Positions 1 to 64,000 of a stretch of DNA of 64,000 nucleotides are shown piece after piece. Positions within the stretch are counted from its first letter, which is position 1, and the number at the start of each line of letters is the position of its first letter. The stretch covers positions 1,979,940 to 2,043,939 of the forward strand of contig OY282444.1 in NCBI GenBank assembly GCA_958296125.1, written 5' to 3'. The DNA comes from an uncultured Poribacteria bacterium. GTDB lineage: Bacteria; Poribacteria; WGA-4E; PCPOR2b. Position numbers and translations under genes: made by a program. A model generated the notes under the pieces. It was not told the DNA's origin. It saw nothing but the letters and a program-made list of their open reading frames with translations, and made no database searches.

Positions 1-2096
1 CGGTTGACGACCCCAATGCAGGTCCCAATGTTAGTGAACGATTTCGCGAGATTTGGAATCTGGTGTTTATTCAATACAACCGAGATGCGGCGGGTAAACT
101 CCATCCCCTACCGGAGAAACATGTCGATACCGGCATGGGCTTTGAGCGGGTGGTTGCCATCCTGCAAGGTGTTGATTCCAACTATAAAACGGACGTGTTT
201 GGCCCGATCCTTGAGGAAATCTCTAACATCACCAATCGAGACTATTTTGACGACGACCGCGGGGTGCCACACCGTGTCATCGCAGATCACATTCGGTGCC
301 TTACGTTTGCCATCGGCGATGGTGTAATGCCTTCCAATGAAGGGCGCGGCTATGTCATCCGCCGCATCTTACGTCGTGCCGTTTTATATGGCAAACGGTT
401 GGGTGTGGAGGAACCGTTCATTTACAACCTCGTGGATAAAGTGATTGACTTGCTCGGCTCTGTTTTCCCCGATGTTCTGCCGCGTCAGGACTTTATTAAA
501 CGGATTATTCATGGCGAAGAGGGGCGGTTCCATCAGACCCTTGATCGTGGGTTGGAAATTCTCCGTGGTTCGCTTGATGAACTGGAAGCGCAGCATCAAT
601 CTATTCTGTCGGGGAATCGAGCGTTTGAACTGTATGACACTTTTGGATTCCCGCTAGACCTAACACAGATACTTGCGCGGGAACGCAACTTTACTGTTGA
701 TGAAAATGGGTTTGCCGTAAGTATGTCGCAACAGCGAGAGCGCAGTCGTGCGGACTGGAAAGCTGCCGGTGGTGGGGACAAAGGAGAGGCAATCTACGCG
801 AATATCCTCAAGGAATATGAGACTACCGCGTTTTTGGGGTATGACCGTTCTCATGCAGAAGCGGAAGTTATCGCTCTCATCCGAGGAGATGAATTGGCAT
901 CGGGCGCACATGAGGGCGAAGAAGTCTCCGTCATCCTGAATCAGACACCTTTTTACGGAGACTCCGGTGGTCAAGTCGGCGACATTGGCGTTATCGAAAG
1001 CGAAAATGCGAAACTAAAAGTTGTTGATACTGTAACCCCCGTTCCCAATCTATTCGTTCATAAATGCAAAGTGATTGAAGGAGAGATTACTCCACAGATG
1101 CCGGTAGAATCGAGGGTTGATGCTGAACGCCGTCAACACATAGCTGTCAGCCACACTGCCACGCATATCCTGCATCATGCTTTGCGCAACGTCCTCGGGA
1201 CGCATGTTGGTCAGGCGGGGTCACTCGTTGAGGCGGGGCGGTTACGCTTCGATTTCACGCACTATGAAGCCGTTGCCCCACAACACCTGCACGAAATAGA
1301 GGGCTATATTAACGACAAGGTCCGCCTGAATAACGATGTCGCAACCGAATATCTGCCGCTGCAGGCAGCAAAAGACCGGGGTGCCCTTGCCTTCTTCGGT
1401 GAAAAGTACGGCGAGATTGTGCGTTTTGTGCAAATTGGTGACTATAGCAAGGAGCTGTGTGGCGGGACCCATGTCCATGCAGCTGGTGAAATCGGACTTG
1501 TAAAGATTATCAGTGAGAGCAGCATTGCTGCCGGCGTGCGCCGTGTTGAGGCGTTGACCGGAGCTGCCGCTTATCAACACATCCGCTCCGAAGATGAGAC
1601 ACTGACTGCTATAGCGAATATGCTCAAGATTCCAAAGCAATTAACCCCTGAACGGGTTGAAGCACTTCTTCAAACCAATCGCGAGTTTGAACGACAGATT
1701 AACGCGCTTCAATCACAGATGGCGCAATCGCAGGTTACTGATTTAGTCAATAACGCTGCGACCATTGACGGTTTTCGTGTGATTGCCGCTGCCTTCAAAA
1801 ATACCGATCGGAACGGGCTTCGGCAACTTGTTGATGATTTGAAAAATCGCATTGGAACTGGTGTTGTCGTTCTTGCTTCGGCAACTGGTAACGATGTTGC
1901 GTTTGCTGCCGGTGTCACTTCAGATCTCGTGAAAACACGCGGCTTACAAGCTGGAAAGATTATCCAAGCTGTGACTCGTCTGGCTGATGGGCGCGGTGGC
2001 GGACGTTGTGAGCTTGCTCAAGGTGGAAGCAAAAACCCAAGCAAGATGAAAGAAGCAATTGATGCTGTCATGAAAATTGTGGCGGATCAAGCGTAA
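1..2096 (+). CDS. alaS: Alanine--tRNA ligase, 5' end outside window
   Basis: Charges tRNA-Ala with alanine and edits mischarged serine or glycine. The frame is open from the first bases of the window, so the start lies upstream; about 698 residues are visible against a usual length near 870, so much of the catalytic core is missing. Visible are the end of the aminoacylation domain (GMGFERV, then the tRNA-recognition helices around EGRGYVIRRILRRAV), the editing domain with its zinc-binding pair HTATH and CGGTH, and a C-terminal DHHA1-type C-Ala domain ending in GGGRCELAQGG. A short C5/G5 hairpin (about 2109-2128) follows the stop. Identification is secure. Confidence 0.97.
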   Translation, partial: VDDPNAGPNVSERFREIWNLVFIQYNRDAAGKLHPLPEKHVDTGMGFERVVAILQGVDSNYKTDVFGPILEEISNITNRDYFDDDRGVPHRVIADHIRCLTFAIGDGVMPSNEGRGYVIRRILRRAVLYGKRLGVEEPFIYNLVDKVIDLLGSVFPDVLPRQDFIKRIIHGEEGRFHQTLDRGLEILRGSLDELEAQHQSILSGNRAFELYDTFGFPLDLTQILARERNFTVDENGFAVSMSQQRERSRADWKAAGGGDKGEAIYANILKEYETTAFLGYDRSHAEAEVIALIRGDELASGAHEGEEVSVILNQTPFYGDSGGQVGDIGVIESENAKLKVVDTVTPVPNLFVHKCKVIEGEITPQMPVESRVDAERRQHIAVSHTATHILHHALRNVLGTHVGQAGSLVEAGRLRFDFTHYEAVAPQHLHEIEGYINDKVRLNNDVATEYLPLQAAKDRGALAFFGEKYGEIVRFVQIGDYSKELCGGTHVHAAGEIGLVKIISESSIAAGVRRVEALTGAAAYQHIRSEDETLTAIANMLKIPKQLTPERVEALLQTNREFERQINALQSQMAQSQVTDLVNNAATIDGFRVIAAAFKNTDRNGLRQLVDDLKNRIGTGVVVLASATGNDVAFAAGVTSDLVKTRGLQAGKIIQAVTRLADGRGGGRCELAQGGSKNPSKMKEAIDAVMKIVADQA

Positions 2097-2152
2097 ATAC
2101 CGGCTGAACCCCCTATGAAATTGGGGGAATATAGCTCCGTAAGGAATGAAAT

Positions 2153-2743
2153 ATGGATGCTTCGCTTTACTGGCAAATTCCTTTAGGTTTATTGTTATTA
2201 GCACTCGCTATTTCTGTTGTATGGTTGGCATCCCGGATTGGAACGACTCTAAAATCCGTGGAGAACCTGCTCGATAAAAGCGTTCCGAGTCTACTCAAAG
2301 CGACTGAGGACCTGGTAGGCATACATAAAGATGTGAGCATTTTACTCAAATCTGTGGATGGGACCGTTACGGAATTGAATCAAGAACTCCCGCAGTTGCT
2401 TGAGAATATCAATGGCATCACCGCTTCCATGCAGCAGATTAGCGAGGCGGAGATCCAACCGACAACCCATAATATCCAACAAATAACAGAAACGATAAAC
2501 CAAAACATTGCGAAAGTCGATGAACTAATCGCCACTGTCAGGGATTTTTCGCAGACAACAATCGAGCAGGCGGAATACTATCGCGATCAACTTTCTGTCC
2601 CTGTCAAAGACATTATCAGTGCATGGAGTGCGATTAAAGCCAGCTGGAAGGTATTCAGCCCGTCTCGAAAATCGCACACATCGGATTCAGAAGATACAAC
2701 TCAGAAGGAACAAAATGGGTATCAGAAGGAACAAAATGGGTAG
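2153..2743 (+). CDS. DUF948-like membrane-anchored helical protein
   Basis: A 196-residue protein with one N-terminal transmembrane helix (about residues 8-27) followed by a long heptad-rich region (LDKSVPSLLKATEDL, LNQELPQLLENINGI), the layout of DUF948/YtxG-type general-stress or envelope proteins. The role of that family is not established. The C-terminus ends in two copies of the hexapeptide QKEQNG produced by a 21-bp direct repeat at the stop codon. It sits directly upstream of two YtxH-like genes, and YtxG/YtxH neighbours are common in other bacteria, so the three probably belong together. Confidence 0.6.
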   Translation: MDASLYWQIPLGLLLLALAISVVWLASRIGTTLKSVENLLDKSVPSLLKATEDLVGIHKDVSILLKSVDGTVTELNQELPQLLENINGITASMQQISEAEIQPTTHNIQQITETINQNIAKVDELIATVRDFSQTTIEQAEYYRDQLSVPVKDIISAWSAIKASWKVFSPSRKSHTSDSEDTTQKEQNGYQKEQNG

Positions 2744-2813
2744 ATCGTCGTTTTATAGCGTTTGCTCAGAAGGTTCGTGTGTCACTGAGCCCATGAGAGC
2801 AAAAAAAATGATG

Positions 2814-3725
2814 AATGATAGACCATCAGCTTCTCACGCGTCAGATTCACCGACCAGTTATTATTGAAAAAATCGTAAAAAGGGGCGTAAGCGCACGCTT
2901 AAATACTTAACTATAACTAAGGAGATGATTCAGATGGATGGCGAAAAACAATGCAATGGGCTTGTTGTACTTTTGGTATTTTTTCTGGGAGGCTTAGTCG
3001 GCTCACTTCTCGGTTTACTCTTTGCCCCCATGACCGGCAGAAAGACACGGAAGAGGATTCGCGATGCTTCCACGGATGTCAAAGCTCGGACCATCAACAC
3101 CGCCCACAGAGCAAGAAACGTGACAACTGAAAAGGTAACCGACTTGGTCGATAAGGGGAAAACACGAGTTGACGACGCGACGGAGAGTGTGAGAGCCGCT
3201 GTCGAGGCTGGGAAAACCGCTTTCGTCGAAAAGAAGTCTGAACTGACGAATATCATCTCGCCTGATAAATGATAGACCATCAGCTTCTCACGCGTCAGAT
3301 TCACCGAACCAGTTATTATTGAAAAAATCGTAAAAAGGGGCGTAAGCGCACGCCTAAATACTTAACTATAACTAAGGAGATGATTCAAATGGATGGCGAA
3401 AAACAAGGCAATGGGCTTGTTGTACTTTTGGCATTTTTTCTGGGAGGCTTAGTCGGCTCACTTCTCGGTTTACTCTTTGCCCCCATGACCGGTAGAAAGA
3501 CGCGGGAGAGGATTCGCGAGGCTTCCACGGATGTCAAAGATCGGACCATCAACACCGCCCACAAAGCAAGAAACGTAACAACTGAAAAGGTAACCGACTT
3601 GGTCGATAAGGGGAAAACACGAGTTGACGACGCGACGGAGAGTGTGAGAGCCGCTGTCGAGGCTGGGAAAACCGCTTTCGTCGAAAAGAAGTCTGAACTG
3701 ACGAATATCATCTCGCCTGATAGCA
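2814..3725 (+). repeat. Tandem duplication, two units of about 454 bp
   Basis: Two head-to-tail copies (about 2814-3267 and 3268-3725) each contain the same upstream segment, the same AAGGAG ribosome-binding site and the same YtxH-like gene. They differ by a 1-base indel in the leader and a few substitutions. The junction lies at the last codons of the first gene, where TGATAAATGATAG gives an early stop. Confidence 0.9.
2934..3272 (+). CDS. YtxH-like protein, copy 1
   Basis: A 112-residue protein with a glycine-rich hydrophobic N-terminus (about residues 9-31, LVVLLVFFLGGLVGSLLG) followed by APMTGRKTRKRI, the hallmark of YtxH-type proteins, then an amphipathic charged helix. Probably membrane-associated; the molecular role of the family is unknown. 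The ATG at 2934 is preferred because AAGGAG (2919-2924) lies 9 nt upstream; the ATG at 2925 touches that site. It differs from copy 2 at six positions (C7, V15, K40, D44, A51, R59) and lacks the acidic tail of copy 2 because the duplication junction introduces a stop. Confidence 0.75.
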   Translation: MDGEKQCNGLVVLLVFFLGGLVGSLLGLLFAPMTGRKTRKRIRDASTDVKARTINTAHRARNVTTEKVTDLVDKGKTRVDDATESVRAAVEAGKTAFVEKKSELTNIISPDK

Positions 3726-3769
3726 GTGAGGACGCTCCCGACCCCGAGTCCGAGGAAACGGTTAGCTAA
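3389..3769 (+). CDS. YtxH-like protein, copy 2 (full length)
   Basis: A 126-residue paralog of the preceding gene with the same hydrophobic N-terminus, the APMTGRKTRERI segment and the helical region. It continues past the point where copy 1 stops, adding an acidic tail (SSEDAPDPESEETVS), so this copy most likely has the ancestral 3' end. AAGGAG lies 9 nt before the ATG, as in copy 1. An inverted repeat follows (3792-3836). Possible stress or envelope role by analogy with Bacillus YtxH; no function can be read from the sequence. Confidence 0.75.
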   Translation: MDGEKQGNGLVVLLAFFLGGLVGSLLGLLFAPMTGRKTRERIREASTDVKDRTINTAHKARNVTTEKVTDLVDKGKTRVDDATESVRAAVEAGKTAFVEKKSELTNIISPDSSEDAPDPESEETVS

Positions 3770-3791
3770 AATTCACACACTGCACAACAGT

Positions 3792-3836
3792 AAGGACAGG
3801 TTTGAAATCTGCTTTTATACAGTTTGAAACCTATCC
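3792..3836 (+). terminator. Inverted repeat after YtxH genes, possible terminator
   Basis: The arms GGACAGGTTTGAAA and TTTGAAACCTATCC can pair with a few mismatches around a T-rich loop. There is no clean T-run after the stem, so termination is only possible. Confidence 0.35.
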
Positions 3837-3901
3837 CGATACAGAAACCATAAGTGAAAACACCAGATGCTTGTGGTTTCTTTATCTGGAGCAAATGTTA
3901 T

Positions 3902-4657
3902 ATGAACCTCGACCGATTACGCGTGCTCTTGGAAGATGTTAAACGCGGTGAAGTTAACGTTGAAGAGGCTATACAATCTTTACGTCACCTGCCATTTGAA
4001 GACCTTGGGTTTTCTAAAGTTGACCACCATCGACAACTACGCAAAGGTTTCCCGGAAGTGATTTTTTGTCAAGGGAAAACGGTCAATCAGGTGAAGGAGA
4101 TTAGCAAACGCATTCTCGCCGCCGGTCATCTCCTCCTTGCTACCCGTGCCACCCCAGAAATTCATGAAGCATTGGCCTCCCTCAATTCAGCGGCGCGTTT
4201 CAATGAACTGGGACGTACTATCACGGTTGGGCAGCCTTCCGGCGAACTGCATGATGGCATATTGGTCGTATCTGCTGGCACGTCCGACATCCCTGTGGCT
4301 GAGGAGGCAGTGGAGACCGCACAAATTATGGGCAACCGTGTGGAGAGGTTGTATGATGTCGGCGTTGCTGGCTTGCACCGACTACTCAATAATCATGAGC
4401 AGCTGATCCAAGCCCGTGTCCTCGTCGTCGTGGCAGGCATGGAGGGGGCGTTAGCAAGTGTTGTCGGTGGGTTGGTGGATAAACCTGTCATTGCTGTGCC
4501 GACAAGTATCGGCTATGGAGCTAGCTTCGGCGGCGTTGCAGCCTTGTTGAGCATGCTAAATAGTTGTGCTTCGGGCGTGACTGCTGTTAACATCGACAAC
4601 GGGTTTGGAGGGGGCTATAGCGCGTCATTGATCAATCAACTCTATGTATCGAAATAG
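3902..4657 (+). CDS. larB: LarB-like AIR-carboxylase-fold protein
   Basis: LarB carboxylates and hydrolyses nicotinic acid adenine dinucleotide in synthesis of the nickel-pincer cofactor of lactate racemase-type enzymes. This 251-residue protein begins with the typical [20 protein letters not shown] helix and ends with the glycine-rich PurE-like core ([29 protein letters not shown]). The ATG at 3902 has TGGAG 10 nt upstream and gives the usual family N-terminus; the longer GTG frame from 3854 is unsupported. The partners larC and larE are not in this window, so the cofactor pathway cannot be confirmed here. Confidence 0.85.
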
Positions 4658-4790
4658 GTGGCGTGCAAAATGTTTGGGACAATAACCAGCTTCACTCTTC
4701 ACCTATGTGAGCGTGCAAAATAATGTGGGTGTCGGTTAAGGGCGAATTTTTATCCTACAGATGGGATGTAACAGCTGACCCTAACGCATT

Positions 4791-5054
4791 ATGGAACTTC
4801 ACCTAATCCGCCATGAACAGTCGACCAACAACGGTGGATTGCCTCACGTCGCAGACCCACCACTGTCAAATCTGGGCCAACAACAGGCGCACCATTGAGA
4901 TTTTGGGGCATTTTTTAGCCTACCGCCCAATGATGATCCAGACCGCTTTGCCCACCATAACGCAGCAATCAGTAAAATCCGAAGAACCGCACAAGGAACT
5001 CAATTGCGTTATTTGGACCGAATTTGCCATCTCCCCAAAGAGATGATTACGTAG
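4791..5054 (+). pseudogene. Histidine-phosphatase remnant (phosphoglycerate-mutase family)
   Basis: Reading from the ATG at 4791 gives MELHLIRHEQSTNN, the N-terminus of the histidine phosphatase superfamily (normally RHG, here RHE), then PPLSNLGQQQAHH and a TGA stop at 4896. The same frame resumes with DDPDRFAHHNAAISKI and LDRICHLPKEMIT, the usual C-terminus of these enzymes, ending at TAG 5052-5054. About 87 codons remain of a protein that should have well over 200, so the middle, including the second catalytic histidine region, is deleted. The rest of the 4658-5245 gap holds no gene that I can recognise. Confidence 0.75.
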
Positions 5055-5245
5055 TAAACCTCTTTCACCTACACGATTTCGCCCGCATATCTTCACTCAT
5101 CACTCGTCGCGTATTTGGAAATGCCATGTCAGTACCACTTCTCAAAAATACAGCGATGTTTCCATATTGTACATTGAAGGAAGGTGAATCCCAATAATGT
5201 CCAAAACAATAACAATAGATTCGACCAAGTTAAGATGGAAAATCA

Positions 5246-6901
5246 ATGACGATAAGAATTCATTATGAGACTGTATTAGTGGTAGTAGAAGCATTTGCCG
5301 CACAGGCCCTGCGATTGCAGGTCTTAGATCCATCAGAGCGCGATTATGGCGGATTCCGTTGTCCAGAGCACTGGATATGCGAACCACTGGCAGCGGCAAA
5401 CACACTTGCATCGCTAGCGGTGCTCTATCTGACACCAGATTCTCAATATTATCACAATTCAGAATTGTCCGATCGGCTGCATTTGGCGATGCGGTTTCTC
5501 ACCTATTCTCAGCGTCTAGACGGGACACTTGACGGATACTCTCGCGGTGATATACGCGCAACTCCCACGATGGCGGAGGCTGCACATGCGCTCTTGCGGA
5601 CGTACCGATGGATTTCTCGTGAAAGTCAACACCAAGCCCTGCTGCAACGGATTGAGGATTTTCTCCGCAAAGGCGTAGAAGCGATTAAGAACAAGCCGGT
5701 TTTTACTTCGCATGATTGCTGGGTTGCTGCAGCCGCGCTTGTCGAATTTGACAAGCAGTTTGGAGATGGTGCTGCTGTAGGGAGAGCGGAAAGCTATTTA
5801 CAAGAAGGTATCGACATCAACAGTGAGGGCGTTTACAGCGATCGGAGCCCCGTTTATAGCATGTTATCCAATGCAATGTTGTTCAGTCTCGCCGAAAAGT
5901 TGAATCGGCCTGCTCTGCTAGAGTCTGTTCGGCGCAGCCTCAATTTTCTGCTTTATACGTTCCACCCCAACGGTGAAACAGCGACTGAATTTTCTGATCA
6001 CAAGGGCAGAGAGAACGGCCTGCCCGTAGGCTATAGTGTCTGGAAAAATATGTCGATCATCGATCACAATGGTTACTATGCAACTGCGGCCGATTTAACG
6101 CTAGCATCCTACCTTCGTCGCGTCGACAACGGTCTTATCCGTCCGAACCTTAACCACCCCAACCGATACTTCAAACAGGAAGGTGTCTCCCGTTTCTTTA
6201 TGACCGCCGATATCGGTGAACTGCTGGCGATTGAATCCGAGCGGAACAACGACTGGATTACCCGGCTCCCGCTACCGCGTCAGTATGAAAAGAGGTGCCC
6301 GCAGTCGAACATCGCACGCATTCGAGGCGATCGAATGAGTTTGACAGTCATTGGTGATAAGCAGATCTTGTTTGCTCTCCGAAATGGAGAAGCGATTATC
6401 GACGGTTTCCGTATTAAATATATCTACTACGGTTTTCGAGATTATGAGCCGACAGGATTGACGGTCGATGGAAGGCAGTATCTCACCCAAAATAAAGTTA
6501 TCCAATATGTGTACAAACCCACATCGACAAGGCGGGAAGTAATTCCGTTGAATCTTCGGATTTTTACAGAGATTGAACCGATTTCGGATGGCTTGGAGCT
6601 TCGTATCATAACAGAAGGGGAAGCGCGGATTCCACTTCAGCTTGAATTCGGACTGCGGAAAGAAGGAAGTTTATATATCGGTGAGATGGCGCATGACTTG
6701 TCCCAGACCGATGTTGTGTTTCTCGACAAGGAGCCAGCACGGATTGTCAACGGGACAGATGAGATTGAGATTAATGGGGGTGGGACTGTGCACCGGATCC
6801 ATAGCTTTGATGATGATTGGACGATGAACCACGAAACGGCGCGATTGCTGATTACCCCCATAACCCCTTACGAGGGCGTAATCCGACTGACGTGCCGTTA
6901 G
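5246..6901 (+). CDS. Unrecognised 551-aa protein, helical toroid-like N-terminal half
   Basis: I do not recognise the family with certainty. The N-terminal half is rich in paired helices (FAAQALRLQVLD, LAAANTLASLAVLYL, TMAEAAHALLRTYRWI, WVAAAALVEFD), a pattern seen in (alpha/alpha) toroid enzymes such as polysaccharide lyases and heparinase II/III-like proteins. The C-terminal half (from about residue 340) looks beta-rich, with many short hydrophobic strands (YIYYGFRDYEPTGLTVDG). No signal peptide is evident, so a cytoplasmic location is likely. Its stop codon overlaps that of the convergent glycosyltransferase gene in the sequence TTAG. A carbohydrate-acting role is only a guess. Confidence 0.6.
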   Translation: MTIRIHYETVLVVVEAFAAQALRLQVLDPSERDYGGFRCPEHWICEPLAAANTLASLAVLYLTPDSQYYHNSELSDRLHLAMRFLTYSQRLDGTLDGYSRGDIRATPTMAEAAHALLRTYRWISRESQHQALLQRIEDFLRKGVEAIKNKPVFTSHDCWVAAAALVEFDKQFGDGAAVGRAESYLQEGIDINSEGVYSDRSPVYSMLSNAMLFSLAEKLNRPALLESVRRSLNFLLYTFHPNGETATEFSDHKGRENGLPVGYSVWKNMSIIDHNGYYATAADLTLASYLRRVDNGLIRPNLNHPNRYFKQEGVSRFFMTADIGELLAIESERNNDWITRLPLPRQYEKRCPQSNIARIRGDRMSLTVIGDKQILFALRNGEAIIDGFRIKYIYYGFRDYEPTGLTVDGRQYLTQNKVIQYVYKPTSTRREVIPLNLRIFTEIEPISDGLELRIITEGEARIPLQLEFGLRKEGSLYIGEMAHDLSQTDVVFLDKEPARIVNGTDEIEINGGGTVHRIHSFDDDWTMNHETARLLITPITPYEGVIRLTCR

Positions 6902-8142
6902 CGCGAAACTGGCAAAGAAACCGTTTTACACTTTATTATTTCTGTATTGGTAATGCTCTCCTTGTTTAACCGCTTGTTTTCTCCACCCCCATTCATCAGA
7001 TATTTTTTACATGCCTTGAGGACTTCGCCGACTTGTATTGTATGCATGCAGGGCGAAGTTCCGTCAGAAAGTGCGGAGCAACCGTACTCAAAACCGAGAT
7101 TGAGGCACGGGCTGCACGGCAAAGCCACATGAAGAATTGTGTGATGCTTCCCCCAGGGGCCCCATTGCGAGAGATTTGTCGGTCCATGTAGCGCAACAAC
7201 CGGCGTGCCAGCGGCGGCAGCGAGGTGCATAGGCCCACAGTTTCCACAAATGACACAGTCAGCATTGGCAAACAACGCAGCTAGTTGATTGATTTGGGTT
7301 TTGCCGGCTGCGACCACGCAAAATGACCGGGTTTGTGAAGCGATTTGCTGCGAAAGTTCAACCTCTGATGGAGCACCCGTCAAGATAATTTGTGCGTGAT
7401 AGCGTTCGGCAAGCGCATCAGCAAGCAACACAAATCTATCGTGGGGCCACCGTCGTCTCGGTTCACCACGCCTGCCCGCTTCTGGATGAATGGCAACAAC
7501 TGGCCTGTTCGGATCTATACCCATCTCATTGAAGAACTCCCTCGCCCAATCCCAGTCTTCCTTTTTCAACCACACCTCCAGATCTGTTTCGTTAATCGGA
7601 CACTCCAACACCTTCGCTATCTTTAGAAAATTGACTACCTCGTGTTGGCCCGGCACATGCTCGACGACATCGGTAAAAAGGTAGTGTCGATGTTGCTCCC
7701 TCGAGCGAAATCCGACTCTTCTCGATGCACCGCTCCCGTAAGCGATTAATGCACTGAGCCGTGGCCAATGTTCAAAGTCAATTCCCCAATCAAATCTTTG
7801 ACGGCGCAACGCCACGATAAACGCAATCAGCTTCCGCGGCGATTTCATCAGTTCTTCTAAGCGACACGGAATGTATTGATCGATATAAGGGCAGCCTTCC
7901 AAATATTGTAGGTTGATAGACGACGCAACCATCGCCAAGTGTGCATTCGGAAAGCGACCCCGAATTGCCCGGATCGTTGGAATTGTCAGGATGGTATCGC
8001 CAATCGCAGACAGTTGGATGAGCAAAATCCGCTGCGGATCGCGATGTGCAACAGCCTCGCGGGATTGAAATACGCCGATCAGGAAGCAAAGAAGGCTGCC
8101 GATGTAACGATCTAAAATCTTTTGTAGTATGTTTGGATGCAT
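6898..8142 (-). CDS. Glycosyltransferase family 9, heptosyltransferase-like
   Basis: Members transfer heptose or related sugars from ADP-sugars during assembly of lipopolysaccharide core or other surface glycans. The 414-residue sequence has the GT-B N-terminal signature RILLIQLSAIGDTILTIPTI, then a C-terminal donor-binding domain with NADCVICGNCGPMHLAAAAG and PVVALHGPTN, both typical of WaaC/WaaF/RfaF-type enzymes. A cysteine-rich segment near the end (CSPCLNLGFEYGC) also occurs in this family. It is about 60 residues longer than minimal family members, at both ends. It stands alone between convergent and unrelated genes, so the acceptor cannot be inferred. Confidence 0.85.
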   Translation of the reverse strand: MHPNILQKILDRYIGSLLCFLIGVFQSREAVAHRDPQRILLIQLSAIGDTILTIPTIRAIRGRFPNAHLAMVASSINLQYLEGCPYIDQYIPCRLEELMKSPRKLIAFIVALRRQRFDWGIDFEHWPRLSALIAYGSGASRRVGFRSREQHRHYLFTDVVEHVPGQHEVVNFLKIAKVLECPINETDLEVWLKKEDWDWAREFFNEMGIDPNRPVVAIHPEAGRRGEPRRRWPHDRFVLLADALAERYHAQIILTGAPSEVELSQQIASQTRSFCVVAAGKTQINQLAALFANADCVICGNCGPMHLAAAAGTPVVALHGPTNLSQWGPWGKHHTILHVALPCSPCLNLGFEYGCSALSDGTSPCMHTIQVGEVLKACKKYLMNGGGENKRLNKESITNTEIIKCKTVSLPVSR

Positions 8143-8344
8143 TGATTCTCGCTCCGAGGTTTTGCGCCAGTTAGTGCATATAGACTTGAATCGCCTAAAC
8201 CGTTTTGGGCATTAGAAAGATTCTAGGGTTGCGGAAAACAGTGGTGTAGGTTGGGTTGAATGGTTAAAACCGACTCCCTATCAATGGCAATAGCAGTGTT
8301 ATCTTTCAACAACACGGTCTTATAGATAGAGTGAACTCCAAGTG

Positions 8345-9412
8345 CTACACAAGATTATTCACTGTGGCTGAATCAAGCTGCGGGATGAGATGCAGCAGCA
8401 GGTCTAGCGTCGCTCGGTAATCGTCGATATTGATGATAGACACGTGGCTATGGACATAACGAGCTGGCACTCCCAGTACGATTGATGGCACGCCACGCCC
8501 GACCTGGTGGATCGCCCCGGCATCTGTCCCCCCGGAAGTACGCACAGCAATCTGATGTGGAATCTGGTGCGCGGTTGCAGTTTCAATGGTAAGTTCTGCC
8601 AAACGTGGATTAGCAATCATCGAGGGGTCGTACAGCCGAATCTGCACACCGCCGCCCAGCTTTCCCTGCAAGGTATCGCTGCTAGCACCCGGCAAATCGT
8701 CTGCGGGCGGTCCTTCCAGCACAATCGCTACATCCGGCTCCACTGCAGCGGCAACTGTTCGGGCACCGCGCAGTCCGACCTCCTCTTGCACACTACCTGT
8801 GCCGATAACTGTGTTTGGGTGATCACCGAGTTGTTGGAGGGTTTCGATAGCTAAGCCTACACCAACGCGATTATCAAATGCCTTCGCAGAAAACAACTTG
8901 GGGTTTCTCATGGGCATGAACGGGCCATAAGGAACGATTGGGCAACCAGGTTTCACCCCATACTCTTCCATTGCCTGTTCAGCACTGTCTGCCCCAATAT
9001 CGATGTACAGGTCCTTAATATCCATCACCTGATCACGCGAACCAGTGCTTAAAAGATGGGGAGGTGTAGACCCAATCACGCCAGAAACTTTGCCTTGTTT
9101 GGTCAAAATATTGACCCGTTGTGCAAGCAATGTATGCGCCCACCATCCGCCGACTGTGAGAAATTTGACATATCCCGCGCCTGTCAGGCTCTGAACGATA
9201 AATCCGACTTCATCCATGTGTGAATCGAGCAGGATGCGCGGTTTTTCAGTCTCTCCAGTCTTTGTGCAAAAGATACTTCCCAATCGATCCTTTTGGATAA
9301 CTCCAACCCCTTCCAAGCGTGAATGGAAGATTTCCCTGACCTCCTCTTCGTGTCCGGGGATGGCATCGGCTTGAGTGAGTTCTATAAGTAGTTCAATGGA
9401 TGCTTGGTTCAT
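8345..9412 (-). CDS. M42-family metallo-aminopeptidase
   Basis: M42 enzymes are di-metal cytosolic aminopeptidases forming tetrahedral dodecamers that trim short peptides. All ligands are visible: DSHMDEVGF (first His and Asp), AFDNRVG (bridging Asp), QEEVGLRG (catalytic Glu-Glu), LEGPPADD and the final HSHVS histidine. Length (355 residues) is normal. The ATG at 9412 is chosen over the GTG at 9415 because an AAAGGGA site lies just upstream. The start overlaps the 3' end of the gamma-glutamylcyclotransferase-like gene by 20 bp, which implies translational coupling in a two-gene operon possibly concerned with peptide turnover. Confidence 0.92.
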   Translation of the reverse strand: MNQASIELLIELTQADAIPGHEEEVREIFHSRLEGVGVIQKDRLGSIFCTKTGETEKPRILLDSHMDEVGFIVQSLTGAGYVKFLTVGGWWAHTLLAQRVNILTKQGKVSGVIGSTPPHLLSTGSRDQVMDIKDLYIDIGADSAEQAMEEYGVKPGCPIVPYGPFMPMRNPKLFSAKAFDNRVGVGLAIETLQQLGDHPNTVIGTGSVQEEVGLRGARTVAAAVEPDVAIVLEGPPADDLPGASSDTLQGKLGGGVQIRLYDPSMIANPRLAELTIETATAHQIPHQIAVRTSGGTDAGAIHQVGRGVPSIVLGVPARYVHSHVSIINIDDYRATLDLLLHLIPQLDSATVNNLV

Positions 9413-9761
9413 CACTTCCCTTTCTGATTGAGATTAAAAACGTCGAAGTGCCAAAATACGCCCACACCTCTTCCGCTTTGCCCTCGACAATGCCTTTCCA
9501 CTTCTCCCGCTGATATATAGGCGTTTCAACGTGACAACCCTCGTACCTATCCAAAATAGCAAAATCTTGAACTGTTAATCCTCGCCAAACAACTCCTTCG
9601 ACGCTCGAATTTTCGTCGGGTATCATGACTAAATATCCCCATTTAGAGGTAACAGTTGTGCATTCAGGCATTATCGCCCTGCTTGGATCGTCGAGCAAAC
9701 GTTTAAGTAGCGATTGAATCAATTCTCGATCTTTCAAAGTGCCATAAACAAAGAGGTTCAT
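9393..9761 (-). CDS. Gamma-glutamylcyclotransferase-like (AIG2/GGCT) protein
   Basis: Small 122-residue protein with the family opening MNLFVYGTLKDRELI, where YGTL forms the substrate-binding loop, a conserved Glu in SVEGVVWRGL, and LDRYEGCHVETPIYQRE. The family releases 5-oxoproline from gamma-glutamyl peptides or amines, although many bacterial members are untested. Its 3' end overlaps the start of the M42 aminopeptidase gene, so the two could act on gamma-glutamyl peptides and the freed residues. No clear ribosome-binding site precedes the ATG. Confidence 0.8.
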   Translation of the reverse strand: MNLFVYGTLKDRELIQSLLKRLLDDPSRAIMPECTTVTSKWGYLVMIPDENSSVEGVVWRGLTVQDFAILDRYEGCHVETPIYQREKWKGIVEGKAEEVWAYFGTSTFLISIRKGSDEPSIH

Positions 9762-9891
9762 ACTATAGAGTGAAACGTGAAAACAATTTTAGTCCATTAG
9801 TTCATGAACGAACTCTTGAACCTTTGAACGATGTGAAAACGAGAGTCTCATCAACTAGCACCGAAGGTTAATAGGTCAGAACGCTCTCTGA

Positions 9892-12363
9892 TTACGCTTT
9901 ACGTTTCAGCGTGAGATAGAAGCGACTTCCTTTACCCAACTGACTCTCCGCCCAAACCTCACCGCCGTGGAGTTCGACAAGGTTTTTCACTATCGGCAGC
10001 CCTAAACCGATGCCGCCTCTTTTCGAGTCTGTCACTCGATGGAAACGATCAAAAATGAGATCCAATTCTGTTTGGCTAATACCGATGCCCATGTCTTCGA
10101 CGCAAATTTGAAGCATCTGATCCGATAGGGCTGCCACACGGACCTCCACATGCCTGCCGTTTTCAGTATATTTGATGGCGTTATCCAGCAAGTTTGTTAT
10201 AATCTGCCCCATCTTGTCAGCATCTACACACGCAACGACATCCAAGGCACAATCCAGACTAACTTGAATACCTTTTCTATCTGCCATCGGTTGAATCCCC
10301 GCGATTGCCTCATCAAGAATAGGGTACAGTTTCGTCGGTTCAAGCTGCAAGGAAATCTCGCCCGATTCAATCTGTGAAAGGTCTAGCAGGTCATTAATCA
10401 ACCGGATGAGCCGATCGCAATTGTCCTTTACTCGCAACAGATAGCTCGCCTGTTTCTCTGAAAGTCCCCCACCGACACCGTCAAGCAGGTTGTCCACAAA
10501 CCCTTTGATATGTGTTAATGGCGTTCGTAGCTCGTGGGACACATTATCCAAAAATTGAGATTTGAGCGTGTCTAATTGCTTGAGTTGGTCATACGTCTCT
10601 TTGAGAGCGGCAGCAATGTTGTTAAAATCCGAAACTAAATCTCCATTTGCAGCTTTTGGTATTGTGCCGCCATAAGTATCCAAGTAGGTCGCCATCAATT
10701 GTTGCCGCGCTATCTCCATTGCTTTTGTTCGTGCACTTAGCTGGGCGTAGAGCGTCGCATTTTCAATCGCAGTCGCCCCCTGATGTGCAAACGTACCGAG
10801 GAGTGCCAAATCGGCTTGGGTATACGGCTCTTCTGATAATTTTTGACCGAGTACAAGCAACCCCACTAGATTCTCGTGTTCCTTCGTCCGTGTCACGAAC
10901 GGAATCCACACTGCGGATTGGAGAAAGCCAATAAAAGTCTCTGCCGATTGAGATGGGGCAACCTGAATTAGATGAGGATCGAGGGGTTGATCTGAAAAAT
11001 CAAGCGGTTTGTCTGCCTTTTCTAGCCGTTCAAGCAGAGACGTGGATAATGTCAACGGTAATCCATTGGAGAGTGCATCAACCCCGACCGTCGCTTCTGG
11101 AACAAACCATGCCCCCTCGCCTGAAAGAGGATTTGCCTCACCTCCCTGATTGTATTGGGATTCAAAGTAACCTGACACGCGATACATCACGACTCCTCGA
11201 CTGATGTGTATCGCTTTTGTTACTTGGCGGAGTAAGGTATCTGCTAAGATTTCCAGATCGAGAATCGAGTGAAGTGTCTGGCTCAACGCCAAAAGCATTT
11301 GACGGTAGTTGTACGCCTCACGGTCAAATGCCCGATCTATCAACTTCTGAATGCGTGTCTTTGCAGGTGCAAAGAGTACAGCGGCGATAAGCACCGATAT
11401 AGCGGTCACCGTCCGAGAACGCGCAGCCGTATGGAAAAACATGGTGAGCCCTTGAATGCTTAACAGATAAATGCCGAGTGCGAATCCGCTGACAAGTGTA
11501 TATACAACGCTGCGATTGATAATGAGTTCGATATTCATCAGCCGATGTCGGATAATCGCGATGACATAGCAGATTGGTATAAGGCACAGCGTGTAAGCCG
11601 AAAAGCGGACATAGGGAATCGAGACATCCCAAACCCTCGGCATCGTCGTAAAGATAGCTTGGGGCAATGTCCCCGCAGCGATGCCAAGCAACAGCCATCG
11701 TACTTGACGACGTTGGGACGCAGAAGGTGCAGCAAAACAGGTGTGTAGGAGTAACAACTGTCCAGCAATCGAATAAGCGAAAAGAAATCCGGCCGTGACG
11801 TTTTCTAGAGGCGATAACTGTATCAGAAAGAATTCGCGGGTGTAGTCGTGCCCGCGCAGATAGAGGATGGAGGTTACGAGACACAAAGCAACCCCCGGAA
11901 CGTAGAGCCCTTTCAACAGCCACGCATGACGCTGGATAAACTGCTTTTCTGCCGGAAAGATGAGAAAGCAGTGAAGAAAAAGGCAGGGAGTAATTGTCGC
12001 CGATACGAACTGGCAGATCGGCAGCAGCTGACTGCTCAACGTTCCCTCAGTGCTTGAGAAAGTAGCGTCAACAGAGCATATACTCATGAAACCGATACTC
12101 ATCAGGTAGGAGATTCGCGCTGCCCGATGCGAACCCAAAGTTTCCTCACTTCTGTTTTTTCCATCAGATGCCGAAGAAACTTGGCTTTGCGACTGCTGCA
12201 TCCACACAAGCGTTGCAATCACCCATGTAATAAGCCCAATCAGGTAGAAGTAGCCGATTTCAGGCGTGTCCGGTGCTCTGGCGAAACTCCTTGCTCCGAC
12301 GATGAGGTATATGCCTGATGCAAGAATATAGAGAATGGTGGTCAGGTCGCGCTGGATTTTCAT
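9892..12363 (-). CDS. Membrane sensor histidine kinase with GAF domain
   Basis: An 823-residue orphan sensor kinase. The first third is a multi-helix membrane region (at least eight hydrophobic segments up to about residue 340), similar to 7TM-type sensor modules. A GAF-like domain follows (about 375-545, ending LLGTFAHQGATAIENATLYAQL), then a coiled linker and the HisKA dimerisation helix with the phospho-acceptor H610 in SHELRTPLTHIKGF. The ATPase domain has NLLDNAIKYTENG (N box), EDMGIGIS (G1) and GGIGLGLPIVKNLVELHGG (G2). No response regulator is adjacent, so the partner is elsewhere. The signal is unknown. Confidence 0.92.
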   Translation of the reverse strand: MKIQRDLTTILYILASGIYLIVGARSFARAPDTPEIGYFYLIGLITWVIATLVWMQQSQSQVSSASDGKNRSEETLGSHRAARISYLMSIGFMSICSVDATFSSTEGTLSSQLLPICQFVSATITPCLFLHCFLIFPAEKQFIQRHAWLLKGLYVPGVALCLVTSILYLRGHDYTREFFLIQLSPLENVTAGFLFAYSIAGQLLLLHTCFAAPSASQRRQVRWLLLGIAAGTLPQAIFTTMPRVWDVSIPYVRFSAYTLCLIPICYVIAIIRHRLMNIELIINRSVVYTLVSGFALGIYLLSIQGLTMFFHTAARSRTVTAISVLIAAVLFAPAKTRIQKLIDRAFDREAYNYRQMLLALSQTLHSILDLEILADTLLRQVTKAIHISRGVVMYRVSGYFESQYNQGGEANPLSGEGAWFVPEATVGVDALSNGLPLTLSTSLLERLEKADKPLDFSDQPLDPHLIQVAPSQSAETFIGFLQSAVWIPFVTRTKEHENLVGLLVLGQKLSEEPYTQADLALLGTFAHQGATAIENATLYAQLSARTKAMEIARQQLMATYLDTYGGTIPKAANGDLVSDFNNIAAALKETYDQLKQLDTLKSQFLDNVSHELRTPLTHIKGFVDNLLDGVGGGLSEKQASYLLRVKDNCDRLIRLINDLLDLSQIESGEISLQLEPTKLYPILDEAIAGIQPMADRKGIQVSLDCALDVVACVDADKMGQIITNLLDNAIKYTENGRHVEVRVAALSDQMLQICVEDMGIGISQTELDLIFDRFHRVTDSKRGGIGLGLPIVKNLVELHGGEVWAESQLGKGSRFYLTLKRKA

Positions 12364-12420
12364 TCAAATTTTCGCAGTGGTGCCCCATGTTTTTAGGGGG
12401 TTCGTCTCAATAAATCGGGC

Positions 12421-12462
12421 GGCTCACGTAAAAAGAAAGTGGACAATTTCTTAACGTGAGCC
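12421..12462 (-). terminator. Strong inverted repeat between HD-oxygenase and kinase genes
   Basis: The arms GGCTCACG and CGTGAGCC, extended by an A-rich/T-rich stretch, form a long hairpin 3' of the HD gene and 5' of the kinase gene on the minus strand. No T-run follows the stem, so it may be a factor-assisted terminator or an attenuating structure in the kinase leader. Confidence 0.4.
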
Positions 12463-12526
12463 AATCGGGATTTGCATCCGCTTCAAACAGGAGAGGCAAC
12501 TACGCCGCCCTTATAGCCCAAATTGA

Positions 12527-13084
12527 TTATTTTCTTAACCCCGCTTCCAGATAAGGGCGGTAATGCACAAGGTCCGGTGTCAGGGCATCCGGGTCTTTCC
12601 CCATCTCGTCATATCGACGCAACCGCACCGCGTCGGCAAAGTGCGGTAAGGCTTCAAACGCCTTGACTTCCGTTTCCGTTAAAGGACCGCCTTGGAGCTC
12701 CAAGCTCTTGACCGAAACAGGGGATAACAAATTGAAATAATCCGGATCGATGGCACAGAGATAACGTTTCGCAGGCACATGCAGCCGAGCTGGTTCCGTA
12801 ACCGCTGAGACAAAGTAAGGCTCTAAAAGTGCAGCGACAAGCTCTTCGTGTTTGTCGTCTATCCCGCGTGCTACAACCTCCTGGGGTAGATCATGAACTA
12901 GATGACCGTAATCGTGCAGGACAGCGGCCGCTATTAACGTATCACTGGCACCATCCTTCTCAGCAGCGTGGGCGGTTTGCAGTGCGTGCTGCTGTTGCGT
13001 GACCTGCTCACCCCCTTCATAGAGTTGATCTCCATATTTCTGAAAGGCTTCAAAAATTTCGTTGATAATATTTGCTTTGCTCAT
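12527..13084 (-). CDS. PhnZ-like HD-domain mixed-valent diiron oxygenase
   Basis: Resembles the HD-domain oxygenases associated with phosphonate degradation (PhnZ, TmpB), which cleave the C-P bond of a 1-hydroxyphosphonate with O2 and a diiron centre. Starting at the ATG at 13084 (AGGA upstream; longer reading overlaps the previous gene) gives 185 residues. The metal set lines up with PhnZ almost residue for residue: H33, H57-D58, H61, H79, H102 and D159. K106 matches the phosphonate-binding lysine, and E26 the loop glutamate; Y22 is one position farther from it than in PhnZ. It is last in a cluster with a PhyH dioxygenase, the other half of such pathways. Substrate is inferred. Confidence 0.8.
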   Translation of the reverse strand: MSKANIINEIFEAFQKYGDQLYEGGEQVTQQQHALQTAHAAEKDGASDTLIAAAVLHDYGHLVHDLPQEVVARGIDDKHEELVAALLEPYFVSAVTEPARLHVPAKRYLCAIDPDYFNLLSPVSVKSLELQGGPLTETEVKAFEALPHFADAVRLRRYDEMGKDPDALTPDLVHYRPYLEAGLRK

Positions 13085-13130
13085 TTTCCTATCCTTATGC
13101 GTGTAAAATGGATAAAATCTACGTTTTCCA

Positions 13131-14177
13131 TTAAAATACAATCTCCCGCTCAGTCCTCGCCGATTCATAGCAGCCATCGATCAATTTCTGTAAATTCAGC
13201 AGTTGCCGACGGTCCTGCATTGACCACGGAGCCCCATCCCGCAGACGCTGAATAACGTCGGTGTCTTGGTTTTGGATGCTCTCACCCCAGCCACTGTTCT
13301 CCTGCAATTCTGGGGTTTTATTGACAACCTCGCCATCTTCATCCACTGTCACGATGAACGGATCGCTGTTGAGTTTGCCTTGGGTCGTGACCATCTCGAA
13401 ACTGTGAGGCGGGGGACGGTCATCGCACCAGTTTCCCTCTAGCACATAGGTGGAACCATTGTCGAAGCGAACCAGAGCGGTAAATAGATCTTCAACATTG
13501 AACCGTTCCTTTACCTCCGGTGAGGCGAGGGGCCCACGTTTCCCTGGAAACAGGCACCGCATTGAGGCACTCACTGAGACTGGATTTGGGGACCCCCCTA
13601 CCCAGATGGCAAGATCCAGCGCGTGTATCAGTGTGGAAGCAAGGACACCGCCGGCAGAGCTGCTCAGATAATAGTGAGGCCCCCACCAAGGCGGATTGAC
13701 GTGACACCCCCAAAGCTTGCAGAACACAGGCACCCCGACTTCTCCGGATGCCACTAAATTGTGGAGGTAACGAGAGGTGGGCATATACCGCATGTTCGTG
13801 CCAAGTTGTACCTGACGACCCAGCCGCTCCGCCGTATCAAGTACTGTTTCTGCCTCCTCCAAATTCCTCATGAATGGCTTCTCGCAAAGCACATCCGCCC
13901 CTGCTTCGAGTGCTGCAAGTGCCATCTTCACATGAGTGTTTGGCATCGTCGCGACAATGACCAAATCAAGTTCGCTGGACGCGAGCATATCCGTGAAGTC
14001 GTCAGTTGTCCGTGCTTGGGGCCACACCTCTTTTGCATTCTGTAACCGTTCGGGGCTGAGGTCACAGCACGCACTCACGACAGCGGTTTCTATGCCCAGT
14101 TCCTTGATAACCTTTAAGTGGTTTTGACCCTGCGCGCCGCAACCAATCACACCAACACGTATCGGTGGATCTATCAT
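13131..14177 (-). CDS. Gfo/Idh/MocA-family oxidoreductase
   Basis: A 348-residue NAD(P)-dependent oxidoreductase of the glucose-fructose oxidoreductase, inositol dehydrogenase family. The N-terminal Rossmann fold has RVGVIGCGAQGQNHL, the conserved EKPF motif occurs as CEKPFMRNLEEAE, and the C-terminal alpha/beta domain follows. The ATG at 14177 has AGAGGAG a few bases upstream; the GTG at 14195 does not. It lies between a PhyH-type dioxygenase and a PhnZ-like oxygenase, with gaps of 94 and 46 bp, so it probably acts in the same pathway, for instance on an alcohol or aldehyde intermediate. Substrate unknown. Confidence 0.9.
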   Translation of the reverse strand: MIDPPIRVGVIGCGAQGQNHLKVIKELGIETAVVSACCDLSPERLQNAKEVWPQARTTDDFTDMLASSELDLVIVATMPNTHVKMALAALEAGADVLCEKPFMRNLEEAETVLDTAERLGRQVQLGTNMRYMPTSRYLHNLVASGEVGVPVFCKLWGCHVNPPWWGPHYYLSSSAGGVLASTLIHALDLAIWVGGSPNPVSVSASMRCLFPGKRGPLASPEVKERFNVEDLFTALVRFDNGSTYVLEGNWCDDRPPPHSFEMVTTQGKLNSDPFIVTVDEDGEVVNKTPELQENSGWGESIQNQDTDVIQRLRDGAPWSMQDRRQLLNLQKLIDGCYESARTEREIVF

Positions 14178-14271
14178 GTCTACTCCTCTTTGCACAATCG
14201 TTCACTTAGTGGTGTATCTTTTAATCCGAAAATGACTCGATTATCATTGCAATACTTCCTTTCACTCACCG

Positions 14272-15090
14272 TTAATCAACCCTCGCCGGTTGCTGCGACT
14301 CTGTCCAATTTTCGCACCCTTGGAAAGCCATGTGAGCCCCTTCCACATACTGCGGACGCGGCGCGTAGTCATTCACACCGTGGACAACCTCACCGCGCAA
14401 CAGAAAGGCACAAGGCCAAGGCTCCTCTGAGGTAATTCGTGTGCTCGTCGGGATGTAGCGAATGGTTAAACCGCAACGCCGCTTTGCGGAGGGATTCGGG
14501 TTGGATCCGTGAATGATGTTCGGGTGATGTACCGAAACGTCACCGGCTTTAAGCACAAAATCAACCGCCTTGGATTCATCGACCAATGCAGGATCTATGT
14601 GAGAACTGAGAACGTTAGGGACACCAGTGCTTCGCTGCATTTCATGGAGTTCCATTCGATGCGTGCCGGGGATAACGCGCATACAACCGTTCCTCGGAGT
14701 TGAATCATCAACAGCAAGCCATAGCGTGACAACCTCCATCGGTGCCAACGGCCAATAGCTGCCATCCTGATGCCAAAGCACAGGTCTTCCATCGGTAGGC
14801 GGCTTGCTGATATAGTGGGACGCAAACAAAGCAATGTTGGGACCGATAAAGATTTCTGCAACATCAAGTAGTCGAGCGTCGCTGATCAACCGGACCCAGA
14901 ACGGATCTTCTCTGACAAGCCGATGGTGTAGGTGCTCAGGGCGTAACTCCGGATTCTTTTCAAGCAGCCAATCAACGTGATTGCTTGTCTCTTGAATTAA
15001 GTCTGAATCCAGAATGTCTCGAAAAATCGCGTAGCCGTCGCGTCTATACTGTTGTTGAACGAGGGCGCGTTTGTTCGATGAATTATCCAT
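14272..15090 (-). CDS. Phytanoyl-CoA dioxygenase (PhyH)-family Fe(II)/2-oxoglutarate enzyme
   Basis: A 272-residue non-haem iron oxygenase. The facial triad is visible as HQD (LWHQDGSYW) and a distal histidine in NIIHGSNPN, with an arginine in LTIRYIP for 2-oxoglutarate. AAAGGAAA precedes the ATG. PhyH-family members include PhnY and TmpA, which alpha-hydroxylate aminoethylphosphonates before a PhnZ-type enzyme cleaves the C-P bond. Here a PhnZ-like gene lies two genes downstream on the same strand, which suggests a phosphonate or related substrate. Family assignment is firm, substrate is inference. Confidence 0.88.
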   Translation of the reverse strand: MDNSSNKRALVQQQYRRDGYAIFRDILDSDLIQETSNHVDWLLEKNPELRPEHLHHRLVREDPFWVRLISDARLLDVAEIFIGPNIALFASHYISKPPTDGRPVLWHQDGSYWPLAPMEVVTLWLAVDDSTPRNGCMRVIPGTHRMELHEMQRSTGVPNVLSSHIDPALVDESKAVDFVLKAGDVSVHHPNIIHGSNPNPSAKRRCGLTIRYIPTSTRITSEEPWPCAFLLRGEVVHGVNDYAPRPQYVEGAHMAFQGCENWTESQQPARVD

Positions 15091-15252
15091 CTGATTTCCT
15101 TTCGCGGTAGGTATTGAGGCTTAGACATCGGGCATAAGCAGGTCTCACTCAAACCGAATGCCGCCATTCTAACACGAATTCACGCACGATGTAAAGTCAA
15201 CTTTTGCAATTGGGGTGCAGCTCCAACTTTGACCTGATAGGAAAGCTTCAAG

Positions 15253-15726
15253 TTAGTGGCTGGATTCCTTTTTCTCGATCGGGACCTGCATCAACTCTAA
15301 GATAAAACCATCTGGATCCTTGAAGAACACCACATACACAATACCCCAGTCCAAGTCAAAGCTAACCGGCTCCGACACGAATTCGACTCCCTTTGCCCTC
15401 AAATCCTGATAGGCAGCCCACACATCCGGCACGCCGAAGCAGAAATGTGAGTGAGCGACATCCCCTACTTGTGCATCAGATACGTTGCCTTCGGGCGCGA
15501 TGTATTGCTGCAAGTCGAGCATAACTCCCGGCGTTTCGGGTGCCTCCAACCGGACCACTTCCATAATCACATCCGGTTTGCCTGCCATCTTCGAGATAGT
15601 TTCACCCTCTAGGTGATGCCGTTCGACCTCTTTCAGCCCAAGCAGATCGCAGTAAAACGCCAACGAGCGTTCCATATCGCTGACTGTTACCGATACATGG
15701 TCTAGAATATTGACGGAATTAATCAT
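15253..15726 (-). CDS. VOC-superfamily (glyoxalase-like) protein
   Basis: A 157-residue vicinal-oxygen-chelate protein with two beta-alpha-beta-beta-beta modules. Candidate metal ligands are the histidine in ILDHVSVTVSD, the HSHFCF histidine and the glutamate in FILELMQV. It starts with the typical MERSLAFYCDLLGLKEVER helix. GGAGG lies upstream of the ATG. It opens the minus-strand cluster with the PhyH, MocA and HD genes, 163 bp upstream of the dioxygenase. The superfamily includes epimerases, glyoxalases and dioxygenases, so the reaction cannot be named. Confidence 0.85.
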   Translation of the reverse strand: MINSVNILDHVSVTVSDMERSLAFYCDLLGLKEVERHHLEGETISKMAGKPDVIMEVVRLEAPETPGVMLDLQQYIAPEGNVSDAQVGDVAHSHFCFGVPDVWAAYQDLRAKGVEFVSEPVSFDLDWGIVYVVFFKDPDGFILELMQVPIEKKESSH

Positions 15727-15837
15727 GTGATGCCTCCTTCATATCGCGTTATACGCAAATTGGACGAAAAACACTTTCCATGTTGAGTGCATCTTCTTTG
15801 AATTGAGGTTGCAGGAAGGGGTAATCTTGAGTATAAT

Positions 15838-16024
15838 AGCGCAAGTTGCTAGGTATTCCCAGTTGGTCAAGTCTCTTATTGCGCCCCCATAATTTGTGGG
15901 ACGATAGGTGTTATAGCCGCAAGGGGGAAAGGGGGAGACCAACGCCTGTGCCTTGGCTCACTTTCTCACTCTTTCACCTGCTCACTTTCATTATTCACCC
16001 CAGCGGAGCGATAAGTGGCAACTT
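15838..16024. mobile_element. MITE-like element A, copy 1
   Basis: The left end reads AGCGCAAGTTGCTAGG and the right end AAGTGGCAACTT, forming imperfect terminal inverted repeats. They are flanked by the direct repeat GAGTATAAT (15829-15837 and 16025-16033). The interior has no open frame that I would call a gene. The ends match those of the element at 54315-54486. Confidence 0.65.
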
Positions 16025-16056
16025 GAGTATAATGCCTGACAGAACTTCGCACAAGC

Positions 16057-16111
16057 CCAATGCTTGCCTGGTCTGTCCGTGCCGAGACCAGGCGGAACGG
16101 ACAGCATTGGG
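16057..16111. repeat. Micro-repeat copy inside a 55-bp palindrome
   Basis: The 18-mer GTCCGTGCCGAGACCAGG (16075-16092) lies inside a larger palindrome whose outer arms are CCCAATGCT and AGCATTGGG. The same 18-mer family recurs in the neighbouring tnpB element and at 30.35 and 47.17 kb. Confidence 0.75.
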
Positions 16112-16194
16112 TCAAACCGTGTTTTTTTATTTCAACGATAGTGAGGCTGTGTTATAATTAGATTATCTTTCTTGTGGGAGAGTCTCACGCCACC

Positions 16195-16251
16195 GCTCGT
16201 CCGTGCCACCGTTCCGTGTGCCCCGCGAACGGGACAGGCAGGCGTGACCAG
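16195..16251. repeat. Micro-repeat cluster inside the IS left-end hairpin
   Basis: Between GCCACC (16189-16194) and GGTGGT (16253-16258) lie about 57 bases made of micro-repeat material: GTCCGTGCC, a CCGTTCC unit, GCGAACGGGACAGGCAGGC and GACCAGG. Removing them closes the terminal hairpin to a compact structure, so they look like a later insertion. Confidence 0.65.
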
Positions 16252-16318
16252 GGGTGGTGTCTCCCACACCCCATTGAGGCGGGATATGAAAGATAGAAAG
16301 AGACTCCCCTGTTAAAAC

Positions 16319-17560
16319 ATGTTAAAAACACATAAAATCGCATTAGCCCCAAACAACGTCCAAGCGACCCAGTTTGCCCAACATTGTGGTTACGCTCCCC
16401 GATTCTATCGTCCGTGCCGAGACCAGGGGGACAGGCGTGTCGCCTACAATCACGCCTTAGCCGACTTCAAAGCAGGGCTCGATGAAGGGGTCTGGCATTC
16501 GCACATAGACCTTTGTCGCCGTTTCAATACTGTCAAACATGATACATACGATTGGTGCGGTGATATGTCACAGAACGCCTCCAAGAATGCGATTTATACA
16601 AATCTCAATGATGCGGTCTCCCGATGGAAGTCAAGTCAAAACAGATTTCCGAAGTTTAAGAAACGGTCTCATAGCAAGAGTTATCAAGCCGATAGCGGTC
16701 GAGGCACAATTTCTGTCGTAGGCAAGCGAATTAAACTCCCCAAAATCGGTTGGGTTCGCATATTTCAAAACCTACGCTACCTCGGCACGATTTGCAAAGT
16801 TGTTATCTCTAAGCAAGGGCATCGGTGGTTTGCTTCAATCCTTGTCGATACATTCGTTGATGACCCGCCACTCCTGGTCTCGGAACGGACAGACCCGCGT
16901 GGCAAGCCTGTTGTGGGCGTGGACATGGGTATTAAACACTTGGCTGTCACGTCTGTCCGTTCCGAGACCAGGGACGGTCGGTATTTTGCGAATCCGAAAG
17001 CGTTGCGTCGGCATGAGCGGAAACTCAAACGGCTTCAACGTCGATTTAGCCGCAAAGTCAAAGGCAGCCGCAACTGGTATAAACTGAAGGACAAGATAGC
17101 CAAGTTGCACTATCGGATAACCTGCATTCGCAAGGATGCACATCATAAGGCGACAACGGCTATTGTCAAAGGTGCAAGTCGTATCGGCATAGAATCTTTG
17201 AACGTCGCGGGCATGATTCAGAATCATAGACTTGCCAAAGCGTTATCCGATGCGTCCTTGTCAACGTTCCTTGAGATGCTGAAGTATAAGTCTGAACGGG
17301 CAGACGTAAAGGTGGTTGAAGCAGACAGATTTTATCCGTCAAGCAAGACGTGCTCGGCCCCGTTCCGAGGGCAGGCTTGCGGTGTAGTAGACAGCGACTT
17401 ATCTTTGTCTGATAGGACATATCATTGTAGCGATTGTGGTCATATCCAAGACCGAGACCTAAACGCTGCAATCAACCTGAGAACAGTCGCCGAGGGGCAC
17501 TCGGAGACGTTAAACGCTTGTTGCTTTGAATCCCGATTTATCGGGGTGGAGATTCTGTAA
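16319..17560 (+). CDS. tnpB: TnpB, RNA-guided nuclease of IS200/IS605 family, with in-frame repeat insertions
   Basis: TnpB is the transposon-encoded RNA-guided endonuclease related to Cas12. This 413-residue protein keeps the RuvC triad: D202 (GVDMGIKHL), E292 (IGIESLNVAG) and D380 (DRDLNAAINL). The zinc ribbon is C345/C354 and C370/C373. Four places hold codons derived from an 18-bp repeat: about residues 27-39 (PRFYRPCRDQGDR, between CGYA and VAYNHALADFK), 186-191 (LVSERT), 213-218 (VRSETR, between LAVTS and DGRYF), and 347-352 (APFRGQ, widening the first CxxC to Cx8C). All keep frame. Whether the protein is active is unknown; the triad is intact but a zinc knuckle is distorted. Confidence 0.9.
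   Translation: MLKTHKIALAPNNVQATQFAQHCGYAPRFYRPCRDQGDRRVAYNHALADFKAGLDEGVWHSHIDLCRRFNTVKHDTYDWCGDMSQNASKNAIYTNLNDAVSRWKSSQNRFPKFKKRSHSKSYQADSGRGTISVVGKRIKLPKIGWVRIFQNLRYLGTICKVVISKQGHRWFASILVDTFVDDPPLLVSERTDPRGKPVVGVDMGIKHLAVTSVRSETRDGRYFANPKALRRHERKLKRLQRRFSRKVKGSRNWYKLKDKIAKLHYRITCIRKDAHHKATTAIVKGASRIGIESLNVAGMIQNHRLAKALSDASLSTFLEMLKYKSERADVKVVEADRFYPSSKTCSAPFRGQACGVVDSDLSLSDRTYHCSDCGHIQDRDLNAAINLRTVAEGHSETLNACCFESRFIGVEIL
16410..16427 (+). repeat. 18-bp micro-repeat, tnpB site 1
   Basis: GTCCGTGCCGAGACCAGG lies in the codons that separate CGYA from VAYNHALADFK. The full extra segment (about 16397-16435) is longer than one unit and includes a second GGGACAGGC fragment. Confidence 0.8.
16873..16890 (-). 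repeat. 18-bp micro-repeat, tnpB site 2 (reverse orientation)
   Basis: CCTGGTCTCGGAACGGAC is the exact reverse complement of the site 3 unit. It encodes LVSERT just before the first RuvC motif. GC-rich sequence after it (CCCGCGTGGCAAGCCTG) may be further repeat material. Confidence 0.8.
16955..16972 (+). repeat. 18-bp micro-repeat, tnpB site 3 (exact codon-bounded unit)
   Basis: GTCCGTTCCGAGACCAGG occupies exactly six codons (VRSETR). Deleting it joins LAVTS to DGRYFANPKALRR, which is the normal family sequence at this place. Confidence 0.85.
17357..17374 (+). repeat. 18-bp micro-repeat variant, tnpB site 4 (zinc knuckle)
   Basis: GCCCCGTTCCGAGGGCAG occupies six codons (APFRGQ) between C345-S and A-C354. 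Its deletion restores CSAC, the expected CxxC zinc ligand pair. Confidence 0.8.
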
Positions 17561-17680
17561 GACCTCAGCAGTTGAGGCTCGAATCGTCGAATCAAGAAGA
17601 TAGCACAGTAATAGGTGAACAATTATTGCTGTTCAGTCTATCATAGGAATCCCAAGCATTTATGCTTGGGAGCAGTCAAG
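17500..17680 (+). ncRNA. Probable omega (guide) RNA region at tnpB 3' end
   Basis: In IS200/IS605 elements the TnpB guide scaffold is transcribed from the end of tnpB through the right end, and the guide is taken from the flanking DNA. Here the segment from the tnpB tail through the terminal TCCCAAGC / GCTTGGGA hairpin to AGCAGTCAAG fits this. The exact ends cannot be read from sequence; the predicted guide would begin near 17681-17685. Confidence 0.45.
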
Positions 17681-17720
17681 CAAGGATAGTTCTATATCTC
17701 TGAACAGGGAAGTGTAAACC

Positions 17721-18188
17721 GTGCGATTCCGACGCAAGGGGAAAATTATAAGCGATTCCTCATCTACCAATCGACAAACCGAGGTGCCCGATCCCTACCT
17801 TCAGGCACACAAATATAGCATCCAATTTGATATTTCTCCAGAAATATCTTATCTGAATGATTCGCTCCCCCGACTACTGCCCGAATTTTTGCCCCTATTT
17901 GAAAGATTCCCCGAAGGAGTCTGGATTTCGCAGCAAGCCGTTGAGGAAGGGCTTGATTTTTGTCAGGTCACCTTCTGGGTTTTTGCCGAAGAGCCCGATG
18001 CCATCAAGGCGTTTTCTATCTGGTTTCAGGCTTTTTTTAGAGATGAGCGGGTTATTACTCTTCTGGAGCGTTTTGTTAAACATGCACTCGAGGACTCTGA
18101 TGAAATAGAGGTCGTCCTGCTGGATTGGACACGGGTTCATGTGACGGAGGAGGAGGCACGACAGGCTGCCAAGACAAGGAAGAATTAA
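17721..18188 (+). CDS. Uncharacterised 155-aa protein
   Basis: I do not recognise this protein. It is acidic and soluble, without signal peptide or membrane helix, and has alternating strand and helix segments (LPRLLPEFLPLFERFPEGVW, AIKAFSIWFQAFFRDERVITLLERF). The GTG start has AGGGAAG about 9 nt upstream. It begins directly after the tnpB element and its stop overlaps a TIR-like sequence AATTAAATGACCCTA, matching the end of the element at 47.15 kb, so the locus has been visited by small elements. It precedes lolA on the same strand but with a gap of about 140 bp. Confidence 0.6.
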   Translation: MRFRRKGKIISDSSSTNRQTEVPDPYLQAHKYSIQFDISPEISYLNDSLPRLLPEFLPLFERFPEGVWISQQAVEEGLDFCQVTFWVFAEEPDAIKAFSIWFQAFFRDERVITLLERFVKHALEDSDEIEVVLLDWTRVHVTEEEARQAAKTRKN

Positions 18189-18328
18189 ATGACCCTAGTA
18201 GCAGGAAAAACGGCGTTGACAAACTGCACAGCAAGTGCTATACTGCTAGCAGTATTTCTGGAATCTACTGAGATTTGTGACAAGAAATCATTGATTGTTT
18301 ATCTAAATTGCAAAGGAGTGCGGCTCGG

Positions 18329-19072
18329 GTGAAGTCCACGCCGCGAAGGTTGATTAACAGAATGATGAAACGACTCTACTTTCTTTACACTTTTACGTTC
18401 CTATTGACCATCACCGTAAGCAGCGGGTCTGCCGAGACTATTGAGAAGGTTTTTCAAAACTTCAAGGCGGCTTACGAAAGATCTAAAAACTTTAGTGCTG
18501 ACTTTGAGGAGACCACGTTGCGAGCCGGGAATAAAAGTGTTGCACGCGGACGATTGATGTTTAGCAAACCGAACCTGCTACGCAAGGAATATGTCAGTCA
18601 TAAAAATCCGGCACAACTGGCACAACTCATTGTGCTTGACGGTGAGTATTCTTGGTCATATACGCCGCTGCTCAGCCAAGTCAATAAGATGAAATGGGGT
18701 AGATCTAACCGCAAAGAATTATTGCCGGGGCTTGGAGCATCGTTAGACGAAGCAGCTCAAAAATTCAGCATGCAACTGGTGCCGGATGAGGTTGCAAATC
18801 CGAAGGGTATTTACCGTATCAAGCTGACCCCCAAGCCGCGGATACCGCCTAATGCTGAAGCCGACACATCTCGCGAGACCATTGAGATATGGGTCAGATC
18901 CGATAAGTGGTTGCCTGTCCAATTCAGTTATCAATCTGAAAATGATGATGAAGGCAGTATGAGCGTCATTGTTGCATTTGCTAACATTCAGCGGGATATA
19001 GAGATGGACGCTGATTCATTCAAATTTGTGATTCCCGACGGAGTTGATGTCATTGACCTCTCTGCGAATTAG
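18329..19072 (+). CDS. lolA: LolA-like outer-membrane lipoprotein carrier
   Basis: LolA ferries lipoproteins across the periplasm from LolCDE to the outer membrane. The protein has a signal peptide (hydrophobic LYFLYTFTFLLTITVSSGSA, cleavage probably after SA), then the family opening FQNFKAAYERSKNFSADFEET, GRLMFSKPNLLRKEY and DGEYSWSYTPLLSQV. Two starts are possible: the GTG at 18329 with AAAGGAG 10 nt upstream, used here (247 residues), or the ATG at 18362, which gives a normal-length signal peptide. It implies a diderm envelope. It lies ahead of pgsA in a plus-strand housekeeping run. Confidence 0.82.
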   Translation: MKSTPRRLINRMMKRLYFLYTFTFLLTITVSSGSAETIEKVFQNFKAAYERSKNFSADFEETTLRAGNKSVARGRLMFSKPNLLRKEYVSHKNPAQLAQLIVLDGEYSWSYTPLLSQVNKMKWGRSNRKELLPGLGASLDEAAQKFSMQLVPDEVANPKGIYRIKLTPKPRIPPNAEADTSRETIEIWVRSDKWLPVQFSYQSENDDEGSMSVIVAFANIQRDIEMDADSFKFVIPDGVDVIDLSAN

Positions 19073-19192
19073 TGAAACGTTAAATGATCTGCTGACCTTA
19101 AATCCGATACCGCAGCATGAGAAGATGATTTGGTTCAGATGCCAAGTTATAACTTGGCAAACCACTACAATCTAAAGAGGTAAGCAAAGCGT

Positions 19193-19819
19193 ATGAATCT
19201 CTACAGTCTGATGCGCCTTGCAAATTATTTAACGATTGCACGCATCCTCCTTATCCCCTTTTTCATGCTCTCTTTTCGATATGAACGCATGCTGCCCGCG
19301 CTTGTTATTTTCTGTGTAGCAGCGGTTACAGATTATCTTGATGGGGTGATTGCTCGCAGACAGGGGACAACCAGTTTTGGAAAATTTATGGATCCGCTCG
19401 CGGATAAACTCCTCGTCGGTGCGGCACTGATTTGTCTAACACGCTTTAAGGGGGGATTGATTCCGGGGTGGATGGTGTTAATCATTATGGGGCGCGAGGT
19501 CGTCATCACGACACTACGCTTGGTCTTCGTTGGGCGATACGGCACGGTGGTCGCAGCGAGCAGATGGGGCAAATATAAAACATCTTCGCAGATGATTGTC
19601 ATTATCGCTAGTCTGGTTTTACTCGTTATCCATGAATATAACCGGTTACTGGATATAGCAGCAGATTTTATTATTCAACCCCGGGGACAGATTTACTTCA
19701 TGATGTACATTCCCTTGGTGCTCACAGTCATTTCAGGATTGGAATTCCTGTATAACAACCGCAAGGGGCTCTACGAGCTGATGAGATCTCCGGACACTTA
19801 CACGGATGATGACATATAG
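19193..19819 (+). CDS. pgsA: CDP-diacylglycerol--glycerol-3-phosphate 3-phosphatidyltransferase
   Basis: Makes phosphatidylglycerol phosphate from CDP-diacylglycerol at the inner membrane. The CDP-alcohol phosphatidyltransferase signature is complete: DYLDGVIARRQGTTSFGKF then MDPLADKLLV, i.e. D-x2-DG-x2-AR-x8-G-x3-D-x3-D. Five or six membrane helices follow. At 208 residues the length is usual. The order pgsA-thpR-recA is a widespread arrangement, usually with cinA, which is absent here. Confidence 0.93.
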   Translation: MNLYSLMRLANYLTIARILLIPFFMLSFRYERMLPALVIFCVAAVTDYLDGVIARRQGTTSFGKFMDPLADKLLVGAALICLTRFKGGLIPGWMVLIIMGREVVITTLRLVFVGRYGTVVAASRWGKYKTSSQMIVIIASLVLLVIHEYNRLLDIAADFIIQPRGQIYFMMYIPLVLTVISGLEFLYNNRKGLYELMRSPDTYTDDDI

Positions 19820-19837
19820 TAACATACTCCCAAAGTG

Positions 19838-20407
19838 ATGAATCAATTTATTCGCTGTTTTGTCGCGATCGAAATTCCAGAGCCAATCCAGAATCAGTTG
19901 GCGCGAATCCAGGGGACGTTGCGAAAGCAGATTCAAAAAGCATCTTGGGTTAAACCGGGCAACATTCACCTAACGCTGAAATTTCTAGGAGACGTTGACC
20001 CTGTGGATCTTGAATCAATCGGAGAGGCAATCGAGGGAGCGACCAGTCGTCACCGCAGTTTCTCATTGTGCATCGGCGGCGTTGGGGCATTCCCAAATCT
20101 CGCACGTCCGAGAGTGATGTGGGCTGGCGTAAAAGTTGGAGGGGAGCGCGTATCTGCTCTCGCCCAAGACATCAACTTGGCACTCAACCACTGCGGATTC
20201 CCGCTTGACACCAAGAAATTCAATCCCCATTTAACAATCGCCCGGCTGAAAGGGCGAATAGACCTTAGACCTTACACGGACCAGTATCGTCAATATGATC
20301 GCATTGATGGGGCAGAGACGACCGTCAATGCAATTTCGCTTATCCAAAGTCAGCTTCACCCCCAAGGCGCAATTTATTCAACTTTACAGTCTTACTCACT
20401 CACGTAA
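19838..20407 (+). CDS. thpR: RNA 2',3'-cyclic phosphodiesterase (LigT/ThpR)
   Basis: A 2H-superfamily protein hydrolysing 2',3'-cyclic phosphates to 2'-phosphates; some members ligate tRNA halves in vitro. Both catalytic HxT motifs are present: HLTLKFLG near residue 46 and HLTIARL near residue 134. The family opening RCFVAIEIPE is typical. It begins 19 bp after the pgsA stop and ends 30 bp before recA, so the genes are likely cotranscribed. Its closeness to rtcA, which generates cyclic phosphate ends, suggests a shared RNA-end metabolism. Confidence 0.92.
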   Translation: MNQFIRCFVAIEIPEPIQNQLARIQGTLRKQIQKASWVKPGNIHLTLKFLGDVDPVDLESIGEAIEGATSRHRSFSLCIGGVGAFPNLARPRVMWAGVKVGGERVSALAQDINLALNHCGFPLDTKKFNPHLTIARLKGRIDLRPYTDQYRQYDRIDGAETTVNAISLIQSQLHPQGAIYSTLQSYSLT

Positions 20408-20437
20408 CACTGAGGATGCAATCAAAGGAGATTTAGT

Positions 20438-21487
20438 ATGGCACCAGAGGATAGGAACAAAGCAATTGATTCCGCAATTTCGCAGATTGAACGGCAGCAC
20501 GGTAAAGGCGCGATTATGCGTTTTAGTAGTGAAGATATTTTGCCTGTTGAGGTGATTCCAACCGGCTCACTCGCACTAGACATCGCACTTGGTGTCGGCG
20601 GTGTGCCCCGTGGACGAATTATAGAGATTTTTGGGCATGAGTCCAGTGGCAAAACGACGCTCGCTTTACACATCCTGGCTGAAGCTCAAAAAATGGGCGG
20701 TGCCGCTGCGTTTGTCGATGTTGAGCACGCCATTGACCCACTGTATGCCAAACGGATCGGTGTCGATATGGAGCAACTACTCATATCTCAACCGGATACA
20801 GGCGAACAGGCATTAGAAATCGTTGAAACGTTAGTGCGTAGCAGTGCCATCGATGTGGTTGTCATTGACTCTGTGGCAGCACTTACACCTCAAGCGGAAA
20901 TTGAGGGTGAAATGGGCGACGCGCATGTGGGCTTATTGCCGCGTTTGATGTCCAAAGCATTGCGAAAGCTCTCTGGGGTGGCAAGCAAATCGAAAGCGTG
21001 CATCATCTTCACGAATCAGATTCGTCAAAAGATTGGTGTTATGTTTGGTAATCCGGAAACCACACCGGGCGGGCTCGCACTCAAGTTCCACGCTTCGGTC
21101 CGACTTGAGATTCGACGGGCGGAAACCCTCAAAGCGGGAGACGAGATGATTGGAAACCGCACCCGGGTTAAAGTTGCCAAGAACAAAGTGGCCCCCCCCT
21201 TTACGCAAGCTGAATTTGAAATGATCTTCGGAGAGGGGATTTCTAAGCTCGGTGACCTACTTGACGTGGCAACGGATCAGGATATCATACAGAAAAGCGG
21301 GTCTTGGTTCTCTTATAACAATGAGCGTCTCGGCCAGGGAAGAAATAATGTGAAAGAATTCCTAGGCCAACATCCGGAAATTATTGACGAAATTGAAACC
21401 AAAGTCCGCGAGAATCTTGGCATTTATGCCCAATCCGCTCCCGCATCGATTGCCGGTGTGGATGCTGACACGCCTGATGAGGAGTAA
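20438..21487 (+). CDS. recA: Recombinase A
   Basis: DNA strand-exchange ATPase of recombinational repair and SOS control. The protein is 349 residues with Walker [10 protein letters not shown], the KGAIMRF start, [11 protein letters not shown] (Walker B region), the L2 loop region [22 protein letters not shown], and a short acidic C-terminus. AAAGGAG precedes the ATG. No LexA-like operator is obvious in the 30-bp upstream gap, so expression may come from the pgsA promoter or from within thpR. Confidence 0.98.
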
Positions 21488-21508
21488 TTCCCATTCGTTT
21501 GCAATTCT

Positions 21509-22555
21509 ATGGACACACTTGAAATTGACGGAAACTACGGCGAAGGTGGCGGTCAAATCCTGCGCTCAAGCCTGAGTTTATCTGCGATTTTTCAACGTCC
21601 CATCCGCATCAGCGGCATACGCGCAGGACGGAAAAAACCGGGACTGGCACCGCAACACCTCACTTGTGTTAATGCGGTGGCTGCAATTACTAATGCTGAA
21701 GTGGTCAACGGGACGCTCGGTTCCCAAACGTTGACCTTTCGTCCCCAAGAAATCTCCGGTGGAAACTATACCTTTGATGTCGCCGATATTCGTCCGAGTG
21801 CCGGGGCGTTATCGTTGGTTTTCCAATCGGTCGCGTTGCCACTGTCATACGCTAAAGTCCCTTCAACCGTTACTTTGCGCGGGGGAACGCATGTCCCCTG
21901 GAGTCCTACCGTCCACTATCTACAGGAAATCTTCATACCGATGGCAGCAAAGTTCGGCTTTAAAGGCTCAATTCAGTTGAACCGATGGGGGTGGTATCCC
22001 AAAGGAGGCGGAGAGGCAATCGCAAAAGTACAACCGACCGCCAATTGGCGCGGTGTCCAGCTGAGGCATCGTGGAAAACTGCAAAAGGTTTGTGGCATTT
22101 CCGCCGCCTCCAATCTCCCTGAACATATCATCAATCGACAGCACAACCAGATCCAAAAACGCTTGGCACAGTTCGACGCACCGGTCGACATAGCACAGGT
22201 CAAAGGGGAATCTATCGGACAGGGAACGTATGTTTTCCTGAAGGCGGAATTTGAAAATGCCCAGGCCGGATTCTCTGCGCTCGGTGCTCGAGGCAAACGT
22301 GCCGAACGAGTTGCTGATGAAGCCTGCCAAGCGTTAGAGAATTTTCTGGCGTTAGACGCAGCGATTGACCCCCACCTTGCAGATCAACTCATCCTTCCGA
22401 TGGCACTTGCAAAGGAAGAATCCCGCTTTACTACCTCTCGAATCACGCGGCACCTTACCACAAACATCGGGTTAGTCCAACAGTTTTTACCCGTTAGATT
22501 TGAGGTGAATGGTGCTGAAAACGGACCGGGGGAGATTATAAAGGTGGACAGTTGA
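21509..22555 (+). CDS. rtcA: RNA 3'-terminal phosphate cyclase
   Basis: Converts an RNA 3'-phosphate to a 2',3'-cyclic phosphate through an adenylated histidine. The 348-residue protein shows the family start IDGNYGEGGGQILRSSLSLS, RAGRKKPGLAPQHLTCV and the region around the catalytic histidine, DPHLADQLILPMALA. It lies 21 bp after recA. rtcB and the regulator rtcR, common partners in other bacteria, are not here; instead thpR and recA are, so the setting is an RNA/DNA end-processing run. Confidence 0.95.
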   Translation: MDTLEIDGNYGEGGGQILRSSLSLSAIFQRPIRISGIRAGRKKPGLAPQHLTCVNAVAAITNAEVVNGTLGSQTLTFRPQEISGGNYTFDVADIRPSAGALSLVFQSVALPLSYAKVPSTVTLRGGTHVPWSPTVHYLQEIFIPMAAKFGFKGSIQLNRWGWYPKGGGEAIAKVQPTANWRGVQLRHRGKLQKVCGISAASNLPEHIINRQHNQIQKRLAQFDAPVDIAQVKGESIGQGTYVFLKAEFENAQAGFSALGARGKRAERVADEACQALENFLALDAAIDPHLADQLILPMALAKEESRFTTSRITRHLTTNIGLVQQFLPVRFEVNGAENGPGEIIKVDS

Positions 22556-22610
22556 AAGCCGTATTGCTCTCCAAAAATAGAAGCATTCAAAAAAACCTCC
22601 AACAAAGCAG

Positions 22611-23675
22611 ATGAAACCTCCCAATAGCACCAGAAAATCGGGGAATCGGGAGCTTGATGCACTTATACAGCGTGGAATCTCTGAGAAAGTCTTTCCCGGT
22701 GCCGTTGCCTATATCACCGAACACGGTGTAGTCTCATACTGTAAAGCATTTGGTTCGCGAATGTGCACCCCCGAAATCAAGCCGATGCGGCGCGATACAA
22801 TCTTTGACCTAGCCTCCCTCACCAAACCAATTGTGACCGCGACGCTCATCATGCGGCTCATTGAAGAAGGAACTGTTGAACTCAACGCGCCAATTCAAAA
22901 TTATTTCCCTGAATTCATCCATCCGCAAGTAAACATCTCTCATCTTTTGACCCACACCTCCGGACTCCGAGCGTGGCGTGCGACTTACTTAGAATCAAAA
23001 ACCAAGGATGGAGTCGTGAGCTATCTTAGTCAAATCCCTTTGGATTATCCGACGGGAACGCAGGTTGTGTATAGCTGCTTGGGATATATCCTACTCGGCG
23101 CGCTGCTTGAGCATCTGACAGGCGAATCGCTAGATACACTCGCCCAGAGATGGATTTTTCAGCCGCTTGAAATGAACTGGACACGCTATAATCCGCCCTT
23201 GGCGTGGAGGGATAGGTGTGCAGCAACGGAGGATTCCAACAGTTTTGAAAAACGGATGGTGGACTATCAGCCGTACGATTGGCGGGAAGGGGTCATCGTT
23301 GGCGAGGTACATGACGAAAATGCCCATTTTCTTGGCGGAGTTTCAGGAAACGCAGGGCTGTTTTCGACCGTCACGGATATCGGGAAATTTTGCCAAATGC
23401 TGGTCAACGGTGGAAACGGCGTCTTGACGACCAAAAGCATCAACCGGATGGCAACTGTTTATACAACGGGGTTAAACGAGTCGCGTGGCCTTGGCTGGAT
23501 CATATTAGAAGATGGTTCACTCTACCATACCGGATTTACGGGAACTTCGATTCGAGTCAATCTGGAGAGAAAAATGTTTGCTATCCTCCTGACGAACCGG
23601 GTTCATCCCGATGCTTCCCGTCCCGGCATTATCGATTTTCGAGCCAAGTTTCATCAATCCATTTTTGAAGATTGA
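22611..23675 (+). CDS. Serine hydrolase, class C beta-lactamase/esterase family
   Basis: A 354-residue penicillin-recognising-fold hydrolase. The nucleophile motif SxxK is S69-L-T-K72, followed by a Y-S-C variant of the YxN motif (VVYSCLGYILLG) and an HTGFTGTS segment in the position of the KTG box. No signal peptide is seen. Members include esterases, D-aminopeptidases and peptidoglycan-related enzymes. In Bacillus and others such a gene accompanies namZ and muramic-acid recycling genes, and here namZ- and anmK-like genes are within 4 kb, which makes a cell-wall recycling role plausible. Confidence 0.85.
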   Translation: MKPPNSTRKSGNRELDALIQRGISEKVFPGAVAYITEHGVVSYCKAFGSRMCTPEIKPMRRDTIFDLASLTKPIVTATLIMRLIEEGTVELNAPIQNYFPEFIHPQVNISHLLTHTSGLRAWRATYLESKTKDGVVSYLSQIPLDYPTGTQVVYSCLGYILLGALLEHLTGESLDTLAQRWIFQPLEMNWTRYNPPLAWRDRCAATEDSNSFEKRMVDYQPYDWREGVIVGEVHDENAHFLGGVSGNAGLFSTVTDIGKFCQMLVNGGNGVLTTKSINRMATVYTTGLNESRGLGWIILEDGSLYHTGFTGTSIRVNLERKMFAILLTNRVHPDASRPGIIDFRAKFHQSIFED

Positions 23676-23726
23676 CAACCCCCAACGTAGCGCGGGTTTC
23701 TCCTCCAACGCCTTGCTCCTGAAGTT

Positions 23727-25664
23727 ATGTTTGAGCGATTAAAAAATAGACTGAAGTTTCAGATTGAGCAACTGTTGTTGCGTGGTGCACACTCGCGATT
23801 GTTATTTATTGCGTCATTGGTTGGCACAGCCGCTATCGGTGGCGGTTTGCTGGTGCAGGCGACGGACAGCCCTTTTGATGGCAACCAAACGGCAATCTGG
23901 TGGGCATTCTTGCGTTTGACCGATCCGGGGTATTTGGGAGACGACGAAGGACTAATACGTCGCATCATTTCGACCATGTTGACAGTGCTTGGATACGTGC
24001 TTTTCATGGGATCGCTGATCGCGATTCTGACGCAGTGGCTCAATCAGAAGATTCGCAACTTTGAGAGCGGACTCACCCCCATTGTACGGCGCAATCACAT
24101 TTTGATTTTAGGTTGGACAAATCGCACGCCTGCCATTGTTGATGAGTTGATGCGCGCTGAGGGGCGCGTGCGTCGGTTTTTACAGCGGCGCGGTGCCCGT
24201 GGACTCCATGTGGTCATCCTATCCGAGGATGTCAGTTTGGAGCGCACAATGGAACTGCGAAGGGCACTCGGGGGCCTGTGGAATGCTCGGAAGATTACAT
24301 TTCGATCGGGGATACCGCTGCGGATGAAACATTTAGAGCGGGTGGACTTCCAAAATGCAAGTACTATTATTTTACCGGGGGCTGATTTTGCCTATGGCAG
24401 CGCAAACGAATCGGATACGCGCATCGTCAAAACAGTGTTATCAATAGCCAATCAACGGCGAGCCAATCGGAATCAATCCCTACCCTTGCTGGTGACAGAG
24501 ATTTTCGACCCCAACAAAGTTCTCATGGTACAAAAGGTCTATCGGGGCATTTTAGAGATTTTGGCGAGTGATGTGTTGATTACGCGATGTATGGCGCAAA
24601 ACGTGCGTCATCCGGGATTGTCACATCTGTTCCACCAGATTTTGTCCCACGGATATGGGAATTCCATCTATATCCGCACCTTTGAATCGTTAGTGGGTTC
24701 CTGTTTTGGCGATTTAGCAAGAGCGTGTCCAAAGGCGGTTTTACTAGGTATGGTACGTCCCCATGGCGAGACATTTCACTCCATGCTCAATCCGTCCGGG
24801 GATCTAATTCTAGAATTAAAAGACCGCTTGGTCTTTTTGGCGCAGGAATATGAAGATTGTAAGATACTGAAAAAGTTTCCATTGAAACAATCATCACATC
24901 AATCTCAGGAAGTTTCCCATACTCGAGTAAACGGCGAGCGACGCATCTTAATTTTAGGTTGGAATCACAAAGTCGCGGCACTGCTCAAGGAATTTGGTAG
25001 GTATCTTCATGAACAGTTCGAGATCTCGATTTTGTCTCTTATACCTTCCGCGGAAAGAGAAGCTGAATTGGGGTGGAAAGGAATTGACCAACACCGCCTG
25101 AGAATAACTCATTGTGAAGGCGATCATACCTCTCTATCAGATTTGGAAGCTATCCACCCAAATAGTTACGATAATGTGGTGATTTTGGGGAGTGACTGGT
25201 TAGAAACACAGGAAGAATCCGACGCACGGACGATTGTGGGGCATCTGGTGCTGAAGAATATACTTGAAGGAACCACCCAGAAACCGGAGATTTTGGTAGA
25301 TTTGATGGATGCCGACAATATCGGATTGTTTCAAGACGAAGATACCGAAGTATTGGTTACACCGATGATAGCAAGCCATGTGCTGGCACAAGTTGCGTTG
25401 CGTCGGGAGCTCAATGTTGTTTATGAAGAATTGTTTGGTGCCGGCGGTGCGGAGATTTGTTTCCGCCCGGTTGCAGATTATGGCATAGCGGGTCAAAAGG
25501 TAAGCTTTGGAAAACTCAAGGATATATCGGCGGACCGCGGTGAAATCGCGCTGGGGGTTCGCTTGGAAAGTGGGTCGATTGAACTGAATTCGGCACAGAA
25601 CAAAACCTACATACTGAAGGAACCGGATGATCTGATTGTATTGGTTCAGGAGGCTGCAGTATGA
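23727..25664 (+). CDS. CASTOR/POLLUX-like ion channel with paired RCK-type domains
   Basis: A 645-residue channel-like protein. TM1 is about residues 24-45, a re-entrant pore with W58-W59 and the putative filter T65-D-P-G-Y-L-G71, and TM2 about 82-108. Two Rossmann-like RCK modules follow, each opening with a similar signature: HILILGWTNRTPAIVDEL (about 127) and RILILGWNHKVAALLKEF (about 404). This is the DMI1/CASTOR architecture described in plants and found in bacteria. The filter is not the K+ TVGYG type, so ion selectivity is open. The stop overlaps the MscS start (ATGA), so the two are translationally coupled. Confidence 0.8.
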   Translation: MFERLKNRLKFQIEQLLLRGAHSRLLFIASLVGTAAIGGGLLVQATDSPFDGNQTAIWWAFLRLTDPGYLGDDEGLIRRIISTMLTVLGYVLFMGSLIAILTQWLNQKIRNFESGLTPIVRRNHILILGWTNRTPAIVDELMRAEGRVRRFLQRRGARGLHVVILSEDVSLERTMELRRALGGLWNARKITFRSGIPLRMKHLERVDFQNASTIILPGADFAYGSANESDTRIVKTVLSIANQRRANRNQSLPLLVTEIFDPNKVLMVQKVYRGILEILASDVLITRCMAQNVRHPGLSHLFHQILSHGYGNSIYIRTFESLVGSCFGDLARACPKAVLLGMVRPHGETFHSMLNPSGDLILELKDRLVFLAQEYEDCKILKKFPLKQSSHQSQEVSHTRVNGERRILILGWNHKVAALLKEFGRYLHEQFEISILSLIPSAEREAELGWKGIDQHRLRITHCEGDHTSLSDLEAIHPNSYDNVVILGSDWLETQEESDARTIVGHLVLKNILEGTTQKPEILVDLMDADNIGLFQDEDTEVLVTPMIASHVLAQVALRRELNVVYEELFGAGGAEICFRPVADYGIAGQKVSFGKLKDISADRGEIALGVRLESGSIELNSAQNKTYILKEPDDLIVLVQEAAV

Positions 25665-26539
25665 AAAGCTGGCGAGAGATTCTTGATATATTAGGAAAAA
25701 AACTTGTTTCTTTGGGAGATTTGACAATAACGCCAGCCGTTTTGATGACGGTTGTGTTGATTATTTTGGCGGCGTTTTGGGTCTCGCGGTTGTTCCAGCG
25801 TATGTTGCGGCGCAATGTGTTTGAACGGATGCACTTAAAGGAAGGCACACAAGCAACCATTTGCCGTATATTGCACTATATAATAATGTTGCTGGGCATA
25901 TTTATTGCCATACAGCAGGCTGGGATTGATCTGACAACTTTGGCTGCGATTAGCGCGGTATTGATGGTTGGGATTGGTTTGGGGTTGCAAAATATTACCA
26001 GTAATTTCATCAGCGCGCTCATTCTGCTGTTTGAGCGTCCCGTGCAGGTGGGAGATTTTGTGGAGGTAGGCGGTGTCCAAGGCCGTATTCGTGTGATTAA
26101 AGCACGCAGCACAGTCGTTGAAACCCTAGACAATGTGTCCATTATTGTGCCCAATTCAAATTTTATATTTGAAAACGTGACAAACTGGAGCTATCGAGAT
26201 TCAAAAGTGCGTATTCATATATCTGTCGGTGTGTCTTACGGTTCGGATGTTGACCTGGTTGCAGAGACCTTGTTGCAGGTGGGGCGCGCCCATCCAGAAG
26301 TTTTGGACAATCCCGAACCGAAAATACAGTTTTTGGAATTTGGCGACAGTTCACTTAATTTTGATCTGCTGGTTTGGATCGAGGATTCACCCCGTCAGTA
26401 TTTTGTGAGAAGCGATTTGAATTTTGCCATCGTAAAAGCATTTCGAGAGCAAGATATTACCATTCCATTTCCACAGCGAGATCTGCACATCCAAAGTGCG
26501 GTGCCACTTGAGTTTAACCAAGCAAGTAAGCTAGAATAA
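25661..26539 (+). CDS. Small-conductance mechanosensitive channel (MscS family)
   Basis: A 292-residue MscS-type channel that opens under membrane tension. Three membrane segments are visible, the pore-lining TM3 being VLMVGIGLGLQNITSNFISALILLF, followed by the beta domain (RPVQVGDFVEVGGVQGRI, VIVPNSNFIFENVTNWS). Its ATG overlaps the stop of the CASTOR-like channel by 4 bp. The coupling suggests that osmotic release and gated ion flux are controlled together. Confidence 0.93.
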   Translation: MKSWREILDILGKKLVSLGDLTITPAVLMTVVLIILAAFWVSRLFQRMLRRNVFERMHLKEGTQATICRILHYIIMLLGIFIAIQQAGIDLTTLAAISAVLMVGIGLGLQNITSNFISALILLFERPVQVGDFVEVGGVQGRIRVIKARSTVVETLDNVSIIVPNSNFIFENVTNWSYRDSKVRIHISVGVSYGSDVDLVAETLLQVGRAHPEVLDNPEPKIQFLEFGDSSLNFDLLVWIEDSPRQYFVRSDLNFAIVKAFREQDITIPFPQRDLHIQSAVPLEFNQASKLE

Positions 26540-26600
26540 CCCAAGTCGCTAGACGTTGAAAATCCATCGGTTTTCTGTTAAAGCTGATATGCTCTACCTT

Positions 26601-26676
26601 CGCTCCAGAGGAGCGATATGTCTATAGAATGTGATACCTCTGATGCCTGCGCTCCAGAGGAACGCAATGTCTATAG
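26601..26676 (+). repeat. Two 27-bp dispersed repeats
   Basis: Copies at 26601-26627 and 26650-26676 both begin CGCTCCAGAGGA and end ATGTCTATAG, with three differences. A third copy lies in reverse at 47501-47527. Both stand just upstream of a gene start, here that of the NamZ-like gene. Confidence 0.8.
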
Positions 26677-26682
26677 CAGAGT

Positions 26683-27885
26683 ATGTCTAACCCAAATTCT
26701 CCCACCATGACTGAAGTCGGTTTAAGCGTTTTATTCAGAGAGCGATTGGCACTCGTAGAGAGTCGATCCATCGGGTTAATTACTAACCAAACCGGGGTTG
26801 ATGCACAGTTTCGGAGCAACCTAACGTTGTTCGCTGAACACCCGCAGGTTCAGCTTGTGGGGCTCTTTAGCCCAGAGCATGGCATCTCGGGAAGCGTGCA
26901 AAGTGCAATTCATGTCCCCTCTGCGGTTGACAAAGGGCGACAGATTCCGATCCACAGTCTCTATGGAGAGACACGGCAGCCAACATCGGAGATGCTTACT
27001 AAAATTGATGTGCTGGTATACGATATCCAAGATATCGGTTCCCGCTTTTACACCTATATTTCGACGCTGCTTCGATCGATGCAAGCAGCTGCAGCCAATA
27101 GTGTGGACTTCATCGTTCTTGACCGTCCGAACCCGATTCGCGGGGATCGCGTTGAGGGAAACCAACTCCAATCGGCGTTTCGATCCTTTGTTGGGGAGAC
27201 TTCGCTTACGATCCGGCACGGCATGACCGTCGGTGAACTCGCGCAATATTTCAAGGCAGAACTCGATTTAGTGCCCCTACCCCGACCGCATCAGGATTCA
27301 AGTCAACTGGAAGTCGTTCCAATGCACAGTTGGCGACGAGCGATGTGGTACGATCAGACCGGGTTGCCATGGATTCCACCCTCACCCAATATGCCGACTG
27401 TCGAAACGGCAACGCTCTATCCCGGCACCTGCTTAATCGAAGGCACAAACCTTTCTGAAGGACGTGGCACGACCAAACCATTTGAGTGGATAGGGGCACC
27501 GTGGATCAATCCGGACCAGTGGGCGGAAACGCTCAACACTCTAGACCTGCCCGGCATCCACTTTCGTCCGATTCACTTTACACCCGCCTTTTCAAAATAC
27601 GCAGAGCAATCATGTCACGGCGTGCAGGTTCATGTCACAGATCGAGACCAATTCAAACCTATTGAGGCTGCCCTGCATCTGATCACAACGGCTCGGAGCG
27701 ACTATCCGGATCGATTTGAATTTCTGGAGAATGGAGGGCGGTACTTTTTTGACCTCTTGGCTGGAACTGATGAACTACGACTGAGACTAATGGAGCGCGA
27801 ATCACCTACCGCAATTGTTCGGTCTTGGGAGGCAGAGGTGGAGAAATTTACCGATCGGTGCCGCCCCTATCTGCTTTATAAGTAA
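26683..27885 (+). CDS. namZ: NamZ-like exo-beta-N-acetylmuramidase (DUF1343)
   Basis: DUF1343 proteins such as Bacillus NamZ remove N-acetylmuramic acid from the non-reducing end of peptidoglycan fragments. This 400-residue protein shows the family segments RSIGLITNQTGVD, GLFSPEHGISG, DVLVYDIQDIGSRFYTYI and GTNLSEGRGTTKPFEWIGAPW. No signal peptide is evident, so a cytoplasmic role on imported fragments is likelier than secretion. It is followed by anmK and preceded by a serine hydrolase beyond two channel genes, a plausible muropeptide recycling set. The ATG lies only 6 bp after a 27-bp dispersed repeat and no clear SD is seen. Confidence 0.88.
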   Translation: MSNPNSPTMTEVGLSVLFRERLALVESRSIGLITNQTGVDAQFRSNLTLFAEHPQVQLVGLFSPEHGISGSVQSAIHVPSAVDKGRQIPIHSLYGETRQPTSEMLTKIDVLVYDIQDIGSRFYTYISTLLRSMQAAAANSVDFIVLDRPNPIRGDRVEGNQLQSAFRSFVGETSLTIRHGMTVGELAQYFKAELDLVPLPRPHQDSSQLEVVPMHSWRRAMWYDQTGLPWIPPSPNMPTVETATLYPGTCLIEGTNLSEGRGTTKPFEWIGAPWINPDQWAETLNTLDLPGIHFRPIHFTPAFSKYAEQSCHGVQVHVTDRDQFKPIEAALHLITTARSDYPDRFEFLENGGRYFFDLLAGTDELRLRLMERESPTAIVRSWEAEVEKFTDRCRPYLLYK

Positions 27886-27949
27886 GTCGAAAGAGTCCCT
27901 AAAAATAAGCTAAATGCGTACTTCGCGCACACAGACAGGGTTTACGACT

Positions 27950-29137
27950 ATGAAATCCCTCCATCAACTTTCCCAAAAACAGACGAAAAAAGTCATCGGG
28001 TTAATGTCCGGCACCTCCGTCGATGGTGTTGATGCCGCCCTCGTCGAAATTCGGGGGCACGGTTTAGAGACGCAGGTTGAACTGCTCGCATTCCATTCGC
28101 ATCCCTTTGAGGCAGAAGTCCGAAATCGCATCTTTGACCTCTTTCAGCCAGAGACAAGCCGCGTCGACGAGCTCTGTCAGATGAACTTCCTTATTGGGGA
28201 GATTTTTGCAAATGCAGCACTATCGGTCATTCGAGGTGCCCAGTTGGAGGTAAGAGAAATAGACCTGATAGGCTCACACGGGCAGACGGTCTATCACCTG
28301 CCCCCTCAGATAGACGCGCAGTACATTCCATCAACGCTGCAGCTCGGTGAACCGGCAGTCATTGCATATCGTACAGGCATCCCGACAATCGCAAACTTTA
28401 GGGTCGCTGATCTTGCGGCGGGCGGACAGGGGGCACCACTCGTGCCATACATTGATTTTCTACTGTTTCGGGGTACGGATCGGACGATCGCGTTGCAAAA
28501 TATCGGCGGTATTTCCAATGTAACGCTTATACCGGCAGGGGCAGCGGGCTCCGATGTCCTTGCCTCCGACACGGGGCCCGGGAACATGATTATTGATTCG
28601 GTTATGGAAATGCTCACAGATGGAGCGGAAAAGTACGATAACGCGGGCCAGCTTGCTGCACAGGGGAGTGTTTGTGAGTCGCTGCTAGGAGAGTGGTTGC
28701 AACACCCATTTATAGGCGCACGTCCCCCTAAGACAACGGGCCGCGAAGCATTTGGCAGGCAGTTTGCACATCAGGCGCTCCAGCGGGCACAAAGCCAGAG
28801 CCTAGCACCAGCGGACTTGGTTGCCACCTTGACAGCGTTTACGGCGCGAACAATCTTTGACTACTATAGTCGATTTCTATTCCCACACTATTCCGTCGAT
28901 GAAATCTATATCAGCGGAGGAGGCAGTCATAATCTCACTTTAATGCGACACCTCAAGACGCTATTCCAGCCAATTTCACTCCAGCCAATTGATTCCATCA
29001 GCATCTCAAGCGAGGCAAAGGAAGCGATTGCCTTTGCTGTCCTCGCCAACGAAGCGATTTATGGGCACCCGGCAAACCTGCCACAAGTCACAGGGGCATC
29101 GCAACCGATGGTGCTCGGGACATTTTCTCCTGCTTGA
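27950..29137 (+). CDS. anmK: Anhydro-N-acetylmuramic acid kinase
   Basis: Phosphorylates 1,6-anhydro-MurNAc to MurNAc-6-phosphate during cell-wall recycling. The ATPase motif GLMSGTSVDGVDAAL, QNIGGISNVT, SDTGPGNMIID and YISGGGSHN are all present. The ATG at 27950 (AGGGT 8 nt upstream) gives 395 residues; the ATG at 27914 lacks a ribosome-binding site. It lies 64 bp after namZ. MurQ, which would take the product further, is not in the window. Confidence 0.94.
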   Translation: MKSLHQLSQKQTKKVIGLMSGTSVDGVDAALVEIRGHGLETQVELLAFHSHPFEAEVRNRIFDLFQPETSRVDELCQMNFLIGEIFANAALSVIRGAQLEVREIDLIGSHGQTVYHLPPQIDAQYIPSTLQLGEPAVIAYRTGIPTIANFRVADLAAGGQGAPLVPYIDFLLFRGTDRTIALQNIGGISNVTLIPAGAAGSDVLASDTGPGNMIIDSVMEMLTDGAEKYDNAGQLAAQGSVCESLLGEWLQHPFIGARPPKTTGREAFGRQFAHQALQRAQSQSLAPADLVATLTAFTARTIFDYYSRFLFPHYSVDEIYISGGGSHNLTLMRHLKTLFQPISLQPIDSISISSEAKEAIAFAVLANEAIYGHPANLPQVTGASQPMVLGTFSPA

Positions 29138-29154
29138 AAAGGTGGCAACTTGCA

Positions 29155-30048
29155 TCACCCTCTACCGGGGAAAGTGAGCTCGGCAACGCCAGATTTATCT
29201 AACTCCCCTTTGCCGAGTGCAATCATTCTGTCATACTGATTTTTGGTCGCCTCAGCGAGTGGGAGGTTCAAGTCAGCGGCTTTGGCGAGGTCAAGCGCAA
29301 TTCCCGAATCCTTCGACGCATGGGCCGCAGAGAAGTAACACTCGTGGTCGCGATTCTCCATATCTTCGCCATCGGTTTCTAGGACCCGGGAGTTTGCCCC
29401 GGTTTGGGCGAAAACTTCTTGCAGCATCCCCAGATCCAACCCTAGTGCAGCACCAAGCCCAAGCCCTTCTGCCAAGCCCGCAGTGTTGATGTTCATCACC
29501 ATATTCACCAGTGCTTTGACCTGAGCAGCCTGTCCCGCTTCACCGATGTAGCGAAGAGAGACACTCATTGAATCGAGAATCAGTTTGGTGTCGTTGAATA
29601 CTTCTTCTTTCCCACCACACATCAGATACAGCGTCCCCTCTCGCGCTTGGGTGATACTGCTCGCCATACAACCCTCAAGGCTCGATGCACCGTGCTTCTC
29701 TGCCAGTTTTTCGACCTCCACGTGCACCTGCGGCGAGATTGTCGCGCAATTGATAAACACCGTTCCACTCGCGCCTTTGAGCAAGCTATCGTCCGCATCC
29801 TCTGAGAAGATTTGCCTCATCGCGTTATCGTCGGTGACGACGGTGATGATATACGCCGCAAGCTCTGTCACTCGTGTAAGCTGATCCGTTGCCTCCGCGC
29901 CAATCTCCTCACCGAGCGATGTCGCACGGTCTCCATCCGTATCATAAACAGCGACAACCGAAAATCCTTCATCTGTTAAGTGGCGTGCAATGTTGCTTCC
30001 CATCCTGCCCACGCCCACAACACCGATTTTGTAATCTGAGTTTGCCAT
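29155..30048 (-). CDS. 3-hydroxyisobutyrate-dehydrogenase-family oxidoreductase
   Basis: A 297-residue NAD(P)-dependent beta-hydroxyacid dehydrogenase. It has the Rossmann signature GVVGVGRMGSNIARHL, the substrate loop with SLEGCMASS in place of the usual DAPVSGG, and the catalytic lysine helix in QVKALVNMVMNINTAGLAEGLGLG. TAGGAGGTAAAC precedes the ATG, a near-perfect Shine-Dalgarno. It faces anmK convergently and stands alone. Substrate cannot be told. Confidence 0.88.
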   Translation of the reverse strand: MANSDYKIGVVGVGRMGSNIARHLTDEGFSVVAVYDTDGDRATSLGEEIGAEATDQLTRVTELAAYIITVVTDDNAMRQIFSEDADDSLLKGASGTVFINCATISPQVHVEVEKLAEKHGASSLEGCMASSITQAREGTLYLMCGGKEEVFNDTKLILDSMSVSLRYIGEAGQAAQVKALVNMVMNINTAGLAEGLGLGAALGLDLGMLQEVFAQTGANSRVLETDGEDMENRDHECYFSAAHASKDSGIALDLAKAADLNLPLAEATKNQYDRMIALGKGELDKSGVAELTFPGRG

Positions 30049-30099
30049 GTTTACCTCCTAAAATCGTTTGAACATACCCGAAAGAAAGAGTTGGTTCAT

Positions 30100-30282
30100 T
30101 TGACAAGCTCCCAAACCTAAAGGATTGGGAGTCTCATCCTTTAGATGGCTATACATCTTGAACTTGTAGGTTTTCATTATGATGGTCCTTTTGTCCTTCA
30201 TGCCCGAGACTAACGGGTGTGGGAAGCCTCCCGATGGATCGAGGCGTAGTAGCTTCCCACTTAGGATAATCTCATTATACCA
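30100..30282 (-). mobile_element. Internally deleted IS605-type element
   Basis: On the minus strand this segment starts with TATAATGAGATTATCC and a hairpin with 9-bp arms (30219-30227 and 30252-30260), then an ATG giving MKTYKFKMYSHL, a typical TnpB N-terminus, and directly a right-end hairpin (30108-30131). It thus keeps both ends and about ten codons of tnpB. The layout matches the full element at 16140-17685, so it is a non-autonomous derivative. Confidence 0.75.
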
Positions 30283-30351
30283 TAAAACGTTTTGAAAAAT
30301 AATACTAAAGCGAAACTTAAGACCTTTTAAGAGATCTTTATCCCAAGCCTA

Positions 30352-30388
30352 CCTGGTCTCCCCGATAGATCGTCCGTTCCGCCTGGCC
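30352..30388. repeat. Micro-repeat fragments upstream of groEL
   Basis: Contains CCTGGTCTC and GTCCGTTCC-GCCTGG, pieces of the 18-bp unit found in tnpB. The surrounding 30283-30600 stretch has no gene that I can support; it ends in AACTAAATGACCCTA, matching the inverted-repeat end of the element at 47152-47333. Confidence 0.6.
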
Positions 30389-30624
30389 TACCCAGAGTGG
30401 ACATTGGAGTATTGAGAATAAGTTCCATCGGGTGCGGGATGTTGTTTTGGGGAAATGCGTCTCAAGTGCGGTGGGGTGTCATGCCGCAGGTGATGAGTGC
30501 TTTGCGGGCTATCAGAGTGTGTTCAAAGCACTGCGTTATTTCGCCGCACGCCCCCAACGGGCTTTAAACTTAATCAACGGAAAAAACGAAAACTAAATGA
30601 CCCTAATGAGGGTTGAGATTGAGG

Positions 30625-30653
30625 TTGACTTTGGGAAACAGTAATGATATAAT
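30625..30653 (+). promoter_or_regulatory. groEL sigma-70-type promoter
   Basis: TTGACT (30625-30630) and TATAAT (30648-30653) with a 17-bp spacer. The predicted transcription start near 30660 lies just before the CIRCE operator, leaving a leader of about 180 nt. Confidence 0.85.
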
Positions 30654-30664
30654 AACACCTGTTT

Positions 30665-30691
30665 TTAGCACTCACCGTGTGAGAGTGCTAA
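30665..30691 (+). promoter_or_regulatory. CIRCE operator (HrcA-binding site)
   Basis: A perfect TTAGCACTC - 9 nt - GAGTGCTAA inverted repeat immediately downstream of the -10 box. In many bacteria HrcA binds here to repress chaperonin genes until heat shock; hrcA itself is not in the window. Confidence 0.95.
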
Positions 30692-30839
30692 AACCACTTG
30701 GCTTTTGAAATTGTTATATCATAGACCTATCTTTGATAGAATTTTCGTCAACAAAGTGCGTAAATCCTGTTTCAAGATGAGGAGAAACACGCGTTTATTT
30801 TTTTAAATCAGTTCAAGTACATTAATGAGGAGGAATATC

Positions 30840-32471
30840 ATGGCAGCAAAGCAGCTAATTTTTGATGTGGAAGCGAGGAATGCCCTAAAGCGAGGTGCCG
30901 ATGCACTGGCAGACGCTGTGAGGGTCACGCTGGGGCCTCGTGGGAGAAATGTTGTTCTCCAGAAATCCTTCGGATCGCCGGTGATTACCAGTGACGGCGT
31001 AACGGTGGCTAAAGAAATCGATCTCCCAGATCATTATGAGAATATCGGTGCCCAATTAGTGAAATCTGTCGCTACCAAGACCAATGATGCAGTGGGAGAT
31101 GGGACAACCACAGCAACCGTGTTAGCGCAAGAAATCGTTCACGAGGGGCTCAAAAACGTTGCCGCCGGTGCCGATCCAATGCAGCTAAAAATCGGGATTG
31201 ACAAAGCTACTGAAGTTATTGTTGGTGAACTCCAAGAGCAGAGTAATTCGGTTAGCACAAGCGATGAGATTGCACAAGTCGCATCAATTGCCGCCAATGA
31301 TAACGCAAATCGCAGCGACATCGGCAAGACCGTTGCCGATGCAATGGAAAAAGTTGGGGAAGATGGCGTAATTACGATTGAAGATGGCAAAAGTGCTCAA
31401 ACAGAAGTCGATATTGTTGAAGGGATGCAATTTGACCGAGGCTATCTCTCCGCCCATTTTGCGACAGATCCCGAGACTATGGTTGCTGAATTAGAGGATC
31501 CGCTCATCCTGATGAACACCGGCAAAATCAGCGCAGTTGCCGATCTGGTTCCAGTTTTAGAAAAAATCGGTCAACTTGGGCGTCCGCTGCTGATTGTTGC
31601 TGAAGACGTTGAAGGAGAGGCCTTAGCGGTGTTGGTTGTGAACAAACTCCGTGGTGGGCTTAAAGTTGTTGCAGTGAAAGCTCCCGGCTTCGGGGACCGT
31701 CGCAAGGAGATGCTTGAGGATATTGGCATCCTCACTGGTGGCCAGGTAATTTCGGAAGATATCGGAATCCGTTTGGAAAATGTTGTCGCCGATATGTTGG
31801 GAAGTGCGAGGCGTGTTATTGTTGACAAAGAGAACACAACAATCGTTGGAGGAACCAGTACCGCGGAGGATGTTCAGGCACGGATTGGTCAGATTCGACA
31901 ACAGATTGAGGAAACGACTTCCGATTACGATCGGGAGAAATTAGAGGAGCGCCTTGCAAAACTTGCCGGTGGTGTTGCCGTTGTCAATGTCGGTGCTGCA
32001 ACAGAAATTGAGATGAAGGAGAAAAAGGCGCGATTTGAAGATGCCCTGTCCGCAACCCGCGCAGCCGTTGAAGAGGGAATTGTTACAGGTGGAGGCATTG
32101 CACTGCTAAGAGCAGGTGCCGCCCTGGAAGATTTTCATCTTGAAGGCGACCAAGGGACCGGTGTGAACATTATCCGAAGAGTTCTGGAATCCCCCACCCG
32201 AATCATTGCTGAAAACGCGGGCTTGGAAGGGTCCGTCGTCGCTGCGAAAGTCAAAGATGGTGAGGGAAGTTACGGCTTGAATGCCGCAACCGGAGAGTAT
32301 GGGGATCTGCTTCAGGCGGGGATTGTTGATCCGACGAAGGTGGTGCGATCTGCTATTCAAAATGGCGCGAGTGTCGCAGGATTGCTGCTGACGACCGAGA
32401 CACTAATCACAGAGGTAGAGGAAGAGCCTGAAGACCATGGGCATCATCATGGGCACCACCACCACCATTAA
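30840..32471 (+). CDS. groEL: Chaperonin GroEL with histidine-rich tail
   Basis: The 60-kDa chaperonin forms double-ring folding chambers with GroES. The 543-residue protein has the ATP-binding [11 protein letters not shown] motif, [12 protein letters not shown] near the start and [13 protein letters not shown] in the equatorial domain. The ATG at 30840 has GAGGAGG 6 nt upstream. Instead of the usual Gly-Gly-Met tail it ends in [12 protein letters not shown]. No groES lies upstream or downstream, so this is an orphan copy, under CIRCE control. Histidine-tailed second GroELs are known in actinobacteria. Confidence 0.98.
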
Positions 32472-32524
32472 TCATCACAAGGCAACAACACAAACCTGCC
32501 CCCGGAGTTCGCTATCGGGGCACG

Positions 32525-32563
32525 AAAAAGCCATGCTGTCATATAACAGCAGCATGGCTTTTT
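32525..32563 (+). terminator. Rho-independent terminator after groEL
   Basis: A 14-bp perfect stem (AAAAAGCCATGCTG / CAGCATGGCTTTTT) with an 11-nt loop, ending in a run of T. Confidence 0.92.
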
Positions 32564-32634
32564 CTATTTCTGTGGGGGGGCACCTCTTTTTCTCATCACT
32601 GTTCTCCCGTCGCCTTCTCTCGTTAATGTCCCTC

Positions 32635-33168
32635 CTAACAGTCGTGAATATACTTCAGGTTATCCCATTCGCAATCGAGGCAGAAGATATCCGTTTGGCT
32701 TAGATTCTGCACATTTTCACTCCCACATTGTGGACAGGCTTGCACTTCTCTGGCTTCCGACTGATTCTCCTGAAAGATGTTCAGGTAGTATACTTTGATC
32801 TCCCCTTCGTAGCGGTGTCCGAGTGGGCAGCGGATGCGTTTGATGGAACGGGATTCAATACGCTCGATCATCTCCCGCAGGAACGGGATGCGACGCCCAC
32901 AAACCGGGCAAGGGTTTGGATATAGTCCTTTTACAACGATAATGTCCGTGTTATCTTCTCGAATTGTGATTGGAATTGAGAAAGCACCTTTAAGCGCGGA
33001 CACCGGATCTTTTCTTGCCCCGAGTCCCTGCTGGAAGTTCGATTCTTCCACAATCTTTTGATGTGTTTCGGGACTCAGAACAATCTCCGCTGGAATCATT
33101 TCCCCTCTGAAACTCAGTGTTATTGCGTAGATTCTATCTAATATGGGTGACGATTGAATTGACTCCAC
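32635..33168 (-). CDS. Zinc-ribbon protein of unknown function
   Basis: About 177 residues with two cysteine clusters: CPVCGRRIPF with CPLGHRYEG (about residues 88-123) and CPQCGSENVQNLSQ with CLDCEW near the C-terminus. Each probably binds one zinc. The N-terminal half is a small alpha/beta region. CpXC-type proteins are a possible relative, but I am not sure. The GTG at 33168 has AGGAG a few bases upstream; a TTG at 33189 and an ATG at 33099 are alternatives. It converges with groEL, the terminator lying between. Confidence 0.65.
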   Translation of the reverse strand: MESIQSSPILDRIYAITLSFRGEMIPAEIVLSPETHQKIVEESNFQQGLGARKDPVSALKGAFSIPITIREDNTDIIVVKGLYPNPCPVCGRRIPFLREMIERIESRSIKRIRCPLGHRYEGEIKVYYLNIFQENQSEAREVQACPQCGSENVQNLSQTDIFCLDCEWDNLKYIHDC

Positions 33169-33365
33169 CCCCTTACTCCTGTGGTTCAAGTCAACGGTTT
33201 GACCTTGAGTAGTCAGTGTATATGTCGTCGGTTGAGTGAAATAATGCTAATTCTACAGAAGATGCGTTTTCTTGTCAACCCTAAAAATGAATCTGGGGGT
33301 TTTGGCTAGTGGAAATAGAGACGGGCTTAAAACCCGTTGTACCATAATCCACTCCGGGATTTCGG

Positions 33366-33394
33366 TTGACGGTGTTTTCGGTATAAGGTATAAT
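33366..33394 (+). promoter_or_regulatory. Promoter of the VWA/DUF4159/DUF4175 run
   Basis: TTGACG (33366-33371) and TATAAT (33389-33394) are 17 bp apart. The expected transcription start near 33401 lies 27 bp before the ATG at 33428, which rules out longer readings of that gene. Confidence 0.8.
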
Positions 33395-33427
33395 TCACCA
33401 AACCCCCGAAACGAAGAAGGGAATTTG

Positions 33428-35689
33428 ATGCGATTTACTTACCTGTGGCCATGGTGGGCGATTGCGCTCGGACTGATCGTCATGGCTAGTATCACGGCGT
33501 ATGGGTATCTCCGCTTGAACCGCCCACTGAGTCAAAGGTTTAGGGCACTGCTCATCGGCTTACGAATTTTAGCAGCGTTCGTGTTGTTAATCTGTCTGCT
33601 TGAGCCGATGCTGATTGAACGAAAAGATATCACCCCGGCAACAAACCTGCTGGTTCTTGCAGATACCTCTCAAAGCATGCAACTTAAAGATGTGGAATTG
33701 GCGGGGCAGCCTTCGACACGGTTAGACCTTGTGAACCGTATCCTATTTAATCCGACCAGTCGCTTTCTTCCAGCCCTCGCCGACCGATTCGATATTCACC
33801 TGTACCGATTTGATAAACAGTCCCACCAGATTTCTAGTGAGATTGGTTCGCTCGATGCGGTGGGGGGATTAACCGATGTAGCAACCTCAATTTATGATGC
33901 CGCCAAGGAGTGGCGCGGTCAATTGCTTGCGGGGGTAGTCCTGCTCACCGACGGTGCACACAACGCCTCAACATCCGTAGTTGAGAAGGTAACTGAAACG
34001 CAGATCCCTATCTACGCGGTCGGTGTTGGAAACCCCGAACCGCCAAGAGATTTCAAGCTCTCCAGAGTCGAAGTCAGTCCTATCGCCTATATGGAGCACT
34101 ATGTGCCGATTCGCGTTACCGTGCATCATACAGGTTATTCAGGGAGTCAGACGCGTGTTTCACTCATGATGAATAATCAGGTTGTGGATACGGTGCCGAT
34201 TAGGCTAACGGATGAGCCAAAGCAAACAATTGAATTCGTTCTGAATCCTCAGAAGGAGGGGACCTTCCAATACGTCGTTTCCGTTCCTGTATTTGAAGGT
34301 GAATTGACCGCTGAAAACAATGTGCGAGCGTTTCCGCTGAAAGTAGTCAAGACGAAGTTACATCTGCTTTACATCGAAGGGCACCCCGGCTGGGAATACG
34401 CCTTTCTCAAACGTGCTCTCGAACGCGATCCCAATATTGATTCGACCTGCGTTATTCTATCAAGCCGATCGCCGCATCAACTCCGTGGAACGCTGTTAGC
34501 CCGTTTCGATGGATACTATCCGCAGACAACCCATCCAACTCGTGTGTCCCGCTTTCCGAAAACACTTGACGAGCTACTGTTTTACGATGTACTCATCATC
34601 GGCGATCTCCGCTCCAGCACGCTAACTCCGCAACAGCATACAGTGATTGTCGATTTTGTGGAAAAAGAGGGGAAAGCGGTCATATTTCTCGGTGGACGCA
34701 ACTCGCTTGGTCGTGATGGCTTCAAGCAGACCTCTCTTGCTGCGCTTCTGCCGATTGTTATCCCACCCAACGGTTGCTATGTGCGGGATGAGGATTTTAG
34801 CCTTCAACTGACGCAACAGGGGCTGTACCATCCGATTACCCGTTTGGGAGATACGCAAGCAAAAGTTGAAGCCTTATGGCGCGATTTGCCGCCGTTATCG
34901 CGACGGTTGGGTGGATTTGAACTCAAGGGAGGGGCAACAACACTCGCCGAGTACCACTCAGAGAGAAATCAGATGGTGCTGCCGATTATCATCTTTCAAC
35001 GTTCGGGATTGGGAAAAAGCCTCCTAATCGCCGCCGAAGGGTTATGGAATTGGGGGTTTGGTGTTTGGAATTTCAAAGATGAGGACGATACTTATCCTCG
35101 CTTTTGGGGGCAGATGGTTCGTTGGATGGCAACACGGACGGATACCAAACAGATCAACGTCACAACAGATTTGACAACTTATTCAGTCGGTGATGAGGTC
35201 CAAATTATCACGTATGCCTATAATGAGAGCTATCAACCGATGGTCGCCGCAGATCTTAAGATTGAAGTGACCCCGCCGGACGGAAAGCGTTTTCAAGTCC
35301 GAACAAGTGCAAATTTACAGAGCTCCGGCACCTATCGTGCCCAGTTCCGTGTAAACCAAAAAGGGGCGTACCGCATTCACGCTTCAGGCGTAGATCGCTC
35401 ATCCTCACTCGGTGAGGACTCAACAGAAATTTTTGTCGAATTTCCATTGGCAGAGTTTGAGAATCCGCAACTCAACGAAGATTTGCTTAAACAGCTTGCA
35501 GCCAAAACCGGCGGTCTTTATACCCCAATTGCCGATGCTACATCGCTACCCGAAAAGATTAAACCGATTCGAGAGTCTGTCTTTGCGGTTCAAGAACGCG
35601 CATTGTGGGATAACCCGATTGTCTTGATCCTTGCGGTTGGGTTCCTGGGGGCAGAATGGTTTTTGCGTATGCGGAGAGGGTTAGTGTAG
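33428..35689 (+). CDS. VWA-like membrane protein (BatA-type layout)
   Basis: A 753-residue membrane protein. Two N-terminal helices (about 5-27 and 39-59) precede a von Willebrand A-like domain whose metal site reads LADTSQSMQL (DxSxS) with LTDGAHN. Ig-like segments and a GATase-like domain follow (LLYIEGHPGWEYAFLKRAL, AVIFLGGRNSLG), then a final helix (IVLILAVGFLGAEWFL). Such proteins usually sit with MoxR and DUF58 genes; neither is here. The ATG has GAAGGG upstream and fits the promoter at 33366. It probably works with the DUF4159 and DUF4175 proteins downstream. Function unknown. Confidence 0.8.
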   Translation: MRFTYLWPWWAIALGLIVMASITAYGYLRLNRPLSQRFRALLIGLRILAAFVLLICLLEPMLIERKDITPATNLLVLADTSQSMQLKDVELAGQPSTRLDLVNRILFNPTSRFLPALADRFDIHLYRFDKQSHQISSEIGSLDAVGGLTDVATSIYDAAKEWRGQLLAGVVLLTDGAHNASTSVVEKVTETQIPIYAVGVGNPEPPRDFKLSRVEVSPIAYMEHYVPIRVTVHHTGYSGSQTRVSLMMNNQVVDTVPIRLTDEPKQTIEFVLNPQKEGTFQYVVSVPVFEGELTAENNVRAFPLKVVKTKLHLLYIEGHPGWEYAFLKRALERDPNIDSTCVILSSRSPHQLRGTLLARFDGYYPQTTHPTRVSRFPKTLDELLFYDVLIIGDLRSSTLTPQQHTVIVDFVEKEGKAVIFLGGRNSLGRDGFKQTSLAALLPIVIPPNGCYVRDEDFSLQLTQQGLYHPITRLGDTQAKVEALWRDLPPLSRRLGGFELKGGATTLAEYHSERNQMVLPIIIFQRSGLGKSLLIAAEGLWNWGFGVWNFKDEDDTYPRFWGQMVRWMATRTDTKQINVTTDLTTYSVGDEVQIITYAYNESYQPMVAADLKIEVTPPDGKRFQVRTSANLQSSGTYRAQFRVNQKGAYRIHASGVDRSSSLGEDSTEIFVEFPLAEFENPQLNEDLLKQLAAKTGGLYTPIADATSLPEKIKPIRESVFAVQERALWDNPIVLILAVGFLGAEWFLRMRRGLV

Positions 35690-35709
35690 TTTGAAGGATA
35701 TGATAGAAA

Positions 35710-36413
35710 ATGATTAAAAAAAAACAGCTGAGTTTCAAATAAATCACGCATCACGTTTCACATTTTACGCCTTACTGAGTTTAGCTCTCGTGATCGGATC
35801 AGCCCAAAGTGCTGGCGAGAAATTTGTCATCGCGCAAGTTCAATACGGTGGGGGAGGCGATTGGTACGGTGATCAGACCACCATTTCCAACTGGCTGAAG
35901 ATTCTTCGCATCAGAACGGATATTGAAGCAGCGGAGGAGCGCGTGATTGTGAAGTTGACGGATCGGAACCTGTACCAATATCCGATGCTCTATATTGTGG
36001 GTCATGGCAACATTCGCCTCGCAGAGGAGGAGGTTGAGGCATTGCGCTTTTATTTGACGCACGGCGGTTTCCTTTTTGTGAATGACGATTACGGGTTAGA
36101 TGAGAGTTTCCGTCGTGAAATCCGCCGCGTATTTCCCGATCAGGTGCTCCAACCTATACCGAATTCGCACCTCATTTACCGCTGCTTCTACGATTTTCCC
36201 AACGGACTTCCGAAAATTCACGAGCACGATGGGGAACCCGCACAAGGCTTTGGGTTATTCCACGAAGGTCGAATGGTTGTTTACTACGTTTACAGTTCAG
36301 ATATTGGGGATGGTCTGGAAGATCCGAAGGTCCACCCCAAGGATACACAGCAGGTTCGAGAACTTGCCGCGAAGATGGCTGTTAATATTGCGGTTTATGT
36401 ACTGACACACTAA
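35710..36413 (+). CDS. DUF4159 protein, start separated from body by A9 frameshift
   Basis: DUF4159 proteins occur beside VWA and DUF4175 genes; their role is unknown. The body shows AQVQYGGGGDWYGD, YIVGHGNIRL, LTHGGFLFVNDDYG and MAVNIAVYVLTH. Read from the GTG at 35790 it has 207 residues and half a signal peptide. Codons upstream in that frame encode FYALLSLALVIGSAQSAG, a good signal core, but the only ribosome-bound ATG (35710, GAAGGA upstream) is in another frame. One extra A in the nine-A run (35716-35724) would join them as MIKKKTAEF then the signal. Slippage, a sequencing slip or mutation could explain this. Confidence 0.78.
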
Positions 36414-36448
36414 GTGGGGAGCGGCCAAAGGAATAGAGGTGAACGCAC

Positions 36449-37186
36449 ATGATAACCATCCATACCCATCCCATTGGCGACAAGGTGTTGCTACCAAATC
36501 ACGAATTAGAGAAACTGATTGAACTAGCACGGCAGAAACAGGAGATCAAAGCCGAGCGTTTGGATGCCTCTGACTTCCCGCCGGATCCGAAAGCACTAGC
36601 GGCGAAGATGACCTACGAGGAATTTCTCGAATGGTTGGACGAAGACACCCATGCAGAGTGGATCAATGGAGAGGTGATTTTCATGACACCAATATCGATT
36701 GAACATCAGAATTTAGGGCGTTTCCTGCTATCGCTGATCTCACACTTTGTCGATCTCCATCAGCTAGGTGTTATCGCTTATGACCCATTTCAGATGAAAA
36801 CAGCCCCTGAGTTGCCGAGTAGAGCCCCCGATATTTTGTTTGTTGCAAACGAAAATCTGCCCCGCTTGGAGGAGACGTATCTGGACGGGCCCGCGGATCT
36901 GGTGGTAGAAATTATCAGCCCCGGCAGCCGTGGAACGGATCGAGGGGACAAATTCTACGAATACGAAGAAGGCGGTGTTTGTGAGTACTGGTTGATTGAC
37001 CCACAGCGTCACCAAGCCGAATTCTATCTGCGCGGCGAAGATGGTATTTATTGCCTAACGCCTATCAGCAAGGATGGTATTTTTCGCAGCACCGTGCTGC
37101 ATGGCTTGTGGCTGAAGATAGATTGGCTCTGGAAAGGATCGATGCCGCCAGTTCTGGGGGTATTGAAGGAATGGGGGCTGGTTTAG
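36449..37186 (+). CDS. Uma2-family (DUF820) PD-(D/E)XK nuclease-fold protein
   Basis: A 245-residue protein of the Uma2 family, thought to be restriction-endonuclease-like but mostly untested. It has MTYEEFLEWLDEDTHAEWINGEV, the acidic residue in APDILFVAN, and VVEIISPGS followed by DKFYEYEEGGVCEYWLID (E-x-K-like site). A short helical N-terminal extension (about 35 residues) precedes the domain. It interrupts the DUF4159-DUF4175 pair, and this family is often mobile and multicopy, so it was probably inserted later. Confidence 0.88.
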   Translation: MITIHTHPIGDKVLLPNHELEKLIELARQKQEIKAERLDASDFPPDPKALAAKMTYEEFLEWLDEDTHAEWINGEVIFMTPISIEHQNLGRFLLSLISHFVDLHQLGVIAYDPFQMKTAPELPSRAPDILFVANENLPRLEETYLDGPADLVVEIISPGSRGTDRGDKFYEYEEGGVCEYWLIDPQRHQAEFYLRGEDGIYCLTPISKDGIFRSTVLHGLWLKIDWLWKGSMPPVLGVLKEWGLV

Positions 37187-37264
37187 CTGCCATTGCATTC
37201 GTTCAAGAGTTTATTCACGCATCATGTTTTACGCATCCGGCATCACACCAATGGAGGACATACC

Positions 37265-40200
37265 GTGTCAAACTCAAATACGGAACAAACCTATCAAGAA
37301 ATTATTAACCGGCTTCACTCATTACGAAGACAGTGGCGATTGTTGCTCTTATCCCACAGTTTACTCCGATGGTTAGGTGCGGTTGCTATCGCCCTTGCCC
37401 TTGTCCTTATCATTGATCAGATCTTGCCTTTGCCGCGTCTTTTCCGCATGGGACTGGTCTTGCTGTGGTTAGGGATTGGCGTGTACGCAGCATTTCGTTA
37501 CTTGATTCGGCCTGTGTTTCAGAAACTCACAAACGTTCGTGTGGCGGCTTATGTTGAAAATCACTATCCCGGATTTGAAAACCGTATTTTGAGTGCTGTC
37601 CAACTCAAGCCAGAAATGGAGAACAATCGCTTCGGCTATGCCTTGGGGTTCATTGAAAAGTTGATTGAGGGCACGCACCAATTGATGGGTGAGATTGAAG
37701 CCGGAAAAGTCTTTTCGCAAGAGTTTTTGAAACTCAAGCGATATGGTGGTTTTGCCATCGCCTCTTTCGCGCTGCTGCTCGTTACCCTCTTCATTTTTCC
37801 GTCCGCGGCAAAGGATTTTGCACAAGCATTCGATGAACTGCCTAAAACGCCGCAGGACATCCTCGTCGTCCAGATTGATGAGATTCAGCCGGGAAATGTG
37901 CGAATTGAATCCGGGGCAGAGGTCACCATCGCCGCAAAAGTGACGGGGCACCTGGGTGCGCCTGTGCACCTCTACTATCGCGTGGGAGGCGGCGGGGAAA
38001 CGATGGCATCAGCGAGTGCATGGCGTAATATTTTGATGACAAGGAATAAGACCGAAATCGCTTACCGCTTCACGTTCAAAAACGTTACGCAATCAATGGA
38101 ATACTACATTGCGGTCAAAGAGACACAATCAGAGCACTTCCAAATTACGGTTGCTCGAGCACCAATTGTGAGCCGCTTCCAACTCAAGTTCAACTACCCA
38201 AAATATACGCAACTTTCGCCGCAGGTGTTGGAGGAGAACCTTGGCGATGTCACTACTCTTGTTGGAACAATGGTGCATTTTGAGGGGGAGGGAAATAAGC
38301 CAATCGCTTCAGCGCGGTTGGTCTTTGAAGAATCAGATATAGTCAAACTTAAAGTTTCAGAAGGGATCCGGTTATCCGGCAGTTTTATCGTCCAGCGCAG
38401 CGAAAAGTATCATGTCGAACTAATCGACACCGACAGCGTTTCAAACTCACAACCGATTGCGTACACGATTCACGCGATTGAGGACGCTGAACCCCAAATC
38501 GAAATTGTTGCGCCGGGGAAAGATGTTGTGCTCGACGACTCAATGATTGTTTCCCTGCAACTTGATGCGAAAGATGACTACGGTGTGGAGAAAATTCAAC
38601 TCGTTTATCGGGTTGAAAGCGCGAATGATGACGAGATCGTGCCGTTGAAAACGTGGAATCCAACGGATACGGCAGTCTTTATCGAATTTCCTTGGGATAT
38701 AGATCCGATCGGGCTGTATCCGGGGGACATCATTTCTTACCACGCCGAAGCCCTTGACGCGGATAATGTCAGTGGACCCAACGTCGGCAAATCCAATATC
38801 TATTCGATCCGTTTCCCTACCCTAGCAGAGTTGTACGATGCGGTCGAATCTGAACAGGAAGCTGAGATGCAAGGACTTGAGGCGTTGTACAACGATCAGG
38901 CAGAGCAAAACGCGACAATTGATGAGCTGCTGGACAAGATACGGAAGAGCCAAGAACTGACCCTGAAGGATGAGCAACTGATGGAGCGGGTTCTCAAAAG
39001 CCAGAGACAGATTGAGAAAACGGCAAAAGATCTGATCGAGGAGATGAAGCAAACTGCGGAGCAGATGCAGAAGCAACAACTGTTTGACATGCAGACGGTT
39101 GAGAAGTTTCAGGAGTTGCAAGCACTGATGGATCAAGCCCTGTCGGAGGAGCACAAGGAGTTACTACGCAAGTTAGCTGAAGCGTTGGAGAAGCAGGAGC
39201 TATCGGAGCAGGAACAGGAGTTGATGGAAGCAAATTTTAATCAAGAACGGTTTCTTCAGCAGCTTGACCGACTGAAAGACCTCTATAAACAGATGATCCT
39301 TCAGCAGAAGCTAGAAGCTGCAGTTAATCAGACAAAGGAGCTCGCGGAACGCCAAGAACGCTTAATGGCACAGTTGGGGGAACTCGCTGAACACGCTCGT
39401 CAGAACAATACACTAGATGGGGTTCAGGGTATCGACGCGGCCCGATGGGATCAGGATTCAAAGCGACTCGCCAAGCAAGAAGAACGTATCGCAGAGGAGA
39501 TGGACGACCTCCACCAAGCACTCGATGAACTTGGGGAGGAGATGTCGGAATTAGAGAATCTCAAACGGGTTGCTGATGAAATCAAGCGGCTGAATCAATT
39601 CGCACGCGACGTACAAATCGGGCAGGATCTCCGATCCGCAAGCCAGCAGATGCGCGGCAATCAGATGCAGAGCGCAATGGAATCGGGGGCGGCGGCGCAA
39701 CAAGGATTGACCGAACTGCATCAAGGACTGGACAATGCGCTGGAGTTTATGGAAGGTGGAAATGCAGAGGAAACGTTGACTGCAATACGCGAGGCGGTGC
39801 GGAGCGGTCTATATCTTTCAAGAACGCATGAGGAAACGATTGATGGTACCAACGAAATTCTGCAATCTGGACATGGACGGTATTTGCCGGGTGAGGTCAA
39901 GCAGTTGCAAGGACTCGCAGCAAACGAGTTGGGACTTGCAGCGGGGCTCAACCTGCTTGCCGATCGTCTCTGGGAGTTGGGCACAAACCAGATGCAAATC
40001 GATCCCAAAACCGTGTGGCGGCTTAATGCTGCCGCCGATGCCTTTGAACGTTCTGCGCGTGCGTTGGAAGACCGGAAGCCAAACCTCGCTGTCCCGATCC
40101 AGAAGCAAGGGTTGGCAGACCTCAACCAAGCGATTTCTGATCTGCTCAAAGCAATGGACCAGATGAACCAACAGATGGGTGAAGCTGGGATGCAGAATAT

Positions 40201-40753
40201 GCTGGAACAACTTGAGCAACTGGCACAAAGTCAAGGACAACTGAACGAAATGGCGCAGCAGTTGAACCAGCAGATGCGGGAGCAAGGGCGCACACCAAGC
40301 AACGATCAGATGCTCAAGCGGATGGCGTATGAGCAGCAGATGATTCGGGAAGCCACCGAACGGCTAGCGGACATGATGGAACGGCTGTCAGAGGTACTCG
40401 GCGATCTCAGTGCTGTTTCTGAAGAGATGAAGGAGGTAGAAGGCGAGCTTCAGAGAGGCAATCTGAATCAACAGGTGTTAAACAAGCAGCGGGAAATCTT
40501 GACAAGGCTGCTCGAAAGCTCCAAATCTTTGCAGAAACGGGAGGTCAGTCAAAGACGGAAGAGTCAGGTAGCGAAAACACCAACAGCCCCTGGAGATACG
40601 GCACCTCCGATCGACCCCAAGCTGTTAGAGACCATACAGCAAATCGAATCGAATCTCAGGTCTGGACAGCGGGAAAACCTCCCGCCTCAGTATCGAGAAC
40701 TGATTGAGCGGTACTTCAAAGCATTATCTCAGCAGACGCAGAAAAAATTGTAG
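37265..40753 (+). CDS. DUF4175-like giant membrane coiled-coil protein
   Basis: A 1162-residue protein. Three N-terminal membrane helices (LLRWLGAVAIALALVLII; MGLVLLWLGIGVYAAFRYL; FAIASFALLLVTLFIF) precede Ig-like beta modules (about 190-480) and then some 650 residues of Gln/Glu-rich coiled coil with many QQ, EQ and MxxQM heptads. This is the DUF4175 layout. The GTG at 37265 has GGAGGA 6 nt upstream; the longer frame from 37193 runs through a dispersed repeat. A large periplasmic coiled coil suggests a structural or scaffolding role with the VWA protein. No enzymatic motif is visible. Confidence 0.8.
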   Translation: MSNSNTEQTYQEIINRLHSLRRQWRLLLLSHSLLRWLGAVAIALALVLIIDQILPLPRLFRMGLVLLWLGIGVYAAFRYLIRPVFQKLTNVRVAAYVENHYPGFENRILSAVQLKPEMENNRFGYALGFIEKLIEGTHQLMGEIEAGKVFSQEFLKLKRYGGFAIASFALLLVTLFIFPSAAKDFAQAFDELPKTPQDILVVQIDEIQPGNVRIESGAEVTIAAKVTGHLGAPVHLYYRVGGGGETMASASAWRNILMTRNKTEIAYRFTFKNVTQSMEYYIAVKETQSEHFQITVARAPIVSRFQLKFNYPKYTQLSPQVLEENLGDVTTLVGTMVHFEGEGNKPIASARLVFEESDIVKLKVSEGIRLSGSFIVQRSEKYHVELIDTDSVSNSQPIAYTIHAIEDAEPQIEIVAPGKDVVLDDSMIVSLQLDAKDDYGVEKIQLVYRVESANDDEIVPLKTWNPTDTAVFIEFPWDIDPIGLYPGDIISYHAEALDADNVSGPNVGKSNIYSIRFPTLAELYDAVESEQEAEMQGLEALYNDQAEQNATIDELLDKIRKSQELTLKDEQLMERVLKSQRQIEKTAKDLIEEMKQTAEQMQKQQLFDMQTVEKFQELQALMDQALSEEHKELLRKLAEALEKQELSEQEQELMEANFNQERFLQQLDRLKDLYKQMILQQKLEAAVNQTKELAERQERLMAQLGELAEHARQNNTLDGVQGIDAARWDQDSKRLAKQEERIAEEMDDLHQALDELGEEMSELENLKRVADEIKRLNQFARDVQIGQDLRSASQQMRGNQMQSAMESGAAAQQGLTELHQGLDNALEFMEGGNAEETLTAIREAVRSGLYLSRTHEETIDGTNEILQSGHGRYLPGEVKQLQGLAANELGLAAGLNLLADRLWELGTNQMQIDPKTVWRLNAAADAFERSARALEDRKPNLAVPIQKQGLADLNQAISDLLKAMDQMNQQMGEAGMQNMLEQLEQLAQSQGQLNEMAQQLNQQMREQGRTPSNDQMLKRMAYEQQMIREATERLADMMERLSEVLGDLSAVSEEMKEVEGELQRGNLNQQVLNKQREILTRLLESSKSLQKREVSQRRKSQVAKTPTAPGDTAPPIDPKLLETIQQIESNLRSGQRENLPPQYRELIERYFKALSQQTQKKL

Positions 40754-40807
40754 ACCGTCCCCACTTTTCAGTCTTTCTGCCAAGATACGCTAGTCTCCAT
40801 GATCTGA

Positions 40808-41569
40808 CTAACCGTGCGTCCTAGGGACTTTTCGCAGCAGGTCTTGCTCCCGCGGCGACAGTGTTTGGTAGAACGACTCGGTCAGTGCCGGCGTGTCTTC
40901 GTTCGCCTCCAGTCGATCACGGCTGATGTTATACCAGTGGCGATTGTGGACGATAACAGCAAAAGGTCGGGGTGTATCGGTGCGGTTGGGTGTGCCACGG
41001 TGAACGGTACGTGGGTCGGTGATCAGCACGTCGCCGGCTTTAAGCAGCAAAGGATTGAGAGGAATTTTGCCTGCATTGGCTCTCTCCAACGTCTCGATTC
41101 GGGGCAGATGTTGGGTGCGTTCTGCCACTTCAAAGGGACCGTTCTCCGGTGTCATATCGACGAACGTAAACCGCACGGACAGCAGTGCCGGTGGGTGGCG
41201 ATGCTCTGGTTCCTCTGTGAACAGAAAAGGTAAGTCCGCGTGGACTTTTTGATATTCTGACCCCTGTATCGGCGTATCCGTGCCGTAATAAGAGATGTGT
41301 ATGTTTTCGCCCAAGATGCGGCTGACAATCTCGATCACCGTGTCGTCATTGAAGAAAGCGGAGTGATAAAATGGCGGCGCAAAGGGCAACCCAATTGCCC
41401 ATCGATTGGGTCCGCGGTTCCCATCGGGAATACGCGCGGCGACATCTGCCAGCAACGGTTGAAATGCCTGATAGCATTCTTCAAGTGCTGCCCGAGGAAA
41501 ATGGTTCGGTAGGACGCAGTGTCCGATGTCCAGAATTTCTGCTACACACTCGTCGATATCGATTGGCAT
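40808..41569 (-). CDS. Second PhyH-family Fe(II)/2-oxoglutarate dioxygenase
   Basis: A 253-residue oxygenase of the phytanoyl-CoA dioxygenase family, with HAD (KVHADLPFLF) and TVHRGTPNR giving the iron triad, and RPFAVIVHNRHW near the 2-oxoglutarate arginine. The ATG at 41569 has GGAG 7 nt upstream and is preferred to that at 41581. It differs clearly from the enzyme at 14.3 kb. It stands between the DUF4175 gene (convergent) and rnpB. Substrate unknown. Confidence 0.88.
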   Translation of the reverse strand: MPIDIDECVAEILDIGHCVLPNHFPRAALEECYQAFQPLLADVAARIPDGNRGPNRWAIGLPFAPPFYHSAFFNDDTVIEIVSRILGENIHISYYGTDTPIQGSEYQKVHADLPFLFTEEPEHRHPPALLSVRFTFVDMTPENGPFEVAERTQHLPRIETLERANAGKIPLNPLLLKAGDVLITDPRTVHRGTPNRTDTPRPFAVIVHNRHWYNISRDRLEANEDTPALTESFYQTLSPREQDLLRKVPRTHG

Positions 41570-41626
41570 TGTGATCTCCATCCCTGATTTTGAACCCTCG
41601 TTGAAATCAATATCAACGGTGGCGGC

Positions 41627-41680
41627 TCAGTCGTAAGTCCTGCGTTCTAAGTTAAAACGTTTCTCGTCTGTCAGTTGCAT
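41627..41680 (-). CDS. 17-codon leader-like ORF or eroded gene start
   Basis: A strong AAGGAGA site precedes an ATG encoding MQLTDEKRFNLERRTYD, then TGA. It ends 57 bp before the PhyH start. It may be a leader peptide, or the surviving start of a lost gene, since bacterial PhyH genes can begin with a similar MxLTDEx(R/Q)xx(F/Y) helix. Too short to decide. Confidence 0.35.
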   Translation of the reverse strand: MQLTDEKRFNLERRTYD

Positions 41681-41814
41681 GGGGCTCTCCTTCTGATGGC
41701 TGAATAGGTATGTCGGCACAGGTATAAACGTTTTCAGAGAGTATAGGCATAAGGATAGAGAACCGAATTTTTGACAAAACTCGGTTTCTGGTGCCTTTGG
41801 CTTTTCAAAAAAGG

Positions 41815-42190
41815 GGCTTGAGTTGGGAATAAGCCGGTTTCTGTTCCCTGAATTGTTCTCACGCATCAAGGCGGTGATCATTCATCTAGGATTGATGTTA
41901 CCATCAACCTCAAGCAGCCATACCCGAGGACGAGGCGGGCGCACCTCATACATCCTCCTATTTGGCCTTGCTCCGGATGGGGTTTACCGAGCTCCCGATG
42001 TCACCATCGGAACTGGTGCGCTTTTACCGCACCGTTTCACCTGTACAACGCTTCCGCGTTGTAGTCTGCTTTCTGTTGCACTTTCCATAGCGTCGCCGCT
42101 CCTGGGGGTTATCCAGCATCCCGCCCTGCGGAGTCCGGACTTTCCTCATCCCGATCTCTCGGAACGCGATCACCTACCTAACTCAAGCGT
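41815..42190 (-). ncRNA. rnpB: RNase P RNA (class A)
   Basis: Catalytic RNA that removes tRNA 5' leaders. Read on the minus strand it contains the universal GAGGAAAGTCCGGACTCC (about 42130-42147), GTGCAACAGAAAGCAGACTA, GGTGAAACGGTGCGGTAA, AAACCCCATCCGGAGCAAG and the 3' ACAGAAACCGGCTTA. The ends are set by the P1 helix: CTTGAGTT (42187-42180) pairs with AACTCAAG (41824-41817). Length about 375 nt. Reading frames called across it are not genes. Confidence 0.96.
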
Positions 42191-42212
42191 TTAACTATGA
42201 TACCATATTGTG

Positions 42213-42305
42213 CGTGAAACGTGAAACGTAAAACGTAAGGGACCGCAGGGGAATTGCATCTGTATTGTCTGAATCAGAATTTTCAGGATTTAAGGATTAG
42301 CAGGA
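42213..42305. repeat. Low-complexity dispersed repeats upstream of the histidine-rich protein
   Basis: Two motifs: GTGAAACGTGAAACGTAAAA, whose reverse also occurs at about 35745-35770 and in part at 37215-37233, and a second phrase CTGAATCAGAATTTTCAGG with ATTTAAGGATTAGCAGGAT. The remaining bases to 42583 hold no convincing gene except a GGAGGAAGGAGAG ribosome-binding site. Confidence 0.5.
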
Positions 42306-42583
42306 TAAGCAGCCATGCCGCGCCCCTACAATGGCGCGAGGAGTTGGTGTTTCAATTTAGAGGGCATAGTTTGATAGCAGGTGGATACTTGGACTTGGAA
42401 AGTGGGCTCCGTTTCTTTGAATTGGAGAGAGAACTCTTTGGAGAAAAAGTAGAGAACATAGGAAAGTCATGTATTACTGCCATGACAACATCAGCTTGTT
42501 AGGCGTACGCCACTCTGTTAGGCTTTGCCAACAGAGAACAAGTCGTGTAAGATCTGGCAAACTGGAGGAAGGAGAGTCATCTG

Positions 42584-43903
42584 ATGTTTAAGCACCGTTT
42601 CATCCTCTATATTGTTGGGGTTTGTATTGTTGCATTTCTCTCTGTCTCTTATGTTAGCTATAGGGCTTACCAGAGGCATATCGAGTTTAAGGCGTTTATG
42701 TCGAATGCTCAGGCGTTTAGTCGTTCGATTGAAGGGCATGGGCAACACGCCCATTCTTCCAAAGACCACACCCATCATGGCGAAGAAGGCTTGCCCGTTG
42801 AGGCAGGACGGGCTGAGCCCGGACATGAGCATGACTACCATCTGACGCCAGATGGTGAGTACGTGTACAATATAGACGATCATATCTACGTTTCTGATAG
42901 CCCTATGAGCCAAGAATCAATAGAAATACAGGAGTGGCTCCATACGGGAAAGATGACCCCCGCTGTGGAGGAGGCGATTCGGGCGGCTGAATCTTTCCGT
43001 GAAGAGTATAAAGGAAAGGTGATCCAACGGGTTGTGAGCCCTGATGGAAAACTGCATCAAGTGATTGTCCCCCATAACTCGCAGTATGGGGAGGGGGAGG
43101 CGATTTATAGAGATGAATTAGATTCACCCCTGATTGAGATGGCAGCTCTCGCAGAAAAACCCTGGCTGAAGAATAAACTCATTGATATAGATGGCGTTGA
43201 TCACTATCCGCCCGAAGAATATTATTCGATAGAGGACACGTATAAGCGTCGAGAGTATTATGATAAATTCGCGTGGTCTATCCAATACGGCATCTCAATG
43301 GCTGAGGTTGAGAAGAAAATCGCACAAGGCGAACTGGATGTGTCATTATCTGATGAACAGCGGGAATATGTTAAGGAACAAGAGAGAATAATCGAAAGGA
43401 GCAAGATGTTAGCACCGGGCACACCACTACCGATGTCCGATAAGCCACCGGTGAAAGTGAGGTTTCTGCCCGATGAAGGTGAAGACACACGACCAGGGTG
43501 GAGGCGAAAAGGAGAGAGCAATCGCCCATCAGGAAGGGGTGAGGCAGCAGACAACAGAGAATATTCAGGGGCAGACATTGTTTCTGAAGGAGACACCCCG
43601 ATTGATACAGATACCGCCCCGGTTCGCTCTGATGCCCCTGTCCCTCCATCAGGTCTCCCCGGCATGGTCGAGTCTACACCTTCCCCGCCCAGCGTGACAG
43701 AACTTGAAAAACAGTTGATGCCGGTGGGGGTTGAAGCGGAGTTGAGCCAAGGGGTATCAGCCGATCGTTTTGATAAGGCGCGACAGTTGATTGACCAGTA
43801 TGGTTCGGAGGAGGGGCTGCGTCGGTTGAGGGAGATGGACCCTGACACCGCTCGACAATTCGAGCGCACGCAGCGCGAACGGAAAATGGATACAGAACCG
43901 TAG
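42584..43903 (+). CDS. Membrane-anchored histidine-rich protein of unknown function
   Basis: I do not recognise this 439-residue protein. It has an N-terminal signal anchor (about residues 7-27), a histidine-rich stretch (HGQHAHSSKDHTHHGEE; later GHEHDYH) that could bind metal, a helical middle (YDKFAWSIQYGISMAEVEKKIAQG), and a proline- and charge-rich C-terminal third. Codons 69-79 (GLPVEAGRAEP) are encoded by a GC-rich palindrome of 33 nt that looks inserted into the histidine-rich segment. GGAGGAAGGAGAG precedes the ATG. A terminator follows. Confidence 0.65.
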   Translation: MFKHRFILYIVGVCIVAFLSVSYVSYRAYQRHIEFKAFMSNAQAFSRSIEGHGQHAHSSKDHTHHGEEGLPVEAGRAEPGHEHDYHLTPDGEYVYNIDDHIYVSDSPMSQESIEIQEWLHTGKMTPAVEEAIRAAESFREEYKGKVIQRVVSPDGKLHQVIVPHNSQYGEGEAIYRDELDSPLIEMAALAEKPWLKNKLIDIDGVDHYPPEEYYSIEDTYKRREYYDKFAWSIQYGISMAEVEKKIAQGELDVSLSDEQREYVKEQERIIERSKMLAPGTPLPMSDKPPVKVRFLPDEGEDTRPGWRRKGESNRPSGRGEAADNREYSGADIVSEGDTPIDTDTAPVRSDAPVPPSGLPGMVESTPSPPSVTELEKQLMPVGVEAELSQGVSADRFDKARQLIDQYGSEEGLRRLREMDPDTARQFERTQRERKMDTEP

Positions 43904-43946
43904 AGGGTTGGCATTTCGTTGCTGCGAAGTGTCATCTTTCCAAATC

Positions 43947-44016
43947 AGCCACCTCTTTGATTTGTACCTTTCTTCCGCACACGGGGAAGGCAGAATCGAG
44001 GGGGTGGCTTTTTTTA
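43947..44016 (+). terminator. Terminator after the histidine-rich protein gene
   Basis: AGCCACC (43947-43953) pairs with GGTGGCT (44003-44009), an inner CCTTTCTTCC / GGGGAAGG stem extends it, and seven T residues follow. Confidence 0.7.
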
Positions 44017-44087
44017 TTGTGGATATCACAGAAATTATCACGACCTTACAACGTCCTGCCAATCATCCTTTTAGCAGAGCGCGCCGC

Positions 44088-44657
44088 TCAACCAAAGACA
44101 GCAAATCCGACATACATGAGCACCGAAATGAGGTTTATAAAGACTAGGGCACCCTTCATAAATCGGGATTGTAGGCGGGGAAAGAGATAGACCGATGCCC
44201 CAATTGTCACCAATATTTCGATAGCCGAGACAATCCCGCCATGATGTTTGGGGTCCCAGTAGGAGATTGGGCTATGGAAGCGGAATTGGAGGAGCGGGAA
44301 GAAGTGCCGATGTCCGTCGTCGTGGTGGAGGAAAAAATCGCCGGCAGCGTGTAACAGCAGGCTCAGGGAGCAGATGATAATAGCGTTGGATTTACGCCAG
44401 TAGCCAATCCCAAGAAGGATGAGAAATAGTGGGATGGAGTTGAAGAGGTCAAAGAGGTTTTGCCACTCCGGGAGGAAATACCGCTCCCCCCAGATTAGGC
44501 TTTGCGGATGTCTGAGAATGAATGCCTCAACCCCAAAAAAGAGAAACATCGGCACGTCTGGCAACACGGCACCGATGAGGGTGTAACGGTGGAGGTGCGG
44601 GGTTGCCTTCCGACTCAGGAGCGCGATGTTAATGATGGCGTGGGATTGGGTGTTCAT
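44088..44657 (-). CDS. Integral membrane protein, YdjM/DUF457-like
   Basis: A 189-residue protein with four or five membrane helices. Histidine-containing motifs typical of membrane-bound metal-dependent hydrolase-like proteins are visible: MNTQSHAIIN at the start, GAVLPDVP, and LLHAAGDFFLHHDDGHRHF in the middle. Members include the E. coli YdjM type; activity is not proven. It stands alone between a terminator and a Gfo/Idh/MocA gene. Confidence 0.65.
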   Translation of the reverse strand: MNTQSHAIINIALLSRKATPHLHRYTLIGAVLPDVPMFLFFGVEAFILRHPQSLIWGERYFLPEWQNLFDLFNSIPLFLILLGIGYWRKSNAIIICSLSLLLHAAGDFFLHHDDGHRHFFPLLQFRFHSPISYWDPKHHGGIVSAIEILVTIGASVYLFPRLQSRFMKGALVFINLISVLMYVGFAVFG

Positions 44658-44863
44658 TGGTTCCCTAGTTCATTCATGAATCAGCACACCCATGAATTAA
44701 CTTACGTTTCACCCTCGGTCTTTGGCCGGAGAGTATATCAACAGTTGCAAATTCCGATTTCGTTGTCTCGACCTTCGTCGGGATAAACGAAACCGTGAAT
44801 CCACGATTGTGTAAGGTTTCTCAAAGACAAAAACCAACATAATCGGGCCTAGCACCGTTGGTT

Positions 44864-45886
44864 TCATGGAGTGGTGTATCTGATCATTCCCTGATCCAGC
44901 ATAGTCAGCAGTGCAGAGTCATCTACGTCAAGCGGCAGGGTAATCTTTGCACGACGGCGGCTTGACTCGTATGTCGAAAAGATAAGTTCTGTTGTTTGGA
45001 TCGCCTTTCGTCCGCTGAGTTCTGGCTCGCGTCCCGTTTTGACGCAATCGATAAGGTCGAGTACGGAGAGGACGGTATCTCCGCCGGGCGGCACAACGCT
45101 GTCAAGGTTTGGCACTTCCCAATTAGCAGCCCCATATCGGAGGACGCGCACTGGTGGCTTATCTCGTCCGCCAACTTCAATGATGCCATCCGTGCCGATG
45201 ATGCGATTTTGTACTCCGTCTAGTGAAGCTGCACCTGTTGCGAGTAGACCTTCTACCCCGTTTTTATAGCGAATCCATGAAACCCCGCTTGTCTCCACTG
45301 GCACCCCAAAAACGAGATGTTCTTCAACGACATCAATTTGGCCCATCACCCACTCTGCCGGTTCGTCGTTGTTATAGAAGAAGAACATGTCGAACCAGTG
45401 CGTTCCCCAGTCAATCATATTGGGACATGCCCCCTCAAAGCGGTAGACTTGACCGATTGTGCTGTCGTTTGCCAACTCCTTCGCTTTGACGAAACTTGCA
45501 CCGAAGCGGCGTTGATGGCAGAAGCTAATCATCACGTCGTTGTCTACACACGCTTGATAGAGCCCTTTGGCATCGCCCCATGTCGGTGCCATCGGTTTCT
45601 CGGAGTGGATAGCTTTAATCCCACTATTCGCTGCTGCAATAACCATCTCTTTGTGCAGGGCAATCCACGTACAGACGCTGACAAAGTCGAGCGATTCTTT
45701 ATCCAGCATCTCACGGTAATCCTCATAGGTTCTCGCAACTCCGAACTGCTCTTTGAAATTCCCCCGTGCCTCTTCAAAGGGATCCGCACATGCGACAATC
45801 TCCACGTCTGGCGAGGCTTGATACCCTTCCGCATGACCACGTCCACGTCCACCACAACCGATGACACCTGCTTTGAATAACGCCAT
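44864..45886 (-). CDS. Gfo/Idh/MocA-family oxidoreductase
   Basis: A 340-residue NAD(P)-dependent oxidoreductase with FKAGVIGCGGRGRGHAEGY (Rossmann loop) and the conserved SEKPMAPTWGDA motif. The C-terminal domain carries GTHWFDMFFFYNN, where the histidine is in the usual catalytic place. AAGGAG lies 8 nt before the ATG. It is well diverged from the family member at 13.1 kb. It probably acts on a sugar or cyclitol; its neighbours do not define the substrate. Confidence 0.9.
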   Translation of the reverse strand: MALFKAGVIGCGGRGRGHAEGYQASPDVEIVACADPFEEARGNFKEQFGVARTYEDYREMLDKESLDFVSVCTWIALHKEMVIAAANSGIKAIHSEKPMAPTWGDAKGLYQACVDNDVMISFCHQRRFGASFVKAKELANDSTIGQVYRFEGACPNMIDWGTHWFDMFFFYNNDEPAEWVMGQIDVVEEHLVFGVPVETSGVSWIRYKNGVEGLLATGAASLDGVQNRIIGTDGIIEVGGRDKPPVRVLRYGAANWEVPNLDSVVPPGGDTVLSVLDLIDCVKTGREPELSGRKAIQTTELIFSTYESSRRRAKITLPLDVDDSALLTMLDQGMIRYTTP

Positions 45887-46032
45887 AAAGGTTCTCCTTC
45901 TTAGAATCGAAGATTGTATAAATACAGGAGGTCCTACCGTGGCGGGAATACCTCCAACAAATGGTCATTTGCAGCTTCGGTAGCATCCCTCTTTGCTCAA
46001 AACAAACAGCCTTAACACCGTAATCTCACGTT

Positions 46033-47028
46033 TTACATCGGTTTCTGCGCCGTTATGATACCCGATCCGTCCGGCAACGTATCCCGCTTAAAATCCACAA
46101 ATCCAACTGCTGTCAGCCAATCGTGATATTCATCTTCGGTGTAAGCCTGTCCTTCGTCGTAGATATTGATGAAGATGGTATTGGATATAGCAGCTGCTCG
46201 CGGAGAAATGCGAGAGTTATCAAGAATACCAATCCCCAAGATATAGATTACGCCGCCCGGTGCCATGGTTGCGCTGATGTTTTTGAGTGCACGCTGTGCA
46301 TCATTTGGCGAAAGCACTTGAATGAATGACTTTAGAACGACGGCATCAAACTGCCCATGGAGTGGGGCTTCCACGACATTTGCCGCAATGACTTTGACTC
46401 GGTCAGATACGCCTGCCGCTGTTACGAAACGTTGAGTGATCGGTGTCACATTCGACACATCCACAACCGTTGCCCGGATATGGGGGCAGGCTTTTACCAC
46501 CGCGATGGCTAGTCCCCCCGAGCCTCCCCCAACGTCTAACAACGCCTGACAGGACGAGAGCCCATAGTCTTTTATCAGTGCACGCCCCGTTGCGAGGGCT
46601 CCCGGATACAACCCCTGGAAGAACGTTTCTAACGCTTTGCGGGACATCTGTGTGTAATCGTGCTTGGCTTGTGGATGCCCGGTGCGGATGGATTCCGCTG
46701 TTTGAAGTGCCGCTCCCCACAAATCTGCATATAGCGTATGCACTCCGCCCATGTAAGACGGACTGCCGCGGACAAGGAAATGGTTCGCCTCGTCAGTATT
46801 GGCAAAACGATCTCCTTCTACGGTCAACAACTCGGCGGCCACAAGCGCATAGAGTAGCGGTTTGAGTTTGGCCACATCTACACCAATGGCATTGGCAATC
46901 GGCTCCGGGCGCATGGGACCCGCTTTGAGTGGCGTGAACAGATCGAGTTGCATCCCTGCCAGTAAGGCAAAAGACGGAAAAACATCTACCAATTTCTGGA
47001 TGGTCTTCGGTTCAAGGGGTGATGTCAT
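46033..47028 (-). CDS. SAM-dependent O-methyltransferase (acetylserotonin type)
   Basis: A 331-residue class I methyltransferase with an N-terminal winged-helix dimerisation domain (KLKPLLYALVAAELLTVEGDRFANT) and a catalytic domain carrying the SAM motif LLDVGGGSGGLAIAVVKACP, then VVDVSNVTPI and APGGVIYILG. This is the arrangement of COMT/ASMT-type small-molecule O-methyltransferases. The acceptor is unknown. It is separated from the neighbouring oxidoreductase by about 145 bp on the same strand. Confidence 0.85.
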   Translation of the reverse strand: MTSPLEPKTIQKLVDVFPSFALLAGMQLDLFTPLKAGPMRPEPIANAIGVDVAKLKPLLYALVAAELLTVEGDRFANTDEANHFLVRGSPSYMGGVHTLYADLWGAALQTAESIRTGHPQAKHDYTQMSRKALETFFQGLYPGALATGRALIKDYGLSSCQALLDVGGGSGGLAIAVVKACPHIRATVVDVSNVTPITQRFVTAAGVSDRVKVIAANVVEAPLHGQFDAVVLKSFIQVLSPNDAQRALKNISATMAPGGVIYILGIGILDNSRISPRAAAISNTIFINIYDEGQAYTEDEYHDWLTAVGFVDFKRDTLPDGSGIITAQKPM

Positions 47029-47151
47029 GTGGATGCTACCTTATCGTCGTTGATGTCCTTTATTTTTGTATTTTTGCACACCAGGTCTGATGAAACGCAA
47101 TCTCCACTTCCACAGGTTTCATTGTAGCATCAAAGGAGCTGTGTGTCAACA

Positions 47152-47333
47152 TAGGGTCATTTAATTCTTCGGTCCGTGCCGTGACCAGGAGCGGGGCAGG
47201 CCTGTCCCCGTTCCGAGGGCCCCGCGAACGGGACAGGCAGGCCCGCCTGTCCCGATGGAATCGGGGATGCAATCGGGGCTGGAACGGACTACCCGTCACA
47301 ATCGGTCAAAAAACGGAAAACTAAATAGCCCTA
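47152..47333. mobile_element. MITE-like element B with 9-bp target duplication
   Basis: Imperfect terminal inverted repeats TAGGGTCATTTAATT and AACTAAATAGCCCTA enclose a GC-rich core made of the micro-repeat family (GTCCGTGCC, GACCAGG, CCCGTTCCGAGGG, GCGAACGGGACAGG). GTGTCAACA is directly repeated on both sides (47143-47151 and 47334-47342). The remaining 47345-47565 gap holds a partial GCAAGTTA end and one 27-bp repeat but no gene. Confidence 0.8.
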
Positions 47334-47500
47334 GTGTCAACATACTATCGCTTGCCACGACTATAAATTAGCTGTTATACTAACGCAAGTTACCATTTGT
47401 CGTCCCGATAGGACTATGTTGGTTCATTAGTTCATTGATTCATTAAAAAAGATCTGTTGTCCCGCTGGGGCTTTGGGATATTTAGGTTAGACATGCTTTG

Positions 47501-47527
47501 CTATAGGCATAGTGCCCCTCTGGAGCG
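47501..47527 (-). repeat. 27-bp dispersed repeat, third copy
   Basis: Reverse orientation copy of the CGCTCCAGAGG...CTATAG repeat found twice at 26.6 kb. It lies about 40 bp before the start of the ligase gene. Confidence 0.75.
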
Positions 47528-47565
47528 AAAGTCTGAACACTTCACAGAGGCTACATTTACGCAAT

Positions 47566-48858
47566 ATGACAAACGACTTAAATTCTTTCATTGAAACGCT
47601 CGGACGAGAAGCGTTGACGCAAATCCAACTAAAGAAGCTGCAGGCGATGCTTACCTCGGTGTTGGCAACCAATCCCTTCTATCGGCGAAAACTGATCGAA
47701 GCGGGAGTGAGGCAGCCGAAAGATATACAAATACTCGAAGATTACCGGCGGCTGCCTTTTACTACAAAGGAGGAACTCTCCGCGGATGAGGAGGCTCACC
47801 CACCGTATGGCACCAATCTCACGTTTCCCCGCGAACGGTATGTCCGTATCCATCAAACCTCCGGTACGACTGGCGAACCGTTGCGTTGGTTGGATACTGA
47901 TGAGAGCTGGAACTGGTGGGCGCGCTGTTGGGAGTCAGTGTATAATGCCGCGGGTGTGACTGCGAGTGATCGGATTTTCTTCGCTTTTTCGTTCGGTCCC
48001 TTTATCGGCTTCTGGAGTGCTTACGAAGGCGCACGGCGGATTGGTGCATTGTCGATTCCGGGTGGTGGAATGACCTCGATTCAGCGGTTGCGAGCCATTT
48101 GGTCCAACGATATTTCGACCCTAATCTGTACACCCACTTATGCCTTGCATCTCGCTGAAGTTGCCGAAGTAGAGGGAATTGACATCGCCAACGCCAACGT
48201 CCGCGTGACTATTCATGCCGGTGAGCCGGGCGCAAGCCTGCCATGGACGAAGCATCGTATCGAAAACGCATGGAACGCTCGCTGTTACGATCACGCCGGC
48301 GCAACGGAGGTGGGGGCTTGGGGGTTTGAATGTCAGGCACAAGCTGGGGTACACCTGAACGAAGGGGAATTCATCTGCGAAGTTATTGACCCTACGACCG
48401 GCGAACCCGCCAAAGAAGGCGAGTTGGTCATCACTAATCTGGGCAGGGTTGGGATGCCGGTCATCCGCTACCGCACGGGCGATCAGGTCAAGCTGCAAAC
48501 CGAACTGTGTAAATGTGGACGAACATTTTGGTGTCTAGAAGGTGGGGTTATCGGGCGAATCGACGACGCGCTGATTATACGCGGCGTGAATGTCTATCCG
48601 AGCACGATTGAGAACATCATCCGTCGTTTCGCTGAAGTAGGTGAGTTTGCGGTAGATGTTTATCGGCGGGGAGCACTTGATGAGATGGAGATTCGGATCC
48701 AGACCAGCGGCACGGATCTAAACATGACCGCCCAAGCTGTCACCAAAGCAGTTCGTGAATCTCTAGGCCTGCGCGTGGTGGTGAAGCCGGTGCCTCACGG
48801 CACATTGCCCAGCTTTGAGTTGAAGGCGCGGCGGTTTACAGATCATCGCCGGAATTAG
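47566..48858 (+). CDS. Phenylacetate-CoA ligase-like adenylate-forming enzyme
   Basis: A 430-residue ANL-superfamily enzyme of the PaaK type, which activates an aryl or other carboxylic acid to its CoA thioester through an adenylate. The P-loop-like motif HQTSGTTGEPLRW, GATEVGAWGFEC, PVIRYRTGDQVKL and the C-terminal GGVIGRIDDALIIRGVNVYPS hinge are present. The ATG at 47566 starts the normal N-terminal helix; the upstream extension reads through a dispersed repeat. No thioesterase or ring-oxygenase genes are adjacent, so the substrate is open. Confidence 0.88.
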   Translation: MTNDLNSFIETLGREALTQIQLKKLQAMLTSVLATNPFYRRKLIEAGVRQPKDIQILEDYRRLPFTTKEELSADEEAHPPYGTNLTFPRERYVRIHQTSGTTGEPLRWLDTDESWNWWARCWESVYNAAGVTASDRIFFAFSFGPFIGFWSAYEGARRIGALSIPGGGMTSIQRLRAIWSNDISTLICTPTYALHLAEVAEVEGIDIANANVRVTIHAGEPGASLPWTKHRIENAWNARCYDHAGATEVGAWGFECQAQAGVHLNEGEFICEVIDPTTGEPAKEGELVITNLGRVGMPVIRYRTGDQVKLQTELCKCGRTFWCLEGGVIGRIDDALIIRGVNVYPSTIENIIRRFAEVGEFAVDVYRRGALDEMEIRIQTSGTDLNMTAQAVTKAVRESLGLRVVVKPVPHGTLPSFELKARRFTDHRRN

Positions 48859-48866
48859 CATACCGA

Positions 48867-49760
48867 CTACGCTGACTTGCTTTTTGGCACCTCCACTCCC
48901 GATCTCTGCATGAAATCTCGCATGATTTCCAACTGGTCCGCCTGCCCCCGTCCTTCAGCGCAGAACCGCCTAAAAATATCTTCGACAAGCGGACCGAGTT
49001 CTATTGGTATACCGAGTTCCCTGCCAAGCTCAACTCCCAAATGCACGTCTTTAACAGCAAGCTCCGCAGCAGAATTGACATCATCGCCTGCCATCAGTAA
49101 CCCAATTGTTCGGCGCAAGTACATGCTATCACCCGTGCTGGTTTTAATCACATCGAGCAGTGCTTGCGGATGGATGCCCGCCTTGGCACCCATCGCCATC
49201 CCTTCGCAGACACCAGCAAAATTGATGAACATTATGAAGTTGTTTACCAGTTTGGTTACGTGTCCACTGCCTACCGGTCCCATATAGGCAATATGTTTGC
49301 CAATGCTCTGAAGCAGGGGTTGAAACCGCTCAAAAACTTCCTGCTCACCACCCACAAATATAGTGAGTGTCCCGTCCTTCGCGCCAAATACACCACCGCT
49401 AATCGGTGCGTCGAGAACGTGAAATCCGCTTGACGCTCCAATCTCGGCGATTCTGTGCATGGTTGTGGGTGAATTGGTGCTCAGATCGATATAGGCGCAT
49501 CCGCTGTTCAATCCCGCGAAAACACCGGTCTCCCCCAGAACAACCGCTTCGACTTCTTGGGGCCCCGGCAGCGAGGTAAGCACAACGTCTGATTGGGCTG
49601 CGACGCTCTTCGGGCTTATTGCCCACCTTGCGCCGGCAGCTTCGAGGGGGTGACCCATCTCGCGACGGATGTCATAGACTGTTAAGTTGTATCGGGCCTT
49701 GAGGAGATTTGCTGCCATCGGATTGCCCATATTACCAAGACCGATGAAACCAACCTTCAT
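48867..49760 (-). CDS. 3-hydroxyisobutyrate / tartronate semialdehyde reductase-family enzyme
   Basis: A 297-residue beta-hydroxyacid dehydrogenase. It opens MKVGFIGLGNMGNPMAANLL, has the substrate motif DAPISGGVFGAKDGTL and the catalytic lysine in KLVNNFIMFINFAGVCEG. The ATG at 49760 has GGAGAG upstream and gives the canonical N-terminus. It converges with the PaaK-like gene and is followed upstream by a cupin and a PfkB kinase on the same strand, together suggesting catabolism of sugar acids or similar compounds. Confidence 0.92.
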   Translation of the reverse strand: MKVGFIGLGNMGNPMAANLLKARYNLTVYDIRREMGHPLEAAGARWAISPKSVAAQSDVVLTSLPGPQEVEAVVLGETGVFAGLNSGCAYIDLSTNSPTTMHRIAEIGASSGFHVLDAPISGGVFGAKDGTLTIFVGGEQEVFERFQPLLQSIGKHIAYMGPVGSGHVTKLVNNFIMFINFAGVCEGMAMGAKAGIHPQALLDVIKTSTGDSMYLRRTIGLLMAGDDVNSAAELAVKDVHLGVELGRELGIPIELGPLVEDIFRRFCAEGRGQADQLEIMRDFMQRSGVEVPKSKSA

Positions 49761-49899
49761 GTCAATCTCTCCGAGGTGTGTTGGTAATTTTTTTGACTGG
49801 GCCGCAGGCCCATTCCTCTCGATAACCAAGCATTAGTCACCTGCGGCATCAACAGCGGTTGGGGGGCATAATGCTTTATCTTGAATTTGTCAATCATAT

Positions 49900-50286
49900 C
49901 TAACGCGACTCGTCTTGTGTGGGAAACTCGGCGGGCATGGTAATCTCAATGACCTCAAAGTCATCGGAATACTCCAACACCTCATGCTTGATTCCGGGCG
50001 GCTGGTACCAGGCATCGCCCGCCTCAACCCGAATCTCGCCGATGTCTTCAAAATCAAGTCGTGCCCAGCCCTTGAGCAGGTAATTCATCTGAAAATCGAG
50101 GGCGTGGGAGTGGTAGCCCATGGGCCCCTCACAGGATTGATCGGCGCGGATGACGTGCGCCAGCACCTTGCCATCGGTGGCGGCGTTAATCCCCAAATCA
50201 CGGTAGACAAAGTAAGGGCGCAACCCCTTGGCCCAATGGGCATCCTTTATGTGTGAAGCAAACGCTTGGTTTGTTTTTCCAGTCAT
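49900..50286 (-). CDS. Single-domain cupin protein
   Basis: A 128-residue cupin. Motif 1 is GYHSHALDFQMNYLLKGWARL and motif 2 is GDAWYQPPGIKHEVLEYSD, so the metal ligands are two His and a possible third His. AAAGGAG precedes the ATG. It lies between a beta-hydroxyacid dehydrogenase and a PfkB kinase. Such small cupins range from isomerases to ligand-binding proteins; the reaction cannot be assigned. Confidence 0.88.
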   Translation of the reverse strand: MTGKTNQAFASHIKDAHWAKGLRPYFVYRDLGINAATDGKVLAHVIRADQSCEGPMGYHSHALDFQMNYLLKGWARLDFEDIGEIRVEAGDAWYQPPGIKHEVLEYSDDFEVIEITMPAEFPTQDESR

Positions 50287-50434
50287 GTTGTAACTCCTTT
50301 CAGTATGAGATGGTAATACCTAGTGCCTCTCATCGCCTGTTGAGAGAAAGACTTGGGATTTGAGTTTATCTATAACGTTAAGATTTCAGGGCTAATGCAG
50401 GTGATAGGGAGTATCCCCCCATAGAATCAACGAG

Positions 50435-51406
50435 TTAAGTTTTCAGAAACGCCTCAATCTCCGATGGTGTTGGTAAAGCAGGAATGACACCGATTTTCTG
50501 TGTTGTCAGAGCTCCCGCTGCGTTGGCGTATCTCATCATTCCTTGGAGTTGGTTATCATCGAGTTCAAGCAGTTTCCGCATACCTCCAGAGGAACGCATG
50601 ATTTGCGTCAGCATTGCTGCAACAAATCCGTCACCCGCACCGAGTGGATCGACCACTTCAACCTTGAATCCGTCCACATACCCTTGATGTGAGCCGTTAT
50701 TGTAATAACAACCGTGCTCGCCTTGTGTTACGATGACCAACTCCACACCAGCCTCTAGGAGGATACGCTCACTTCCATTTTCCAGTTCAGAGGTGTCTGT
50801 GATAAACTCCCACTCCTCCGCTGCTGCTTTGACGACATTTGCATACGGCATGACCTCCCAGATCCAGTGTTTGGCGGCCTCCGGCGTGTCCCACATCATC
50901 AGGCGCAGATTAGGATCGTAGGACATAAATGCGCCAGCCTCCTTCGCATACTGAATCGCTCTCAACGTAGCATCGCGGCTGGGGCGGTGACTCAAACTGC
51001 ACGAACCATAGTGAAACACGTCCGCAGATTGAACATACGCTTCATCAATTTCGCCAGGCTTGAGAAGTGTATCCGCCCCCGGATTGCGGTAGAAAAGGAT
51101 GTCCTTCGCGCCATCTGATCGGGTCGCAACAAACGCTAATGTTGTCCGGCACCCCGCCTCTGAAATGAGATGAGCGGTATCAACACGGTTCCGTTCAAGC
51201 GTCTGGCGCAGGAAATCACCAAACGGTTCATCGCCGATTTTGCCGATAAATCCCGAATCAACGCCAAGTTTTGCCAAGCCAACGGCGACGTTCGCCGTTG
51301 CACCGCCCGCTGCTTTGGCGAATCCCGGAGCTTCTGCAAGCGTGACATCAACGGTTGTGGAAACGAAATCAATGAGTAACTCGCCGATACAAAGTGCTTT
51401 GGGCAT
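50435..51406 (-). CDS. PfkB-family carbohydrate kinase (fructokinase-like)
   Basis: A 323-residue ribokinase-superfamily sugar kinase. It has the N-terminal GGATANVAVGLAKLG and the C-terminal DPLGAGDGFVAAML motif with the catalytic aspartate in GAGD. The sequence resembles bacterial fructokinases. It may be cotranscribed with the cupin and dehydrogenase downstream, although gaps exceed 100 bp. The ATP donor fold is certain; the sugar is not. Confidence 0.92.
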   Translation of the reverse strand: MPKALCIGELLIDFVSTTVDVTLAEAPGFAKAAGGATANVAVGLAKLGVDSGFIGKIGDEPFGDFLRQTLERNRVDTAHLISEAGCRTTLAFVATRSDGAKDILFYRNPGADTLLKPGEIDEAYVQSADVFHYGSCSLSHRPSRDATLRAIQYAKEAGAFMSYDPNLRLMMWDTPEAAKHWIWEVMPYANVVKAAAEEWEFITDTSELENGSERILLEAGVELVIVTQGEHGCYYNNGSHQGYVDGFKVEVVDPLGAGDGFVAAMLTQIMRSSGGMRKLLELDDNQLQGMMRYANAAGALTTQKIGVIPALPTPSEIEAFLKT

Positions 51407-51439
51407 GTTCCCGCCTTCATATTGGGAATAATGCTTGCG

Positions 51440-52003
51440 TTACCTTTCCTGACGTTGATTAACCGGTGTGAAAGGCAACATTTGCCGATTAGGAGATAGG
51501 TGTGGTTTAGGGAATTGATTGATTGGAACAATCTCAAATTCTACGATCAGGGCTTGTTTATCCCTTGGTGACTGAGCAACTGTCAGTGCGTCGTCCGATG
51601 GGATTGGAAACCGGGGTTGATACAGTGTGATACTCACAACTGCCGCGATCAACGCCAATGAAGTCACAACAGCATAGGGACGCACCCGTGTCCGAAAGCT
51701 GTAAAGCATCCATGCAAACAACGATTCCAATCGCCGGCAGATGCGACGAATGGCGGGAATTTGCCCTTTTTCAATTATGGTAATCGCTGCGGCTTGACGC
51801 ATTAGGTCCGGCAGGAAATTGTCAGAGGTTTTGACCGGATCGAGGTGGTGAAGGATTTTGTTTGTTTGCCGGAGGCGCATCACTTCATGTGCACAGTTAG
51901 GGCACCGCTTGAGGTGCCACCGAATCAGTCGGATTGTCCACAAGGGTATCTCACGGTCTACATAAGCAGATAGCTGTGGTTGAACATTTTCACACTTTAG
52001 CAT
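51440..52003 (-). CDS. Anti-sigma factor with zinc-finger (zf-HC2) domain
   Basis: A 187-residue single-pass membrane protein. The cytoplasmic N-terminus carries the ZAS motif H-x3-C-x2-C (WHLKRCPNCAHE), which binds and inhibits the cognate ECF sigma factor. One transmembrane helix follows (VVTSLALIAAVVSITLY, about residues 110-130) and a periplasmic C-terminus of about 60 residues. The ATG at 52003 (GAGAG upstream) overlaps the 3' end of the sigma gene by 14 bp, a translational coupling that keeps the pair in balance. Confidence 0.9.
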   Translation of the reverse strand: MLKCENVQPQLSAYVDREIPLWTIRLIRWHLKRCPNCAHEVMRLRQTNKILHHLDPVKTSDNFLPDLMRQAAAITIIEKGQIPAIRRICRRLESLFAWMLYSFRTRVRPYAVVTSLALIAAVVSITLYQPRFPIPSDDALTVAQSPRDKQALIVEFEIVPINQFPKPHLSPNRQMLPFTPVNQRQER

Positions 52004-52589
52004 GGGAACTCTCTCCAATTCCAACTTCGGTCAGGAGTGTTTTCATATTCTGGCGGGCGCGATGGATCAGTGATTTCACAGCACTAACGGAGCACTCAAG
52101 CACTTCTGCGATTTCATCGTACCTCAGATTTTGATAGCTCACCAGCAGTAATGCCAATCGCTGGTTTTCAGGTAAGCGGTTAATTGTTTGCTGAATGATG
52201 AGTTGTCGCTCCTTTTTTTCATAGACTTCGTCGGGCAGTTGGCTGACATCCTGCATTAGCTCAAAATAGCTGGCATCCTCATTGTCAGGCACAAGGTCAT
52301 CAAGGTAAGCCGTATTCCGCCGCTTCCGATCCCGAATTTCGTTTCGGCATAAATTCGTCGCGATGAGATATATCCAATTTTTGAATCGACACTTCGGCTC
52401 ATAACGGCCTGTACTCCTGAAAACGCGCAGAAATGTCTCCTGCGCCAGGTCTTCAGCGCGGTGATAGTCGCCTATAGATCGATAGATGAAATTCGTGATG
52501 AGGTCTTTATAACGCATCACAATTAGCTCAAAGGCACTCATGTCACCGTTTCGACATTTCATCATCAATTCTTCGTCGGAGGTACGCAA
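51990..52589 (-). CDS. ECF-type RNA polymerase sigma factor
   Basis: A 199-residue group IV sigma factor. Region 2 is YKDLITNFIYRSIGDYHRAEDLAQETFLRVF with the following RFKNWIYLIATNLCRNEIRDRKRR, and region 4 is LPENQRLALLLVSYQNLRYDEIAEVLECSVSAVKSLIHRARQ. The start is a TTG at 52589 with AAGGA 9 nt upstream. A consensus-like promoter (52641-52669) lies above it. The gene overlaps its anti-sigma partner and probably answers an envelope signal. Confidence 0.94.
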   Translation of the reverse strand: MRTSDEELMMKCRNGDMSAFELIVMRYKDLITNFIYRSIGDYHRAEDLAQETFLRVFRSTGRYEPKCRFKNWIYLIATNLCRNEIRDRKRRNTAYLDDLVPDNEDASYFELMQDVSQLPDEVYEKKERQLIIQQTINRLPENQRLALLLVSYQNLRYDEIAEVLECSVSAVKSLIHRARQNMKTLLTEVGIGESSHAKV

Positions 52590-52640
52590 AACGCATTATC
52601 CTTCTTTTCGGGAATAGAAATCTTGAAATGCTGGCCTAAG

Positions 52641-52669
52641 ATTATAACATCAGAATTGTAACGTATCAA
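52641..52669 (-). promoter_or_regulatory. Promoter of the ECF sigma operon
   Basis: On the minus strand TTGATA (52669-52664) and TATAAT (52646-52641) are separated by 17 bp, about 50 bp upstream of the TTG start. Confidence 0.75.
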
Positions 52670-52721
52670 TAATTATTATAAACACCGTTGTCCTACTAGA
52701 AGTTTCGCTCGGTGATTTTTG

Positions 52722-52750
52722 TTGACCGGCGGTTGATAAATTGGTAAGAT
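52722..52750 (+). promoter_or_regulatory. Candidate promoter of the M81 gene
   Basis: TTGACC and TAAGAT with a 17-bp spacer, about 90 bp before the ATG. The -10 is a weaker match than the other promoters listed. Confidence 0.5.
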
Positions 52751-52838
52751 AGCTGAGCGTCCACTTCTAACTACAAAATCTAGCGTTGTCCCATGCTACA
52801 CCGAATCATAAAGAGTGAGGGTTAAAGGAGAGAAACGG

Positions 52839-54314
52839 ATGAGAGTTGTTACCGGCGGAGTCAGCCATGAGAGCAGCACCTTTACCACAGTCGCAACGGA
52901 TTGGCAGAGCTACACAGATTGGTTCTACCTACGAGGCGAAGAGATGTTAAACAAATTCCGCGGCACTAACACCCCAATTGGCGGATTTATTGATGGCGCG
53001 GAAACCCATGGCTTTGAACTGATTCCGACTGTTCTTGCCGAGGCGCATCCCAGTGGGCCGACCCCTCGTGATATCTTTGATGCTATTCTGGAGGAGATGT
53101 TAAATCGAATTGCTGAAGCTGGTTCAATAGACGGGGTGTTACTTGAGTTACACGGCTCGATGGTGGTCGGAGACCTTGAGGGGCCGGATGGTATTGACGA
53201 CCCTGAGGGCCATATACTGGCGGCGATTCGTCAGGCGGTCGGTCCAGAGATCCCTATCCTTGCCCAACTGGATATTCATTCCAACGTCTCTCCACAGATG
53301 GTTGATGCCGCAGATATACTGATTGGACGAGAGACCTATCCAGAGATTGATATGGCGGAGCGTAGCCGTGAATGCGCCGATGTGCTGATGTCGATCGTGA
53401 ATGATGGCAAACGCCCGACGATGGCACTGCATCAAATTCCGATGATCTGGGGGATACACCAAGTTACGGCACATCCGCCGATGCGGGAGGCGATTGACGA
53501 GCTGCACCGTATCGAAGCACAGCCCCGCGTCATCTGCGGTTCGATTGCAACCTGCTACTATTTGGCTGATGTGCCGAATATGGGGGCCTCGGTTTACATT
53601 GTGACCGATAACGATCAAGCCTTAGCCCAGGCTTACGCTGACCAGTTGGGGACATGGATCTTTGATCGCCGCGAGATGTGGCACGGGGCCGCACCGACAA
53701 CCTGTGAAGCCCTGAAGATAGCGGAAGCGGATGGGAAATTCCCGGTGATTTTTGCGGATCGAAACGATAACACCGGCGGCGGTTCTCCGGGCGATAGTAC
53801 CGGCATGTTACAGTGCTTCATAGAAGCGGGCCTTCAGAACGCTTGTGTACTTTACATCGTTGATCCAGAAGCAATTGCACAGTGCCAGCGCGCTGGCATG
53901 GGCGCGACGTTGACCCTGGATGTCGGTGCCAAATCAACCCCTGCACAGGGTCAACCCATCCGCATGACAGCGGAGGTGATTGCACTATCGGATGGTGATT
54001 TCCGTTACGGTGGGCCGATGCTTGCCGGTTTAAACAGTACCATGGGCCCATCAGCATACATCAAACAGGATGGCGTTCACGTCCTGCTGGTTACGCAACG
54101 GGAACAACCTTTTGACACCGCTTTTTCTCGAACGCTTGGACTAGAGCCGCGCCAGATGCGTTATATCGGTGTCAAATCTTCCGCCCACTTTCGTGCGGGG
54201 TTTGAGTCGTGGGCGGGGGCAATCCATGTTGTGTCTGAGCCCAGCGTCCACACATTGAGCGATCTGACCTTCAAACGGCTGGGTCGTAAGTTGTATCCCC
54301 TTGATAATATTTAA
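52839..54314 (+). CDS. M81-family metallopeptidase (MlrC-like)
   Basis: A 491-residue member of the family that includes MlrC, which completes microcystin breakdown in sphingomonads; most members probably act on other small peptides or amides. Visible are GGVSHESSTFT at the start, LELHGSMVVGD, ILAQLDIHSNVSPQM and RETYPEIDMAERS (probable zinc ligands), and ADRNDNTGGGSPGDST in the C-terminal domain. The ATG at 52839 has AAAGGAG upstream. A MITE is inserted exactly at the stop codon (DNI then TAA). It heads a run of plus-strand catabolic genes. Confidence 0.92.
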   Translation: MRVVTGGVSHESSTFTTVATDWQSYTDWFYLRGEEMLNKFRGTNTPIGGFIDGAETHGFELIPTVLAEAHPSGPTPRDIFDAILEEMLNRIAEAGSIDGVLLELHGSMVVGDLEGPDGIDDPEGHILAAIRQAVGPEIPILAQLDIHSNVSPQMVDAADILIGRETYPEIDMAERSRECADVLMSIVNDGKRPTMALHQIPMIWGIHQVTAHPPMREAIDELHRIEAQPRVICGSIATCYYLADVPNMGASVYIVTDNDQALAQAYADQLGTWIFDRREMWHGAAPTTCEALKIAEADGKFPVIFADRNDNTGGGSPGDSTGMLQCFIEAGLQNACVLYIVDPEAIAQCQRAGMGATLTLDVGAKSTPAQGQPIRMTAEVIALSDGDFRYGGPMLAGLNSTMGPSAYIKQDGVHVLLVTQREQPFDTAFSRTLGLEPRQMRYIGVKSSAHFRAGFESWAGAIHVVSEPSVHTLSDLTFKRLGRKLYPLDNI

Positions 54315-54486
54315 CGCAAGTTGCTAGGTTCTGTTGACATTTGGGGGTCGAGATATGAATATAGACTCAAAGGATGGGAAACCCCGACGAGTCGAGGGCA
54401 GGCTCTGTGGCTACGAGGGACTTTGGTGCGGGTAAGAGGACCGACCTACGGATATCGGGGATTGACTTTTAAACTAGCAACTTAGG
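54315..54486. mobile_element. MITE-like element A, copy 2, at the M81 stop codon
   Basis: Terminal inverted repeats CGCAAGTTGCTAG and CTAGCAACTTAGG enclose 172 bp. TAATATTTAA is directly repeated at 54305-54314 and 54487-54496; the left copy contains the M81 stop. Ends match the element at 15838-16024, interiors differ. Confidence 0.8.
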
Positions 54487-54527
54487 TAATATTTAAGTAG
54501 CCATAACCCGACTGTTAAGGAGAACCT

Positions 54528-55538
54528 ATGAAAATTCCAATTCTATACGGAGCGCGAGATCTCCGCATGGAGGAGCACCCCCTTGATACGGATAACTTGA
54601 ACCCAACAGACGTTTGGATCGAGACTGAAATCTCCGCCCTGAAAATCGGGACAGATCGTGGCAACTATGAAGGTGCGAAACGGGTCCCGGGAGCACCCGA
54701 CTACCCCCGATGGGTTGGAGACAGCAATTTCGGGATTGTTCGTGGCGTGGGCAGGGAAGTCACCCGTGTCCAGGTTGGCGACCGGGTTGTAACCCGTCAA
54801 CCTCATCAATCCGAATATATCACCGATGAGTCTGCGAGCATTGTCAAAGTTCCCGATGGTGTCCACCCAGAAGATGCTGTCTACACCCATCTCTACGCCC
54901 TCAGCGGTCACTGTTATCGCAAAGCCCATTTCCAGCCCGGTGAAACTGTGGCAGTTGTCGGGCTAGGGGTGCTCGGGTTGGGTGCAGTGGCGTTGGGACA
55001 ACCTTTTGGGGCACGGGTCGTTGGAATTGGCAATAGCCCCATCCGTTTGGAGATGGCAGAGCGAATGGGGGCTCACGCCGCCTACCTATACGATGACCCT
55101 GACCTCGACGCAAAGTTGGATGCCTTTACCAACGGCATCGGTATTGACCTAGTTATCCTCACGGCAAATCCTTGGCCCGCTTTCCGCACATCTGTGCAGA
55201 TTGTCCGGGATAACGGTCGTGTATCCGTCGTCAGTTTGCTTGGTCGTGGTGAACCTCCTCTCGATTTTAATCCGCTGGCGATGGAATGGTTCTATAACAA
55301 AGGGATTTCAATCATCGCGGTGTCGGGCCCTGCTGGCTACTTGTATCCCACCCCCGAAGACCGATTCAACAATGACCGACACGGGGATTATATCGTTTCC
55401 TTAATGGCAAACGGGCTTGTTGAACCGAAGCGGTTAATCACCCATCGCTTTCATTACACAGAGATAGTCAAGGCTTATGAGATGGCGTATCATCGGGAAA
55501 AATCGATGCTGGGTGTCATTTTTAATTGGAAAGATTAG
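54528..55538 (+). CDS. Zinc-type alcohol dehydrogenase-like (MDR) protein
   Basis: A 336-residue medium-chain dehydrogenase/reductase. The cofactor loop is VAVVGLGVLGLGAVALGQ (about residues 143-160). The N-terminal catalytic domain has GDSNFGIVRGVGREV and GDRVVTRQPHQSEY. The four-cysteine structural zinc loop is missing, so it is not a classical ADH. AAGGAG lies upstream of the ATG. It is followed after 8 bp by the amidase gene, so both are cotranscribed. Substrate unknown. Confidence 0.88.
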   Translation: MKIPILYGARDLRMEEHPLDTDNLNPTDVWIETEISALKIGTDRGNYEGAKRVPGAPDYPRWVGDSNFGIVRGVGREVTRVQVGDRVVTRQPHQSEYITDESASIVKVPDGVHPEDAVYTHLYALSGHCYRKAHFQPGETVAVVGLGVLGLGAVALGQPFGARVVGIGNSPIRLEMAERMGAHAAYLYDDPDLDAKLDAFTNGIGIDLVILTANPWPAFRTSVQIVRDNGRVSVVSLLGRGEPPLDFNPLAMEWFYNKGISIIAVSGPAGYLYPTPEDRFNNDRHGDYIVSLMANGLVEPKRLITHRFHYTEIVKAYEMAYHREKSMLGVIFNWKD

Positions 55539-55546
55539 GAGACCTT

Positions 55547-56968
55547 ATGTCCAACCCAGAGATATGCTTCCTAACTGCCACAGAGTTGGTGCGTCGCATC
55601 CGTGCGAAGGAACTCTCCGTCAGAGAGGTAATGGAAGCCCATTTGACTCAAATCGAGCGCGTCAATCCGAAGGTGAATGCCATCGTCACACACTCCGATT
55701 TTAGCAAAGTGATAGATTGGGCAGATGCCGCCGATGCAGTATTGGCACACGGCGAAGATGTGGGTCCGCTGCACGGACTACCTATAGCACATAAAGATCT
55801 CGTCGAAACCAAGGGCCTCCGTACGACCTACGGCTCTCCCATTTTCAAGGACTTTGTACCCGATCACGACGCTCTGATTGTGGAACGCTTGAAGAAAGCC
55901 GGGGCTATTACCATTGGCAAGACCAATACACCGGAGTTTGGTGCCGGATCGCAAACTTACAACGAGGTGTTCGGAGAGACGCTCAACCCGTATGATACAA
56001 CCAAGACCTGCGGTGGCAGCAGCGGCGGTGCTGCGGTTGCGTTGGCGTGTGGTATGATACCCATCGCTGATGGGAGTGATATGGGCGGTTCGCTGCGAAA
56101 CCCTGCTAACTTTTGTAACGTCGTGGGCTTCCGTACTTCCCCCGGCAGAGTTCCTGTATGGCCCGCATTGTTGGGGTGGTTTCCAATATCGGTGGAGGGA
56201 CCGATGGCGCGAACGGTACAGGATGCCGCCCTGATGTTGAGCGCAATTGCCGGGCCCGATCGCCGCGCCCCTATCGCTATTAGTGAGCCGGGGGAGCTGT
56301 TTTCTCGGCCCCTTGATCGTGATTTCAGCGGTGTACATATCGCTTGGGATCAGGACTTGGGCGGGCTCCCGGTTGACTCACAGGTGACTGCTACTATTGA
56401 CGCTCAACGAAGTGCCTTTGAATCGTTGGGTTGCGTAATCGTGGACGACGTGCCGGATTTCACGGACGCGGACGAAGTCTTCAAGGTATGGCGTGCCTGG
56501 CGTTTTGAACTCGCGTATGCAAAGCTGCTCGAAACCCACCCGGATCAGATAAAGGACACTGTGGTTTGGAACATCAAAGCGGGTATGGAGTTAAGTGGGC
56601 CGCAGATTGGGGGTGTAGAGATTAAGCGGACCGCACTTTATCAGCGCGTACGAGAATTTATGGAGACTTGCGAGTTCCTGATTCTCCCCGTAAATCAAAC
56701 ATGCCCCTTCGACGTGAAGCAACACTATATTACCGAAATCAATGACGTAAAAATGGAGACGTATATCGACTGGATGCGGTCCTGCTATTACATAAGCGTT
56801 CTCGGTCTACCTGCGATTTCGGTGCCTTGTGGTTTTACCCCCGATGGTTTGCCGGTGGGCGTTCAAATTGTCGGGCGACACCAAGATGACTTTGGCGTGC
56901 TTCAATTAGCTCACGCCTTTGAACAGGCTACAGGGTTTTGGAAACAGAGACCAACTGTGGTTGACTAG
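55547..56968 (+). CDS. Amidase signature-family enzyme
   Basis: A 473-residue amidase with the Ser-cisSer-Lys triad: Lys in GLPIAHKDLVETKG, and the two serines in TCGGSSGGAAVALACGM and DGSDMGGSLRNPA. The family hydrolyses a wide range of carboxamides; GatA is a relative but gatB and gatC are not here, so it is a free-standing amidase. The ATG at 55547 has AGGAG 5 nt upstream; longer readings overlap the previous gene. A terminator hairpin follows the gene. Confidence 0.93.
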   Translation: MSNPEICFLTATELVRRIRAKELSVREVMEAHLTQIERVNPKVNAIVTHSDFSKVIDWADAADAVLAHGEDVGPLHGLPIAHKDLVETKGLRTTYGSPIFKDFVPDHDALIVERLKKAGAITIGKTNTPEFGAGSQTYNEVFGETLNPYDTTKTCGGSSGGAAVALACGMIPIADGSDMGGSLRNPANFCNVVGFRTSPGRVPVWPALLGWFPISVEGPMARTVQDAALMLSAIAGPDRRAPIAISEPGELFSRPLDRDFSGVHIAWDQDLGGLPVDSQVTATIDAQRSAFESLGCVIVDDVPDFTDADEVFKVWRAWRFELAYAKLLETHPDQIKDTVVWNIKAGMELSGPQIGGVEIKRTALYQRVREFMETCEFLILPVNQTCPFDVKQHYITEINDVKMETYIDWMRSCYYISVLGLPAISVPCGFTPDGLPVGVQIVGRHQDDFGVLQLAHAFEQATGFWKQRPTVVD

Positions 56969-57019
56969 TATAACTTTCAAAAAAAGGATATTTCCCTTTG
57001 TATTATCAGCAGCAAAGGC

Positions 57020-57057
57020 AAGGATAGAGTGAGGAAGTTTCTCCCTCTATCCTTTTT
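57020..57057 (+). terminator. Rho-independent terminator after the amidase gene
   Basis: AAGGATAGAG (57020-57029) and CTCTATCCTT (57045-57054) form a 10-bp stem with a 15-nt loop, followed by T residues. Confidence 0.85.
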
Positions 57058-57115
57058 GTCTACGCTCGCTACCTACCTGTTAGGTGACACCTAACATGCG
57101 TGAAAGGAGTTACCA

Positions 57116-58456
57116 ATGTCTCAACTTATCCATGATGTTACCCGTTCTAATGAGTTCTACCAGCGGGCTGGCGAAATTATCCCCGGTTGGACGCAACTTA
57201 TCAGTCGACGTGCCAGCCAGTTTGCCAACGGCATCAGTCCTACCTATGCCCAGCGCGCCAAAGGCTCTCACTTCATTGATGTGGATGGGAATGAATACAT
57301 CGATTGGGTCAACGCGGTCGGTGCGATTATCCTCGGTCATGCGGATCCGGTCGTGGATACGGCGGTTAAAGATCAGATTGATCGCGGTAGCCTTTACACG
57401 CTGAATGGACCGGTCGAAATCGAATTAGCGGAAGAACTTATAGACACCATTCCGAGTGCTGAAATGGTACGGTATACCAAAGGGGGTGGCGAAGCCTGTG
57501 CTGTCGCAGCGCGTATCGCACGAGGCACGACCGGCAAAGACAAAATTGTGTTCTGCGGCTACCACGGTTGGCACGACTGGTATCAAGCAGCGAATTATGG
57601 CGTTGATCCCGAAAGCGGCGAATACCCGTTTGCAGGGATTGAACCGATTGGTGTGCCCCAAGCACTCGCTGGGACTGCCATCCCCTTTGTTTATGGTGAC
57701 CTTGCGATGTTGGAAGGGCTGCTAGAGGCACATCAAGGTGAGGTTGCGGCGGTTATGATGGAACCCGCCCGTTCTGAGTTGCCTGAGCCGGGATACCTAG
57801 AAGGGGTCAAAGCCCTCGCCCACAAGCATGATGCCATTTTTATCTTTGACGAGGTATCTTGTGGTTGGCGATATTCGGTTGGCGGTATGCAAAAACCCCT
57901 AGGGGTTATCCCAGATATGACCGTTGTTGCAAAGGCAATGTCAAACGGCTATCCGATGGGTGCTGTCGTTGGTTCACGAGAAGTGATGGAGCCCGCCAGT
58001 CGTATGTTCATCTCAAGTTCCTATTGGAGCGATAACATTGGGACTGTTGCTGCACTGACAACGATTCGTGAACTGAGACGCCGGAACTCGGAGGTTCGCT
58101 TTAAGGAGCTTGGCGAGAATTTGCGTTCCATCCTCAACGAAGTGATCGCCGCTAGTGGCCTATCAGGTGCCTGCACCGGTCTCCATACAAGTCTTTCCAT
58201 CTCCCTTGACTTGCCGGATGAAACACCGGTTCCCCAAGCCAACACGCTATTCGTCCAAGAAATGGCAAAACGTGGCGTTCATTGTGGTATGGGATTTAAG
58301 GGAACCCTTGCCCACACCGAAGAAGACATCCGTCTGACAGCGGACGCAGTAGCGGAGGCGTTGGGCGTGATTAAATCTGGTATAGACGCGGGCGATGTGG
58401 AAAGTTTGCTGGAATCTGATCCGAAGAGAGATCCGTTCCGCCGTTTGGTCCGGTAG
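57116..58456 (+). CDS. Class III aminotransferase, glutamate-1-semialdehyde-mutase-like
   Basis: A 446-residue PLP-dependent enzyme. The cofactor regions are GGGEACAVAARIAR, GYHGWHDWYQ, FDEVSCGWRYSVGG and VVAKAMSNGYPMGAV, where the lysine forms the Schiff base. It resembles HemL-type proteins but no haem genes are near, and it lies among catabolic genes, so a transaminase or mutase of amino compounds is likelier. AAAGGAG precedes the ATG. A terminator separates it from the amidase gene. Confidence 0.9.
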   Translation: MSQLIHDVTRSNEFYQRAGEIIPGWTQLISRRASQFANGISPTYAQRAKGSHFIDVDGNEYIDWVNAVGAIILGHADPVVDTAVKDQIDRGSLYTLNGPVEIELAEELIDTIPSAEMVRYTKGGGEACAVAARIARGTTGKDKIVFCGYHGWHDWYQAANYGVDPESGEYPFAGIEPIGVPQALAGTAIPFVYGDLAMLEGLLEAHQGEVAAVMMEPARSELPEPGYLEGVKALAHKHDAIFIFDEVSCGWRYSVGGMQKPLGVIPDMTVVAKAMSNGYPMGAVVGSREVMEPASRMFISSSYWSDNIGTVAALTTIRELRRRNSEVRFKELGENLRSILNEVIAASGLSGACTGLHTSLSISLDLPDETPVPQANTLFVQEMAKRGVHCGMGFKGTLAHTEEDIRLTADAVAEALGVIKSGIDAGDVESLLESDPKRDPFRRLVR

Positions 58457-58510
58457 CCGCCTTAAAACCCTGTTTGTTTTTGATGAACTGATATTGGGAG
58501 ATTTTTGCTT

Positions 58511-59584
58511 ATGCTAATCATCGATGCACACCTCGATCTTTCTTGGAACGCGCTTCAAGGGAATCGGGACTTGCTGCGTTCCGCTTATACTATCCGAACA
58601 CAAGAAGTCAGCACCCCAGGCAAGGGACGCACCCAAGGCACTGTTGCATTCCCGGACATGCGTCAGGGGCGACTCGCGGTATCTGTGGTCACCTTGTTTG
58701 CCCGATCCACTGGGCAGCCTTCTCCCCACTCGGATTATGCGTCACCAATCCAGTCTTACGGGATTGCCCAAGGGCAGTTGGCTTACTATCACGCTTTAGA
58801 GCACGAGGGTCATATTCGCATCATTGCAGATCGGGCGAATTTGGACAGCCATATTGCCCATTGGGAGGCTTGGGAAGGGACGGGATCCGATGACACCCCG
58901 CCGCTTGGGTTTGTAATCAGTATGGAAGGGGCGGATCCGATTCTAAATCCAGAGCAGCTAGAGGAATGGGTCGGAGGCGGTCTGCGTCTGCTTGGGCTCA
59001 CACACTACGGACTAGGACGCTACGCCGGCGGGACGGGCACCGAACTCGGTTTAACTGAACTGGGACCGCCGCTGCTCGCTGAAATGGAGCGGTTAGGCGT
59101 TACCCTCGATCTTACCCACTGCTCGGATCAGGCGTTTTGGGAGACGTTGGAGCATTACGAGGGATTGGTATTGGCAAGTCATAACAACTGCCGGGCATTG
59201 GTCCCCCATCAACGTCAGTTCAGCGATGCACAGTTGCGAGCGATTTTTGAACGAGATGGCGTGATTGGTGCAGCTTTTGATGCGTGGATGCTGCAACCGG
59301 GTTGGGTCTCTGGACAAAGTACAAATGCAGCGGTCACACTGAACACAGTCGTTGACCACATGGACTACGTATGTCAGTTGGCGGGCAATAGCCGTCACGC
59401 CGGCATCGGCACAGACCTTGATGGCGGTTATGGACGGGAACAATCCCCTTGTGATTTAGATACCATCGCCGATCTTCAAAAACTTGCGGGTTTGCTGGCA
59501 GATCGGGGCTACAATGACGACGATATTGGTGCCATCATGCACGGAAACTGGCTGCGTTTACTACGTCAAGCGTGGAGCCATTAA
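58511..59584 (+). CDS. M19-family membrane dipeptidase-like protein
   Basis: A 357-residue amidohydrolase-fold dipeptidase. The zinc ligands are visible: IIDAHLDLSWNAL (HxD), SMEGADPIL (bridging Glu), LTHCSDQAFWE, and ASHNNCRAL, followed by GIGTDLDGGYG. No signal peptide is seen, so it is cytoplasmic. GGGAG lies about 10 nt before the ATG at 58511. M19 enzymes cleave dipeptides and some beta-lactams. It sits between the aminotransferase and an SDR gene, with short gaps. Confidence 0.92.
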   Translation: MLIIDAHLDLSWNALQGNRDLLRSAYTIRTQEVSTPGKGRTQGTVAFPDMRQGRLAVSVVTLFARSTGQPSPHSDYASPIQSYGIAQGQLAYYHALEHEGHIRIIADRANLDSHIAHWEAWEGTGSDDTPPLGFVISMEGADPILNPEQLEEWVGGGLRLLGLTHYGLGRYAGGTGTELGLTELGPPLLAEMERLGVTLDLTHCSDQAFWETLEHYEGLVLASHNNCRALVPHQRQFSDAQLRAIFERDGVIGAAFDAWMLQPGWVSGQSTNAAVTLNTVVDHMDYVCQLAGNSRHAGIGTDLDGGYGREQSPCDLDTIADLQKLAGLLADRGYNDDDIGAIMHGNWLRLLRQAWSH

Positions 59585-59612
59585 CACGGATCGCAATAAC
59601 CGGAGGAAAATT

Positions 59613-60416
59613 ATGAGTGCCGATGAACGCAGTGTTATAGATCTATTCAACTTGCAGGGTAAAGTTGCGGTGGTGACTGGCGCATGTGGTTGGTTAGGGT
59701 CAGCGATGAGTCGGGCTCTCGCCGAGGCGGGTGCACAGGTCGTAGTTACCAGTCGCGACGGTGGACAGGCTGCCGAATTCGCTGCCACGCTGCATGGCGA
59801 TGGTCATTTGGGTTTGGGGTTCAGTCAGAGTGATACCGATACGATTCCCGGCTTCGTCGCAGAAGTGGTGGAGCGGCTGAGCAAGATCGATGTGTTGGTC
59901 AATAACGCTTACGGTGCTACAGCCCCGGACATCGACAATGCTACAGCGGAGGACTTTAATCAGGCGTATCATGTCGGTGTAACAGCTTACTTCCTGCTGG
60001 CACGAGATGTGATGCTTCATCTACGGGAGCAGCAGCGTCCCGGCTCGATTATCAATATCGCCAGTATGTACGGCGTTGTGGCGAGCTATCCGAATGCCTA
60101 CGAAGGATTGTCTGCCAACAGTCCCCCGAATTACCATGCCCTCAAGGGGGGTGTGGTGCACTTAACCCGTCATCTCGCAGCATACTGGGCAAGATACAAC
60201 ATACGGGTCAATGCTATCGCTCCCGGACCTTTCCCCAAACCAGAGGTACGCGACAGCGTTGAAGGTTTCATCCCTCGTCTGGAGGAGAAGGTGCCGTTGG
60301 GACGCATGGGGCGGCCAGAGGAGTTGAAAGGGGCAGTCGTACTGTTAGCCAGTGATGCGGGTAGTTATATCACCGGACAGAATCTGTTAGTTGATGGTGG
60401 GTGGACTGCTTGGTAG
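59613..60416 (+). CDS. Short-chain dehydrogenase/reductase
   Basis: A 267-residue classical SDR. The cofactor loop is VVTGACGWLGSAMSRAL (G-x3-G-x-G-like), NNAYGAT follows, the catalytic serine is in INIASMYGVV and Tyr/Lys in NYHALKGG. The C-terminus YITGQNLLVDGGWTAW is typical. GGAGG lies 8 nt before the ATG at 59613, 28 bp after the dipeptidase stop. Longer readings overlap that gene. Substrate is unknown. Confidence 0.93.
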   Translation: MSADERSVIDLFNLQGKVAVVTGACGWLGSAMSRALAEAGAQVVVTSRDGGQAAEFAATLHGDGHLGLGFSQSDTDTIPGFVAEVVERLSKIDVLVNNAYGATAPDIDNATAEDFNQAYHVGVTAYFLLARDVMLHLREQQRPGSIINIASMYGVVASYPNAYEGLSANSPPNYHALKGGVVHLTRHLAAYWARYNIRVNAIAPGPFPKPEVRDSVEGFIPRLEEKVPLGRMGRPEELKGAVVLLASDAGSYITGQNLLVDGGWTAW

Positions 60417-60557
60417 GAAGCCTAGATTGGTGGGAACGGACGGGCAGTAGACAATTGGGCAACCATAAGAGTTGTCCCTACGATGGCAACAAGACAGATA
60501 ATCCTATACACTACTTTAGACATTTGACATCTCCAAGTAGTAAGGGTTAGCAGAGCT

Positions 60558-60925
60558 GTGTGTCTTCTCTTGGTATCGACAAACTTTGCACAAAATGCTG
60601 ACACAAGCATTGTATTTATGTCCCAGCGCAGTGGGGTTGCCGAAATTTACAGGATGAACCCCGCCGGGAAACAAATTCGCCAACTCATCGAAGAACCTCA
60701 ATACGCTATTTCGAGATCTACACCGCCCAGGCGGAATAATTCTCGCTGAACTTTATGTGATGAATGCCGATGGTGCCACCCCCATTAACTTGACCAACCA
60801 CATGGGGACAGGTCAAGCGCGCCCGGTAAAGCAGATAGAAAAAAGTGGAATATCCAGCAGGAACGAAATAGATTTAATCAGACACCGATTGAAAAGGGCT
60901 CAAGATTTAACGAAAGGAAGATAGC
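60558..60925 (+). pseudogene. TolB/PD40 beta-propeller gene remnant
   Basis: A first frame gives signal-like residues then NADTSIVFMSQRSGVAEIYR and QIRQLIEEPQYAIS, one typical WD40-like PD40 blade. After a deletion near 60715-60745 the next frame gives AELYVMNADGATPINLTNH, a second blade, and then a tail ending in TAG or TGA. Intact TolB-like proteins have six or more blades, so most of the gene has gone. No other gene is supported between 60417 and 60949. Confidence 0.65.
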
Positions 60926-60949
60926 TTATGACACAAGGAGGATTCATCT

Positions 60950-62764
60950 ATGTTTGGCGGTGGTAGTAGTGGTGGCAGTCAACTCTACGACTATAGCGAA
61001 GAAGAAGATCAGCTCGGTAAAGTGTATGATCGGGTGTTGATGAAACGGCTGATTGCCTACCTGAAACCGTATCGGCTTGAAGTTGTACTCATCGCGTTTT
61101 TGATGGTTGGCTACTCGGCATCTGAAGCGTTGCTGCCGTATCTGACACAGCTTGGAATTGATAACCATATTCAGCCGGGGAATCTGCAAGGGCTGGAAAC
61201 GATTGCGATCTATTATATCCTCGTTCTGGTGGCAAGATTCATATTTACCTATTTTGAAGAATACGGAATGCAGATAGTCGGGCAGAAAGCGATGTATGAC
61301 ATGCGCATGTCGCTCTTTTCACATCTGCAGCGGTTGGATGTCCGTTTCTTTGATACCAATCCGGTGGGTAGGTTGATGACCCGCGTCATGGGTGATGTGC
61401 AGGTGTTGAATGAGCTATTCACCTCTGGAATCATTACGGTCTTTGGGAACCTACTCAGTATCTTCGGCATCGTGGTAGCGATGCTGCTCTTGAGCTGGAA
61501 GCTGGCGTTGGTAACTTTTACTGTGTTACCAATCATCTTTGTGGCGACGACTGTTTATCAGGTCTATTCTCGGCGCGCCTTCCGCGACCAGCGCAGGTAT
61601 CTTGCCCAGATCAATGCCTTCCTGAACGAAAATATCGTTGGCATGACAACGATGCAGCTGTTTGCGCGGGAGCCGCGCAGCTGGCTGCAATTCGATGAGA
61701 GGAATAAGCAATACCTCGGCGCAAACCTGCGTAGCATCTTCTACTTCTCGCTCTTCTCTCCGATGATCGAGGTCTGTGGCTCGATCGCACTGGCGGTTAT
61801 TATCTGGTATGGTGGCAGGCAGATTCTGCAAGATGCGATAACTTTCGGCGTATTGTTCGCTTTCATCCAATACAGTCAGCGATTGTTCTGGCCCATTCGT
61901 GAGCTCAGTGAGAAGTACACGATCTTCCAAAACGCGATGGCATCGTCTGAACGGATCTTTGACCTGATGGATACGCAGCCGACAATTATCAGCCCAACTC
62001 CAGCCAAAGTATTAGACGGGTTAAACGGCGAAATCGAGTTCCGCAATGTCTGGCTCGCCTACAACGCAGAGAATTATGTCCTGCGCGATGTCTCTTTCAA
62101 GGTGAAGGCGGGCGAAAAGGTCGCATTTGTGGGGCATACCGGGTCGGGCAAAACATCGATTATCAACCTATTATGTCGATTTTATGAAGTGAGCAAGGGA
62201 CAAGTTCTAATTGATGGCGTAGATCTTCGGGAGATGGAGTTGGCAGACCTCCGCCGTGCTATCAACATCGTGCAGCAGAATATCTTCCTATTTTCAGGGA
62301 CCATTGAGAAGAATATCAATCTGGACAATCCCGATATTTCAAAGGAGCAGACTATCGCCGCTGCAAAAGAGGTCCATCTAGATAGGTACGTGCAGAGAAT
62401 GCCGGATGGCTACACAACAGAACTTAAAGAGGGCGGGGCAGGGTTATCGGTTGGACAGAAGCAGCTCGTTGCCTTCGCACGTGCGCTGGCTTCTGATCCC
62501 GATATACTGATTCTCGATGAGGCAACCTCCAGCGTGGACACCGAAACCGAACTCCTCGTTCAGGATGCCCTGAGTCGCCTGATGGCAAATCGGACATCCA
62601 TCGCGATTGCACACCGGCTGTCGACAATTCAGAATGCGGATAAGATCATTGTCATGCACCGCGGTGAGATTCAGGAGATGGGAACACACAACGAACTGCT
62701 CCAGCAACGGGGTATCTACTATCGGCTGTATCAGCTTCAATACAAAGGGCAAGAGGTTGGGTAA
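60950..62764 (+). CDS. ABC exporter, MsbA/LmrA-type half transporter
   Basis: A 604-residue fused transporter with an N-terminal six-helix domain (about residues 30-330) and a C-terminal ATPase. Walker A is GHTGSGKTS, the signature is LSVGQKQLVAFARA, Walker B ILILDEATSSVD, and the switch histidine is in IAHRLSTIQ. AGGAGG precedes the ATG. A glycine-rich N-terminal tail (MFGGGSSGGSQ) is unusual. Such half transporters export lipids or drugs as homodimers or heterodimers; no partner gene is adjacent. Confidence 0.94.
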   Translation: MFGGGSSGGSQLYDYSEEEDQLGKVYDRVLMKRLIAYLKPYRLEVVLIAFLMVGYSASEALLPYLTQLGIDNHIQPGNLQGLETIAIYYILVLVARFIFTYFEEYGMQIVGQKAMYDMRMSLFSHLQRLDVRFFDTNPVGRLMTRVMGDVQVLNELFTSGIITVFGNLLSIFGIVVAMLLLSWKLALVTFTVLPIIFVATTVYQVYSRRAFRDQRRYLAQINAFLNENIVGMTTMQLFAREPRSWLQFDERNKQYLGANLRSIFYFSLFSPMIEVCGSIALAVIIWYGGRQILQDAITFGVLFAFIQYSQRLFWPIRELSEKYTIFQNAMASSERIFDLMDTQPTIISPTPAKVLDGLNGEIEFRNVWLAYNAENYVLRDVSFKVKAGEKVAFVGHTGSGKTSIINLLCRFYEVSKGQVLIDGVDLREMELADLRRAINIVQQNIFLFSGTIEKNINLDNPDISKEQTIAAAKEVHLDRYVQRMPDGYTTELKEGGAGLSVGQKQLVAFARALASDPDILILDEATSSVDTETELLVQDALSRLMANRTSIAIAHRLSTIQNADKIIVMHRGEIQEMGTHNELLQQRGIYYRLYQLQYKGQEVG

Positions 62765-62777
62765 CCAAAGAAAATGA

Positions 62778-62850
62778 TGGGGCGTACTGGATTTGAACCA
62801 GTGACTTCTACCGTGTGAAGGTAGCGCTCGTACCCCTGAGCTAACGCCCC
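62778..62850 (-). tRNA. tRNA-Val (CAC)
   Basis: Full cloverleaf on the minus strand: acceptor GGGGCGT with ACGCCCC, anticodon stem CTACC/GGTAG with loop TTCACAC (anticodon CAC, codon GUG), T-arm GGTTCAAATCC. The CCA end is not encoded. Confidence 0.95.
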
Positions 62851-62894
62851 ATAGGCAGGATTGCGGGGAAAGGGAAAACCAAGATGGAAAAAAG

Positions 62895-62970
62895 TGGTGG
62901 GCCCACTAGGATTCGAACCTAGGACCGGCCGGTTATGAGCCGGCTGCTCTAACCCCTGAGCTACAGGCCC
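62895..62970 (-). tRNA. tRNA-Met or tRNA-Ile2 (CAT anticodon)
   Basis: Cloverleaf on the minus strand: acceptor GGGCCTG with two G-U pairs, anticodon stem GCCGG/CCGGC with loop CTCATAA, T-arm GGTTCGAATCC, and an encoded CCA. It lacks the initiator hallmarks (mismatch at 1-72, GGG stem), so it is elongator Met or lysidine-modified Ile2; I cannot separate these two. Confidence 0.93.
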
Positions 62971-62988
62971 GCCTAGAACTACGCAAGT

Positions 62989-63017
62989 ATTATAAAAGGT
63001 TGCCGCAGATTTGTCAA
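62989..63017 (-). promoter_or_regulatory. tRNA operon promoter, full consensus
   Basis: TTGACA (63017-63012), 17-bp spacer and TATAAT (62994-62989) on the minus strand. The predicted start near 62982 is about 12 nt before the tRNA 5' end. The order is promoter, tRNA(CAT), tRNA-Val. Confidence 0.9.
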
Positions 63018-63059
63018 CGTAAATATCAAGATGGTCGGCGCGTTTTATCAAGGAAGCTC

Positions 63060-64000
63060 TTAACCATCAAGGAAGCCGCGTAACTGCTGGCTCCGGGTTG
63101 GGTGGCGCAGTTTTCGTAGTGCCTTCGCTTCAATCTGGCGTATCCGCTCACGGGTGACTTGAAACTCCGTCCCAACCTCCTCTAGCGTCCGGGGGTATCC
63201 ATCCCCAATCCCAAATCTTAAGCGGATGACCTTCGCCTCGCGCTCTGTCAATGTACGGAGAACCTCTTCGATACGCTCTTTGAGCATGGTAAATGTTGCT
63301 TCAGCGACAGGGGACTTTGAAGTTTTGTCCTCAATAAAATCTCGGAGTTGGCTGTCGTCATCTTCTCCGACCGAAGTTTCCAAAGAAATTGGCTCTTGTG
63401 CAATCCGAAACACCTGTCGCACTTTGTCAATGGATATGTCCATCTCACCGGCGATTTCCTCCGGTAGGGGCTCTCTGCCCTTCTCCTGAACAAGGTAGCG
63501 AGAAGTACGGATCAGCTTATTGATGGTCTCGATCATGTGGACGGGGATGCGAATAGTACGCGCCTGATCAGCGATAGCGCGGGTAATCCCTTGGCGAATC
63601 CACCATGTTGCATAAGTGCTAAACTTATAACCCCGTTTGTACTCGAATTTGTCCACAGCTTTCATCAAGCCGATATTTCCCTCCTGGATGAGGTCTAGGA
63701 ACGTCAACCCTGGCGTTCGATTCCTATATTTTTTCGCAATGCTGACGACGAGCCGCAGGTTGGCCTCGACAATCGTCATCTTCGCTTCTTGCGCCGCCAC
63801 TTCTCCTGCGCGGATTCGCTGGGTCGCGCAGCTCAGCTGCTCCCGTGAGGCACCAATTTCACGCTCCAACCTTTTGATGGTCCGCCTCGCTTTGACAATT
63901 TCCCGGTTATATTCCTTGAGTTTCTCGATGCAGGTAGGCGCAGCTGGTTGTACCTTACCCAGCGTATAATCCTGCACCCGCTGACAGATTTCAGCCGCGG
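63060..64000 (-). CDS. rpoD: Primary sigma factor RpoD/SigA, N-terminus outside window
   Basis: Housekeeping sigma factor. The frame stays open to the right edge, so the start is beyond it; about 312 residues are visible. Regions 2.1-2.4 appear in [38 protein letters not shown] and [20 protein letters not shown], region 3 in [13 protein letters not shown], and region 4.2 in [30 protein letters not shown]. These features match the consensus TTGACA/TATAAT promoters found in the window. Confidence 0.95.

Follow-up and report, generated by a model that had tools for sequence, protein, structure and literature searches.

Gene Content of the Locus

The window analysed here, a stretch of 64,000 nucleotides (G000:C1:1979940-2043939), belongs to the single-contig 5.16 Mb genome of a Candidatus Poribacteria bacterium from a genus of sponge symbionts. 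Four genes, all real and all on the minus strand, make up the locus (Table 1). As the initial annotation had it, a PhyH-family gene (product PhyHw) and a PhnZ-like HD-domain gene (product HDw) share their strand and are accompanied by a MocA-type oxidoreductase and a VOC protein; the VOC gene is located just beyond the interval 12527-15090 given there. The start of HDw was placed at the ATG at position 13084, the 216-aa open reading frame reaching position 13177 being an over-extension, and the MocA gene lies 46 bp upstream.

Table 1. Features of the locus and related features (window positions unless a locus or contig is named).
Feature	Position	Strand	Remarks
Histidine kinase (GAF-HisKA-HATPase)	9892..12363	-	Downstream neighbour of HDw; syntenic in the genus
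HDw, PhnZ/TmpB-type HD-domain mixed-valent diiron oxygenase	12527..13084	-	185 aa; TIGR03276, TmpB, and PhnZ matches
Gfo/Idh/MocA NAD(P)-dependent oxidoreductase	13131..14177 or 14195	-	PF01408, E 2.4e-24
PhyHw, PhyH-family Fe(II)/2-oxoglutarate oxygenase	14272..15090	-	PF05721, E 1.5e-32
VOC/glyoxalase-family protein	15253..15726	-	PF00903, E 1.1e-20
TnpB/OrfB-like protein	16319-17560	+	413 aa; by eye
PhnY/PhnZ pair of the same genome	G000:C1:~191.3-192.7k (L056 7314-8691)		Overlapping genes
PhnC/PhnE/PhnD-like ABC transporter genes	G000:C1:~1691-1697.5k (L149 3410-9532)		Phosphonate type
VOC-type ORF near PhnZ-type HD gene	L047 5814-6191		By eye
VOC-type ORF near PhnZ-type HD gene	L048 1057-1359		By eye
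VOC-type ORF near PhnZ-type HD gene	L138 2885-3703		By eye
VOC-type ORF near PhnZ-type HD gene	L054 8633-9046		By eye

The PhyH, MocA, and HD genes were adjacent and in the same order in each of the six genus genomes, at a synonymous divergence of about 1–2. Since synteny extends equally to the flanking genes, this conservation is of little weight. Orthologues of the VOC gene in genomes G016 and G017 were located apart from HD. A scan for promoters and terminators gave nothing clearly above chance, and no phosphonate gene was found beside HDw within the window. The TnpB/OrfB-like protein adjoining the cluster was not at the corresponding place in the four other genus genomes compared.

HDw Is a Member of the PhnZ/TmpB Group

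HDw matched the Phn-HD model TIGR03276 over its full length with 212.3 bits, 2.3 bits under the cut-off of 214.6, and an orthologue with 89% identity (L041) passed it with 215.4 bits. Matches to TmpB (E 3.6e-39) and PhnZ (E 1.2e-26) were also obtained. The score was 184 bits against the TmpB model (cut-off 300), and the lowest of the three models was NF052439, for the hydroxymethylphosphonate dioxygenase GmPhnZ1, with 160 bits (cut-off 300). The AF2 model of HDw (pLDDT 88.5) resembled TmpB most closely (Z 26.0, TM 0.87), followed by PhnZ (Z 24), with a Z of 10.5 for myo-inositol oxygenase (MIOX). In the alignment with PhnZ and TmpB the ligands H33, H57-D58, H79, H102, and D159 and the lysine K106 all found their counterparts, in agreement with the initial annotation, according to which all the metal ligands of PhnZ and its substrate lysine are kept. 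Sequence, predicted fold, the six metal ligands, and the lysine together thus make HDw a genuine PhnZ/TmpB-group protein. The phylogeny against characterised clades that had been suggested as a check gave the same answer: the protein groups with PhnZ and TmpB and not with inositol oxygenase, whereas grouping with the latter, together with a lack of activity on phosphonates, would have spoken against the proposal. A myo-inositol-oxygenase-like protein is excluded by both fold and sequence. The gene is also under purifying selection, as indicated by a dN/dS of about 0.05–0.10 in a codon comparison with four genus genomes.

The closest characterised relative of HDw is TmpB (6NPA), the (R)-1-hydroxy-2-trimethylaminoethylphosphonate oxygenase, with 44% identity over 172 structurally aligned residues. 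The two share the fold, the six ligands, the lysine, and the loop Tyr and Glu, but HDw belongs to a separate clade, its loop is one residue longer, and no TmpA adjoins it. The fold and the active-site residues are likewise those of PhnZ from HF130_AEPn_1 (4MLM), from which HDw differs by an identity of only about 35%, by the YxxE loop of PhnZ, and by its clade.

In the tree, HDw was sister to a protein of groundwater Chloroflexi (64% identity, support 99/94); alphaproteobacterial proteins joined next (92/87), with the TmpB clade near. HDw lay outside the PhnZ, TmpB, and PhnZ1-type clades, the last of these comprising the order-wide poribacterial HD proteins. Within the phylum the HDw type was present in the six genus genomes (6/6), and the HD matches in other genera were of the other type, with at most 48% identity. 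This distribution and the tree suggest that HDw was gained from outside the Poribacteria.

Elsewhere, family members were found beside TmpA (L053) or beside C-P lyase genes (L139-L141). At the nearest alphaproteobacterial relatives of HDw no recognisable phosphonate neighbours were found. The L139-L141 proteins are Chloroflexi HD proteins of the PhnZ/TmpB family, encoded next to the phn genes; the loop Tyr is missing in two of them and the His three residues after the HD motif in all three. Several unrelated genomes have VOC-type, glyoxalase-like open reading frames beside their PhnZ-type HD genes (Table 1). The frames differ among themselves, and those of L047 and L138 had no match among the NCBIfam models.

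The Loop Spacing

The loop of HDw reads Y22-E-G-G-E26, or Y-x3-E, and was identical in the six genus genomes. The annotation's observation that the Tyr stands one residue farther from the Glu was accurate, both residues being retained, and the shift is fixed in the genus. As a pointer to a new substrate it is weak, because loop length varies across the family: the alignment contained YxE, YxxE, Y-x3-E, and Y without E. The YxE form is that of the poribacterial PhnZ1-type proteins and the YxxE form that of PhnZ and TmpB, as also reported in PMC8177086. In the alphaproteobacterial sister clade of HDw the Tyr is present and the Glu is replaced. The Y-x3-E spacing is a clade marker and, by itself, no evidence for a new substrate.

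The PhyH Neighbour

PhyHw has an intact HxD motif (H107-Q-D109). It scored 24.5 bits against NF052437, the model of the methylphosphonate hydroxylase PhnY (cut-off 500), compared with 345.2 bits for the PhyH of a recognisable PhnY/PhnZ pair in the same genome, to which it showed 23.6% identity. No model for an AEP-type PhnY matched it, and the AF2 model, with a mean pLDDT of 52.9, was set aside. By the available models PhyHw is not PhnY-like.

Orthologues of PhyHw with 68–83% identity were found in eight poribacterial genomes of other genera, and in all eight neither an HD gene nor a close MocA relative was located beside them. In four of these, the drafts G011, G015, G017, and G023 (80–95% complete), no PhnZ-type gene was detected at E<=1e-8. 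The gene upstream of the orthologue was xylose-isomerase-like in G015 and G017. Reciprocally, the four genomes with the closest HD relatives (G085-G088) contained no PhyHw-like gene at E<=1e-10. PhyHw and HD genes thus do not co-occur across genomes as the hydroxylase and oxygenase of the PhnY/PhnZ pathway do, and no PhnY-type hydroxylase is adjacent to HDw. On the model scores and the orthologue contexts, the reading of PhyHw as a PhnY was rejected as improbable. A second, paralogous PhyH clade (54–58% identity to PhyHw) was observed in L103, L104, L105, and L106; in L103 and L105 other Gfo/Idh/MocA genes lie within a gene or two, and in Poribacteria PhyH and MocA genes are repeatedly found as neighbours where no HD gene is present.

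The initial annotation had likened the locus to the PhnY/PhnZ and TmpA/TmpB pairings. The likeness holds in so far as a PhyH gene is found beside an HD gene. By the available models it fails for PhnY, as described above, and it fails for TmpA, which is not a PhyH protein but a member of the TauD/GBBH family. No hydroxylase of the TmpA type accompanies HDw, and the best match to the TmpA model anywhere in the genome reached 52.5 bits, where the cut-off is 400.

At least 151 PhyH genes were counted in the 5.16 Mb genome, so that by density alone about 2–4% of genes are expected to have a same-strand PhyH gene within 1.5–3 kb upstream. The adjacency of HD and PhyH is mildly unusual and not decisive. 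We weighed a new oxidative phosphonate route in this genus, in which PhyHw would hydroxylate a phosphonate at C1, HDw would cleave the product, and the MocA protein would handle a product or precursor. The adjacency and order kept in the six genomes, the intact 2-oxoglutarate motif, and the fact that PhyH-type hydroxylases do act in PhnY/PhnZ are in its favour, as is the move of PhyHw to a place beside HD and MocA in the genus, the copies of G015 and G017 lying downstream of the xylose-isomerase-like gene. Such a route is nevertheless unlikely given the orthologues without adjacent HD or close MocA genes, the four genomes without a detected PhnZ-type gene, the lack of PhyHw-like genes in G085-G088, and a resemblance to PhnY at the superfamily level only. 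Of the two-step oxidative phosphonate pathway first proposed, the grouping of HDw with PhnZ and TmpB is supported, and the first step, with PhyHw as its dedicated hydroxylase, is weakly supported in view of the orthologue contexts and the 24.5 bits.

The MocA Oxidoreductase

The best solved relative of the MocA protein was DgpA, of the sugar 3-dehydrogenase type (E 7e-31). At E<=1e-55 its gene was found in the six genus genomes (6/6) and in none of 77 other genomes of the phylum. This genus-only distribution is shared with the HDw type, and of all the neighbours MocA follows HD most closely. Because both are restricted to the genus and separated by only 46 bp, MocA-HD is the best candidate for a functional unit. 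In a search run without a positive control, none of 11 genomes outside the phylum that carry HD relatives had a close MocA relative (E<=1e-30). In the Chloroflexi locus with the closest HD relative (L045), the HD gene is cut by the end of the contig, which hides its upstream neighbours.

It is conceivable, though very unlikely, that HDw, within the mixed-valent diiron family, has a C-X substrate other than a phosphonate and works together with MocA, for example in a sugar or polyol route. The distribution of MocA and its resemblance to sugar 3-dehydrogenases would fit, as would the absence of an adjoining phosphonate gene and the replaced loop Glu in the alphaproteobacterial sister clade. Against this reading, the sequence, fold, ligands, and phosphonate-binding lysine match PhnZ and TmpB, far from MIOX, and relatives in the family adjoin TmpA or C-P lyase genes. 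Another idea, speculative and quite unlikely in our estimate, is that MocA-HD, with or without PhyH, oxidises by a route of its own a phosphonate that PhnY/PhnZ, GmPhnY/PhnZ, and TmpA/TmpB do not handle, perhaps the head group of a sponge phosphonolipid; MocA would supply or remove a substrate or product of the oxygenase with the lengthened Y-x3-E loop.

The Recognisable PhnY/PhnZ Pair Elsewhere in the Genome

The recognisable PhnY/PhnZ pair of this genome is located about 1.8 Mb from HDw and is of the GmPhnY/GmPhnZ1 (methylphosphonate) type. Its PhyH and HD genes overlap, the former reaching 345 bits to the methylphosphonate hydroxylase (cut-off 500) and the latter 273.6 bits to the hydroxymethylphosphonate dioxygenase (cut-off 300). 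Most of the order relatives examined retain the overlapping pair, in many cases with a metallophosphoesterase gene upstream of it. In single-cell genomes of Poribacteria, Kamke et al. 2014 (PMC3909097) described a PhnY/PhnZ pair accompanied by another phosphohydrolase, and they assigned the pair to 2-aminoethylphosphonate. Judging from the arrangement, our pair is probably the same locus, and the models used place it nearer the methylphosphonate type. Phosphonate-type transporter genes are also present in the genome (Table 1).

HDw has 42% identity to the HD protein of this pair, from which it differs by its clade and by an unrelated neighbouring PhyH. A role as backup, with HDw using the hydroxyphosphonate made by the PhnY of the pair, appears highly improbable. 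A GmPhnY-like hydroxylase is indeed present in the genome, and both hydroxymethylphosphonate and 1-hydroxy-AEP are substrates of GmPhnZ (PMC10574752), but HDw lies outside the PhnZ1 clade and below the NF052439 cut-off, with its lowest score on that model.

Proposed Role of HDw

We propose that HDw, most likely a C-P-cleaving enzyme, was gained from outside the phylum and that the adjacent PhyHw is probably not a dedicated PhnY; this whole reading we hold to be probable. The C-P substrate is assigned by analogy with the family. With Fe(II)/Fe(III) and O2, HDw would split an (R)-1-hydroxyalkylphosphonate at its C-P bond to yield phosphate and a carboxylate. The ancestor of the sponge-symbiont genus would have acquired it along with the MocA oxidoreductase or beside it. 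PhyHw would be an older poribacterial enzyme, one of about 150 PhyH proteins in the genome, functioning without PhnZ, and for these reasons probably not a dedicated PhnY. The substrate of HDw may be a hydroxyphosphonate already present in the sponge or the product of another hydroxylase. Several points count against this proposal: a partnership would also keep PhyH, MocA, and HD adjacent in six of six genomes, although the flanking genes are just as syntenic; a same-strand PhyH neighbour is expected by chance in only about 2–4% of cases; no phosphonate gene adjoins HDw in the window, and no recognisable one adjoins its nearest alphaproteobacterial relatives; and the four genomes that gave no PhnZ-type match are drafts.

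Where a genome has about 150 PhyH genes, a PhyH gene next to an HD oxygenase needs a test of orthologue contexts before a PhnY/PhnZ call is made. If HDw cleaves C-P bonds, the sponge symbiont has two HD C-P oxygenases that are independent and differ in origin, which would suggest that more than one organophosphonate serves as a phosphorus source in the sponge.

What the first reader, a model, noticed from the sequence alone, without database searches (positions are those of the whole stretch)
16319..17560. 18-bp micro-repeat inserted in frame at four sites inside tnpB
GTCCGTTCCGAGACCAGG and close variants occur at 16410, 16873 (reverse), 16955 and 17357. At the last two, removing exactly 18 nt restores family-typical protein sequence (LAVTS-DGRYF and CS-AC). 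All additions are multiples of three, so a 413-codon frame survives with the D202/E292/D380 triad intact. This looks like a protein-coding-tolerant palindromic element, comparable in idea to Rickettsia RPE insertions, and it targets the guide-RNA nuclease of a transposon. It could alter nuclease activity or be selected only for frame.
Basis: partly seen in the sequence, partly recalled or inferred. Interest (0 to 1): 0.85.

Follow-up and report, generated by a model that had tools for sequence, protein, structure and literature searches.

The report
18-bp micro-element invading symbiont genes
A DNA unit only 18 letters long has inserted itself about 190 times in the genome of an uncultured sponge-associated bacterium, including inside working protein genes such as this transposon nuclease, where each 18-letter copy adds six amino acids without shifting the reading frame; it would be among the smallest mobile DNA elements known.

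Summary
GTCCGTKCCGAGACCAGG is a dispersed micro-element in a Candidatus Poribacteria genome: 192 copies (up to 2 mismatches), 10-23 in five congeners, almost none elsewhere in the order. Comparison with nine paralogous IS200/IS605-type copies shows that the insertions in this tnpB are exact gains of 18 bp, without target duplication. The N-terminal insert is 39 bp: a 21-mer with an 18-mer nested inside. A further 26-bp insert near the C-terminus is not a multiple of three. The same element made exact 18-bp gains in single-copy host genes (ketopantoate reductase, Uma2 twice), so tnpB is not its specific target. Each unit reads CCTG plus a 14-nt hairpin (other strand): stem arms vary by compensation (124 of 129 complementary), and the frequent variation falls on the triloop centre and the bulge. 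Copies prefer the target ^GNNG (P=6e-15) and nest inside one another. Insert-bearing TnpBs remain under purifying selection (dN/dS 0.08). It most resembles the 21-27 nt small dispersed repeats recalled from Nostoc, in another phylum and shorter. Likely mechanism, inferred: trans-mobilisation as a single-stranded hairpin by an HUH-type enzyme. No enzyme is identified; the genome has no detectable RVT_1-type reverse transcriptase.

The parts
16319..17560 (+). tnpB, 413-aa IS200/IS605-type RNA-guided nuclease ORF carrying the inserts
16040..17679 (+). approximate extent of the tnpB-only IS copy (left-end hairpin to right-end hairpin ...GGGAGCAGTCAA); one of about ten copies in the genome
   Evidence: alignment of paralogous copies with flanks
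16067..16102 (-). outer 18-mer CCTGGTCT...CGGAACGGAC in the loop of the left-end hairpin, interrupted by an inner 18-mer
   Evidence: paralogs L034/L035/L037 empty, L033/L039 with one 18-mer
16075..16092 (+). inner nested 18-mer GTCCGTGCCGAGACCAGG
16199..16252 (+). 54-bp triple nest of three 18-bp units (variant A, E, and C CCCCGCGAACGGGACAGG), private to this IS copy
16397..16435 (+). 39-bp in-frame insert: 21-mer CCCCGATTCTATCGGGACAGG with an 18-mer nested at 16410-16427
   Evidence: present only in the window copy and L032
16873..16890 (-). 18-mer insert (LVSERT in the protein) before the RuvC-I strand
   Evidence: filled in six paralogs, empty in L034/L036/L037/L039
16955..16972 (+). 18-mer insert (VRSETR) in the beta turn after the catalytic D202 strand, target ^GACGG
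   Evidence: filled only in the window copy and L032
17358..17375 (+). 18-mer variant D CCCCGTTCCGAGGGCAGG (APFRGQ), splits a CxxC zinc knuckle into Cx8C
   Evidence: filled in the window copy, L032, L033
17520..17545 (+). 26-bp insert GTTGCTTTGAATCCCGATTTATCGGG of another micro-repeat family; shifts the C-terminal frame
   Evidence: window copy, L032, L034; related k-mers repeated in the sample
47172..47300 (+). intergenic composite of nested micro-elements of the same families

Best explanation
The repeat is a non-coding mobile micro-element of exactly 18 bp. On one strand it reads CCTG followed by a 14-nt hairpin (three compensating stem pairs, a one-base bulge, two C-G pairs and a G-A/C-A triloop). 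Shown: it inserts as a unit, in either orientation, without target duplication, preferably just before GNNG(G/C) read on the CAGG-ending strand, and also inside other units. Relatives of it (18-mers with other stems, 21-mers, a 26-mer) behave alike. In coding DNA 18 bp adds six codons and all six frames lack stops, so insertions in loops of tolerant proteins survive; this tnpB collected four ORF-internal inserts that keep frame plus one at the tail that does not. Inferred: an enzyme acting in trans, most likely HUH/Y1-like (IS200/IS605 or REP-transposase type), recognises the tagged hairpin in single-stranded DNA and joins it next to the short target. That would fit the hairpin, the tag, the flanking target and the lack of duplication. 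The enzyme is not identified. Confidence is about 0.9 for the mobile unit and about 0.35-0.4 for the HUH step.
For: 192 copies against 0 in reversed-pattern controls, 10-23 in five congeners. 26 distinct insertion sites with a gap-free empty counterpart, nearly all within the genome. Exact 18-bp gain in a single-copy ketopantoate reductase gene otherwise gap-free across six species and twice in a Uma2 gene. No duplication: 3 of 62 two-base matches, 3.9 expected. Target GNNG in 25 of 56 non-hairpin sites against 6.9% background, P=6e-15; +4 G 73% in congeners. Hairpin: 124 of 129 units with complementary arms in four stem types; main variable positions are 7 (triloop) and 11 (bulge); same fold predicted for variants A, D and E. 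Nesting: excising units reveals 14 hidden ones. dN/dS 0.081 between two copies sharing the inserts.
Against: No transposase is linked to the 18-mer. The genome has two Y1 transposases, one flanked by a different tandem repeat, and congeners with fewer 18-mers have more Y1 genes. Predicted folding energy of the A, D and E units is no better than that of shuffled sequence. All evidence is comparative; no insertion has been observed. Gene conversion between IS copies blurs the count of independent events and the dN/dS reading.
Confidence: 0.75

Rival explanations
1. The 18-mers are spread passively: one insertion per IS followed by transposition of the IS and gene conversion, with no mobility of the 18-mer itself.
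For: The IS copies are mosaics and several sites are shared by two to six copies.
Against: Single-copy genes with orthologs in five species gained exactly 18 bp; 26 unrelated sites have empty counterparts; units nest inside each other.
Confidence: 0.07
2. Copying through an RNA intermediate and a reverse transcriptase, as I recall was suggested for Nostoc small dispersed repeats.
For: Both orientations, no target duplication, hairpin unit.
Against: No RVT_1 match in this genome, which has the most copies, while all five congeners with few copies have one. Other reverse transcriptase types or an enzyme since lost are not excluded.
Confidence: 0.12
3. Repair or replication errors (template switching, end-joining capture of a short fragment) seed the copies, without a dedicated enzyme.
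For: No enzyme found; some insertions fall in hairpin loops of IS ends.
Against: Exact 18-bp boundaries, a defined target motif and a structured unit with compensating stems are not expected of random capture.
Confidence: 0.15
4. Assembly artefact, or ordinary TnpB residues.
For: No reads were available here.
Against: Same 18-mer in independently assembled congener genomes; shared sites lie in segments differing by 6-11% between copies; ISDra2 TnpB and paralogs lack the residues.
Confidence: 0.02

Closest known systems
Small dispersed repeats (SDR) of Nostoc and relatives (Elhai et al. 2008, doi 10.1101/gr.074336.107; full text not held, details recalled)
   Same: About 20-bp units, hairpin with compensatory changes, nested in themselves and in small transposons, confined to one lineage, signs of recent movement.
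   Different: Other phylum (Poribacteria), 18 bp rather than 21-27, a CCTG tag with a bulged triloop hairpin, target ^GNNG, shown insertions inside conserved protein genes.
Tagged REPs / REPINs with RAYT transposases (PMC3733652, PMC3116915)
   Same: Unpaired tetranucleotide at the foot of a hairpin; some copies lie inside ORFs.
   Different: Tag is CCTG, not GTAG or CGTC; single units, not paired REPINs, are the inserted unit; the genome's own RAYT-like gene sits in a different repeat array.
Rickettsia palindromic elements (RPE)
   Same: In-frame insertions in protein genes, different reading frames used.
   Different: RPEs are much longer (recalled as roughly 100-150 bp) and confined to other bacteria.
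IS200/IS605 family elements
   Same: Insertion beside a short target without duplication, subterminal hairpins.
   Different: Those carry about 100-bp ends and usually genes; this unit is 18 bp without genes.

Membership tests
Small dispersed repeats (SDR) | units of 21-27 nt, dispersed and multicopy | tested here: not met
   unit is 18 bp (related 21-mer exists); dispersed and multicopy yes
Small dispersed repeats (SDR) | common hairpin supported by compensatory changes | tested here: met
   124 of 129 complementary arms, four stem types; fold shared by A, D, E
Small dispersed repeats (SDR) | nested insertions in themselves and in mini-transposons | tested here: met
Small dispersed repeats (SDR) | sequence match to a described SDR family | not tested
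   the defining paper is not held
REP/REPIN with RAYT | GTAG or CGTC tag | tested here: not met
   tag is CCTG/CAGG (PMC3733652)
REP/REPIN with RAYT | association with a RAYT gene | tested here: not met
   the second Y1 gene (G000:4411522) is flanked by a different tandem array
MITE | terminal inverted repeats and target duplication | tested here: not met
   no duplication; 18 bp with no room for separate termini
Rickettsia palindromic element | long palindromic unit in Rickettsia genes | tested here: not met
   18 bp, Poribacteria
IS200/IS605 transposition | cleavage of the unit by a Y1 transposase | not testable with these tools
   needs biochemistry

The most novel reading that the evidence does not exclude
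The 18-nt tagged hairpin is itself the transposed unit, the smallest mobile DNA element known, moved by an unidentified enzyme that recognises a bulged G-N-A triloop hairpin and inserts it before GNNG without target duplication.
Probability: 0.4. Interest if true: 0.82.

Novelty: new variant of a known kind. Interest (0 to 1): 0.68.

Why it matters
It sets a lower size for mobile DNA, gives a clean comparative system (filled and empty sites in single-copy genes of close relatives) for the open question of how tiny repeats spread in bacteria, and shows a source of in-frame six-residue insertions in working proteins, including an RNA-guided nuclease related to Cas12.

Tried and rejected
Specific targeting of tnpB: rejected, since host genes and intergenic DNA are hit too. 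Hairpin loops as the general target: only 4 of 60 sites (control 1.1%), so minor. Reverse transcriptase correlation: the opposite of what was expected. Y1 gene number: no correlation with copy number. Viral carriage: two exact hits in viral contigs, in sequence without recognisable nesting or other units, read as chance. Structure model: pLDDT 69, usable only to see that inserts lie in loops (two of them of very low confidence), and matching TnpB structures in Foldseek. Literature on Poribacteria repeats gave nothing on this element.

Full report
What was checked. The 18-mer GTCCGTKCCGAGACCAGG is at 16075, 16410, 16873 (reverse) and 16955, with a divergent member at 17358; the window would hold 0.03 by chance. 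The ORF is a TnpB of the IS200/IS605 kind with its triad at D202, E292 and D380, and it aligns with ISDra2 TnpB, which lacks the inserted residues.

Where it comes from. The nearest named TnpB relatives in the genome collection are Candidatus Poribacteria MAGs; the window lies in a single-contig genome of 5.16 Mb. The 18-mer has 192 copies there (up to two mismatches), none of the reversed control, 10-23 copies in five congeners and almost none in the rest of the order.

Filled and empty sites in the IS. Nine other copies or near-copies of the IS lie in the genome. Aligned with their flanks they show which inserts each copy has. The 16873 insert is in six copies and absent from four; removing CCTGGTCTCGGAACGGAC from L032 gives the L034 junction. 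The 16955 insert is in two copies, the 17358 insert in three. The insert at 16397-16435 is 39 bp: a 21-mer CCCCGATTCTATCGGGACAGG with the 18-mer inside it; close forms of the 21-mer occur alone elsewhere. The left-end hairpin loop is empty in some copies, has one unit in L033 and L039, and a nested pair in the window copy and L038. A 54-bp insert at 16199 in the window copy decomposes into three nested 18-bp units.

Genome-wide behaviour. From 656 kb of sampled sequence, 126 copies were read with flanks. 65 have a gap-free empty counterpart; leaving out tandem pairs, these are 26 distinct sites. There is no target duplication. The right flank prefers G at +1, G at +4 and G/C at +5; outside hairpins GNNG occurs in 25 of 56 sites against 6.9% (P=6e-15), and +4 is G in 73% of 22 flank clusters from the congeners. 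In an unbiased 464 kb, 6 of 22 copies lie in ORFs of 200 aa or more, which cover 80% of the bases; five of these six are in tnpB genes. So coding insertions are depleted and tnpB is a tolerant place, not a chosen one.

Single-copy genes. The ketopantoate reductase gene (G000:1083348-1084331) differs from its orthologs in five congeners by exactly the 18-mer, the compared stretch being otherwise free of gaps. A Uma2 gene has two such gains. A PDH-E2-like gene has the 18-mer in two congeners and not in three other genomes compared, this one included. DNA methylase genes carry one to three units. All six reading frames of the unit are used in ORFs; the unit has no stop in any, a property a random 18-mer would have roughly one time in five (own estimate).

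The unit is a tagged hairpin. Units of the form NNN-CGTKCCGW-N'N'N'-CAGG have complementary arms in 124 of 129 cases, with stems GTC/GAC, CAC/GTG, CCC/GGG and CTC/GAG; random CAGG-ending 18-mers have them in 1.7%. The frequently varying positions are the centre of the triloop and the bulge, and A, D and E are predicted to share the fold ....(((.((...))))) on the CCTG strand, though with energies no better than shuffled sequence. Excising units reveals 14 further ones beneath, up to three layers.

Consequences for TnpB. Two copies that share the inserts have dN/dS 0.081 (75 synonymous, 25 non-synonymous changes), so the proteins stayed constrained, with the caveat that copies exchange segments. 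The model places the N-terminal, 16873 and 16955 inserts in loops; the 17358 insert widens a CxxC zinc knuckle.

Mechanism. Lack of duplication, a short flanking target and a tagged hairpin are what HUH/Y1 enzymes use, from general knowledge of IS200/IS605 and REP systems. Two Y1 genes are present; one sits in a different repeat array, and the congeners have more of them, so the link is open. No RVT_1 domain is detectable in this genome, whereas all five congeners have one, which argues against an RNA route through that family.

Comparison. The closest known kind is the small dispersed repeats of Nostoc, cited in PMC2884548 and PMC3116915; the original paper is not held, so its details here are recalled. 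Tagged REPs (PMC3733652) share the tag-plus-hairpin plan but with other tags. RPEs share only the in-frame insertion in genes.

Noticed in passing
window 2809-3607: A tandem duplication of about 455 bp (96-98% identical), next to a perfect 21-bp tandem pair at 2701-2742.
   Followed up: no
window 47132-47340: Intergenic repeat with ends TAGGGTCATTTAATTCTTCG and GGAAAACTAAATAGCCCTA, holding nested micro-elements; both end sequences recur in the genome and look like a larger MITE-like family.
   Followed up: partly
G000:4410900-4412060 (L153): A REP-transposase-like Y1 gene surrounded by tandem copies of a repeat with stem CTGTGGGAG/CTCTCCCACAG.
   Followed up: partly
L040/L041 (G000:1068216-1069347): A paralogous tnpB whose 18-mer has gained one base, which breaks the frame into two ORFs.
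   Followed up: partly
L042-L046: A second tnpB family (about 33% identical) in the same genome is also invaded by in-frame 18-mers at other sites.
   Followed up: partly
L032, downstream of tnpB (G000:1058577): An 18-mer sits in a hairpin loop of the right-end region, where the guide RNA scaffold would lie.
   Followed up: no
several loci, e.g. window 16217-16234, L036, L152: The variant CCCCGCGAACGGGACAGG is found in nearly all sampled cases directly before CAG(G) of another unit.
   Followed up: partly
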